From positions 1 through 44,132 of the forward strand of contig CABXNH010000007.1 of assembly GCA_902513495.1 (NCBI GenBank): a stretch of DNA of 44,132 bases. Reading direction: 5' to 3'. The notes under the pieces are model-generated. The model was not told the DNA's origin. It worked only from the letters and a program-made list of their open reading frames with translations, and ran no database searches. This DNA is from an uncultured Gammaproteobacteria bacterium. Lineage in GTDB: Bacteria > Pseudomonadota > Gammaproteobacteria > PS1 > Pseudothioglobaceae. Positions 1-44,132 of this stretch are shown piece after piece. Position numbers and translations under genes: made by a program. How positions within the stretch are numbered: the first letter of the stretch is position 1; the number at the start of each line of letters is the position of its first letter.

Positions 1-776
1 CTGCTGCTTACCAATCTAAACTTGCCAGAGACGCTGAAATGGCTGCTCGTATGGAAGAGCTGGCAATAGAAAAAGAATTGGCTGCTTTTGAAGCCCAGCT
101 TGCTGCTGAACAGGCTGCCGCTGAAATGATGGCTGAGATTGAGGCAGAAATGGCAAGAGCCGCTGCCCTTAAAGCCTTCCAAGATAAACTTGAAGCAGAT
201 AAAGCGGCTGCCGCCGCTGCAACTGCTGCCTATAGGGATGCTCTTCTCGAAGCAGAGTTAGCTGCTTTTGAAGCACAACTTGAAGCTGAGCTTGCTGCTC
301 AGGAGATGATGGCAGAAATCAAAGAAGAAATGGCAAGACAAGCCGCGCTTGATGCTTTCCTTCAGAAACTAGAGGAAGAAAAAGCTGCCGCTGCATCCTC
401 TACTGCAGCATATCAAGCCAAGTTGGCTTACGAAAATAGAGTAACAAAGATTATGGATGATCTCCTTGAAGAGTTGGATGAGTTTAATTTATCAGGTGAA
501 TACAAGTCATCAATTTCTGATGAACTGATAAAAGACGCAACTGCGAAGCTAGAAGAGGAAGCATTTGTTGGGACTATCTCGGGAGAGATTGTAACAGAGG
601 CCATTCACGACTTCTGTAAAGTCAATTTAAGGTTGTCTGAAAGTAACATTGAGCTTTTCAAAAAAGCTTTAGCGGGTGGATATTTAGGTAACGTTGGCCC
701 TCAGGTAGATTATGGAACCGAGTTCACAGCCAATAGATGGCAAAAATATATAGACTGTGTAGGCTCTAAAAGATAG
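1..776 (+). CDS. alanine-rich coiled-coil repeat protein, C-terminal part
   Basis: The frame is open to the left edge of the window (from base 3), so this is the 3' part of a longer gene; the first internal ATG at 39 is not a convincing start. About 150 visible residues are Ala/Glu/Lys/Met-rich and predicted to be helical or coiled coil. Two adjacent units of exactly 60 residues begin with ELAAFEAQL (bases 75 and 255), and each contains EMMAEI and an Ala run followed by TAAY. A non-repetitive, acidic C-terminal domain of about 110 residues follows (from VTKIMDDLLEELDEF), ending in CVGSKR. There is no membrane segment in the visible part. I do not recognise the family; a structural, filament-like or scaffold role is only a guess. 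The gene converges on frr. Confidence 0.75.
   Translation, partial: AAYQSKLARDAEMAARMEELAIEKELAAFEAQLAAEQAAAEMMAEIEAEMARAAALKAFQDKLEADKAAAAAATAAYRDALLEAELAAFEAQLEAELAAQEMMAEIKEEMARQAALDAFLQKLEEEKAAAASSTAAYQAKLAYENRVTKIMDDLLEELDEFNLSGEYKSSISDELIKDATAKLEEEAFVGTISGEIVTEAIHDFCKVNLRLSESNIELFKKALAGGYLGNVGPQVDYGTEFTANRWQKYIDCVGSKR
75..434 (+). repeat. two tandem 180-bp in-frame repeats
   Basis: Bases 75-254 and 255-434 are two diverged copies of a 180-bp unit encoding 60 residues each. Aligned codons include the ones for LAAFEAQL, EMMAEI, and KAAAA followed by TAAY. A further partial copy appears to extend to the left of base 75, and the TAAYQAKLA sequence after the second unit is the start of a degenerate third copy. 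Such arrays can change copy number by recombination. Confidence 0.8.
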
Positions 777-795
777 AAAATTAAATTAAAATGAC

Positions 796-1353
796 TTAAA
801 TCTCTAATAATGAGTTTTCTTTGTCACTCAAAGCTTTGTCAATTGAACCGATATGCTGATCAGTAATTTTTTGGATATTATCTTCCGCTCTATGGGCTTC
901 GTCTTCAGAGATTTCCTTTTCTTTCAGTAGTTCTCTAAAGTCAGAGATTGCATCTCTCCTTATATTTCTAATTGCTACTCTTGCATTTTCAGCTTCATCT
1001 TTAACAACTCTAACAAGCTCTTTCCTTCTTTCTTCAGTCAGAGGTGGTAGTGGAATCCTCAATACTTGTCCTTGGGTATTAGGGTTCAAGCCTAAGTCAG
1101 AGGTCATAATTGCTTTCTCAATAGGGCCAACCATATCTTTCTCCCAGGGAGAAACTTTAAGCGTTCTTGAGTCTTCAGCACTTATGTTCGATACTTGCCC
1201 AAGCGGGACCATTGCACCATAATATTCGACTGTAATTTGCTCCAATAAGGATGGATGGGCCCTTCCAGCACGTATTTTGCTAAAGTCATTTTCGAGAGAA
1301 GATAAAGTTTTATCCATTCGACTATTAGCATCACTATGAATCTCATTAACCAT
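796..1353 (-). CDS. frr: ribosome recycling factor
   Basis: Splits post-termination 70S ribosomes together with EF-G so that the subunits can be reused. The 185-residue product is the standard length and shows the RRF hallmarks: [23 protein letters not shown] near the N-terminus (conserved RxGRA/P region), then [15 protein letters not shown] and [22 protein letters not shown] in the coiled-coil domain. It begins 2 bp after the pyrH stop and has a GGAG ribosome site, so it is co-transcribed with pyrH. In most bacteria the order is rpsB-tsf-pyrH-frr; rpsB and tsf are not in this window, because uvrA lies divergently upstream of pyrH. Confidence 0.98.
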
Positions 1354-1355
1354 CT

Positions 1356-2078
1356 TTATTCTCCATTTTGACTGACCATTGTTCCAATTGACTGGCCATT
1401 AATTATATTCGCAAAAGCATAATTATCCTCCAGTATACTAAAAACACAAATTCTTATATTATTGTCTCTACATAGCGCAAAAGCAGCGGTATCCATAACT
1501 TTGATATTTTGTTCAATAGCTGAGTCAAAGCTGAGCGAGTCAAATTTAATAGCTGATGAATCTTTAAGAGGATCGCTTGAATATATACCATCTACTTTTG
1601 TGGCCTTAAAGACAATATCAGCACCAATTTCAACAGCTCTTAATGCAGCAGCGGTATCCGTTGTGAAACATGGGTTTCCAGTCCCAGCTGAGAAAATAAC
1701 CACCTTGCCACTGGAGAGCTCTTCTTTGGCTTGAGTGTGATTAAAGGGCTCACAGACTCCACCACCAATTGGAAAGCCTGACATGACCATTGAAGGTATT
1801 TTGTTTCTATCAAAGGCGTCTGAGAGCGCCAAGGCGTTCATCACTGTAGCAAGCATACCTATATGATCACCAGTGATTTTATTCATCCCTTCTTCTGCTA
1901 GGGCAGCGCCTCTATATAGATTTCCACCGCCAACTACAATAGCAACCTCAACACCAAAATCAAGAGCCGACTGAACAATCGTAACAACCTTCTTAAGCAT
2001 CTCAGTGTCTATATTTTGACCACTACCTGATAGCGCTTCACCACTCAGTTTTAGTAAGATTCGACGATAGGAAACCAT
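1356..2078 (-). CDS. pyrH: uridylate kinase (UMP kinase)
   Basis: Phosphorylates UMP to UDP with ATP in pyrimidine nucleotide synthesis. The 240-residue length and motifs match bacterial PyrH of the amino-acid-kinase fold: [11 protein letters not shown] at the N-terminus (phosphate-binding loop), [25 protein letters not shown], and [20 protein letters not shown]. It is followed by frr 2 bp downstream, the usual pair. The upstream region (2079-2163) is shared with the divergent uvrA. On the minus strand a TATACT sequence near 2129 could serve as a -10 box, but this is weak. Confidence 0.98.
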
Positions 2079-2100
2079 GTGTTAAGAATTCAATACAAAA

Positions 2101-2130
2101 TTGTGATTTTACACAAGGCATGAGTATAAT
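2101..2130 (+). promoter_or_regulatory. probable uvrA promoter with overlapping palindrome
   Basis: TTGTGA (2101-2106), an 18-bp spacer and TATAAT (2125-2130) form a plausible sigma-70 promoter about 34 bp upstream of the uvrA start. The -35 region lies in an interrupted palindrome, TTGTG-N6-CACAA (2101-2116), which also reads TTGT-N8-ACAA and so resembles the LexA box CTGT-N8-ACAG with altered outer bases. Binding of a repressor here is inference. Confidence 0.5.
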
Positions 2131-2163
2131 GAACCCTTTGTCCATCATAAAATTATTGAGATT

Positions 2164-4980
2164 ATGGATTCAATTAGTATCCGCGGAGCCAAGGTCCATA
2201 ACCTAAAAAATATAGATGTAAGCCTGCCTAGAAACAAACTGGTTGTGATAACAGGGCTCTCTGGATCAGGTAAATCTTCATTGGCCTTTGACACTATTTA
2301 TGCTGAGGGTCAGAGAAGATATGTCGAATCATTATCCGCATACGCAAGACAGTTTCTATCGCTCATGGAAAAGCCTGATGTGGATCACATAGAGGGGCTC
2401 TCACCTGCGATATCTATCGAACAAAAAGCGACATCACATAACCCTCGATCGACCGTTGGAACCATCACAGAGATTTATGACTATCTTAGACTTCTGTTTG
2501 CTAGGGTTGGCTCACCAAGATGTCCAGATCATGGTGAAGAACTTCAGGCACAAACAATTTCGCAGATGGTGGATTCCATTCTAGAGTTGCCAGAAGATTC
2601 AAAGATTATGATTTTGGCTCCAATTGTAAGAAATAGAAAAGGGAGTCATCAAAAGCTACTCCATGAGCTATCTCACCAGGGGTTTTTGAGGGCTCGCATC
2701 GATGGAAGGGTCGAATTCCTTGAAGAGACTTCAGAGCTTGATGGAAACAAAAACCACACCATTGAAATCGTTATTGATCGATTAAAGGTAAGGCAAGATA
2801 TCTCATCAAGGCTATCAGAGTCTTTAGAAACAGCTCTTAATATGAGTTCTGGCATAGCAATCGTCAGCCCTATGGAATCTAATACTAACTGGCAAGAATT
2901 AACCTTTTCAGCAAAATTTTCGTGTGTCCATTGCGGCTACTCTTTGAATGAATTAGAGCCTAGACTCTTTTCATTTAATAACCCAGTTGGCGCCTGTGAA
3001 ACTTGCGATGGCTTAGGCGTTAAAGATGTGTTTGATGAAGACAGGGTTGTAGCTAATCCTGAACTAAGCCTTGAAGATGGGGCAGTTTATGGATGGAGTA
3101 AAAGTAATGCCTACTTCTATCAAATGCTCACACTGGTTGGTAATTTTTATAATTTTAGTGTAGCCACCCCATTTAATGAATTGTCTGACGAGCACAAGCA
3201 AATTATTCTATATGGGAGTGACAGTCAATCGATTGATTTTTCGAAGATAAAAGGAAGAAGGGGCTGGTCAAGCAGAAAGAAGCCTTTTGAAGGAATTATC
3301 CCAAGGATGATGCGTCGATATGCTGATAGTGAGATTCGTTCAGTCAGAGAGGATCTTTCAAGGTATGTAATCAGTAAGCCTTGTGCCAGTTGCCACGGCG
3401 ATCGGTTAAATGCATCCGCAAGAAATGTCTTTATTGATGACAAGAACATTTCTGATTTGACCAAATTAACAATAGACCAGGTATTCGATTTTTTTGAGAC
3501 ACTAGAGCTTGCTGGTCAGCGTGGTGAAATTGCAAGCAAAATTCTCAATGAAATTTCTCAACGGTTACACTTTTTAATTAATGTTGGTTTGGATTATCTA
3601 AATCTCGAGAGAAAAGCTAACTCTCTTTCAGGGGGCGAGGCACAGAGGATTAGGCTTGCCTCTCAAATTGGAGCAGGTTTAATTGGCGTTCTATATGTGC
3701 TCGATGAGCCATCGATTGGTCTTCATCAAAGAGATAACCAGAAACTATTGGATACATTGACTTATCTGAGGGATTTAGGCAATACGGTTATCGTTGTAGA
3801 GCATGATGAAGATGCTATCAGGCAGGCTGATTTTGTTGTGGATATTGGGCCAGGTGCTGGGATTCATGGCGGTGAAATCGTTGCAAGTGGCGCCCCTCAA
3901 GAAGTAATTGCAAACACAAAGTCACTGACCGGTGATTATCTAAGTGGGCGATTAGAAATTAGTACTCCAAAGGCTCGGAAAAAATCGAATGACTGGATTG
4001 AGATTACTGGAGCAAGCGGCAATAATTTAAAAAATGTTGATTTAAGTATTCCAGTTGGTGTCTTGACTTGTATTACTGGAGTTTCTGGTTCAGGAAAGTC
4101 GACACTCATTAACAACACGCTATACGAGTTAGCAGCGCAGACTTTAAATGGCGCACAAACTGACATTGCCCCATTCAAAGAGGTTAAGGGAATGGAGCTT
4201 TTTGACAAGGTTGTAAATATTAGTCAGAGCCCTATTGGAAGGACGCCAAGATCGAATCCTGCAACCTATACAGGGGTATTTACTTTAATACGTGATTTAT
4301 TCGCGCTTACACTTGAATCACGATCCAGAGGATACAAGTCGGGACGCTTTAGTTTTAATGTTAAAGGTGGAAGATGTGAGGCCTGTAAGGGAGATGGACT
4401 GATTAAAGTTGAAATGCATTTTCTTCCTGATATCTACGTTTCGTGTGACGTTTGCGGTGGTCACAGATACAACAGAGAGACTTTAGAGATTAAATACAAA
4501 GGTAAGTCAATTGCAGAGGTTTTAGAGATGACCGTTGAGGATGCCTTAGATTTTTTTCAGGCAATCCCTAAGATTAATCAAAAGATTCAGACACTAATGG
4601 ATGTTGGACTTTCATACATCACGCTTGGTCAGAATGCGACTACGCTCTCGGGGGGCGAAGCTCAACGAATAAAGCTAGCCAAAGAGCTCTCTAAGTCAGA
4701 TACTGGGCAAACTCTTTATATTCTTGATGAGCCAACCAGTGGACTTCATTTTCATGATATCAAGCAGCTCCTCTCGGTCATCTTTAGATTGAGAGACCGA
4801 AACAATACAATTGTGATTATTGAGCATAACCTTGATGTTATTAAAACGGCCGATTGGATTGTTGATTTGGGTCCTGAAGGGGGAAATAAAGGGGGTGAAA
4901 TAATTGCATGCGGAACCCCCGAAGAGGTTTCGACAAATCAAAGGTCATTTACTGGTCAATTTCTAAAAGAACACCTTTAG
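2164..4980 (+). CDS. uvrA: excinuclease ABC subunit A
   Basis: DNA damage-recognition ATPase of nucleotide excision repair; it loads UvrB at lesions. At 938 residues it has full family length (E. coli 940). It contains two ABC ATPase modules: Walker [10 protein letters not shown] at about 31-39 and GVSGSGKST at about 639-647. Two LSGGEAQRI signature motifs are present, each followed by a Walker B YxLDEP ([11 protein letters not shown] and [11 protein letters not shown]). Zinc-binding CxxC pairs are seen in the insertion near residue 254 (CVHC, then CETC) and near 738 (CEAC, then CDVC). It is transcribed alone, divergently from pyrH, and its stop lies 3 bp from the stop of the convergent DUF3108 gene. 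No canonical LexA box is present, but see the upstream palindrome. Confidence 0.99.
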
Positions 4981-4983
4981 TAT

Positions 4984-5673
4984 TTAGCTTCTGAACTCGA
5001 TTAATAGCATTGTAAATTCAGTTTTACCGTTGACCTTGTGGATTCTAACAGGTTGAAAGTTATCCTTAACTGATAAATTAAGAGTCAGCTCCAACTCCTC
5101 ACAAGTGACACGAACAGTTTCAATGTCTCTAGCGTTGATAGAGACGTTTTCTTGTCCTTCAGTAATAAACTTTAAATACTTAACGCCGTCTTGATCGACC
5201 ACTTGATAGGTGAATTCAGATTGGTCTGGATTATTAAGCATGTCATTTGAAAGCGCAAGATAGACGCTTAAGGGGTCAACAAGTAGGCCCGGTTTTATTT
5301 CAAATTCTTCACCTGTACTCGATAATGCATAATTTTTATCGGTAACAATGGTTATTTCATAATCCTTTTTGATTTCACCTTTTATTTTTTCATTGACGCT
5401 AAAGTGTTTATTGATAACCTGACCATCTATCTCATTTCCAGTACTTTTTTCATACCTTGAATAGTCATAAAGAGCCTTCCAAAGGGACTCTGTTTTAGCT
5501 TCAGTTGTAAATGTAAACTCACTCTCATTCATTTCTAGGTTTAAAACAGCAGATCCAATTTGTAAGTTGCCCATTTTTGTATCTGCATAGAGCTGATAGC
5601 TTCCAATGTATGGAGAGAGTGCTAGAGAATTCGTAAATATGAGGCTTAGAAATACGAGAATAATTTTCTTCAT
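4984..5673 (-). CDS. DUF3108-family exported protein
   Basis: A 229-residue protein with an N-terminal signal peptide (KK followed by a hydrophobic stretch, likely cleavage after SLA near residue 19), so probably periplasmic. The rest looks beta-rich and resembles the DUF3108 family: the opening YIGSYQLYADTKMGNLQIG and the later KPGLLVDPLSVYLAL are typical of the family, as is the QVVDQDGVKYLKF strand. The function of the family is unknown. Its ATG overlaps the purN TGA (ATGA), so it is translationally coupled to purN, an arrangement common for DUF3108 genes in Proteobacteria as I recall. It converges with uvrA. Confidence 0.8.
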   Translation of the reverse strand: MKKIILVFLSLIFTNSLALSPYIGSYQLYADTKMGNLQIGSAVLNLEMNESEFTFTTEAKTESLWKALYDYSRYEKSTGNEIDGQVINKHFSVNEKIKGEIKKDYEITIVTDKNYALSSTGEEFEIKPGLLVDPLSVYLALSNDMLNNPDQSEFTYQVVDQDGVKYLKFITEGQENVSINARDIETVRVTCEELELTLNLSVKDNFQPVRIHKVNGKTEFTMLLIEFRS

Positions 5674-6278
5674 AAGATATTACCGTCAAGCGTTATACAA
5701 TCTTTCTTTATGAGTTTGAGTCTATTTTGAGTATACCAATGAATAACTCTTGGATAGAGAATATGCTCCTTTTCTAGAACTTTTTTTGCGAGTGAATGTT
5801 CCGTGTCTTTAGAGTCAACCTCGACAATCTCTTGACTGATTACTGGACCGCCGTCCAACTCCTCTGTTACAAAATGAACACTTGCACCGTGGTACTTCTC
5901 TTTAGAATCAATTGCTTTTTGATGAGTATTAAGTCCTGGAAATTTTGGCAATAATGAGGGATGTATATTAAGAATTTTTCCAGAAAAATGATTAATAAAG
6001 TCAGGTGATAGAATCCTCATAAAGCCTGCTAGAACAATGAGATCAACATCAATATCATCAATTATTGAAATAAGTTTTTTATCAAAATCTTCTCTGATTT
6101 TGAATAGATTAGGGTCAACAAAATGCGTCTTAATATGAGCTTGTTCTGCTCGTTTTAAGCCAAAAGCAGCTCTTTTATTACTAATAACTGAGCATATTTC
6201 AAGGTCAATCTTTTTAGCATTATCTATCAGGGATTGTAAGTTAGAGCCATTACCTGAAATTAAAATGACAGCCCTCAT
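5670..6278 (-). CDS. purN: phosphoribosylglycinamide formyltransferase
   Basis: Transfers a formyl group from 10-formyl-tetrahydrofolate to GAR, the third step of purine synthesis. The frame is open further upstream, but the start chosen at 6278 gives MRAVILISGNGSNLQSLID, the exact PurN N-terminus; the longer reading would run into purM. The 202-residue product has the catalytic residues in their usual context: NIHPSLLPKFPG (Asn and His of the active site) and GASVHFVTEELDGGPVI (Asp). It starts 5 bp after the purM stop and overlaps the downstream DUF3108 gene by 4 bp, giving a purM-purN-DUF3108 operon. Confidence 0.97.
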   Translation of the reverse strand: MRAVILISGNGSNLQSLIDNAKKIDLEICSVISNKRAAFGLKRAEQAHIKTHFVDPNLFKIREDFDKKLISIIDDIDVDLIVLAGFMRILSPDFINHFSGKILNIHPSLLPKFPGLNTHQKAIDSKEKYHGASVHFVTEELDGGPVISQEIVEVDSKDTEHSLAKKVLEKEHILYPRVIHWYTQNRLKLIKKDCITLDGNIL

Positions 6279-6283
6279 TGCAA

Positions 6284-7285
6284 CTAAATTATGACCTGTT
6301 CGCCTGTCGAGTGAGTCACCACTCCTATGAGCCAAGCATTCTCACCACATTTATTTAATAGTTCAACGGCATCATTTGATGATTCTTTTGGAATGATAAC
6401 AACCATCCCAACACCGCAGTTCAGCACTCGATACATTTCATTAGTATCTATATTGCCCTGAGTTTGAAGCCAGTGAAAGATTTCTGGCATACTCCATGAA
6501 TTTGAATCCAGTTTTGCTGCTAGATTATCAGGTAGCACTCTAGGTATATTTTCAAGAAGACCACCACCGGTTATATGTGATATCGCGTGGACAGGCAAAC
6601 TCTGAATTAACGATAGAATTGATTTGACATAGATCTTTGTAGGCTCAATTAATAAATCCAGCTGATTCTGTGTTGGCTGCTTTTTTTCTAAAACCTTCCT
6701 GATTAATGAATACCCATTGGAGTGAGGGCCAGAAGAGCCAAGAGCAACAATATGATCGCCTGAACTCACCTTTGAGCTATCAATAATGCGATCTTTTTCG
6801 ACAATTCCAACACAAAATCCAGCTAAGTCATATTCTTCGCCCTTGTACATTCCAGGCATTTCAGCTGTTTCACCTCCAATGAGCGAACAACCAGAGAGTC
6901 GACATCCCTCGCCAATTCCTTGAATGACAGAAGTCGCTATATCTGTATTAAGTGAACCTGTTGCATAGTAGTCTAAGAAGAATAAAGGTTCCGCGCCTTG
7001 AACGATAAGGTCGTTCACGCACATTGCAACTAAATCAATGCCAATCGTATCATGCTTATTAAGCATTTCTGCAACCATAAGCTTTGTTCCAACGCCATCC
7101 GTACCTGAAATGAGTACTGGGTTTTTGTATTTGTCTAAAGGAATTTCAAACATTGCACCAAAGCCACCTAAGCCAGCTAAAACACCAGGCCTTAGAGTTG
7201 ATTTTGCAATGGGTTTGATTTGTTCAATGAGCTGATTACCTTTGGTAATGTCAACTCCTGAGTCCTTATAAGTCAATGACGACAT
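6284..7285 (-). CDS. purM: phosphoribosylformylglycinamidine cyclo-ligase (AIR synthetase)
   Basis: Closes the imidazole ring to form AIR, using ATP, in purine synthesis. The 333-residue product has family length and characteristic segments: [20 protein letters not shown] at the start, [34 protein letters not shown], the [13 protein letters not shown] loop and [18 protein letters not shown]. It is the first gene of the purM-purN-DUF3108 unit and diverges from pgsA across 54 bp that must hold both promoters. purM-purN is the common gammaproteobacterial arrangement. Confidence 0.98.
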
Positions 7286-7339
7286 GTTGTTTTCCGTATA
7301 ATTAAGGTCTTAAAAAAATGGATTAAATCAAGCAAAATA

Positions 7340-7900
7340 ATGAGCTATTCGATGCTACCCAATGCGCTTTCAATAATACGCATTATTTTAACAGTTCCCG
7401 TAGTTATAGCGCTACTAAAAGAGCAGTATCTTCTGACACTGCTATTATTTTTAATTGCAGGCATTACCGATGCATTGGATGGCTGGATTGCTAAACAGTT
7501 TTATTTGCAGTCGAGACTGGGTTCAATTCTTGATCCTGTTGCTGACAAAGTCTTGTTAACATGCACCTTTATTACTCTTTATTGGGTTAACGTTCTACCA
7601 TTATGGTTGCTCATGATTATTTTCGTTCGTGACGTTATCATTATCGCTGGCGCGCTGGGATATTTTCTTGGTGAGGAGAGTGCTGAAAGTGATCTGTTAG
7701 AGCCAAGCCTCATTAGTAAAGTCAATACTGTACTGCAAATTACTCTAGTTTTATACTTGCTCCTCATCGAGCTATACATTGGAATAGATGGCATAAAAGA
7801 GATGGTCTTTATCATAGTGGCAACATCGACAGCCCTAAGTGGGGCAGATTATGGCCTTCTCTGGGTTAAAAAATTCATCTTGCAAGAGACAAAAAAATGA
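7340..7900 (+). CDS. pgsA: CDP-diacylglycerol--glycerol-3-phosphate 3-phosphatidyltransferase
   Basis: Inner-membrane enzyme making phosphatidylglycerol-phosphate, the committed step to PG and cardiolipin. The 186-residue product has about four to five membrane segments and the CDP-alcohol phosphotransferase motif: DALDGWIAKQ at about 44-53, then GSILDPVADK about 10 residues later. The aspartates are intact; Lys replaces the consensus Arg after DGxxA, as in some other PgsA proteins. The stop overlaps the hda start by 4 bp (ATGA). The -10-like TATAAT at 7297-7302 may drive it, though no good -35 is seen. Confidence 0.93.
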   Translation: MSYSMLPNALSIIRIILTVPVVIALLKEQYLLTLLLFLIAGITDALDGWIAKQFYLQSRLGSILDPVADKVLLTCTFITLYWVNVLPLWLLMIIFVRDVIIIAGALGYFLGEESAESDLLEPSLISKVNTVLQITLVLYLLLIELYIGIDGIKEMVFIIVATSTALSGADYGLLWVKKFILQETKK

Positions 7901-8568
7901 ATCAACTCGGTTTGCCAATTAGTCTCAACACATCAATGCTTCTGGAAAATTTTGTTGCAAATCATGAGCTTTTAAGGTCAATAAACCAGCTATTTCTTGA
8001 TGAAGATTCGTCGGAGGTTTTTATCTATGGGAACTCAGGCCAAGGCAAGACTCATATCCTTCAAGGGGCAGTATTGAAAGCTTTGGAAATGGATAAAAAT
8101 GCTGTTTATATTGACTGCAGTGAGTCATTTCCAGAGCATATTTTGGATTTAGTTAATCAGTTAGATTTTATTAGCTTTGATAATGTGCATCTAATTTCTA
8201 GTAAGAATCAAGAGGTGTTTTTCGATTTATATAATCGAGCGAGACAGACTCAAGTTTTTATCTTGGTTGGCGCAGATAGCTTGCCATCTGATTTAGAAGT
8301 TATGAGAGACATTAAAACACGACTCAGTTTAGCTGCTGTTTATAAACTTGAAGAACTTAATGATGAGTTAATCATGAGTGTAATTGATAGTCAGATGAGT
8401 CAGAGAAACTTATCTGTTAACTCCAACGTTTATGAATACTTGTTCAAGAACTACTCGCGAGATTTAAAGCTACTACTATCAACTTTAAATGATTTAGATA
8501 AGGCTTCTCTGCAATCTAAAAAACCTATTTCAATTCCCTTTGTCAAAAAGTTTTTAGAGCTTAAATAA
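7897..8568 (+). CDS. hda: DnaA regulatory inactivator Hda
   Basis: AAA+ protein that, bound to the loaded beta clamp, stimulates hydrolysis of ATP on DnaA and so prevents re-initiation of replication. Visible: an N-terminal clamp-binding motif QLGLP at residues 3-7, Walker A GNSGQGKTH starting at residue 45, a Walker B-like LDFISFDNVHLI stretch, and a sensor/arginine region LKTRLSL-like (DIKTRLSLAAVYKL). Length 223 residues fits Hda (E. coli about 233), far shorter than DnaA. It overlaps pgsA by 4 bp and is followed by cysG after 9 bp. Confidence 0.93.
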   Translation: MNQLGLPISLNTSMLLENFVANHELLRSINQLFLDEDSSEVFIYGNSGQGKTHILQGAVLKALEMDKNAVYIDCSESFPEHILDLVNQLDFISFDNVHLISSKNQEVFFDLYNRARQTQVFILVGADSLPSDLEVMRDIKTRLSLAAVYKLEELNDELIMSVIDSQMSQRNLSVNSNVYEYLFKNYSRDLKLLLSTLNDLDKASLQSKKPISIPFVKKFLELK

Positions 8569-8577
8569 GAGTCAATT

Positions 8578-9960
8578 ATGGAACACCTGCCAATTTTCAT
8601 AAATATTAAACAAAAGCCAACCCTTGTAGTTGGTGGTGGTGATATTGCTCTAAGAAAGATTAACCTACTATTAAAAGCGCAGGCCAAAGTTGACTGCCTA
8701 TCACCATTATTTTGCGAAGACATAAATAGTCTTTTCAAGGAAGGTCATATAACGTTAATTAATAAGAGTTTTGAGCAAACTGATATAAAAGATTATTCAG
8801 TCATTATTGCTGCAACAGATGACTCATCCGTTAATTCATCAATTTCTTCAATTGCGCATGACAAGAGAATTCCAGTCAATGTTGTTGACTCACCTGATTT
8901 GTCAAGCTTCATAATGCCATCGATTGTTGATCGCTCACCCGTTATTATTGCAGTATCCTCAGCCGGCAAGGCGCCTGTCTTAGCTAGAATTATTAGAGCA
9001 AAATTAGAAACAGTCATTCCTAGCGCCTATGGAATATTGGCTGAAATTGCAGGAGATTATAGACAGAAAGCTAAAGATCGTTTTTCAAAAATAAAGGACA
9101 GAAGGGCTTTTTGGGAAGCTACATTTTCTGGTGTGATTGCTGAAAAAGTTTTTTCAGGGAGAATCAGTGAAGCAAAGGACGACATAGAAAAACAGCTGAA
9201 TGACTCAGTAGAGATGAAATTGGGGGAGGTCTATTTGGTTGGAGCTGGGCCTGGAGATCCTGATTTATTGACTTTTAAGGCTTTGAGGTTAATTCAACAG
9301 GCTGATGTTGTTCTTTATGATCGTCTTGTTTCTAAAGGAGTAATGGAGCTAGTTAGAAGAGATTCAGAGATTATATATGTTGGAAAAAAAGGTGGTAGTG
9401 ACAAATCAACTAGGCAGGCTGACATTAATGATCAACTCGTTACACTTGCAAAGTCAGGAAAGAGAGTTTGCCGATTAAAAGGCGGCGATCCATTCATTTT
9501 TGGAAGAGGTGGTGAGGAGATAGAGTCTCTATCTGAGAACGGAATACCATTTCAAGTGGTCCCGGGTATTACTGCTGCATCGGGTTGCTCTTCATATGCA
9601 GGCATACCACTAACCCATCGAGATTATTCTCAGTCCTGTAGATTTGTAACTGCGCACCTAAAGAATGGAACAACTAACCTCCCATGGGATGAGTTCATCA
9701 TTGATCAACAAACTATAGTTTTCTATATGGCTTTGAGTGGTGCTAATTATATATGCGAGAAACTCATGGAGCATGGGATGGATAAAGACATGCCTATTGC
9801 AATAATTGAAAAAGGAACAATGCCCGAACAAAAGGTATATATTTCATCGTTAACTGAATTACCAAATTTAATAGCAAAGGAAGATATTCATGCACCAACC
9901 TTGATGATTGTGGGTGAGGTTGTCAAGCTCAATGAAAAGTTGAATTGGTACGGCAATTAA
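8578..9960 (+). CDS. cysG: siroheme synthase (CysG, bifunctional)
   Basis: Makes siroheme for sulfite and nitrite reductases from uroporphyrinogen III. The 460-residue protein has both halves. The N-terminal precorrin-2 dehydrogenase/ferrochelatase has an NAD fold [13 protein letters not shown] at about 16-28 and [19 protein letters not shown] near 125-143. The C-terminal SAM-dependent methyltransferase (from about residue 217) has [27 protein letters not shown], and [20 protein letters not shown]. Siroheme also serves reverse dissimilatory sulfite reductase in sulfur-oxidising bacteria, so the gene fits, but does not prove, such a metabolism. Last gene of pgsA-hda-cysG. Confidence 0.98.
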
Positions 9961-9970
9961 ATAATGAAAT

Positions 9971-9992
9971 CTATTTCTTAATGAAGAAATAG
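9971..9992 (+). terminator. hairpin after cysG, possible terminator
   Basis: CTATTTCTT (9971-9979), loop AATG, AAGAAATAG (9984-9992) form a perfect 9-bp stem. It is A+T-rich and followed only by TTAATTTATTT, so a terminator role is plausible but weak. It separates cysG from tRNA-Leu. Confidence 0.45.
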
Positions 9993-10024
9993 TTAATTTA
10001 TTTGGGTATAATTCAGAACTCTTC

Positions 10025-10109
10025 GCGGGAGTGGTGGAATTGGTAGACACGCTGGATTTAGGTTCCAGTGTCGCAAGACGTGAGAGTTCGAGTCTCTCCT
10101 TCCGCACCA
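10025..10109 (+). tRNA. tRNA-Leu (anticodon UAG)
   Basis: Class II tRNA with long variable arm. Acceptor stem GCGGGAG pairs with CUUCCGC, the anticodon stem CTGGA/TCCAG encloses TTTAGGT giving anticodon UAG (reads CUN leucine codons), the T arm contains GTTCGAGTC, and the CCA end is encoded (10107-10109). A TATAAT at 10007-10012 is the likely -10 box. It is followed by a strong hairpin terminator. Confidence 0.97.
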
Positions 10110-10121
10110 TAAATATGAATA

Positions 10122-10147
10122 AAAAAGAGCTCTTAGGAGCTCTTTTT
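10122..10147. terminator. bidirectional intrinsic terminator
   Basis: GAGCTC (10127-10132), loop TTAG and GAGCTC (10137-10142) are flanked by an A run on the left and T run on the right, so the structure works on both strands. It terminates tRNA-Leu on the plus strand and the small gene remnant on the minus strand, whose stop codon lies in the loop. Confidence 0.85.
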
Positions 10148-10422
10148 CATAACATCCCAGATTACATTAAGTTCGCTATCACTTGGCTTGTTAAGATTTC
10201 TAAATTTTAAGTTCTTAATGATGGTTTCTGTTGTGGACCAATTTATTTGCATGAGAAGATCAAAATCTATCTCTTAAAATGACCTTCTTCAAACCATTGT
10301 TTCAAAGCAGTCATCGACTTTTCAAAATTTTTGAAGCCCACTGTCCTTGCTTCTTCAGAAACCATGGGGTCGTTATCAACTAAACATAAAAAGATAAACT
10401 CATTGTATTTTTTAATAAACAC
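10133..10422 (-). pseudogene. frameshifted small gene of unknown function
   Basis: On the minus strand a GTG at 10422, with AGGA six bases upstream, opens a frame of 51 codons ending with TAG at 10267-10269; it reads like real protein (for example LVDNDPMVSEEARTVGF and ALKQWFEEGHFK). Shifting frame near 10271-10281 continues it with EIDFDLLMQINWSTTETI and on to ELNVIWDVMKKSS, ending in TAA at 10133-10135 in the shared terminator loop. The total of 290 bp is one base short of a whole number of codons, so a single-base deletion is the simplest reading; a sequencing error or a recoding event is also possible. An intact product would be about 96 residues. I do not recognise the family. This accounts for the otherwise gene-free stretch before ccmF. 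Confidence 0.6.
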
Positions 10423-10475
10423 AATAAATCCTGTAAAATATTACCTCTTAAAAACACAATAAAAAGTATGGCTTT

Positions 10476-12383
10476 ATGTTGATTGAAGTTGGGCATTTTG
10501 CACTTGTTCTCGCGCTGGTTATTTCTCTAGTTTTGATTGTGGTTCCATCGGTTGGGCTTTATCAGAATAAAGACTCTCTTGCTCAGCTTGCAAAGCCATT
10601 AGTTTGGGCTCAAGGTTTTTGGATTACGGTAGCATTCTTTGTGTTAATGACTGCATTTTTAACGAATGATTTTTCAGTTAAATACGTTGCAGAGAATTCT
10701 AATACTCAGCTTCCAGTTTTATATAAGGCTTCAGCCGTATGGGGATCACATGAGGGATCTTTACTTTTATGGGTATTCGTACTCTCTCTTTGGACTGTTG
10801 CTGTTTCAATTTTTTCAAAAAGAATTCCATCAGATTTAATAAATCTGACTCTGATTGTTCTAGGTGCTATTAGTTTAGGTTTTTTACTTTTTCTCCTTTT
10901 TACCTCTAACCCTTTTGAGCGTCTATTGATTCCACCGCCAGAGGGTCGTGAGCTTAATCCTTTGCTCCAAGACTTTGGTCTTGCAGTCCACCCTCCTATG
11001 CTATACATGGGCTACGTCGGCTTAGCTATTCCGTTCGCTTTTGTATTGTCTGCACTCATAAGAGGGCAACTTGATAGTACTTGGATTAGATGGACTAGGC
11101 CCTGGGCGCTAGTATCTTGGTCGTTTTTAACTACCGGTATAACGCTTGGCAGTTGGTGGGCATATTACGAGCTTGGCTGGGGAGGTTGGTGGTTTTGGGA
11201 TCCAGTTGAAAATGCTTCATTCATGCCTTGGCTGGTAGCAACGGCCCTGATTCATTCCTTGAGTGTAAGTGAAAAACGTGGGGCATTTAAGCAGTGGACT
11301 GTACTGCTTGCTATTGGAGGATTTTCATTAAGCTTGCTCGGAACATTTCTAGTACGATCTGGAGTCTTGACTTCAGTTCATGCTTTTGCAACCGATCCAA
11401 CAAGAGGTTTGTTTATCCTCATCTTTTTATTTATAGTAATCGGAGGATCGTTGGTTCTTTACACATGGCGATCTAGTTTATTACAGCAAAGTAATCCGTT
11501 TTCTTTGCTTTCTAGAGAGACAGGGCTGCTGATAAATAATATCTTGCTAGTCACAGCCATGTTAAGTGTTCTTTTGGGAACTCTTTATCCGCTCATTCTG
11601 GATTCACTTAACCTTGGGAAAATATCAGTTGGAGCACCCTATTTCAAAGCAGTTTTTGTGCCCATTATGATTCCTGGTGTCATCGCGCTAGCAGTATTCC
11701 CCTATGTCAGGTGGAAGAAAGATTCACTATTTAGGGTTTTCAACTTATTAAAGTTTGAGTGGATTTGTGTTGCCCTATTAACATTCCTTTCATGGGTCTT
11801 TATTACGGATAATATTTTTGTTCTAATTGCAGTTGGTCTATTCATATGGGTAGTTAACCATGTCTTCGTTTTATTCATAAAAAGAATGCGATCGAAAGCA
11901 AAGCTTTCTATGTCATTTTTTGGAATGATTATTGCGCATCTTGGTATTGCTGTTTTTGTTCTGGGGGCCACAGTGACAACCCAACTCGGTATTGAAAAAG
12001 ATATCAAAATGAATGTCGGTGAAACTCAAAAGATTGCTGGATATAACTTTGTTTTTAATGGTGTGAGCCCTCATTCAAAAGAGAACTATTCTGGCTTTAT
12101 TGGAGACATTAGTGTATTTAAAAATACTAACAAAGTAGCTCAGCTAAAACCTGAAAAACGTTACTATCAAACAGGCATGCCGATGACCGAAGCATCGATT
12201 GATCCCTCAATCACAAGAGATCTATATGTTGCACTCGGTGAGGGCTTGGGAGGTGGGGCTTGGAGTGTCAGGATTTATTATAAGCCGCTTGTTCGCTGGA
12301 TCTGGTTAGGCGGACTAATGATTGCCCTTGGAGCTCTTTTAGCCGCCGTTGATCGCCGTTACTTCTTGAGGGTTGGATCGTGA
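10476..12383 (+). CDS. ccmF: cytochrome c maturation heme lyase CcmF
   Basis: Inner-membrane protein that attaches heme to apocytochromes c in system I maturation. The 635 residues form about 13-15 membrane segments with the tryptophan-rich WWD signature WGGWWFWDPVENASFMPW near residues 235-252. PPMLYMGYVG and FLVRSGVLTSVHAFATDPTRG are also typical. Upstream ccmA-E are not present, and the next gene is ccmI, without the usual ccmG (dsbE) and ccmH, so the ccm genes of this organism must be split. The ccmF stop overlaps the ccmI start by 4 bp. Confidence 0.97.
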   Translation: MLIEVGHFALVLALVISLVLIVVPSVGLYQNKDSLAQLAKPLVWAQGFWITVAFFVLMTAFLTNDFSVKYVAENSNTQLPVLYKASAVWGSHEGSLLLWVFVLSLWTVAVSIFSKRIPSDLINLTLIVLGAISLGFLLFLLFTSNPFERLLIPPPEGRELNPLLQDFGLAVHPPMLYMGYVGLAIPFAFVLSALIRGQLDSTWIRWTRPWALVSWSFLTTGITLGSWWAYYELGWGGWWFWDPVENASFMPWLVATALIHSLSVSEKRGAFKQWTVLLAIGGFSLSLLGTFLVRSGVLTSVHAFATDPTRGLFILIFLFIVIGGSLVLYTWRSSLLQQSNPFSLLSRETGLLINNILLVTAMLSVLLGTLYPLILDSLNLGKISVGAPYFKAVFVPIMIPGVIALAVFPYVRWKKDSLFRVFNLLKFEWICVALLTFLSWVFITDNIFVLIAVGLFIWVVNHVFVLFIKRMRSKAKLSMSFFGMIIAHLGIAVFVLGATVTTQLGIEKDIKMNVGETQKIAGYNFVFNGVSPHSKENYSGFIGDISVFKNTNKVAQLKPEKRYYQTGMPMTEASIDPSITRDLYVALGEGLGGGAWSVRIYYKPLVRWIWLGGLMIALGALLAAVDRRYFLRVGS

Positions 12384-13189
12384 TTATAGCTTGGCAATTT
12401 ATCATAATGATTGTATTGTCATGTACATTTTTTGCATGGTTTCTGTTTAGGCCAATCAGTCAGAGTTTGAGTGGTGATGAATCCAACATTGCTATCAATC
12501 AGCAAAGGCAGGATGAGCTTAAATCTGATATTAATCAAGGCCTTATTGCGGATGATCAATACCAGGCTGCCGAATCAGAAATCATTAGCACTTTAGCGAC
12601 TGAGATGAGGACTGATACAAAGGAGAGTATTGCTATTAAACCATTACATTGGACACTTACAATTATTTTAATTTTTAGTGTTTTGTCACTGGGTATATAT
12701 TCACAATTAGCACCCAAAATGATTTCATCTGAGAATTCTCTAACAGAGCCGATGAGTATGAGCGATAGTATTGAGAGACTTGAGAGCTTTATAGAGGAAA
12801 ATCCAGATGACTTTCAGGCTTTAAAAATGTTAGGTCTAGCTCAAATCGGTATCGGTAAAGTTGATGAATCAATCGAAGCATTTGAGAATGCATATTTAAT
12901 AAATTCGAAAGATATTGACTTATTGCTTCAATTTGCGAGCGCTATAGCAGCCAGTCAAGATGGACAATTCGATGGCAAGTCCAAAGTTTTGATCGATGAA
13001 GCGCTGAGTCTTGATCCACAGTCTATTCAAGTTTTATATTTTTCGGGTATTGTTGCAGCACATGAAGGTAATCTTAGTGGTGCTATTGAGTTTTGGGAGA
13101 AAGCCCTTTACCTTATGTCTACTGATCATCCGGATAGAAATATAATCGAAGAGGCTCTGGGTACAGTATTGAATTTACAAGTAAAATAG
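12380..13189 (+). CDS. ccmI: CcmI-like (CycH) TPR protein of cytochrome c maturation
   Basis: Probable apocytochrome c chaperone, bringing the substrate to the CcmF/H heme lyase. The 269-residue protein begins with a membrane helix ([16 protein letters not shown]) and a cytoplasmic segment with [17 protein letters not shown], the typical CcmI start. A second helix lies near 90-108 ([17 protein letters not shown]), followed by a periplasmic region with three tetratricopeptide-like repeats (about 135-255, for example [26 protein letters not shown]). It is coupled to ccmF and ends 5 bp before dapE. Confidence 0.85.
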
Positions 13190-13194
13190 TCATC

Positions 13195-14322
13195 ATGAGT
13201 AATACACTAGAACTAGCAAAATCTCTTATAAATAAACCTTCAATCACCCCTGATGATTGTGGCTGCCAGGCAATAATGATTGATCGACTCAAAAAAATCG
13301 GCTTTGAAATATACCCTCTTAAATTTGGAGATGTTGAGAATTTCTGGGCAGTACATGGAAATAGTGGCCCCTTATTTGCCTTTGCGGGGCATACGGATGT
13401 TGTCCCTGCAGGAGATGAGAACGCTTGGAATACTAAACCATTTGAGCCAACAATAAAAGATGGGTATCTTTATGGTCGAGGTGCTGCAGACATGAAAGGT
13501 GGGCTTGCTTCAATGGTTACTGCAACTGAAAAATATTTAAAAGAAAATCCAAATCATAATAGCAGAATTGCCTTTTTAATAACTTCTGATGAAGAGGGTG
13601 TTGCAGTAAATGGGACAGTAAAAGTAATGGAATTCCTTAATGAAAGTAACCAAAAGATAGACTATTGTTTATTAGGCGAGCCTTCATCAACCTCTATTAC
13701 TGGAGATGTTATTAAAAATGGACGAAGAGGGTCATTAAATGGTGTTTTGAAGATCAATGGAAAGCAGGGTCATGTCGCATACCCTCATTTAGCTAAAAAC
13801 CCTATTCACCTTGTTTCTCCTGCCCTTGATGATCTCTGTAAACAAGAGTGGGATAATGGTAATGACTATTTTCCAGCAACCTCTTTTCAAATATCAAATA
13901 TGCATTCAGGAGATGGCGTAACAAATGTTATTCCTGGAGACGCTCAGGTTATGTTTAATTTTCGCTACTCTACTGAAACGACTAAAGAGGAGTTGCAAAA
14001 GAAAGTCCATGAAATTTTTGATTCACACAACCTTGATTACTCCATAGAGTGGTCTCATTCTGGCTACCCATTTTTAACGCCAAAAGGCGAACTAGTTAGT
14101 GCATGCATTCAGGCGATTAAAAAAACTAAGGGAATTGAGACTGAACTATCAACCTCTGGCGGGACTTCTGATGGAAGATTTATTGCGCAAGAGGGAACTC
14201 AAGTCGTAGAACTTGGACCAGTCAATGCTACAATTCATCAGGTCAATGAATCTGTGCTAGTGCAAGATCTTGATGACTTAAGTGAGATCTATTATCAAGT
14301 GCTTGTGAATATATGTCCTTAG
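13195..14322 (+). CDS. dapE: succinyl-diaminopimelate desuccinylase
   Basis: Zn-dependent peptidase-family enzyme that removes succinate from N-succinyl-LL-diaminopimelate in lysine/peptidoglycan synthesis. The 375 residues show all the metal and catalytic motifs in order: [29 protein letters not shown] and LGEPSS, with [10 protein letters not shown] and [13 protein letters not shown] near the C-terminus. It lies between ccmI and trmD with short gaps on both sides. dapA follows trmD, so two genes of the diaminopimelate pathway are within 2 kb. Confidence 0.97.
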
Positions 14323-14334
14323 TTTTGATTTCAA

Positions 14335-15009
14335 ATGAGATTTGACATCATCACCCTTTTTCCTGAAATGTTCTCCGCAATTAAAGAGGAAGGCGTGATT
14401 GCGAGAGCTATCAAGAAGTCTATCATATCGATTAATGAATGGCAGCTTCGAGATTTTAGTGAAAATAACTACAAAAATGTTGATGATAAAGCCTATGGCG
14501 GCGGTGCTGGAATGGTTATGCAGGTCAAACCGATTAGAGACTGCATCAAAAAAATCAAGGAGCAGGATCCAGAAACTAAGGTTATTTATTTATCACCACA
14601 GGGCGAAACACTAAATCAAAACTTAGTTGAAAAATTAGCATCCTTTGAATCGTTAACGCTTCTTTGTGGTCGATACGAGGGTGTTGACGAGAGAATCATT
14701 GAGAATGATGTTGATTACGAAGTATCAATTGGAGATTATGTAATCAGTGGCGGTGAGCTAGCTGCAATGGTATTAATAGATTCTGTGAGTAGGCGCTTGC
14801 CTAATGTTTTGGGTAACAAAGACTCACTTAATGACTCTTTTGTCAATAATTTACTTGATTACCCGCACTATACAAGGCCAGAGAGTATCGATGGAGACCT
14901 AGTTCCTGAGGTATTGTTGAGTGGAAATCAGGCTAAGATTGATGCTTGGCGATTAGAGCAAGCTAAAAAGAAAACAAAACAAAAACGACCTGATCTTTTA
15001 TCAAGTTAA
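14335..15009 (+). CDS. trmD: tRNA (guanine-37-N1)-methyltransferase
   Basis: SPOUT-class methyltransferase making m1G37 in tRNAs, needed for reading-frame maintenance. The 224-residue product is a little shorter than E. coli TrmD (255) but holds the core motifs: FDIITLFPEMF at the N-terminus, AYGGGAGMVMQ, VIYLSPQG, LLCGRYEGVDERI and the trefoil knot DYVISGGELAAMVLIDS. The C-terminus ends with a typical RRPDLL-like motif (KRPDLLSS). In most bacteria trmD sits in rpsP-rimM-trmD-rplS; here it follows dapE and none of those genes is adjacent. Confidence 0.97.
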   Translation: MRFDIITLFPEMFSAIKEEGVIARAIKKSIISINEWQLRDFSENNYKNVDDKAYGGGAGMVMQVKPIRDCIKKIKEQDPETKVIYLSPQGETLNQNLVEKLASFESLTLLCGRYEGVDERIIENDVDYEVSIGDYVISGGELAAMVLIDSVSRRLPNVLGNKDSLNDSFVNNLLDYPHYTRPESIDGDLVPEVLLSGNQAKIDAWRLEQAKKKTKQKRPDLLSS

Positions 15010-15036
15010 AGTATTAGATTAAAGTAGGCTCTTGAA

Positions 15037-15065
15037 TTGTTATTAGAAGGCCAATCGTATATAAT
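15037..15065 (+). promoter_or_regulatory. sigma-70 promoter for dapA-bamC
   Basis: TTGTTA (15037-15042), a 17-bp spacer and a consensus TATAAT (15060-15065), with the dapA ATG 27 bp beyond the -10 box. It implies a leader of about 20 bases. Confidence 0.75.
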
Positions 15066-15092
15066 TTTGCTACATTTTGAATAAATCACCTT

Positions 15093-15983
15093 ATGAATAA
15101 CAATCACTCCTTTGTCGGCTCAAATGTTGCACTAATTACCCCAATGTTTGATGATGGGAGCGTTGATTATGAATCACTAAATAGCCTCATCGACTTTCAT
15201 ATTGACTCTGGAACAAGCTCAATAGTCTCAGTTGGAACGACTGGTGAATCAGCGACTGTGGGCGTTAAAGAGCATCTTAAAATCATAGATCACACGATCA
15301 AATATGCTGCAAGAAGAATTCCAATTATTGCTGGGACTGGGGCAAACTCGACATCCGAGGCTATTGAGCTCACACAGGAAGCTAAAAATTTTGGTGCTGA
15401 CGCCTGTTTACTGGTTACGCCTTATTACAATAAGCCGACTCAAGAGGGATTATTTCAGCACTTTAAATTAATTGCTGAAAGCGTTAGTATTGATCAAATT
15501 CTTTACAATGTCCCCGGAAGAACTGCAGTGGACATGTCAGTAGATACCACTTCAAGGCTCTCAGAAATTTCAAATATTATTGGTATTAAGGATGCTACGG
15601 GAGACCTTTCAGTCATCAAAGAGCTTGTAGCAAAGTGCCCTGAAGATTTTTTACTGCTTACCGGCGATGATGCTACGGCTGTCGATTTTCTTTTATTGGG
15701 TGGTCATGGAGGTATTTCAGTCACTGCAAATGTTACTCCTAAAGAGCTTCAAAAAGCATATCTAGCTGCTATTGCTGGAAATGCTGAGCTTGCTAAGAAA
15801 TTAAATGAAGAACTCTCGGGGCTTCATAAAAATCTATTTATTGAGTCAAATCCAATACCAGTTAAATGGGCTTTACATAAAATGGGTATGTGTGATAGTG
15901 GAATTAGATTGCCATTGATTGAGTTATCAGATAAATATAAAACAGTTGTTGAAAATGATTTAAAGGAATTAGGTTTAATATGA
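15093..15983 (+). CDS. dapA: 4-hydroxy-tetrahydrodipicolinate synthase
   Basis: Condenses pyruvate with aspartate semialdehyde, the first step of the lysine/diaminopimelate branch. The 296-residue TIM-barrel protein has the family motifs VGTTGESATV (pyruvate-binding Thr-Thr), LLVTPYYNKPTQEGL, ILYNVPGRTAVDM (catalytic Tyr) and IIGIKDATGD (Schiff-base Lys). It overlaps bamC by 4 bp (ATGA), the same dapA-bamC pair as in E. coli, and has its own promoter. Confidence 0.98.
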   Translation: MNNNHSFVGSNVALITPMFDDGSVDYESLNSLIDFHIDSGTSSIVSVGTTGESATVGVKEHLKIIDHTIKYAARRIPIIAGTGANSTSEAIELTQEAKNFGADACLLVTPYYNKPTQEGLFQHFKLIAESVSIDQILYNVPGRTAVDMSVDTTSRLSEISNIIGIKDATGDLSVIKELVAKCPEDFLLLTGDDATAVDFLLLGGHGGISVTANVTPKELQKAYLAAIAGNAELAKKLNEELSGLHKNLFIESNPIPVKWALHKMGMCDSGIRLPLIELSDKYKTVVENDLKELGLI

Positions 15984-17041
15984 AAATTATCAATTTTTTA
16001 ATAATAGTGTTAATTAGTGTGTTTCTTGCTAGTTGTTCAAAAGTTACTGATCCTGTGAAAAAAATTGGCTTAGGAAGTAGAGCAGTAAATTATGAGGTGG
16101 ATGAGAATGTTGATTCGCTTATCATTCCCCCAGATCTGACTGCTCCGAGTTCTCAAGGTGCATTTACTAAAGTGATTGAAGTTAATGATAATTCAGATGT
16201 TCTTGTACGGGTTCAAAATGTTGAAGTGATGAGAGATAAATATCGCCGATGGCTTCTAGTTGACATTCCACCTGCTGAGGTTTGGGCATTATCAAAAGAT
16301 TTTTTTCGTTCATATGGATTTCAAATTGAGAAAGAAAATCAAAAGATTGGTCTCTTAGAAACAGATTACCTGGAGATCGAGACAAATGTTCCTGATAAAT
16401 CTTTGGGGTCAATTCGTGCGGCACTATCTAAAGTTTTAAAGACGCAATATGGTCTACCCATTGCTGATAAGTATAGAATCCGAATTGAGGCAACAGCTAA
16501 TCCAATGGAGTCTGAAGTTTACTTGACATTAAGTTCAATCGGTGAAGTTGTGAGTGGAGCAGTGAGGGTGTGGCAGCCAAGAGAGAAAGATGTAGAGCTT
16601 GAGTCAGAAATGCTTCTTCAACTAATGATTTTCTTAGGCAATGACAGAGATGATTCTATTTCTAAGATTCAATCAAATGTTGAAAAGAACAAAACTACTG
16701 TGTCAGTTGTCCTCTCAGATACTGGTTATGCTTCTTTAGTTTTCCCATTTGATAAAAAAGAATCATGGAAACTTTTAGGCTGGGCACTTGATGAATTGAG
16801 TGTTGATATTAATGATCGTGACTCACTAGAAGGTAGTTATTTTATTAATGTAACCCCTAATAAAGGTTTCTTCTCAAAACTTCTTGCTACAGCATCAATA
16901 ACAAAAACCTACCAATTGATTTTAAAAGAAGACACTAGTTTACAAACAAAAGTAATTTTTGTAGATCTCAGTGAAGAGGATGATGAGAAAACTATTAGCT
17001 ACAGTGCAGAGCTATTCGATCAAATTGCTTCCAAGTTTTAA
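15980..17041 (+). CDS. bamC: outer membrane assembly lipoprotein BamC
   Basis: Lipoprotein of the BAM machinery that inserts beta-barrel proteins in the outer membrane. The 353-residue product has a lipoprotein signal with lipobox LASC (Cys 19 lipidated), a BamC-like unstructured segment with VDSLIIPPDLTAPSSQG (residues about 44-60, the stretch that contacts BamD in E. coli) and two helix-grip-like domains. It is coupled to dapA, which supports the name. Sequence similarity beyond the N-terminal half is weaker than for the other genes here. Confidence 0.87.
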   Translation: MKIINFLIIVLISVFLASCSKVTDPVKKIGLGSRAVNYEVDENVDSLIIPPDLTAPSSQGAFTKVIEVNDNSDVLVRVQNVEVMRDKYRRWLLVDIPPAEVWALSKDFFRSYGFQIEKENQKIGLLETDYLEIETNVPDKSLGSIRAALSKVLKTQYGLPIADKYRIRIEATANPMESEVYLTLSSIGEVVSGAVRVWQPREKDVELESEMLLQLMIFLGNDRDDSISKIQSNVEKNKTTVSVVLSDTGYASLVFPFDKKESWKLLGWALDELSVDINDRDSLEGSYFINVTPNKGFFSKLLATASITKTYQLILKEDTSLQTKVIFVDLSEEDDEKTISYSAELFDQIASKF

Positions 17042-17072
17042 CATTTTAAAATCAAGCTAGATTTTATAAATC

Positions 17073-18971
17073 ATGCTGACAAAAATACAAATTAAAGACA
17101 TCGCCAATGAAAATATATTGGTTAGTGACTTGTCAGATTCTGATTTGCTAGATTTTTGTATTCTAGCGAATGAGAGATATCGAAGTGGTAAACCCATAGT
17201 TACTGATGAAAATTATGATTTCATCTTTATTCCTGAGCTTAAAAAAAGACTACCTAAACATCCATTTCTTCAAAAGGTTGAAGCTGAAAACGAAGGGTTT
17301 TCAGATGAAAAAATAAAGCTTCCTGAGAAAATGCTCTCAACTGACAAAGCCTATACTTGGAATGAAATTGAGAAATGGTTGGAGAGAATTACAAAATTTT
17401 CAGATGAGATAAGCATTCCTCAGTCTGATATCCAGATTAAAGGAACTGCAAAATTGGATGGATTTGCAGGCTATGATGATGGAAACAAACTCTTCACTAG
17501 AGGTGATGGCAATAAGGGGAGTGATATCACTAGAGTATTTCAAAGAGGACTAAGCATTTTAAATGAGAGCGAGAGAGGTCAAGGTCCTGGAGAGATTGTT
17601 GTTAAGAGAAGTTATTTTGAAAGCCATTTGAGTAGTCATTTTGAGTATCCAAGAAATTTTCAGGCTAGCCTCATTAAAGAAAAAGAGTTAGATAATTTTG
17701 CTAGAGATGCAATTGATGCAAAAGCTGCCTTATTTGTTCCTTTCAAGCAACTACCCTTTTGGCAAGGTAGCATTAGTGAATTCAAAAATCAGTTCTTGGA
17801 TATAGTAATGGAGCTAGAGGGCGGTGTTGATTTTGATATTGATGGTGTGGTTTTCGAAATAGTTAATCCAGAATTAAAAGCCTATATGGGTTCTAATCGT
17901 AAGTTCCATCGCTGGCAGATTGCTTACAAAGAAAACAAGGAGAAGGCACAAGTTAAAGTTATTTCAGTTACGGCTCAAGTAGGGAGGACTGGAAAGATCA
18001 CACCTGTTGCAGAGCTAGAGCCGACTCAGTTGAGCGGTGCAACAATTTATCGAGCAACTGGTCACCACTACGGTTTAGTTAGAGAACAAGGTTTAGGTGC
18101 TGGGAGTGTCGTTGAGTTAACTCGAAGTGGTATGGTGATTCCTAAAATTAATAAAGTCCTTAAAACTGCTGAGGTTGATATACCTTTAAACTGTCCGAGC
18201 TGTAATTCTCTTTTGATTTGGGACTCAGACTTTCTGATGTGCCCTAATGTCAATGCTTGCCAAGACCAAATTGTTGGGAAAATGATTTATTTTTTCCGTA
18301 TCTTGGCAAATAATGATGGATTCGGACAAGCAACAATTCAAAAACTATATGAGGAAGGTATTCGTCAGGTCAGTGATATATATCTACTCAATGTGGACAA
18401 ACTAGTCTCTATGGGCTTTGGCGATAAAACTTCTCAAAATCTCATTAATCAGCTTGATAGGTCGCGCCAAGAAAGTATTGAAGATTGGCGCTTTTTAGCT
18501 GCTTTTGGCGTCCAAAGGCTTGGAATGGGTAACTGCGAAAATTTATTAAAAAATTATTCAATTGAAAAAGTTTTTAACCTTTCGGTTGATGAGATTGCTA
18601 ATATAGATGGCTTTGCTGAGTTAACTGCAGAGCTTATTTTTGATGGACTATTGTCCATCAAATCTCAATATGAAGTGTTGATATCTGGCGGATTTGATTT
18701 AGAGAAAACTTTATTAATAGATGATAATCACGCGAACTCAAATGCTTTTTATAAGAAAAAAATTGTTTTTACGGGCACAATGAGTCAATCTAGATCTGAT
18801 CTAGAAAAGCAAGCAAAGTCATTAGGAATAAATGTAGCAAAGACTGTAAGCTCAAAAACTGACTTTCTGATTATTGGAGAAAATGTTGGACAGTCAAAGA
18901 TGAATAAGGCCAAAAATCATAACGTTAAAATTCTTTCTGAGTCAGAATATTTAAAAAAATTAAATATCTAA
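17073..18971 (+). CDS. ligA: divergent NAD-dependent DNA ligase (LigA-like)
   Basis: Seals nicks using NAD+. The 632-residue protein keeps the domain order of LigA. There is an N-terminal helical domain (NERYRSGKPIVTDENYD), then the adenylation domain with AKLDG (Lys 127 as the nucleophile), LFTRGDGNKGSDIT, DIDGVVFE and RWQIAYK. Next come an OB fold (VGRTGKITPVAELEP), a zinc finger with Cys 374, 377, 390 and 396, HhH repeats and a C-terminal BRCT domain (KKIVFTGTMSQSRSDLE to the end). Compared with usual LigA several blocks are altered: the SPTxxVG segment of domain Ia and the canonical LKIDG and VRGEV contexts are replaced. It could be the only replicative ligase or a second, phage-like copy; the window cannot tell. 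It lies alone after bamC. Confidence 0.9.
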   Translation: MLTKIQIKDIANENILVSDLSDSDLLDFCILANERYRSGKPIVTDENYDFIFIPELKKRLPKHPFLQKVEAENEGFSDEKIKLPEKMLSTDKAYTWNEIEKWLERITKFSDEISIPQSDIQIKGTAKLDGFAGYDDGNKLFTRGDGNKGSDITRVFQRGLSILNESERGQGPGEIVVKRSYFESHLSSHFEYPRNFQASLIKEKELDNFARDAIDAKAALFVPFKQLPFWQGSISEFKNQFLDIVMELEGGVDFDIDGVVFEIVNPELKAYMGSNRKFHRWQIAYKENKEKAQVKVISVTAQVGRTGKITPVAELEPTQLSGATIYRATGHHYGLVREQGLGAGSVVELTRSGMVIPKINKVLKTAEVDIPLNCPSCNSLLIWDSDFLMCPNVNACQDQIVGKMIYFFRILANNDGFGQATIQKLYEEGIRQVSDIYLLNVDKLVSMGFGDKTSQNLINQLDRSRQESIEDWRFLAAFGVQRLGMGNCENLLKNYSIEKVFNLSVDEIANIDGFAELTAELIFDGLLSIKSQYEVLISGGFDLEKTLLIDDNHANSNAFYKKKIVFTGTMSQSRSDLEKQAKSLGINVAKTVSSKTDFLIIGENVGQSKMNKAKNHNVKILSESEYLKKLNI

Positions 18972-18983
18972 AAAAATATTCTA

Positions 18984-18989
18984 TATAAT
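18984..18989 (+). promoter_or_regulatory. -10 box for the glnK-amtB leader
   Basis: TATAAT sits 13 bp after the ligA stop and would start RNA near 18996, almost exactly at the foot of the first leader hairpin (18998). The -35 region is poor (TTAAAT at 18960-18965 with 18-bp spacing), so it may be weak or need an activator. No GG-N10-GC sigma-54 element is seen upstream. Confidence 0.6.
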
Positions 18990-18997
18990 ATAGCGTA

Positions 18998-19071
18998 CTT
19001 GAAACCAATGTTGGTATCAAGAAAAGACATTGACGTTTATTTGGGTAATAACCTAGATAAGCGTTTTTTTT
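18998..19071 (+). promoter_or_regulatory. ANTAR-type attenuator, module 1 (glnK leader)
   Basis: Hairpin P1 (18998-19021) pairs CTTGA with TCAAG and ACC with GGT around an A/A mismatch and presents the six-base loop AATGTT, with A at position 1 (19007) and G at position 4 (19010). After three bases, P2 (19025-19038) pairs AGAC with GTTT around the loop ATTGAC, again A1 (19029) and G4 (19032). The 3' arm of P2 falls in the 5' arm of a 13-bp intrinsic terminator (19034-19063, loop AATA, then eight T), so P2 and the terminator exclude each other. Paired hexaloops with A1/G4 overlapping a terminator are the known RNA target of ANTAR antiterminators. No binding has been tested. Confidence 0.75.
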
Positions 19072-19073
19072 CG

Positions 19074-19146
19074 TCAGTTTAATGATGAGCTGAACTGGTA
19101 TAGAAGCCCGCTACTTTCTTGAAGGTAGCGGGCTTCTTTGTTTTTT
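19074..19146 (+). promoter_or_regulatory. ANTAR-type attenuator, module 2 (glnK leader)
   Basis: A second set follows directly. P1' (19074-19093) pairs TCAGTTT with GAGCTGA (two G-T wobbles) around the loop AATGAT, A1 at 19081 and G4 at 19084. P2' pairs GGT (19097-19099) with GCC (19106-19108), with an outer C-G pair, around ATAGAA, A1 at 19100 and G4 at 19103. Its 3' arm lies in the 5' arm of a strong terminator: AGAAGCCCGCTAC (19102-19114) with GTAGCGGGCTTCT (19125-19137), then TTGTTTTTT. The loops echo module 1 (AATGxT for P1, ATxGAx for P2). The ribosome site for glnK begins only a few bases after the T run, so RNA must pass this terminator to express glnK. Confidence 0.7.
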
Positions 19147-19163
19147 GATATAGGAGTAATGAT

Positions 19164-19508
19164 ATGAAAATGGTTACAGCTTTTATCCAGCCAAAAAGAC
19201 TGGATAGCGTGAGACAAGTTCTTTCAGAAATTGATATTAATGGTGTTTCTGTTACTGAAGTAAAAGGGTTTGGAAGACAGAAAGGGCACACTGAGCTTTA
19301 TCGAGGTGCAGAGTTTGTTGTGGAATTCCTCCCTAAAGTTAAATTAGAAATTGCGATTACCGACGAGCAAGTTGATGAGGTTATTGAAGTCATTAGCTCT
19401 GCTTGCAAAATTAATGGTGGAAAGATCGGAGATGGCAAAATTTTTGTAACTAGCCTAGAGCAGGTTGTCCGAATTCGTACGGGTGAATCTGGGCCAGAGG
19501 CATTATAG
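19164..19508 (+). CDS. glnK: nitrogen regulatory protein PII (GlnK type)
   Basis: Trimeric sensor of 2-oxoglutarate and ATP/ADP that controls AmtB and other nitrogen targets. The 114-residue protein has the PII signatures: VTEVKGFGRQKGHTELYRGAEF (T-loop, residues about 30-51), FLPKVKLEIAI, and KIGDGKIFV followed by RIRTGE near the C-terminus. The odd point is residue 51, which is Phe (codon TTT), not the Tyr that GlnD uridylylates in proteobacterial PII; Tyr 46 is kept. It is preceded by two attenuators and an AGGAG ribosome site, and followed after 9 bp by amtB, which marks it as the GlnK paralogue by context. Confidence 0.97.
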   Translation: MKMVTAFIQPKRLDSVRQVLSEIDINGVSVTEVKGFGRQKGHTELYRGAEFVVEFLPKVKLEIAITDEQVDEVIEVISSACKINGGKIGDGKIFVTSLEQVVRIRTGESGPEAL

Positions 19509-19517
19509 GAGAAGGAA

Positions 19518-20732
19518 ATGGAAAATCAAATTTTAGAATTACAATATGCAATTGATACTTTTTACTTTTTAGTAATGGGTGCTCTTGTTATGTGGATGGC
19601 AGCTGGCTTTTCGATGCTAGAGGCCGGTCTAGTGAGAAGTAAAAATACAGCGGAAATATTAACTAAAAATATTGGTCTTTTTGCTATTGCTTGTACTATG
19701 TACATGATCTATGGTTATGACTTGATGTATGGAGGTGGAGCATTTTTATCGGGAATTAGTGGCCAGGGTGAAACATACTCAAATGCCTCTGACTTCTACT
19801 TTCAGGTAGTCTTTGTAGCCACAGCGATGTCAATCGTATCTGGTGCGGTTGCTGAGAGAATGAAGTTATTTACGTTTTTTGCCTTTGCTGTAATTTTTAC
19901 AACTATCATTTATCCTCTCGAAGGATCTTGGACTTGGGGCGGAAATGATGTTTTCGGTCTGTACAACTTAGGTGATTTTGGTTTCTATGACTTTGCAGGA
20001 TCAGGCATTGTTCATATGGCTGGAGCAGCTGCAGCAATTGCTGGAGTGTTGGTTCTTGGACCAAGAAAAGGAAAATATGACAAAGATGGAAATTCAAAAC
20101 CTATTTTGGGTGCAAATCTTCCTTTAGCTACTTTAGGAACATTTATTTTATGGTTAGGCTGGTTTGGTTTTAATGGTGGCTCAGTCTTAGCAATGGCAAG
20201 TAAAGAAAGCGCAGATGCGGTAGCAATGGTATTTGTTAATACTAATGCTGCTGCTGCAGGAGGCGTCATTGCTGCACTTGTTTTTGCAAAACTTTGGTTT
20301 GGTAAAGCAGACTTAACGATGACACTTAATGGTGCTTTAGCAGGTCTTGTTGCAATTACTGCTGGACCAGATACGCCAAGTGCACTTGTTGCAAGTTTAA
20401 TCGGAGCAGTAGGTGGTGTTATTGTAGTACTTTCAATAGTTTGGCTCGATCGTGAACTAAAAATAGATGACCCAGTAGGCGCCATTTCAGTGCATGGTAT
20501 TGTTGGACTTTGGGGGCTTTTAGCTGTTCCTCTAACAAATAGTGATGTTTCATTTTCAGGACAGTTAGTTGGAGCTGGAACAATATTTATTTGGGTGTTT
20601 GCAACATCCTATTTAGTGTGGCTAGGCCTTAAATCTTTGATTGGAATTCGTGTATCAAAGGAAGAAGAAGAAGATGGTGTTGATCTTTCCGAATGTGGAT
20701 TGGAAGCTTATCCAGAGTTTGTAACTAAATAG
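19518..20732 (+). CDS. amtB: ammonium transporter
   Basis: Trimeric inner-membrane ammonium channel. The 404-residue protein has about eleven membrane helices. It shows the Amt signature (GSGIVHMAGAAAAIAG with the first pore His), AERMKLFTFF, LWLGWFGFNGGS, the second pore His in ISVHGIVGLWG, and a cytoplasmic tail with the GVDLSECGLEAYP element. There is no cleaved signal peptide evident: the N-terminus runs into the first helix after about 15 residues. It is co-transcribed with glnK, whose product plugs the channel when nitrogen is ample. A hairpin terminator follows. Confidence 0.98.
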   Translation: MENQILELQYAIDTFYFLVMGALVMWMAAGFSMLEAGLVRSKNTAEILTKNIGLFAIACTMYMIYGYDLMYGGGAFLSGISGQGETYSNASDFYFQVVFVATAMSIVSGAVAERMKLFTFFAFAVIFTTIIYPLEGSWTWGGNDVFGLYNLGDFGFYDFAGSGIVHMAGAAAAIAGVLVLGPRKGKYDKDGNSKPILGANLPLATLGTFILWLGWFGFNGGSVLAMASKESADAVAMVFVNTNAAAAGGVIAALVFAKLWFGKADLTMTLNGALAGLVAITAGPDTPSALVASLIGAVGGVIVVLSIVWLDRELKIDDPVGAISVHGIVGLWGLLAVPLTNSDVSFSGQLVGAGTIFIWVFATSYLVWLGLKSLIGIRVSKEEEEDGVDLSECGLEAYPEFVTK

Positions 20733-20783
20733 TTCAAACTGATAGTGTCAAATTAAAGATTTTTAAAATTTTTGGATTGACAC

Positions 20784-20820
20784 CTTTCACTTCAGCACAA
20801 AGCTGAAGTGAAAGTTTATT
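20784..20820 (+). terminator. intrinsic terminator of glnK-amtB
   Basis: CTTTCACTTCAGC (20784-20796) and GCTGAAGTGAAAG (20802-20814) form a 13-bp perfect stem with a 5-base loop (ACAAA), followed by TTTATT. Confidence 0.85.
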
Positions 20821-20823
20821 GAC

Positions 20824-20859
20824 TTAGCTAGTGAATTATTCTCCTTTTTCACTAGCTAA
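20824..20859 (+). other. second hairpin between amtB and the ANTAR gene
   Basis: TTAGCTAGTGAA (20824-20835) and TTCACTAGCTAA (20848-20859) form a perfect 12-bp stem with a 12-base pyrimidine-rich loop, only 9 bp after the previous hairpin. There is no T run after it on the plus strand, so it is not a standard terminator; it could protect RNA ends or act as a backup. Its loop does not fit the ANTAR hexaloop pattern. Confidence 0.55.
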
Positions 20860-20934
20860 AGCTTTAAAGTGAGCTAAATGAACAACAGTCGAAGAATAAT
20901 CCTTAATTAAATATACCCCCAATAAGGTATATTC

Positions 20935-21549
20935 ATGGTAATAATAATGAAGAAAATAAAAATGAATCAATCGCCCCTTAAAATTATTCTGGTTGACGAA
21001 AATATGGGTCGTTCTGCAATTTTAAGGCGAGCTCTTCAAGACAAGGGGCATGAAGTTATTTGCCGCTTAGATGAAAGTGAAAATCTTGCAAATAGTAATG
21101 AAATTACCCATGCAGACGTTGTTATTGTCAATGCAGATATTCCTGATGAGGCCGTCTTTGCAAATTTAAGAGATGTCAATAAAACGAAACCAAAGCCCAT
21201 TGTAATGTTTACGGAAGCTTCAGAGGAGCATATGGCTGGAACTGCAATTAAATCAGGAGTTAATGCATATATTGTTGATGGACTTGAAGAAAAAAGAGTT
21301 CAACCCATAATTGATGTAGCCATTGCTCGTTTTAGGGAGTTTCAGGCATTAAAAGATGAGTTAGATGCAACAAGAAGCCAGTTGGCTGAACGCAAGTCCA
21401 TAGAAAAGGCTAAGGGTTTATTGATGAAGCATAAAAAAATTACTGAGGATGAAGCATATCAGTCCCTGAGAAAAATGGCAATGGATAAAAATAAGCGAAT
21501 TTCAGAGGTTGCCGACGGTATTATCAGTGCTTTTGAGCTTTTAGGTTGA
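20935..21549 (+). CDS. ANTAR-domain RNA-binding antiterminator (NasT-like)
   Basis: A 204-residue protein with a receiver-like domain (about 15-130), a short helical linker and a C-terminal ANTAR domain (about 145-200). The ANTAR domain has RKSIEKAKGLLMKHKKITEDEAY and LRKMAMDKNKRISEVAD, the residues that contact target hairpins. In the receiver domain the strand that normally ends in the phosphorylated Asp reads VVIVNAD, placing Asn 66 at that site, and the conserved Lys is also absent (AYIVDGL). This resembles NasT, which is controlled by a sensor protein rather than by phosphorylation, but no nasS or kinase gene is adjacent. The start at 20935 is chosen for the AAGG element 7 bases upstream; ATG at 20947 is an alternative. 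Its likely target is the glnK leader. Confidence 0.9.
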   Translation: MVIIMKKIKMNQSPLKIILVDENMGRSAILRRALQDKGHEVICRLDESENLANSNEITHADVVIVNADIPDEAVFANLRDVNKTKPKPIVMFTEASEEHMAGTAIKSGVNAYIVDGLEEKRVQPIIDVAIARFREFQALKDELDATRSQLAERKSIEKAKGLLMKHKKITEDEAYQSLRKMAMDKNKRISEVADGIISAFELLG

Positions 21550-21555
21550 ATTTTT

Positions 21556-21876
21556 TTATTTTCTCTCTCTGGAGGCCTTTTCATTATGGCCAGACACCCC
21601 AAAGCGTCTAGCTAGTTCAGACTCAATCTCATCAATACTAATTTCCTCGTGACGAAGAAGGACCATGAGATGAAACCATAAATCAGCTACTTCGTGTATA
21701 ACCTCATCTCTTCCTTCCTCTTTAACAGCTTTAATAACCTCTTCAGACTCTTCACTGATTTTTTCCAATATCGAGTCTGCACCTTTTTTATACAAAGAGG
21801 AGACATAAGATTTTTCTGCAGTGAAAGATTTTCTTTCTTCAAGAATTTTTTCTAAGGTATTTAAGATGTTATCCAT
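21556..21876 (-). CDS. hisE: phosphoribosyl-ATP pyrophosphatase
   Basis: Hydrolyses PR-ATP to PR-AMP, second step of histidine synthesis. The 106-residue all-helical protein has the MazG-fold signature: KSYVSSLYKKGADSILEKISEE, then ESEEVIKAVKEEGRDEVIHEVADLWFHLMVLL with the metal-binding E/E/D pattern. The start codon overlaps the hisI end by 8 bp. In E. coli these are fused as HisIE; here they are separate genes. Its stop lies 6 bp from the stop of the convergent ANTAR gene. Confidence 0.96.
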   Translation of the reverse strand: MDNILNTLEKILEERKSFTAEKSYVSSLYKKGADSILEKISEESEEVIKAVKEEGRDEVIHEVADLWFHLMVLLRHEEISIDEIESELARRFGVSGHNEKASRERK

Positions 21877-22249
21877 AGATTTCTTTAGGGTCTTTAATTA
21901 CTTCAGAGATGCTTTTCCATTCATTATTTTCAAGCTTATTAAAAAAACAATTGGCTCGTCCAGTATGACAGGTAATGCCACCCTTTTGATTCACCTTGAG
22001 TAAAATGACGTCCTGATCACAATCCGTAAATATCTCCACTATGTCCTGGTAGTTTCCAGACTCTTCACCTTTGAACCACAGCTTATTTCTTGATCTCGAA
22101 AAATAGACTGCTTTATTTGTTTTTATACTTAAAGATAATGCCTCATCATTCATCCATGCCATCATCAAGATTTCATTTGTTGAATAATCTTGAGTGATTA
22201 CCGGCACAAGGCCTTTTTCATTAAACTGAATAGTATCGTCAGGTTTCAT
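21869..22249 (-). CDS. hisI: phosphoribosyl-AMP cyclohydrolase
   Basis: Opens the adenine ring of PR-AMP, third step of histidine synthesis; zinc-dependent. The 126-residue product has GLVPVITQDYSTNEILMMAWMN, SRSRNKLWFKGEESGN and the metal-binding CDQD followed by GGITCHTGRANCF. It precedes and overlaps hisE. The other his genes are not in the window, so the pathway genes are partly dispersed. Confidence 0.97.
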   Translation of the reverse strand: MKPDDTIQFNEKGLVPVITQDYSTNEILMMAWMNDEALSLSIKTNKAVYFSRSRNKLWFKGEESGNYQDIVEIFTDCDQDVILLKVNQKGGITCHTGRANCFFNKLENNEWKSISEVIKDPKEIYG

Positions 22250-22313
22250 ATTTATTCGTTATTGATTCGTAACAATTTTACCAATGCATTTAAAATTACA
22301 GAAGATTTATTTA

Positions 22314-23408
22314 TTAGAGACCAGCTTTGAGACTAGCAACAATAAATTGATCTAGATTTCCATCAAGAACATCTTGGGTATTACTGCTTTCAACACCCGT
22401 TCTTAAATCTTTAATTCTAGACTGATCAAGAACATAGGAGCGAATCTGATGACCCCAACCAATATCTGACTTTAAATCCTCAACATCTTGCTTGTCAGCG
22501 TTCCTTTTTTGAATTTCAAGTTCATAAAGTTTTGATTTTAACTGCTTCATTGCTTGATCTTTATTTGCATGCTGCGATCGGCCATCCTGGCATTGAACTG
22601 CTGTTGAAGTTGGCAAATGAGTAATCCTGACTGCAGATTCAGTTTTATTAACGTGTTGACCACCGGCGCCTGAAGCGCGATAGGTATCAATTCGAAGATC
22701 AGATGGATCAATCACAATTTCGATATCATCATCAATCTCAGGTGACACAAAAACTGAAGAAAATGAGGTATGCCTTTTACCATTTGCATTATATGGAGAT
22801 TTTCTAACGAGTCTATGTATACCTATCTCACTTCTAAGCCAGCCAAATGCATATTCACCATCAAAATGTATGGTAGCTGATTTGATACCAGCAACTTCAC
22901 CAGCTGAAACCTCCATGAGCTTAACTTTGAAATTGTGTTTGTCACCCCATCTCAAATACATCCTCAAAATCATTTCAGCCCAGTCCTGTGCTTCAGTTCC
23001 ACCAGATCCAGATTGAATATCTAAGTAGGCAGAGTTTCTATCCATCTCACCACTAAACATTCTTTCGAATTCATAAGTGGCAATAGAGTTTTCTGTTTCA
23101 TTTAAATCTGAAATGATTCCATTAACAGTAGCGCTATCATTTTCACTCTCTGCCATCTCTAAAAGCTCTTTAGCATCATTTAAGATGTTTGATGAGTTTG
23201 AAAATGTTTCACAAAGATTATCAAGTTGGACTTTTTCTTTACCTAGCGCTTGAGCTTTATCAGGATTAGACCAAATATCGGGATTTTCTAATTCTAATTT
23301 AACTTCCTCAAGTCGATCTTGTTTTTCATCAAGCTTAAGATGCTTCGACAATATATCCAATCGATCTATGAGTTCTGATATTTTTTGATAATAAGCTGAA
23401 AGTTCCAT
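22314..23408 (-). CDS. prfB: peptide chain release factor 2
   Basis: Releases the nascent chain at UAA and UGA stops. The 364-residue protein has the catalytic GGQ at 249-251 ([19 protein letters not shown]) and the surrounding RF2 sequence. Two oddities are visible. First, the gene reads through residues 20-30 in a single frame, with no in-frame TGA, so the programmed +1 frameshift that autoregulates prfB in many bacteria is absent. Second, the tripeptide that reads the stop codon, SPF in RF2, is SPY here (residues 204-206, [14 protein letters not shown]). It is the gene after rpsO on the minus strand, with a terminator between them; lysS does not follow. Confidence 0.97.
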
Positions 23409-23436
23409 GACTCTATTTTAATGCGACAAGTAATAA

Positions 23437-23460
23437 AAAAGCCCCAAAATAGGGGCTTTT
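23437..23460 (-). terminator. intrinsic terminator of rpsO
   Basis: Read on the minus strand, AAAAGCCCC, a 6-base loop and GGGGCTTTT form a 9-bp stem followed by TTATTAC within a T-rich tail (the stem's own T run continues as six T). It lies between rpsO and the prfB start. Confidence 0.85.
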
Positions 23461-23480
23461 ATTTGTCTGGTATAAATTTC

Positions 23481-23741
23481 TTATTTCCTTAAGCCTAACC
23501 TTGAGATTAGATTTGCATAAGAAGTAAGATCATTATTTTTAACATACGCAAGTAATTTTTTGCGTTGTGAAACAAGACGTAAAAGCCCTCTTCTTGAATG
23601 ATGATCTTTTTTGTGAGTTTTAAAGTGCTCAGTCAAGTGCCTAATTCTAGCAGTTAGAAGAGCAACCTGTACATCTACAGAACCAGTATCTGAAGGGTCT
23701 TTTTGGTATTCCTTAATAATAGCTTGTGTATCAATTGACAT
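23481..23741 (-). CDS. rpsO: 30S ribosomal protein S15
   Basis: Binds 16S rRNA at the central domain early in 30S assembly. The 86-residue product is close to E. coli length (89) and carries [42 protein letters not shown] and LLAYVK. It normally precedes pnp; here a terminator and prfB follow, so pnp must be elsewhere. Confidence 0.98.
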
Positions 23742-23823
23742 AATTTATAGTTCATGTAACAAAAATTTAAGTTGAGAATTATACGCTATTTTTTAGAATT
23801 GTTGTATTTCTAATCAAATATTA

Positions 23824-24729
23824 TTAATTAAATTTGTAAAAGTTTTTTTCATCATTTGGCCTTGTTTTAAAACGACGATGAATCCATAAATACTGTTCAG
23901 GTGAGTGATGAATTTGTTTCTCTAAAATTTGATTGACAACTGTCGCATCCTGAATAGGATCACTCGTTGGATAGTTAGAAATTGGCTTTTCAAAGGACAT
24001 TAAATATCCTTTACTAGTCCTAATAAAACTATACGGAATGACTCTAGTGTTGTTATTTTTGGCAAGCCTTGCAGTCGCTGATGCAGTGGCAGTCTGAATT
24101 CCAAAAAATGGCGCAAAAACGCTGTTATGTTTGCCTAAATCTTGATCAGGGGCATACCAAATAGGAAGACTATTATTGATCGCTTTAATGATGGATCTTG
24201 TGTCAGTACTTTTAATCATAACAGCACCATTTTTTTTATACCCTTTGACCATAATACTATCAAATAGTTTATTATTTTGAGGCCGGTAAATATTAGCAAT
24301 GGTATGGCTAATTAACAGTGCACGACTTCCCAACATGAGGGGCATAAAATGTGAGCAAAGAAGAATAATTCCCCCTTCTTCTTTAAGTGCATCTTTAAAA
24401 AAATGTTCATTCCTTATCGTTAACAATTTTTTAATTTTATTATCACTTCCATAATACGCATTAGCAGTCTCGAAAAAACTTACTCCAATTGCCTCAAAGT
24501 GCCTTTTGACGAGTCTGTTAACTTGAGATTGTTTTTTTTCAGGGAAACAATGTGAAATATTTGAGTAAGCAGTTGACCTCAATTTATGCATAAATGGATG
24601 CATTATTCTTCCAATCGCTTTTCCAGTAATCACTTGAGTTTTAAATGGAATAAAGACTCCAATACGCATAAAGAGAATTAGAATCCATGTAAGTATAAAT
24701 TTAGGGTGAATAAATTCGACGTTTAACAT
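23824..24729 (-). CDS. LpxL/HtrB-family lipid A acyltransferase, altered active site
   Basis: A 301-residue inner-membrane protein of the lysophospholipid acyltransferase-like family that adds secondary acyl chains to lipid A. One N-terminal membrane helix (about 11-28), then family motifs: SNISHCFPE, IYRPQNNKLFD, WYAPDQDLG and LWIHRRFKTRP, all lining up with E. coli LpxL. The catalytic HX4(D/E) dyad is changed: His 127 is kept (SHFMPLM) but the acidic residue is Met 132. E. coli LpxL has HFLTLE at this place. The enzyme may therefore be slow, use another acidic residue, or have a different role. It stands alone upstream of rpsO, divergent from dnaG. Confidence 0.88.
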   Translation of the reverse strand: MLNVEFIHPKFILTWILILFMRIGVFIPFKTQVITGKAIGRIMHPFMHKLRSTAYSNISHCFPEKKQSQVNRLVKRHFEAIGVSFFETANAYYGSDNKIKKLLTIRNEHFFKDALKEEGGIILLCSHFMPLMLGSRALLISHTIANIYRPQNNKLFDSIMVKGYKKNGAVMIKSTDTRSIIKAINNSLPIWYAPDQDLGKHNSVFAPFFGIQTATASATARLAKNNNTRVIPYSFIRTSKGYLMSFEKPISNYPTSDPIQDATVVNQILEKQIHHSPEQYLWIHRRFKTRPNDEKNFYKFN

Positions 24730-24771
24730 TAAAATAAAAATAAAATGAAACTAATAATTAAGCTATAAATT

Positions 24772-26598
24772 ATGCCATTTGTTGACAGAGATTTTATCAA
24801 TGATTTACCTAATAGAGTAGATATTGTTGGTTTAATCAATAAGCGTGTCGCTTTAAAAAAGGCTGGTAAAGATTATAAGGCATGCTGCCCTTTTCATGAG
24901 GAAAAAACACCTTCCTTCACTGTAGTCCCAACTAAACAGATATACCATTGTTTTGGCTGTGGTGAGAGTGGTGGCATTATTGATTTTATTATGAAATACG
25001 ATCACTTGGCTTTTGTAGAAGCAATAGAGACTGTGGCAGGTGAGTCTGGAATTTCAGTTGTCTATGATCAAACTGCCAAGCCTATGGATATGCGCTTTAA
25101 GAGATATAACAAATTAATGGAAGAGTTGAATGGCTTTTATCAAGACCAACTCAAAACATCAGCTGCTAAAAAGAAAGTAGTGAATTATGCAAAAAATCGT
25201 GGAATAAGTGGATCGATTGCTAAGCGATTTGAACTAGGTTTTGCTCCACCAGGGTGGACTAATCTTTTTGATTCATATAAAAATAGCGAAGAATCAACTC
25301 AAGATCTACTGTCAATGGGAATGATCGTCCCAAAAAAAGATAAAAAAGATGACTATTATGATCGTTTTCGAGATCGACTTATGTTTCCTATTCACAATAC
25401 AAAGGGATCAGTTATTGGCTTTGGAGGGCGAGTCTTATCGAGTAAAGATAATCCTAAGTATTTGAATTCACCTGAAACTCCTTTGTTCTCAAAATCAAAA
25501 GAATTATATGGTCTTTATCATTGTAGAAAATATTCTAGGAAAATTGATGCAATCATAGTTGTTGAAGGCTATATGGATGTTATTGCACTTCATCAACAAG
25601 GAATAACTAATGTTGTTGCTACATTAGGAACGGCAACTACTTCATCACATTTACAGGTTTTATCCCGTACAGCTGAAACGATTGTTTTTTGTTTTGATGG
25701 GGATAAGGCGGGAAGAGATGCAGCTTGGAAAGCATTAAAAACCTCATTACCTGCTATAACTGCAGGCTTAGTCATTAAATTTTTGCTATTGCCTGAAGGA
25801 GAAGACCCAGATACATTGATTAATAGTGAATCTGCTAAAGCATTCAATAAAAGGGTGGAAGAAGCGCAAACACTTTCCAACTTTTTGATTGAACATATAA
25901 AAGCTGAGGTTCCTTTTAATACGATTGAAGGTAAGACGTTGTTTTTAGAAAAATCAGCAGCACTAGTGAGTCTAGTCAGCTATCCAATCTATCGACAACA
26001 ATTAATAGAGGGTATTGCTCAAACCATTGGGCAAAATACAACTCAAGTAGAAAAAGCAATTGAACAAAATATTGCAAATAATACCCAACCCTATAATGCC
26101 AATGAACTTGAGAAGGCAGACATAGTCAATCACTCATTTCAAACAAAGCCCAGCCATGATAGCTCTTCAAGTATTAAGAGCCTTATGTCTAGAATGATTT
26201 CATGTGTCATTAATTATCCATCCCTTGTTAATGATCTTGAGACTTCGAGTGTCATCGAAGAGCGAGCAAGAAAGCTCCCAAAATCAGATGTTTTGGTTGA
26301 ACTGATAAGGCATGCTCAAGTTGAATCTGATCTTTCAAACGAGGCATTATTATTGCCATATAAATCTAAAGAAAGAGTTTATAAACGCCTTAAGGAGTTA
26401 AGTGTAATGGAGCCTTTTCTGAGTGAGTATGAAGCTAAAGAAGAGTTTGGGTATGCCCTAACTGCAGCCGAAAAATACTATGAAAGAAAATCCACGAAAG
26501 CTTCAATTCTCTCCGCCAAAACTCATGATGAAGAAAAGGCTGTGATGCAAAATATTATGAAAAGCAAGGTGAGTGCGGGTAGCAAAAAAAAATCCTAA
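24772..26598 (+). CDS. dnaG: DNA primase
   Basis: Makes RNA primers for replication. The 608-residue protein has the three DnaG parts. These are the CHC2 zinc finger (Cys 39, His 42, Cys 60, Cys 63), the Toprim catalytic core (VVEGYMDVIAL with the key Glu near 265, and FCFDGDKAGRDA), and a C-terminal DnaB-binding helical region (from about 455). It is not in the usual rpsU-dnaG-rpoD operon. Its TAA overlaps the TAG of the convergent ftsI by two bases (shared CTAA at 26595-26598). Confidence 0.98.
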   Translation: MPFVDRDFINDLPNRVDIVGLINKRVALKKAGKDYKACCPFHEEKTPSFTVVPTKQIYHCFGCGESGGIIDFIMKYDHLAFVEAIETVAGESGISVVYDQTAKPMDMRFKRYNKLMEELNGFYQDQLKTSAAKKKVVNYAKNRGISGSIAKRFELGFAPPGWTNLFDSYKNSEESTQDLLSMGMIVPKKDKKDDYYDRFRDRLMFPIHNTKGSVIGFGGRVLSSKDNPKYLNSPETPLFSKSKELYGLYHCRKYSRKIDAIIVVEGYMDVIALHQQGITNVVATLGTATTSSHLQVLSRTAETIVFCFDGDKAGRDAAWKALKTSLPAITAGLVIKFLLLPEGEDPDTLINSESAKAFNKRVEEAQTLSNFLIEHIKAEVPFNTIEGKTLFLEKSAALVSLVSYPIYRQQLIEGIAQTIGQNTTQVEKAIEQNIANNTQPYNANELEKADIVNHSFQTKPSHDSSSSIKSLMSRMISCVINYPSLVNDLETSSVIEERARKLPKSDVLVELIRHAQVESDLSNEALLLPYKSKERVYKRLKELSVMEPFLSEYEAKEEFGYALTAAEKYYERKSTKASILSAKTHDEEKAVMQNIMKSKVSAGSKKKS

Positions 26599-28445
26599 CC
26601 CTTAAGCATGGAAATTACTTCAGGGTCATTAATGAGTATTCTTTCCATGGCTTTTTTAAAAGCCATGGAAGCAGAATTTGATCCTTCGCAACGGTTTCTC
26701 ATGGTTGGATCCCATGACACAAAGCATTTTTTTGGATAATCAAGTCTTACTGCCATAATGTATTTAGGTTTATCTGCAGGAGAATAGCCTACAAAATAAG
26801 TTCTCTTGGCGCCATCCTTATTATATTGGCCATCTATAACCATTTCAGCGGTTCCAGTTTTACCGGCTACAGAATATCCATTAATTACTGCTCGGTATCC
26901 AGAACCATTATCTGAAGCTACAGAATCTAGAATTTGAGAGATTCTTTTTGTTGAATCAGGAGTAAATACTTGTGTAAATATTTCAGTTTGATTGTTCACT
27001 TTCAGAAGTTTAAGTGAAGGAAGGGCACCTTCATTTGCAAAGACTAAGTAGGCTCTTGCAAGTTGAGCGAGATTCATATTCATTGGACCATGGCCAAAAG
27101 AGAGCGATCTTTTATCAGCTAAGCCCCAATTACTGTAATGTCTTAAGACTCCTGGATTTTCTATGCTAGGCATGACGCCTAGAGACCTTCCAAAGCCCAA
27201 TTTTTCCCATGTACTATAAAACTCTTCATTTTCAATATTTTCAGCTACCATGACTGTACCAAGATTATGTGATTTTTCAAGTATCTGTTGAATTGTCATT
27301 TCAAAATACTTTTTATCAGGAAGTATATTTCCAACACGATTTCTAACATCAATTAACTCATCATCCGTTGCAGTGATGACTCCCTTATCTAATGCAAGAA
27401 GCATCGTAAAAGGTTTCATTGTGGATCCTGGCTCAGTCTTATCTGAAAAGACACGATTTCTATAATCATCAGCGCTATAGCTTTGATGATTATTTGGATT
27501 TGTTGATGGGTAGTTGGCAAGCGCTAATATCTCACCATTTGGAGAAAGCACAATCGCTGCTGCTGAATCTGCTTCATGAAATTCGGCCTGTTCTTTTATT
27601 GCATTGAATACATGAAACTGAATATCTGAATCAATCGTAAGATTTAAGTCCTCTCCCTCCTTAAATTTTTTGATCAATTCAGCATCATAATAGATATTTG
27701 AATTATCTTTATTGTCTGCTAGCCTTCTAACACCATTGATTCCAGCTAAATATTGATCATATTCAGACTCAATACCAAATACCCCAATATTTTCTGAGTT
27801 AGTTTTTCCAATCAAAGGTGCCATGGAGTCTTTCTTTGGGTAATAACGAAAACCATCTGACTCAATTGCAACACCAGCGATTCGTTGTCTTGCGCATTTA
27901 TTGACCTCAATATTCTCTTTGATACTTGGTGTGACTCCAATAATCTTTTTAGCTTTGTCAATAAGAGTGACACTAGGGGCTATAAATTCCTTAAAGCAAA
28001 CTTTAGATCTTTTCTTTTGAAGTTGAGCAATATTTATTAAAATAGGATCGTTTACTTTAAGTTTTTCTTTAACAATAAAGTACTTTCTTTTATTAATTTT
28101 CTTTTCTAAGATTTGCTTCCTAAAATCTATTCTGGAAATCTGTAATGCATCTGCCAAAAGGTCAATATATTCCTCTTGGATAATCATAGGATCTAGATTG
28201 ATTTTTTTGTGTATCAGATTAATTGCAAGAAGATTGTTGTTTCTGTCTAAAATATTACCTCTGATGGATTTTTCTATAACTGAGAACTCTGAATTTTTTG
28301 AGGCTTTGACCTTTAAAGATGCGTCGTTTGCTTTAATGTCGGTAACACTAAAAGCACGGTAGATGAAAATAATCACAATTGCAATAAAGCAAACTTTTAC
28401 AAGTGCCTGCCTATTCCTATAGCCTTGAACGCGAGCTATTTTCAT
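26595..28445 (-). CDS. ftsI: peptidoglycan transpeptidase FtsI (PBP3)
   Basis: Septal peptidoglycan transpeptidase of the divisome. The 616-residue protein has a single N-terminal membrane helix (VCFIAIVIIFIYRAF, residues about 20-34), the pedestal domain with RGNILDRNN, and the penicillin-binding motifs in order: STMK near residue 340 (nucleophile Ser), SHN near 390 and KTGT near 525. It overlaps ftsL by 4 bp and ends the short division operon here: murE, murF and mraY do not follow, because dnaG converges on it. Confidence 0.97.
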   Translation of the reverse strand: MKIARVQGYRNRQALVKVCFIAIVIIFIYRAFSVTDIKANDASLKVKASKNSEFSVIEKSIRGNILDRNNNLLAINLIHKKINLDPMIIQEEYIDLLADALQISRIDFRKQILEKKINKRKYFIVKEKLKVNDPILINIAQLQKKRSKVCFKEFIAPSVTLIDKAKKIIGVTPSIKENIEVNKCARQRIAGVAIESDGFRYYPKKDSMAPLIGKTNSENIGVFGIESEYDQYLAGINGVRRLADNKDNSNIYYDAELIKKFKEGEDLNLTIDSDIQFHVFNAIKEQAEFHEADSAAAIVLSPNGEILALANYPSTNPNNHQSYSADDYRNRVFSDKTEPGSTMKPFTMLLALDKGVITATDDELIDVRNRVGNILPDKKYFEMTIQQILEKSHNLGTVMVAENIENEEFYSTWEKLGFGRSLGVMPSIENPGVLRHYSNWGLADKRSLSFGHGPMNMNLAQLARAYLVFANEGALPSLKLLKVNNQTEIFTQVFTPDSTKRISQILDSVASDNGSGYRAVINGYSVAGKTGTAEMVIDGQYNKDGAKRTYFVGYSPADKPKYIMAVRLDYPKKCFVSWDPTMRNRCEGSNSASMAFKKAMERILINDPEVISMLKG

Positions 28446-28723
28446 ATAGTAACCTCTTCCATTTCAGATTCGATAGGAACAAACATTAACAATTCTTCTT
28501 GTGATTTTTGATAGACAGTTACACCACTTTGAATTTCAGAGTATTCCATCATTAATTGCCTATTCAAAGCATTAATTTTTTCGTTTTCATTTTTGAGTGT
28601 TTTTTCTGTCTTATGAAGTAAGTACATTTCATGATGCCAATGGATACTCAAAATTGATAACAAAATTATTGAAATTATCAAACTAAAGTTAATAACAATT
28701 CTTTTTTGAAATATCGCTAACAC
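28442..28723 (-). CDS. ftsL: cell division protein FtsL
   Basis: Small bitopic divisome protein that forms a complex with FtsB and FtsQ. The 93-residue product has one N-terminal membrane helix (VINFSLIISIILLSILSIHW) followed by a predicted periplasmic coiled coil (LLHKTEKTLKNENEKINALNRQ). FtsL sequences are poorly conserved; the identification rests mainly on its place between rsmH and ftsI, with which it overlaps by 7 and 4 bp. Confidence 0.88.
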   Translation of the reverse strand: MLAIFQKRIVINFSLIISIILLSILSIHWHHEMYLLHKTEKTLKNENEKINALNRQLMMEYSEIQSGVTVYQKSQEELLMFVPIESEMEEVTI

Positions 28724-29670
28724 TTTTCAGCTATCCTTAGGATTGCACTTCTTGACCTTCTATTCATTTTTATTTCTTCATTTGATGGCTTTACTTTTCC
28801 CAGATCCTTAAGGAGGCAAGGTTGAGTATTGTTCATCATGATTGGCAAGCCTTTTGGAATCTGTTTAGGTCTAGAATTTTTTTGGATAAATTGTTTAACA
28901 ATTCTATCTTCAATTGAGTGAAACGAAATGACAGCGAGTCTGCCACCTTTATCCAAGGCATCAATCGTTTGATTTAATGCTTCAGAGAGCATTATTAGCT
29001 CATCGTTAATGGCTATTCTTATGGCTTGAAAAGAGCGAGTTGCAGGATGCTTATTTTTGCCTGGTTTGACAACAGTAGAAATAAGATTTACTAACTCTAG
29101 AGTTGTCTTGATTTCATTACTTTTTTGATATTCCTTTATAACTGAAGCAATAATTCGACTTCTTTTTTCTTCGCCATATTGATAGAGCACATCTGCAATT
29201 TCTTTTTCACTGGTATCTTTAAGCCATTCTGCAGCAGTGATTCTTTGAGATTGATCCATCCTCATATCTAGTAAACCGTCTTTATTAAAGCTAAATCCCC
29301 TGTCGGCATTGTCTATTTGAGGTGAAGAGATTCCTAGATCCATTAAGACTCCATCAACTTTACCAATCAATTCAATTTTATTAAGTTCGTCATTTAGGTT
29401 TGAAAAATTACTATGAATCAGCCTTAGCCGCGAGTCAGAGAAATTATTTTCTGCATATTTAATCGCATCAATATCTTGATCAAATCCTATCACTCTTCCC
29501 GAGTCATTAAGATGATTAAGAATTCCTTGGGCATGACCACATCGCCCCAAAGTGGCATCAACATAAATACCATCTGGCTTTATGTTTAGCCCATTTAAAG
29601 ATTCATTAAAGAGAACAGAGTCATGGTAGTTAGATTCTTTAGTGGACGCATGATTATTACTTAATGGCAT
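28717..29670 (-). CDS. rsmH: 16S rRNA (cytosine-1402-N4)-methyltransferase
   Basis: SAM-dependent enzyme (formerly MraW) methylating C1402 of 16S rRNA. The 317-residue product has HDSVLFNESLNGL, the SAM-binding IYVDATLGRCGHAQGIL, DGVLMDLGISSPQIDNADRGF, HPATRSFQAIRIAINDEL and GGRLAVISFHSIEDRIVK, all standard. It starts 4 bp after mraZ. Confidence 0.98.
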   Translation of the reverse strand: MPLSNNHASTKESNYHDSVLFNESLNGLNIKPDGIYVDATLGRCGHAQGILNHLNDSGRVIGFDQDIDAIKYAENNFSDSRLRLIHSNFSNLNDELNKIELIGKVDGVLMDLGISSPQIDNADRGFSFNKDGLLDMRMDQSQRITAAEWLKDTSEKEIADVLYQYGEEKRSRIIASVIKEYQKSNEIKTTLELVNLISTVVKPGKNKHPATRSFQAIRIAINDELIMLSEALNQTIDALDKGGRLAVISFHSIEDRIVKQFIQKNSRPKQIPKGLPIMMNNTQPCLLKDLGKVKPSNEEIKMNRRSRSAILRIAEKC

Positions 29671-29674
29671 TTAA

Positions 29675-30136
29675 CTAGAGAGAAAGTTTTGAGATTTCCT
29701 GAGGTACTTCTGCTTGGTTACTCAGTCTTTCAAGTTTTTCAATTTGATCTTTCCATGCTCTTTCATCCCAGATTTCAAAATTTTTACCTTGCCCACTTAG
29801 TACAGCTTTGTTATTTAAATTTGCGTAATTTCTATGAGAGCTAGGAATAAGAATTCTACCAATTTTGTCTAATTCACACTCAATGGCATGTCCAATCAGT
29901 TTTCTTGATAATTTTTTGGTATGAATATTGAGAGATGGAAGTTCTCCAATTTTGACTTCGAGTTGTTGCCAATCTTTAAGGGGGTATAGAACGAGACAAG
30001 GATCATCAGGATGAATACTCATGACCATCTGTCCAGAACAAATTTTAGTGACTTGTCCTAAATGACGAGTAGGAATTTTAATCCTACCTTTTGCATCAAT
30101 TGATAAAAGATGAATTCCACGAAACATAAAACCCAT
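29675..30136 (-). CDS. mraZ: transcriptional regulator MraZ
   Basis: AbrB-fold repressor of the division/cell-wall cluster. Two MraZ domains are visible: the first with LLSIDAKGRIKIPTRH and the second with ECELDKIGRILIPSSHR. The first ATG at 30136 gives 153 residues, but the ATG three codons on (30127) yields MFRGIHLLSIDAKGR, the usual MraZ N-terminus, and is the more likely start; the upstream ATG overlaps an operator box. It leads mraZ-rsmH-ftsL-ftsI and is divergent from tmm. Confidence 0.95.
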   Translation of the reverse strand: MGFMFRGIHLLSIDAKGRIKIPTRHLGQVTKICSGQMVMSIHPDDPCLVLYPLKDWQQLEVKIGELPSLNIHTKKLSRKLIGHAIECELDKIGRILIPSSHRNYANLNNKAVLSGQGKNFEIWDERAWKDQIEKLERLSNQAEVPQEISKLSL

Positions 30137-30165
30137 TTTATACCATTATTTACCATTTAATTCCA
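30131..30165 (-). promoter_or_regulatory. MraZ operator, four boxes with 10-bp spacing
   Basis: Read on the minus strand, TGGAA (30161-30165), TGGTA (30151-30155), TGGTA (30141-30145) and TGGGT (30131-30135) are separated by exactly 5 bp each. This matches the known MraZ binding pattern of TGGGN repeats with 5-bp spacers just upstream of mraZ, and predicts autorepression. The last box runs into the ATG at 30134-30136. Confidence 0.8.
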
Positions 30166-30324
30166 CTAATATTGTTTTGGAAAATGACTGATGATCCTAT
30201 TATTTTTTCTATACTATTTTTTTAAAAAAATAATACATATCAAGGGCAAATGATTATATAAAATCAAAAAAATATCCCTAAAATAATAATGGGAATATAA
30301 AGTCTATATTTTTTAGGAGAGAAA

Positions 30325-31665
30325 ATGAAACAAAGAGTTGGAATAATAGGCGCAGGCCCAAGTGGTCTCGCTCAATTAAGAGCGTTCAAATCAGCAGAAG
30401 AGAAAGGTACGGATGTTCCCGAAGTAGTCTGCTTTGAAAAGCAAAGCGATTGGGGAGGGCTTTGGAATTACACTTGGAGAACGGGTCTTGATGAGAATGG
30501 AGAAATTGTTCACAGTGGCATGTATCGCTATTTATGGTCAAACGGACCAAAAGAAGCTCTAGAGTTTGCAGATTATTATTTTGAAGATCATTTTGACCAT
30601 CCAATAGCCTCCTATCCTCCAAGAGAAGTACTCTTCGATTATATCCAAGGGAGAGTTATTAAGGCCGGCGTTAGAGATAAGATTAGATTTAATTCTGCAG
30701 TTAGAGATGTAACCTATAGTGACGAAACCAAAATGTTCACAATAACAGTTCATGACTTTGAAAACGAAAAAACTTATTCTGAAGAGTTTGACTATGTAGT
30801 AGTTGCATCGGGTCATTTTTCAACTCCAAATGTTCCAGAGTATGAAGGCTTTAGTCACTTTAATGGAAGGATACTCCATGCCCATGACTTTCGTGATGCA
30901 TTAGAGTTTAAAGGCAAGGATGTCATGGTTGTTGGTAGCAGTTATTCAGCTGAAGATATTGGCTCACAGTGTTATAAATATGGAGCTAAATCCGTCACTA
31001 GCAGTTATCGTTCTGCTCCAATGGGATATAAATGGCCAGATAACTGGGAAGAAAAGCCTGGAATAGTAAAAGTAGATGGCAATACAGTGCATTTTGTTGA
31101 TGGAAGCACTAAAGATATTGATGCCATTATTTTGTGTACGGGTTATATTCACCATTTTCCATTCTTGCCTGACTCATTACGTTTGGAGACAAATAATATC
31201 TTGTATCCATTAGGGCTTTATAAGGGGGTTGTTTGGGAGAAGAATCCAAAACTTATGTATTTAGGAATGCAGGATCAATGGTACACCTTTAATATGTTTG
31301 ATGCCCAAGCTTGGTACGCAAGAGATGTTATTCTGGGAAGAGTTCAATTGCCTTCTTATAATGAGATGCAGTCTCACACAAAAGAGTGGCATGAGCTGGA
31401 AACAGCCGATTCAAGTGTGGCTTACGCGTATAAATTTCAAGGTGACTATATACAGATGTTAGTTGACGAAACGGATTATCCAAATTTTGATATTGAAGGC
31501 ATGAGATTAACTTTTTTAGATTGGAAGAATAATAAGAAAGACAATATTATGACTTTTAGAGATAAGTCACATAAATCCCTTATGACAGGAACTCAGTCAC
31601 CACCTCACCATACACCATGGCTCAAGGCATTAGATGATTCTTTAGAAAGCTATCTAGATATTTGA
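30325..31665 (+). CDS. tmm: trimethylamine monooxygenase (flavin-containing)
   Basis: Oxidises trimethylamine to TMAO with NADPH and O2. The 446-residue protein has the FAD motif [12 protein letters not shown] (residues 6-17), the FMO signature FxGxxxHxxxF ([11 protein letters not shown], 179-189) and the NADPH motif [11 protein letters not shown] near 203. The segments [28 protein letters not shown] and MGYKWPDNW are close to what I recall of bacterial Tmm from Roseobacter and Methylocella. A strong AGGAGAG ribosome site precedes the ATG. It is a single gene, divergent from mraZ; no TMAO demethylase or transporter lies next to it. Confidence 0.92.
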
Positions 31666-31691
31666 CTTTAATTGTTTATTAATTCAGCATA

Positions 31692-31732
31692 TGAATTTTT
31701 CATATAAAAAAGTGAATTCTTCATATAAAAAA
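31692..31732 (+). repeat. two 20-bp direct repeats upstream of the sdh operon
   Basis: TGAATTTTTCATATAAAAAA (31692-31711) and TGAATTCTTCATATAAAAAA (31713-31732) differ by one base and are 21 bp apart, two helical turns. The first copy overlaps an inverted repeat ATATGAA-TTT-TTCATAT (31689-31705). They lie 36 bp upstream of a TATAAT -10 box (31768-31773) that has no good -35, the position expected for an activator or regulator site. Confidence 0.65.
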
Positions 31733-31802
31733 CACAATTAAAGACTAAAATTCATCGTCTTATAAAATATAATAACCAGCTTAAAGGTTAAATTGTTATT
31801 CG

Positions 31803-32294
31803 GTGAACAATAAGGACTATCACAAAATTGAGAAATCTTCAATTGAAGACGTTATAGAGCGAGCGAAGCAATATAGATCTCTTCTGCAGCCTGAAATGGC
31901 AATTAGTATTTGCCTAGATATTTTTGCTGTTGACAATAACAATCAAGATGCTCTAGTCATCTATATTCTTGCATTAACCGATCAGCTATCTCAGAGCGAA
32001 TCCAAAGTTCATCGAAATAAAATAACCGATAGCATTAAATTACTTAATTCAGAGTTTTTACGTCACTATTACTCTGGAATCTTTCTAGAGAGACAAGCAA
32101 GAAGCTTATTAAAGCATTCAATGTCTCGTTCTTTTGCATATGATGGATTTATTGAGGCAATTGCAGAATTCGAGATAGCAGAGAAAATGGCCCCAGAACA
32201 TTGTGCTGATCCAATTTTGCGATATAACAGTTGTTTAAGAACGATAAAAAAAGAAAACCTTCAACCACGTCAAGAATTCGATGAACTTTACTAA
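31803..32294 (+). CDS. small helical, TPR-like protein of the sdh operon
   Basis: A 163-residue protein with a GTG start, predicted all helical; AKQYRSLLQPEMAISICLDIF and FIEAIAEFEIAEKMAPEHCAD read like tetratricopeptide helices. No signal peptide or membrane helix. The ribosome site is weak (AAAGG about 14 bases upstream), so the start is uncertain. It overlaps sdhC by 14 bp, so the two are surely co-transcribed. A role in assembly of the succinate:quinone oxidoreductase is a guess from position. I do not recognise a named family. Confidence 0.75.
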   Translation: MNNKDYHKIEKSSIEDVIERAKQYRSLLQPEMAISICLDIFAVDNNNQDALVIYILALTDQLSQSESKVHRNKITDSIKLLNSEFLRHYYSGIFLERQARSLLKHSMSRSFAYDGFIEAIAEFEIAEKMAPEHCADPILRYNSCLRTIKKENLQPRQEFDELY

Positions 32295-32886
32295 CAATCG
32301 TACAGTCAACCTCAAAAAAATGATGGCAATTGCTGGATTATTTTGGTTTTTTTTCTTAATATTCTATCTTTTAGGTGCTCTAACCTTTCACTCTGGTGAA
32401 GAGGCGTTTACTGCATTTTATGTCTGGTTTAATGGCTCAATTTTTTATCCAGTTTTGGCCACTTTATTAATATTGACGATTACTTTTCATGTATTCGTTG
32501 CCATTACGAGACAACTATCAAATAATGTAAGTAGTGGAGACCGATATAAAAAACCTTACCCAAAAGCTGTCCCTAGAATAGTGGCTTGGTCAGGTGCCTC
32601 TATCATTCTTATTTTTATCATTACGCACACCGTCCAAATGTTGTCAATTAATACCGTTGATTTATATTCGGAAATTAACAATATTTTTCAAAGGCCAATA
32701 ATGTGGGCCATATATGGGCTTGGAATGATTGCCATTTCAACTCACCTACATCACGGACTTTCAAATGTTCTTCAGACTTTGGGCGTTTCAAGCAAACAAC
32801 ATAAGAGTATTGCACTCTTGATTGTTCTACTTATCATGGCAGGTTATGCCTCAATTCCATTAGGTATTTTGTATGCAAAAGTTTAA
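32281..32886 (+). CDS. sdhC: succinate dehydrogenase/fumarate reductase cytochrome b558 subunit
   Basis: Membrane anchor of a succinate:quinone oxidoreductase. The 201-residue protein has five membrane helices (about 14-34, 53-75, 99-119, 138-163, 172-197) and histidines in them suited to bind two hemes (FHVFVA, THTVQM, STHLHHG). This single five-helix subunit is the type found in Bacillus, Wolinella and Bacteroidetes, not the E. coli SdhC plus SdhD pair. The gene overlaps its neighbours on both sides by 14 bp. Confidence 0.88.
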
Positions 32887-34801
32887 TTCAAATGTCCCAA
32901 CAGGGCCTCTAGAAAATCGTTGGGAGAAGCATAAATTTGATCTTGCTCTTATAGCGCCCCAAAATAGGAAAAAATACAATGTAATAGTCATTGGAACTGG
33001 TCTGGCAGGCGCGTCATTATGTGCTACCTTGGGTGAGGCAGGATACAATGTCCAGTCTTTTTGTTACAATGACAGTCCCAGAAGAGCACACTCAATTGCT
33101 GCTCAAGGTGGCGTCAATGCTAGTAAAAATTATCAAAATGATGGCGATAGTACCTGGAGACTTTTCTACGATACCATTAAGGGTGGAGATTTTAGAGCGA
33201 GAGAGTCAAATATTTATCGTTTGGCACAACTCAGTTGTAACATTATTGACCAAGCGGTTTCTCAGGGTGTTCCTTTTGCTAGAGAGTACAGCGGTTATTT
33301 AGCTAATCGATCCTTTGGAGGAACACAGGTCTCTAGAACCTTTTATGCTAGAGGTCAGACTGGTCAGCAACTCCTTTTGGGCGCATATAGCTCCATGAGT
33401 AAAGAAATCGCCTCAGGACGAGTTAAACATAAGTCAAGATGTGAAATGTTAGAAGTCATACTTATTGATGGAAAGGCCAGGGGTATTGTTGTCAGAGATC
33501 TTACGACTGGTGAAATTTCATCTCATACTGCCGATTGTGTTGTAATGTGCACGGGGGGCTATAGTAATGCCTACTATTTATCAACAAATGCAAAAGGCTG
33601 TAATACCTCAGCAACATGGAGAGCTCATAAGAATGGGGCTTACTTTGCTAATCCAAGTTTTACTCAAATCCATCCAACATGTGTTCCGCCAACTGGCGAC
33701 AGTCAGTCAAAACTCACCTTGATGAGTGAGTCACTTAGAAATGATGGCCGCATATGGGCCCCAAAAAATAAAAGAGATTGTGATAAGAGTCCAAGTGATA
33801 TTGCAGAAGAAGATCGTGATTACTTCCTAGAGAGAATGTATCCGGCCTTTGCAAATCTTGTTCCAAGAGATATTGCCTCCAGAGCTCTTAAAGACATCTG
33901 TGATGAAGGCAGAGGAATTGGTTCAGTTGTAAATAATCAGCGCCTTGGAGTTTATCTTGATTTTTCCTCGGTGATTCAAAAAATGGGAGCTGATAAGGTT
34001 AAAGAGAAATACGGGAATTTATTCGATATGTATAAGAGTATTACCGGTGAAAACCCTTATGAAGTTCCAATGAAAATTTATCCAGCACCTCATTACACAA
34101 TGGGCGGTTTGTGGGTTGACTACAATTTGATGACAACTATAGATGGCTTGTTTGCTTGTGGCGAGTCTAATTTTTCAGACCATGGCGCTAATCGCCTTGG
34201 AGCTTCTGCACTAATGCAAGGGTTAGCAGACGGTTATTTCGTTGCACCTCAAACAGTTGCTAACTATTTGGCAAGAGGTCAATTTAAGGAGGTTAATAAT
34301 GATCATCCTGAGGTATTGGCAGCTATAGATTCAGTTAAAAGTCGCATTGAGAGTTTAATGAATGCTCCTGACCCTCAGCATTCTCCAGATTACTTTCATA
34401 GAAAGATTGGAAACATTTTGTGGACCTCATGTGGAATGGCAAGAGATAAGGACTCGCTTAAAAGTGCAATAGCTTCAATTGAGAAACTCAAGTCAGATTT
34501 TTGGCAAAAAATTAAAGTGACTGGAGTAGATAAAGATTTTAATCAGACGCTTGAAAAAGCTGGAAGAGTTGCAGATTTTATTGAGCTTGGCCATCTCATG
34601 TGTGTTGATGCTTTGGATCGAGAGGAATCTTGCGGTGCGCATGCCCGTCTTGAGTATCTGGCGGAAAGTGGAGACGCAATGAGGGATGATGAAAATTTTG
34701 GATATGTGGCTGCTTGGGAGTTCAGTGAAGACAAACCTTTACTTCATAAAGAGCAACTTGATTTCGAGTTTATCAAGCCAACATATAGGGACTATAAATG
34801 A
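32873..34801 (+). CDS. sdhA: succinate dehydrogenase/fumarate reductase flavoprotein subunit
   Basis: Catalytic subunit with covalent FAD. The 642-residue protein has the dinucleotide motif [12 protein letters not shown] near 37-48 and [12 protein letters not shown] with His 73 as the FAD attachment site. Substrate-site segments are [34 protein letters not shown] and [14 protein letters not shown]. The length and the [12 protein letters not shown] / [16 protein letters not shown] segments place it with the non-classical, b558-associated group. Direction in vivo (succinate oxidation or fumarate reduction) cannot be read from sequence. It overlaps sdhB by 4 bp. Confidence 0.93.
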
Positions 34802-35520
34802 ATTTTACATTACATATCTGGAGACAGAAAAATACGCAAAGTGATGGAAGTTTTGTCTCCTACAAGATTAGTGATATTGACAGCGACACTTCTTTTCTTG
34901 AGATGCTCGATCAGTTAAATGAAGAGCTCATAGAAAAAGGTGAAGACTGTGTTGTTTTTGATTATGATTGTAGGGAAGGTATTTGTGGCACCTGCTCATT
35001 GGTAATAAATGGCCACCCTCATGGTGAAAAGAAGGCTACTACAACATGTCAGCTTTATATGAGGGATTATGCGAACCAAAGGGAGTTATGGATTGAACCT
35101 TGGAGGGCAAAAAGCTTTCCAATAGTGAAGGATTTGGCAGTCAAGCGAGAAGCATTTGACCGAATTATTCAATCTGGTGGATATATTTCTGTGTCAGTTG
35201 GTTCTGCTCCAGAGGCAAACTCACAATTAGTCAATAAAGATGATGCTGATTGTGCATTTGATTCTGCAACTTGTATCGGTTGTGGTGCATGCGTTGCAGT
35301 ATGTCCAAATGCTTCAGCCAGTTTATTTGTCGCTGCAAAAATAAATCATTTTGAACGCTTGCCCCAGGGAAAAATTGAAAGCAAAAAGCGGGCAGAGAGG
35401 ATGATAAATCAGATGGAAGAGGAAGGGTTTGGAAGTTGCTCTAATCATCGACATTGCGAAACAGTCTGTCCAAAAGAAATTTCGGTTAGCAATATTGCTG
35501 CCATGAATAATTTACTATAA
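34798..35520 (+). CDS. sdhB: succinate dehydrogenase/fumarate reductase iron-sulfur subunit
   Basis: Carries electrons between flavin and quinone. The 240-residue protein has the three cluster motifs: [2Fe-2S] with Cys 58, 63, 66 and 84 (CREGICGTC...C); [4Fe-4S] with [12 protein letters not shown] (Cys 159, 162, 165, 169); and the last site with Cys 214, 220 and 224 ([12 protein letters not shown]). Final gene of the sdhCAB unit; mdh follows after 23 bp. Confidence 0.95.
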
Positions 35521-35543
35521 AAATAATTAATTTAGGAGATGTG

Positions 35544-36476
35544 ATGAAAGTTGTAATATTAGGCGCCGCAGGTGGAATTGGTCAAGCTCTTGGCTTGCTT
35601 CTTAAAACAGAGCTTCCCAGCGGAACAGAATTGTCTTTGTATGATATTGCTCCAGTAACGCCAGGGGTTGCAGCTGATTTAAGTCATATCCCAACTCCAG
35701 TTAAAGTAGAAGGTTTTTCGGGCGAAGATCCCTCTCCAGCTCTATTAAATGCTGATATTGTATTAATCTCTGCTGGTGTTGCTCGTAAGCCTGGTATGGA
35801 TCGTTCAGATTTATTTAATATTAATGCTGGAATTGTAAAAAATCTAGTTTCATCTTGTGCAGATATTTGCCCCAAAGCGCTTATTGGTATCATCACTAAC
35901 CCGGTCAACACGACTGTTGCAATTGCTGCCGAAGTTTTAAAAAATAAAGGTGTTTATGATCCAGCAAGGTTATTTGGAGTAACGACTCTTGATGTGATTC
36001 GCTCAAGCACATTTGTTGCTGAAATCTATGATGAGGATCCAAGAGATATTAATGTTCCTGTCATAGGTGGTCACTCGGGAATTACTATTCTTCCCCTTCT
36101 TTCTCAATCTGGCTTTGAATTCAGTGAAAATGATGCAGCCGCAATGACTAAACGGATACAAAATGCAGGCACTGAAGTTGTTGAAGCCAAAGCAGGTGGC
36201 GGCTCGGCCACATTGTCAATGGGTCAGGCTGCTGCTAAATTTGGCTTATCTCTAGTGAGAGCATTAAATGGAGAAAAAGATGTCATTGAGTGCACCTATG
36301 TTCAAGGTTCAGGTGATTTAGCACGATTCTTTGCTCAGCCAGTGCTACTGGGTAAGAATGGCGTTGAAAAAATACTCGACTATGGCGATCTTTCAGAATT
36401 TGAACAAACTACCTTAGATGACGCCCTTGATACACTCAGGTCTGATATAAAAATCGGTGAAGAGTTTGTTAAGTAA
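35544..36476 (+). CDS. mdh: malate dehydrogenase
   Basis: NAD-dependent interconversion of malate and oxaloacetate. The 310-residue product is of the E. coli/mitochondrial type: [21 protein letters not shown] at the start, [17 protein letters not shown] (mobile loop arginines), [14 protein letters not shown] and [12 protein letters not shown] with the catalytic His. A GTG three bases upstream is in frame, but the AGGAG site at 35534-35538 fits the ATG at 35544 better. With sdh and malic enzyme it forms a C4-acid block. Confidence 0.97.
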
Positions 36477-36505
36477 TAGTTAATTAATAAAATTCAAGGG
36501 CCAGA

Positions 36506-37732
36506 ATGTCAAAAAGTTTGCATGATAGAGCATTAGCCTATCACAAAGAGGGTGGGCCTGGAAAGCTTGATGTAACATCCCACAAAAAACTTGATAATGA
36601 CCAGGATCTTAGTTTGGCATACAGCCCAGGTGTTGCTGCACCGGTCAGAGAAATTGTTAAAGATCCGGGCAATGTATACCAGTACACAATTAAGGGTAAT
36701 TTGGTAGCTGTTATTACTGATGGGTCAGCGGTTTTAGGACTTGGAAATGTTGGACCTTTAGCTTCAAAGCCGGTTATGGAAGGAAAAGCTGTCTTATTTA
36801 AGCATTTTGCAGGTATTAATGTCTTCAATATAGAGCTTGATACTCAAGATGTTGATGAAATAGTTAACACGATAAAGAACATTGCACCCACTTTTGGCGG
36901 AATCAATTTGGAAGATATTTCTGCACCTAGGTGCTTTGAAATTGAGGAGCGATTAATCGAAGAGCTAGATATCCCTGTTTTTCATGATGATCAGCACGGA
37001 ACTGCAATTATTGTTGCATCAGGACTTTTAAATGCTCTTGAAATTCAAGGAAAATCAATGACATCTGCTAAGATTGTGGTTGCTGGTGGTGGCTCTGCTG
37101 GCATTGCAACTTTAGATTTATTACTAAACCTAGGATTTAAAAAAGAAAATATGATTCTGGTTGATCGAAGGGGCGTCGTTTCCAACGAACAAATTAGTAT
37201 AGTAAATAAATATAAAGCAGCTTTTGCAGTGGATACAGATAAAAAAACGCTAGAAGATGCTTTAGATGGCGTAGATGTTTTTATTGGTGTTGCTAGAGGC
37301 AATCTTGTTACAAAAAAAATGGTTAAATCGATGGCTAAAAACCCAATCATTTTTGCTCTATCTAATCCTGACCCAGAGATCTCAGTCGAAGATGTCTTTG
37401 CTTGCAGAGATGATGCAGTAATGGCAACCGGTAGGAGTGATTTTCCAAATCAGGTTAATAATGTACTAGGATTTCCTTATATTTTTAGAGGCGCGTTAGA
37501 TGCTAATTCCAAGATTATCAATACTGAAATGAAGGTTGCAGCTGTTCACGCGATTAAAGATTTAGCGAAGCTTCCTGTGCCTCAATCATTATTAGAGATT
37601 TATCAAGTGGATGAGCTCAGTTTTGGTAAAGATTATTTCATTCCAAAACCTTTTGATCCGAGACTCATTGACCTGATTCCAAAAGCTATTTTTGATGCCG
37701 CAGTAAAGAGCGGAGTATCTCGCTTAAAATAA
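36506..37732 (+). CDS. maeB: malic enzyme, single-domain
   Basis: Oxidative decarboxylation of malate to pyruvate, probably NADP-linked. The 408-residue protein has LAYSPGVAAPVREI, DGSAVLGLGNVGP, INLEDISAPRCF, VFHDDQHGTAII and the nucleotide motif VVAGGGSAGIATLDLL. E. coli MaeB carries an extra C-terminal phosphotransacetylase-like half (total about 759 residues); this one stops after the catalytic part, like short bacterial malic enzymes. It lies 29 bp after mdh, probably one operon. Confidence 0.93.
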   Translation: MSKSLHDRALAYHKEGGPGKLDVTSHKKLDNDQDLSLAYSPGVAAPVREIVKDPGNVYQYTIKGNLVAVITDGSAVLGLGNVGPLASKPVMEGKAVLFKHFAGINVFNIELDTQDVDEIVNTIKNIAPTFGGINLEDISAPRCFEIEERLIEELDIPVFHDDQHGTAIIVASGLLNALEIQGKSMTSAKIVVAGGGSAGIATLDLLLNLGFKKENMILVDRRGVVSNEQISIVNKYKAAFAVDTDKKTLEDALDGVDVFIGVARGNLVTKKMVKSMAKNPIIFALSNPDPEISVEDVFACRDDAVMATGRSDFPNQVNNVLGFPYIFRGALDANSKIINTEMKVAAVHAIKDLAKLPVPQSLLEIYQVDELSFGKDYFIPKPFDPRLIDLIPKAIFDAAVKSGVSRLK

Positions 37733-37767
37733 TCATTTTTGTACCCCATATTTAGCTTATTTAATCC

Positions 37768-37796
37768 TTGCTAAGCAGAATTAGTTATGGGATAAT
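37768..37796 (+). promoter_or_regulatory. promoter of the tRNA-tuf block
   Basis: TTGCTA (37768-37773), 17-bp spacer, GATAAT (37791-37796), 16 bp upstream of tRNA-Tyr. It probably transcribes the three tRNAs and tuf together, as in E. coli thrU-tufB. Confidence 0.75.
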
Positions 37797-37812
37797 GTCT
37801 GATTGTTTTTTT

Positions 37813-37897
37813 GGAGGGGTGGCCGAGTGGTTAAAGGCGACGGACTGTAAATCCGTTCTCTCTGAGTACGTTGGTTCGAATCCAACTCCCTCCACCA
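37813..37897 (+). tRNA. tRNA-Tyr (anticodon GUA)
   Basis: Class II tRNA with long variable arm. Acceptor GGAGGGG pairs with TCCCTCC; anticodon stem ACGGA/TCCGT encloses CTGTAAA giving GUA; the T loop is GGTTCGAATCC; CCA is encoded. First gene of a Tyr-Gly-Thr-tuf block. Confidence 0.97.
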
Positions 37898-37916
37898 GAG
37901 AAAAAAAAAGGAAATT

Positions 37917-37990
37917 GCGGGTGTCGTATATTGGTATTACCTTAGCCTTCCAAGCTAATGAGGTGGGTTCGATTCCCATCACCCGCTCCA
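37917..37990 (+). tRNA. tRNA-Gly (anticodon UCC)
   Basis: Acceptor GCGGGTG pairs with CACCCGC, anticodon stem TTAGC/GCTAA encloses CTTCCAA giving UCC, T loop GGTTCGATTCC, encoded CCA. Lies 19 bp after tRNA-Tyr. Confidence 0.97.
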
Positions 37991-38005
37991 AGTGGTTAGG
38001 ACTGT

Positions 38006-38081
<76 letters not shown>

Positions 38082-38112
38082 CTTTAATTTGAATGTATAC
38101 AGGGGATTAAAA

Positions 38113-39303
38113 ATGGCAAAAGAAAAATTTGAAAGAACCAAACCACATGTGAATGTGGGAACGATTGGTCACGTTGACCATGGTAAAACGACTTTAACTG
38201 CAGCCCTTACTAAGGTGATGGCTGAAGCCCGTGGCGGTGAGTTCAAGGATTACGCAGATATTGATAATGCTCCTGAAGAAAGAGAGCGTGGTATCACTAT
38301 CTCAACAGCACACGTCGAGTACGAGTCAGAAGCTCGTCACTACGCACACGTTGACTGTCCGGGACACGCTGACTATGTGAAGAACATGATTACAGGTGCA
38401 GCCCAGATGGACGGCGCTATTATCGTCATCGCTGCAACGGATGGACCAATGGCTCAAACACGTGAGCACATTCTATTGTCTCGTCAGGTTGGTGTTCCAT
38501 ACATTGTTGTTTACATGAACAAAGCGGACATGGTTGACGACGAAGAGCTTGTCGAGCTTGTTGAAATGGAAATCCGTGAGCTTCTAACAGAATATGAATT
38601 CCCAGGTGATGACACACCTGTTGTTTTTGGTTCAGCACTCAAAGCACTCGAGGGTGACACATCAGATATCGGTGTTCCTTCAATCATGAGGTTGGTTGAA
38701 GCATTAGACACTTATATCCCAACACCAGAGCGTGATACTGATAAGACATTCCTGATGCCAATTGAGGACGTGTTCTCAATCTCAGGTCGTGGTACTGTTG
38801 TAACAGGTCGTATCGAGCGTGGCGTTGTAAACGTTGGTGATGAAATCGAAATCGTAGGTATTAAAGACACTCAGTTGACTACATGTACGGGTGTTGAAAT
38901 GTTTAGAAAGTTGCTTGACTCAGGTGAAGCAGGTGATAACGTTGGTGTTCTTCTTCGTGGTACCAAGCGTGAAGAAGTTGAGCGTGGTCAAGTACTCGCT
39001 AAGAAAGGTACGATCAACCCGCACACTAAGTTTGAAGCTGAAGTCTATATCTTAAGCAAAGAAGAAGGTGGCCGTCATACGCCATTCTTCAACAACTATC
39101 GTCCACAGTTCTACTTCAGAACAACAGACGTTACTGGCGCAGTTGAATTACCATCAGGTACTGAAATGGTGATGCCAGGTGACAATGTGAAGATGACAGT
39201 TGAGTTGCTTGCTCCGATTGCAATGGAAGAAGGTTTAAGATTTGCAATTAGAGAAGGCGGACGCACGGTAGGTGCTGGAGTCGTCTCGAAGATTACTAAT
39301 TAA
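38113..39303 (+). CDS. tuf: elongation factor Tu
   Basis: GTPase that brings aminoacyl-tRNA to the ribosome. The start at 38113 gives [20 protein letters not shown], the usual N-terminus; the frame stays open for eight codons upstream, but these belong to the tRNA-tuf spacer. The 396-residue protein has G1 [10 protein letters not shown], switch [14 protein letters not shown], and NKADMVDD. Codon use is more biased than in neighbouring genes (many CGT, GGT, GAC and ATC codons), as expected of a very highly expressed gene. Terminator follows. Confidence 0.99.
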
Positions 39304-39318
39304 AAGTATTAAAGGTAA

Positions 39319-39346
39319 GGGGCTACTCATGAGTAGCCCCTTTTTA
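39319..39346 (+). terminator. intrinsic terminator of tuf
   Basis: GGGGCTAC (39319-39326), 6-base centre TCATGA and GTAGCCCC (39333-39340) form a perfect palindrome followed by TTTTTA. It separates tuf from tRNA-Trp. Confidence 0.92.
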
Positions 39347-39359
39347 GGATTTGATATAT

Positions 39360-39435
39360 AGGCAAGTGGCTCAATTGGTAGAGTAGTGGTCTCCAAAACC
39401 ATTGGTTGGGGGTTCGAGTCCCTCCTTGCCTGCCA
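39360..39435 (+). tRNA. tRNA-Trp (anticodon CCA)
   Basis: Acceptor AGGCAAG pairs with CTTGCCT, the anticodon stem GTGGT/ACCAT encloses CTCCAAA giving CCA, T loop GGTTCGAGTCC, CCA encoded. It sits between tuf and secE as in E. coli relatives, 15 bp ahead of the secE start. Confidence 0.97.
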
Positions 39436-39450
39436 AATTAAAGGATATAT

Positions 39451-39834
39451 GTGGCTAAACAAATAGACAATTTAAAGAGTGGTTCTGATCAATGGAAAAC
39501 TATCCTGGCAGTTGTTGTAGTTATTGCTACACTTGCTTTGTATTATGTAAACCCTCTCAATTTCAATTCACTGACTAAGGTACTTATAACTCTTGCGTTA
39601 TTTGTTGTTGCAGGTGGAATATTTATTAAATCTAACCAAGGTGATACCTTTATACATTTTTTGAAAGAGACACGTATAGAGCTTAGAAAGGTAGTTTGGC
39701 CTACAAGAGAAGAGACATTGAAAACAACTGGAATCATTATGATTGCAGTCGTTGTGGTGGCAATTTTCCTTTGGATTGTGGATGCATTCTTTACCTGGGG
39801 TGTTCAGTCAATTTCTTCAATTAACATATTTTAA
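39451..39834 (+). CDS. secE: preprotein translocase subunit SecE
   Basis: Component of the SecYEG channel. GTG start with AAAGGA upstream. The 127 residues have three membrane helices (about 18-35, 43-60, 93-113), the E. coli-type long form, with the conserved cytoplasmic segment FLKETRIELRKVVWPTREE before the last helix. It starts the secE-nusG-rplK-rplA unit. Confidence 0.97.
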   Translation: MAKQIDNLKSGSDQWKTILAVVVVIATLALYYVNPLNFNSLTKVLITLALFVVAGGIFIKSNQGDTFIHFLKETRIELRKVVWPTREETLKTTGIIMIAVVVVAIFLWIVDAFFTWGVQSISSINIF

Positions 39835-39847
39835 GTAAAGGATTTTC

Positions 39848-40381
39848 ATGTCTAAGAATTGGTTTGTAATCCATGCAAGAAGCGGCTATGAGGCGAAAGT
39901 AAAGTTAGCCATCGAGGAAGCTGTTGCTAGGGAAGGAATAGAGGACTTGGTTGGCGAGATATTGATTCCTACTGAGCAAGTTGTCGAACTTAAAGGTGGA
40001 AAGAAAAAAGAAACTGAGCGCAAATTTTTTCCAGGTTACATGCTCATTAAGATGGAACTAACAGAACCAAGTTGGTTATTAGTTAAGAATACAAACAATG
40101 TTATTGGTTTTATTGGTGGATCTTCAGGAAAGCCCTCTCCAATTACTCAGAGAGAGGTAGATAGAATTTTTGCTCGTGTTCAAGAGGGAGCAGATAAACC
40201 TAAACCCAAGGTTGCATTTCAACCTGGTGAAGAAGTTCTTGTTATTGATGGTCCATTCAATGAGTTTAATGGAACTGTTGAAAGCGTGAATTATGAAAAA
40301 AGTTTGCTGACAGTAGAGGTTTTAATTTTTGGTCGAACTACTGCAGTTGAATTAGAGTTTTCTCAAGTGGAGAAAACATAA
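39848..40381 (+). CDS. nusG: transcription termination/antitermination protein NusG
   Basis: Binds RNA polymerase, reduces pausing and couples it to Rho or the ribosome. The 177-residue protein has WFVIHARSGYEAKV at the N-terminal domain, FFPGYMLIKMEL, and the C-terminal KOW domain (FQPGEEVLVIDGPFNEFNGTV). 13 bp after secE. Confidence 0.98.
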   Translation: MSKNWFVIHARSGYEAKVKLAIEEAVAREGIEDLVGEILIPTEQVVELKGGKKKETERKFFPGYMLIKMELTEPSWLLVKNTNNVIGFIGGSSGKPSPITQREVDRIFARVQEGADKPKPKVAFQPGEEVLVIDGPFNEFNGTVESVNYEKSLLTVEVLIFGRTTAVELEFSQVEKT

Positions 40382-40384
40382 CAC

Positions 40385-40446
40385 AACCCATTGGGTTAAT
40401 TTGTTAACGGGGAGCTTGATAGGCGTTTGTACCCATAGGAGATAAA
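40385..40446 (+). promoter_or_regulatory. rplK leader, probable L1 autoregulatory site
   Basis: Between nusG and rplK, a small hairpin AACCC-ATT-GGGTT (40385-40397) is followed by GGGGAGC (40409-40415), TTGATAGGCG and ACCC (40431-40434), close to the ATG. A GGGGAGC element pairing towards ACCC just upstream of rplK resembles the L1-binding site of the L11 operon leader. L1 would then repress rplK-rplA translation. Confidence 0.5.
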
Positions 40447-40875
40447 ATGGCAAAAAAAATTGAGTCATATATAAAACTGCAGGTCCCTGCGGCAGAAGCT
40501 AACCCATCGCCACCAGTTGGACCAGCGTTAGGTCAGCATGGTGTCAATATCATGGACTTTTGTAAGGCATTCAATGCCCAAACACAAGAGCTTGATAAAG
40601 GCATGCCTGTTCCAGTAATTATTACTGTTTACAATGATAGAAGCTTCACATTTGTAACTAAAACACCTCCTGCAGCAGTCCTTCTTAGAAAAGTGACTGG
40701 CATTGAAAAAGGAAGCGGTGAGCCTCATATTAATAAAGTTGGTACAGTAACTCGTGCACAACTTGAGGAAGTTGCAAATATTAAAATGAAAGATTTAAAT
40801 GCGAATGATTTAGATGCTGCTGTCCAAATCGTTGCCGGAACTGCCCGTTCTATGGGCCTTGTGGTGGAGGGTTAA
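40447..40875 (+). CDS. rplK: 50S ribosomal protein L11
   Basis: Builds the GTPase-associated centre with 23S rRNA helices 43/44. The 142 residues are the exact E. coli length, with [35 protein letters not shown]-type sequence (key residues Pro-rich [16 protein letters not shown]), and [11 protein letters not shown] at the end. One base overlaps with the first possible rplA ATG. Confidence 0.99.
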
Positions 40876-40877
40876 TG

Positions 40878-41573
40878 ATGGCTAGTTTAACGAAAAATCA
40901 AAAAGTGAACATATCAAAAATTAAAGAAGGCGAAAAGTACAAAATTTCTGATGCTTTAGCGCTAGTTAAAGAATGCGCAACTGCAAAATTTGACGAGTCT
41001 GTTGATGTCAGTATCAATTTGGGAATTGACACTAAAAAATCTGATCAAACAGTCCGTGGAGCTGTTGTTCTTCCTAATGGAACGGGCAAGGTTGTCCGTG
41101 TTGCAGTGTTTACTCAGGGTGATAACGTTCAAAAAGCGACCGATGCAGGCGCAGATATTGTGGGGATGGATGATTTAATGAAAACGATGCAAGATGGAGA
41201 TTTGAACTATGACGTTGTTATAGCCTCTCCAGATGCAATGGGAGTCGTTGGAAGATTAGGACAAGTTCTAGGGCCTCGAGGTTTGATGCCTAATCCTAAA
41301 GTAGGAACTGTGACTCCTGATGTTGCAACAGCGGTTAAAAATGCAAAAGCAGGACAGGTGCGCTATCGAGCTGATAAGTCTGGAATTGTTCATGCTGGTG
41401 TTGGTAAAGCTTCTTTCGATGTCAAAGCATTAGAAGAAAATGTAACTGCTCTAATAGATGCTCTTAAGAAAGCAAAACCGAGCTCAGCGAAAGGTGTGTA
41501 CTTTAAAAAAATTAGTGTTTCTTCAACGATGGGCCCAGGCTTGAGTGTTGATGGAGCGAGTGTAGATATTTAA
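40878..41573 (+). CDS. rplA: 50S ribosomal protein L1
   Basis: Forms the L1 stalk and represses its own operon. Start at the second of two consecutive ATGs (40878), which gives MASLTKNQK and a proper distance from the GGAGGG site; the first ATG (40875) overlaps the rplK stop. 231 residues with [33 protein letters not shown] and [19 protein letters not shown]. Confidence 0.98.
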
Positions 41574-41585
41574 ATAGATTTAACT

Positions 41586-41789
41586 ACTGATAATTAATTT
41601 ATCAGTTATGAATTCTTTGGGCGACAAGGTTACTTGTTTAGCCTCAAAGACCATAGGTGTGATGAGCTGCTAGCAGTTAATTACTTAATAAATTGATCCT
41701 TCAATTTGCCTATGTAGAGGGTATGGAAATACCTTGTGGCGAAAGTTGTAATTTTATAGCTTTCTTTTTTTAATTGTTCAGGAGAGACT
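41586..41789 (+). promoter_or_regulatory. rplJ leader (L10 autoregulatory region)
   Basis: The 216-base gap before rplJ contains a perfect hairpin ACTGATAA...TTATCAGT (41586-41606), then TCTTTG (41613-41618) that can pair with CAAAGA near 41645, and further structured segments. A long structured leader before rplJ-rplL is normal, binding L10(L12)4 to repress translation. I infer the function from position and structure; no gene is seen here. Confidence 0.55.
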
Positions 41790-42311
41790 ATGGCTCTTAA
41801 TTTTGAAGCAAAAAAAGCAGTTGTCGAACAGGTTAATGCAGTCGCTATAGGTGCTGTATCTGTTGGTGCTGCTGAGTATCGTGGATTGAATGTTGAACAA
41901 ATGACTAACTTACGAAGCGCTGCTATTGAAGCAGATGTTTCTTTGCGTGTAGTTAAAAATACACTAGCAAAGAGAGCGTTAGCAGAGACAGGATGTGAAT
42001 GTATCTTGCCTGTCTTAAGTGGACCGGTTATCTTGGGTTTTTCACAAGAAGATCCGGGCGCTGTTGCGCGCGTTTTTCGTGACTTTATTAAAGAAAATAA
42101 AGACTTAGTCGTTAAAGGTTTGGGAGTATCCGGAGAGTTTGTTGATGCAGATCAACTTAAGCGAATCGCGAGCCTTCCAACTAAAGATCAAGCAATCAGT
42201 ATGTTGATGGCGTTGATGCTTGCACCAACAGAGAAATTAGTGAGAACTCTAAATGAAGTTCCTACCAAGTTAACTCGAGTTGTGGCGGCTGTGCGTGATC
42301 AAAAACAATAA
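41790..42311 (+). CDS. rplJ: 50S ribosomal protein L10
   Basis: Base of the L7/L12 stalk. 173 residues with the family start [19 protein letters not shown], then [26 protein letters not shown], and a C-terminal helix ([19 protein letters not shown]) that binds L12 dimers. AGGAGAG ribosome site. Followed by rplL after 24 bp. Confidence 0.98.
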
Positions 42312-42335
42312 TAATTATATAGAGGAGTAAATATC

Positions 42336-42716
42336 ATGGCGAAATTAAGTAACGAAGATATTTTAGGTGCAATTGCAGACATGTCTGTAATGGATGTTGT
42401 TGAGTTGGTTTCAGCAATGGAAGAAAAATTTGGCGTTTCTGCAGCAGCAGTTGCAGCAGCACCAGTAGCAGCCCCAGCAGAAGCTGGTGCAGCAGCTGAA
42501 GAAAAGACTGAATTTGATGTAATGCTAACAAGCTTTGGCGACAAGAAAGTTGCTGTCATTAAAGCTGTTCGTAGTATTACAAGTTTAGGTCTTAAGGAAG
42601 CAAAAGATCTTGTTGAAAGTGCTCCAGCAGCGGTTAAAGAAGGTGCATCAAAAGCGGAAGCTGATGATATCCAAAAGCAGCTTGAAGAGGCTGGCGCTAG
42701 CGTAGAACTTAAGTAA
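42336..42716 (+). CDS. rplL: 50S ribosomal protein L7/L12
   Basis: Stalk protein recruiting translation GTPases. 126 residues: N-terminal dimerisation helices ([23 protein letters not shown]), an Ala/Pro-rich hinge (about residues 33-50), and the C-terminal domain with [20 protein letters not shown] and [18 protein letters not shown] precedes the ATG. Confidence 0.99.
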
Positions 42717-42734
42717 TTTGTTCAATGCAAAAAA

Positions 42735-42768
42735 CCAAAATCCCCAAAAGGGGATTTTGGTGTTTTTA
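42735..42768 (+). terminator. attenuator/terminator between rplL and rpoB
   Basis: CCAAAATCCCC (42735-42745), loop AAAA, GGGGATTTTGG (42750-42760), then TGTTTTTATT. The perfect 11-bp stem should end most ribosomal-protein transcripts while letting some reach rpoB, as the rplL-rpoB attenuator does in E. coli. Confidence 0.85.
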
Positions 42769-42815
42769 TTCAAAAGTAATTTTGAAAACAATTTGGTGAT
42801 TAATACGGGGCATTC

Positions 42816-44132
42816 ATGACATATTCATTTACAGAAAAAAAACGTATCAGAAATAATTTTGGAACAAGAGAATCGATTCTTAAAGAGCCAGATTTATTGT
42901 CTATTCAAATTAATTCATTTAATACCTTTATTCAAGAGGGAGCGGTCGAAAAAGAAAACATTGGCCTTCACTTAGTTTTTCAATCTGTATTTCCAATTAC
43001 AGCCCTGAATGGATATGCAGAAATTGAATACTTAGATTATGAGCTTCAAGAGCCAAAATACAATGTCAAAGAATGTAAGCTTAGAGGTGTTACCTATGCT
43101 GCAACACTTCAGGTTAAGCTTAATCTCGTTCTTTTTGATAAGAATGGCTCCAATTTAAAGAAAAAACGTCGCGTTAAGCAAGTAATTGAGGAAAGTGTCT
43201 ATCTTGGCCAACTTCCGCTCATGACTGATACGGGTACTTTTGTTATCAATGGTACAGAGCGTGTAGTCGTCTCTCAACTTCATCGTTCACCAGGCGTTAT
43301 TTTTGAGCACGATAAGGGAAAGACTCACTCTTCAGGAAAAATATTATTTTCTTCACGTGTGATTCCATACCGTGGCTCATGGCTAGATTTTGAATTTGAT
43401 CATCACGAACATTTATTTGTTCGAATAGATAGAAGGAGGAAGCTCCCTGTTACGACTCTGCTTCGTGCTATGGGGCAGTCAACTAATGACATTATTGATA
43501 CTTTCTTTGATCATATTTCAGTGAAGATGAAATCTAAATCATGTGATTTAGTTATCAAGCCAGAGCTTTTAAGAGGAATTATTGCTGAATTTGATATCAA
43601 AATTGGTAAGGATGTTGTCGTTGAGCAAGGCCGTAGAATTACTGCTAAGCATGTTAAGATGCTTAAAGCTGCAAAAGTTGACTCAATCAATGCACCACTA
43701 GAATACTTGATTGGAAAAGTTATCTCTTCAGATATAGTTGATACAGATACCGGTGAAATCTTACTGGCTGCCAATACCTTAATATCGGAAGAATCGATAG
43801 AGGTTCTAGCTGCCACTAAAATTAAGAAAATTAACATTATTTATATTAATGATGCTGAGAATGGTATATACATTTCAGATACATTGCGTTTGGATGAATT
43901 GCAGACAGAGATCGAAGCGCGCATGTCTATTTACCACGTAATGAGACCGGGTGAGCCTGCGACGGAAGATGCAGTTAACGCGCTTTTTTCAAATTTATTC
44001 TTTAACAATGATAGATATGACCTCTCAAAAGTTGGTCGTATGAAATTAAATAGACGTTTAGGGATCGAAAGTGAAACCGGTGAGCACGTTCTAACGCATG
44101 ATGACATTATTAATGTCATCAAAAAACTCATT
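42816..44132 (+). CDS. rpoB: RNA polymerase beta subunit, N-terminal part
   Basis: The frame opens at ATG 42816 (GGGG ribosome site) and runs for 439 codons to the right edge without a stop, so the gene continues beyond the window. Family segments: SFTEKKRIRNNFG at the start, YLGQLPLMTDTGTFVINGTERVVVSQLHRSPG (here in part), IPYRGSWLDFEFD, and MKLNRRLGIE near the end. The rifampicin-binding region lies beyond the edge. Confidence 0.98.
   Translation, partial: MTYSFTEKKRIRNNFGTRESILKEPDLLSIQINSFNTFIQEGAVEKENIGLHLVFQSVFPITALNGYAEIEYLDYELQEPKYNVKECKLRGVTYAATLQVKLNLVLFDKNGSNLKKKRRVKQVIEESVYLGQLPLMTDTGTFVINGTERVVVSQLHRSPGVIFEHDKGKTHSSGKILFSSRVIPYRGSWLDFEFDHHEHLFVRIDRRRKLPVTTLLRAMGQSTNDIIDTFFDHISVKMKSKSCDLVIKPELLRGIIAEFDIKIGKDVVVEQGRRITAKHVKMLKAAKVDSINAPLEYLIGKVISSDIVDTDTGEILLAANTLISEESIEVLAATKIKKINIIYINDAENGIYISDTLRLDELQTEIEARMSIYHVMRPGEPATEDAVNALFSNLFFNNDRYDLSKVGRMKLNRRLGIESETGEHVLTHDDIINVIKKLI

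Follow-up and report, generated by a model that had tools for sequence, protein, structure and literature searches.

The closest described counterparts of the leader analyzed here are the eut leaders of Enterococcus faecalis with their ANTAR protein EutV (PMC3369931), which share with it a pair of hairpins of at least 3 bp, hexanucleotide loops with A at position 1 and G at position 4 (A1/G4 hexaloops), and an overlap between the second hairpin (P2) and an intrinsic terminator. The wider class of ANTAR two-hairpin RNAs defined in that study also resembles it in the presence of an ANTAR protein in the same genome and in the association with nitrogen genes, its predicted targets including genes for P-II proteins and ammonium transporters (Ramesh et al., 2012; PMC3369931). 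According to the accessible part of the same paper, at least 13 ANTAR attenuators occur in six transcription units of Desulfotomaculum acetoxidans. However, the eut attenuators precede different genes, whereas in the present leader a single gene is preceded by two complete modules arranged serially within ~150 nt. The NasT/NasS systems of Paracoccus, Azotobacter, and Bradyrhizobium (PMC5424462, PMC6759348) likewise feature a NasT-type protein with receiver and ANTAR domains and have targets that include nirB, narK, and PII genes; the present system differs from them in having Asn in place of Asp in the receiver, no clear NasS, and tandem rather than single modules. In the NasR/nasF system of Klebsiella oxytoca (PMC7496416), a two-hairpin RNA again blocks the leader terminator, but NasR senses nitrate via its own NIT domain, in place of which the protein described here has a receiver domain.

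For the ANTAR control of glnK by GnfR in Geobacter, which the first-pass annotation had brought up, the accessible literature contained no paper naming both ANTAR and GnfR, and in the accessible portions of the ANTAR literature the word 'tandem' is used in other senses. Those portions of the paper texts (figures and supplements apart) yielded no description of a leader with two complete serial modules fixed across a family and several operons. As far as these texts reach, single ANTAR modules and multiple attenuators per transcription unit are known, and the clade-wide serial arrangement of ANTAR attenuation is new.

Two attenuator modules in series in the glnK-amt leader

The window, i.e., the whole stretch of DNA that was analyzed, is a 44,132-base contig from a draft genome of 1.2 Mb (70% complete), and its closest named relatives are contigs of the SUP05 cluster, Candidatus Thioglobus, and Pseudothioglobus. 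Members of the SUP05/Thioglobus group abound in oxygen-minimum waters and also occur abundantly as symbionts of vent animals; to our knowledge, little has been established about their control of nitrogen uptake. The features of the locus are as follows:

18984-18989, + strand: -10 box TATAAT of the leader promoter (direct reading)
18998-19021, + strand: P1 hairpin of module 1, loop AATGTT at 19007-19012 (direct reading, stepwise folding)
19025-19038, + strand: P2 hairpin of module 1, loop ATTGAC at 19029-19034, 3' arm common to T1
19032-19071, + strand: T1, first intrinsic terminator, stem 19032-19065, U8 at 19064-19071 (terminator scan, stepwise folding)
19074-19093, + strand: P1' hairpin of module 2, loop AATGAT at 19081-19086 (direct reading)
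19097-19108, + strand: P2' hairpin of module 2, 3 bp, loop ATAGAA at 19100-19105, 3' arm common to T2
19102-19146, + strand: T2, second intrinsic terminator, stem 19102-19137, interrupted U-tract at 19138-19146 (terminator scan, folding)
19152-19156, + strand: ribosome-binding-like AGGAG (direct reading)
19164-19508, + strand: glnK, PII signaling protein, predicted target gene (PF00543, 97.2 bits; PRK10665 below its equivalog cut-off)
19518-20732, + strand: amt, marine-subtype ammonium transporter, predicted target gene (TIGR03644, 617 bits against a cut-off of 514)
20935-21549, + strand: ANTAR response-regulator-like (NasT-like) gene, presumed antiterminator (PF03861, 69.9 bits)

The leader (18984-19163), which runs up to the glnK ATG at 19164, comprises two complete attenuator modules of the ANTAR type, one after the other: P1-P2-T1 and then P1'-P2'-T2. 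This confirms the arrangement proposed in a first-pass annotation of the DNA, down to the -10 box, the two successive terminators, both recovered by a terminator scan, and the sequences and places of the four loops. All four hexaloops of the window carry A1 and G4, and in each module the 3' arm of the second hairpin lies within the 5' arm of the terminator, as that annotation had also claimed, with P2 contributing GTTT to T1 (19035-19038) and P2' contributing GCC to T2 (19106-19108). Both modules display the traits of published ANTAR-target RNAs, namely two hairpins with stems of 3 bp or more and a linker within the 2-25 nt range (3 nt for P1-P2 and again for P1'-P2'), a second hairpin that cannot coexist with an intrinsic terminator, and compensatory changes in the stems; the genome also encodes an ANTAR protein, of which there is one. 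When the chain was folded stepwise by length in the absence of protein, P1 formed first, followed by a weak P2, which T1 then displaced; P1' and P2' formed next, and T2 displaced P2'. In the window, each of the two hairpins of module 2 is closed by a U-G pair; SELEX with NasR favors C-G closing pairs (PMC7496416).

Transcription would start at ~18996. The TATAAT is present in 39 of 43 leaders of relatives, at 21-25 nt 5' of the P1 loop, and a consensus scan of the glnK-amt leader promoter found no good -35 box. The ANTAR gene lies 1.8 kb downstream of the leader, where the first-pass annotation had placed it, and the gene order glnK-amt-ANTAR, as recovered by tblastn in loci retrieved via these two proteins, ANTAR and GlnK, is kept across the SUP05/Thioglobus family up to the Bathymodiolus and vesicomyid symbionts. 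Between amt and the ANTAR gene there is a strong hairpin at 20784-20814 (13 pairs with a weak T-run), possibly an operon terminator. The genome to which the window belongs has a second PII gene (G000:C17:22661-22996; 62% identical).

Specificity of the motif

To count modules, we used a rule requiring two hairpins with A1/G4 hexaloops and stems of 3 bp or more, including at least one G-C pair, no more than 25 nt apart, with the second hairpin overlapping the 5' arm of a terminator. Applied to both strands of the window, it recovered exactly two modules, both in the glnK-amt leader, and 1000 dinucleotide-preserving shuffles of the window gave seven modules in total (0.007 per window) and no tandem pair; since the rule, though following the published ANTAR-RNA definition, was drawn up with the motif already in view, these figures are a guide and not a formal p-value. 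The comparative evidence given below is stronger than this estimate. A covariance model built only from glnK leaders (R1) scored the two modules at 27.1 and 25.5 bits, both belonging to its training set, with the next match in the window at 14.2 bits, and in the own genome its matches beyond the two modules were at noise level (14.8 bits and below). Rfam models at gathering score detected only tRNAs in the window and, at E-values up to 10, only sub-threshold leader and sRNA families.

Conservation and covariation of the stems

Covariation of the stems in relatives had been set beforehand as one of three tests on which the proposal could fail; run on glnK leaders from the SUP05/Thioglobus family, 43 of them distinct, it came out favorably. 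Module 1 is carried by all 43 leaders and a recognizable module 2 by 40. The inner pairs of P1 together with P2 are 100% paired in the 43 leaders, with double changes in four of five pairs (none of 500 shuffles as high), all three inner pairs of P2 showing double changes, while the longer stem of P1, which can extend to 10 bp, shows many pair types per position and folds better than shuffles (mean z of -2.8 over the 43 relatives). The terminator stems behave similarly, with 99.7% of cells paired and double changes at 5/9 positions for T1 (none of 300 shuffles as high) and 98.5% paired with double changes at 7/10 positions for T2. The weakness of P2', flagged at the outset, is real inasmuch as it has just 3 pairs in the window; nevertheless, it is paired in all 40 leaders with module 2, including two in which GGU/GCC is replaced by AGC/GCU. 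The two modules further share one 36-column alignment, in which 87 cells are double-changed as against 33 in shuffles, giving a covariation score of 0.807; shuffles score 0.374, and slid pairings reach no more than 0.412.

The loops are less uniform than the stems. Position 1 of the P1 loop is A in 34/43 leaders and G in 9/43; that of P2 is G in 3/43, leaving an A1/G4 hexaloop in 40/43, and P2' has such a loop as well, with the constancy of G4 in these hairpin tables being partly built in because the search rule demanded it, so that it is no independent evidence. P1' has a hexaloop in the lineage of the window and some others, whereas in many lineages of vent symbionts an additional C-G pair reduces the loop to the pentaloop AxGxx; hence, module 2 of those relatives may be bound in a nonstandard manner. 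Additionally, one species (L065) has T2 with a disrupted P2'.

The ANTAR protein and its putative input

The protein encoded at 20935-21549 combines a receiver (PF00072) with an ANTAR domain (PF03861), which is the domain set of NasT, and it is 41-54% identical to 25 gammaproteobacterial relatives fetched from outside the clade, a sequence likeness suggesting that it is of the NasT type. It is the only ANTAR match in its own assembly, and 47 of 49 near-complete genomes of the family have such a match, nearly always exactly one, the few second matches being fragments at contig ends. ANTAR proteins on phage records are distant (~32% identical).

Alignment of the receiver to EutV (PDB 6wsh) places the phospho-Asp of the latter on Asn66, and this position is Asn in all 49 clade ANTAR sequences versus Asp in all 25 relatives outside the clade. 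The clade protein accordingly lacks the conserved phospho-acceptor Asp of EutV-type, phosphorylation-controlled response regulators. Receivers without the phospho-Asp are enriched among ANTAR proteins (PMC4395418), and the Asn66 state is therefore derived but not unheard-of. A search of 83 genomes with PF13379, a profile that is not NasS-specific, gave weak matches (25 bits or below) in 11 genomes, none of them the own genome, and no convincing NasS partner. The signal probably reports the nitrogen state and would reach the ANTAR protein via a partner rather than by phosphorylation of the usual aspartate.

Two neighboring genes were considered in this context. Directly upstream of glnK in several genera (L132, L136, L083) lies a gene for a 311-aa sensor-like protein that weakly matches the signaling-protein domain YkuI_C; this gene sometimes has a single ANTAR module of its own and has no match in the genus of the window. 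In some symbionts only (L052, L073), a CBS-domain-like ORF, whose product might be a nucleotide-sensing partner, lies directly upstream of the ANTAR gene. Given these restricted distributions, we rejected both as the general partner of the ANTAR protein.

Other operons with the module and copying of the leader

Beyond glnK, R1 detects modules in the genus and family at independent genes, viz., serC, serB, and those coding for a NarK-family transporter, a class I fructose-bisphosphate aldolase (fba), and a NirB-like protein, the last being followed in L153 by a gene for a molybdopterin oxidoreductase resembling nitrate reductases. The set is consistent with the nitrogen-metabolism targets already known for ANTAR proteins. 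By the scan, tandems whose modules overlap terminators are present in at least 14 of 17 nirB leaders, 3/3 narK leaders, and 2/2 serB leaders, with L162 providing a further nirB tandem in which P2' has two pairs; the serC and fba leaders have a single module. The recurrence of the tandem at nirB, narK, and serB indicates that the family has used this architecture repeatedly. The first-pass view of a tandem as unusual holds outside the family, where all 13 modules found are single, but not within it, where the tandem is the rule. Seven further R1 matches (L114, L116, L117, L119, L120, L144, and L158) looked chance-like on inspection and were discarded. In the window's own assembly, serC runs into a contig end that cuts off its leader.

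The serB leaders of two genomes (L109 in G018 and L112 in G012) are derived from the glnK leader, that of G018 aligning to it over its full length with a score of 176 as against at most 35 for shuffles. Both retain the start codon and 11 glnK-like codons (MNMVTVVTQTK and MNIVTIVTQAK compared to MKMVTAFIQPK of GlnK) in a short ORF that ends in a TGA overlapping the serB ATG; the retention of these codons points to the recruitment of serB by copying of the glnK leader along with the start of the gene. The case is one of regulon growth by leader duplication, a gene entering an RNA regulon by taking on a copied leader. The fba leaders (L113, L115) and the leader of a gene for a 94-aa small protein (L110) are copies of glnK module 1 from which module 2 has been lost. 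No similar leader was found on plasmids.

Outside the family, 11 nasT-like loci from other gammaproteobacterial families have a module by our rule, each of them single, and the nirB-like leader of G163, from another family, and a phylum-wide match (L187) are also single, accounting for the 13 mentioned above. Class- and phylum-wide samples added few further R1 sites; however, R1 is tuned to the SUP05/Thioglobus clade and the filters of these wide scans were strict, such that tandems elsewhere could have been missed.

A two-gate attenuation model and its alternatives

We consider it quite likely that the leader acts as a two-stage, protein-dependent transcription attenuator of glnK-amt, with binding, termination, and regulation all predicted from the conserved sequence. 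In the absence of active ANTAR protein, the nascent RNA would briefly adopt P1/P2 before T1 ends most transcripts near 19071, and those escaping T1 would meet T2 near 19146. By analogy to EutV and NasR, an active ANTAR dimer would hold both hairpins of a module and block its terminator; hence, one dimer on P1 and P2 and a second on P1' and P2' could block the 5' arms of T1 and T2, letting RNA polymerase read into glnK-amt. As both gates must open, the leak of the off state would be the product of two leaks and the response would be steeper than with one gate, the steepness and direction of control being predictions of the model. The conservation of the pair in nearly all examined relatives and its copies at other nitrogen and serine genes make it look like a real two-step gate rather than a chance arrangement, and the erosion of modules in symbionts with lost or decayed amt likewise speaks for the model. 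Counting against it are the P1' pentaloops of many relatives, the G at loop position 1 of nine P1 and three P2 hairpins, the U-G closing pairs of module 2, and a receiver that lacks its phospho-Asp and for which the searches gave no partner.

The main competitor, which we regard as unlikely though not negligible, is that only one module answers to the ANTAR protein, while the other acts as a plain attenuator or lowers the leak by a fixed amount, its hairpins being relics or serving another factor. In that event, module 2 would likelier be the odd one, its P1' pentaloops and U-G closing pairs making it the less standard of the two and keeping a different mode of reading alive as an option. The loss of the P1' hexaloop in many symbiont lineages, the mere three pairs of P2' in the window, the retention of T2 with a disrupted P2' in L065, and the use of a single module at serC and fba all favor such a division of labor; on the other hand, P2' remains paired, with compensatory change, wherever module 2 is found (40/40), nirB, narK, and serB, like glnK, retain a module 2 whose P2' has a hexaloop, and each module exceeds 25 bits with a common model, albeit one trained on both.

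The remaining two explanations dispense with the ANTAR protein altogether. We deem it highly improbable that the hairpins are ordinary terminators, with T1 ending the upstream gene and T2 a spare, and with no regulation involved: T1 and T2 are good intrinsic terminators and the upstream ORF does end at 18971, 13 nt before the -10 box, but the conserved TATAAT between that gene and T1 implies a transcription start immediately 5' of the terminators, P1, P2, and P2' are conserved and covarying despite their shortness, and the same modules occur 5' of unrelated genes. Less probable still is a ribosome-mediated or other non-ANTAR attenuation, such as a trp-type leader peptide, toward which a sub-threshold match to the Rfam Trp_leader family points (26.2 bits against a gathering score of 41). 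The leader-peptide version we reject since 37 of the 43 leaders have no ORF of at least 8 codons with a ribosome-binding-like site; moreover, it is the hairpin loops and not codons that are conserved, and the nearby ANTAR gene is retained across the family.

Building on the two-stage attenuator, we tentatively propose a broader scenario, for which the case is somewhat short of even: the SUP05/Thioglobus family may have a family-wide nitrogen-assimilation regulon operating via doubled ANTAR attenuators, in which the tandem leader serves as a movable cassette that spread by copying from glnK to serB and, in part, to further genes. A single ANTAR protein acting independently of phosphorylation would read it, and the two gates would give a threshold-like response. 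If true, the nitrogen genes of these bacteria would be controlled after transcription start by paired RNA switches, and the system would have outlasted strong genome reduction in symbionts. Adding a second serial attenuator might offer a tighter off state and a steeper response, and the coexistence of single- and double-module leaders in one genome under one protein provides a natural test of its benefit.

Decay in symbionts with lost or decayed amt

In four symbionts (L180 from G050, L063, L076, and L077), amt has been lost or is decayed, with glnK and the ANTAR gene being kept. Three of these have also lost one module, with module 2 missing in the Vesicomyosocius leaders L076 and L077 and module 1 in L180; these symbionts thereby preserve a natural record of decay.
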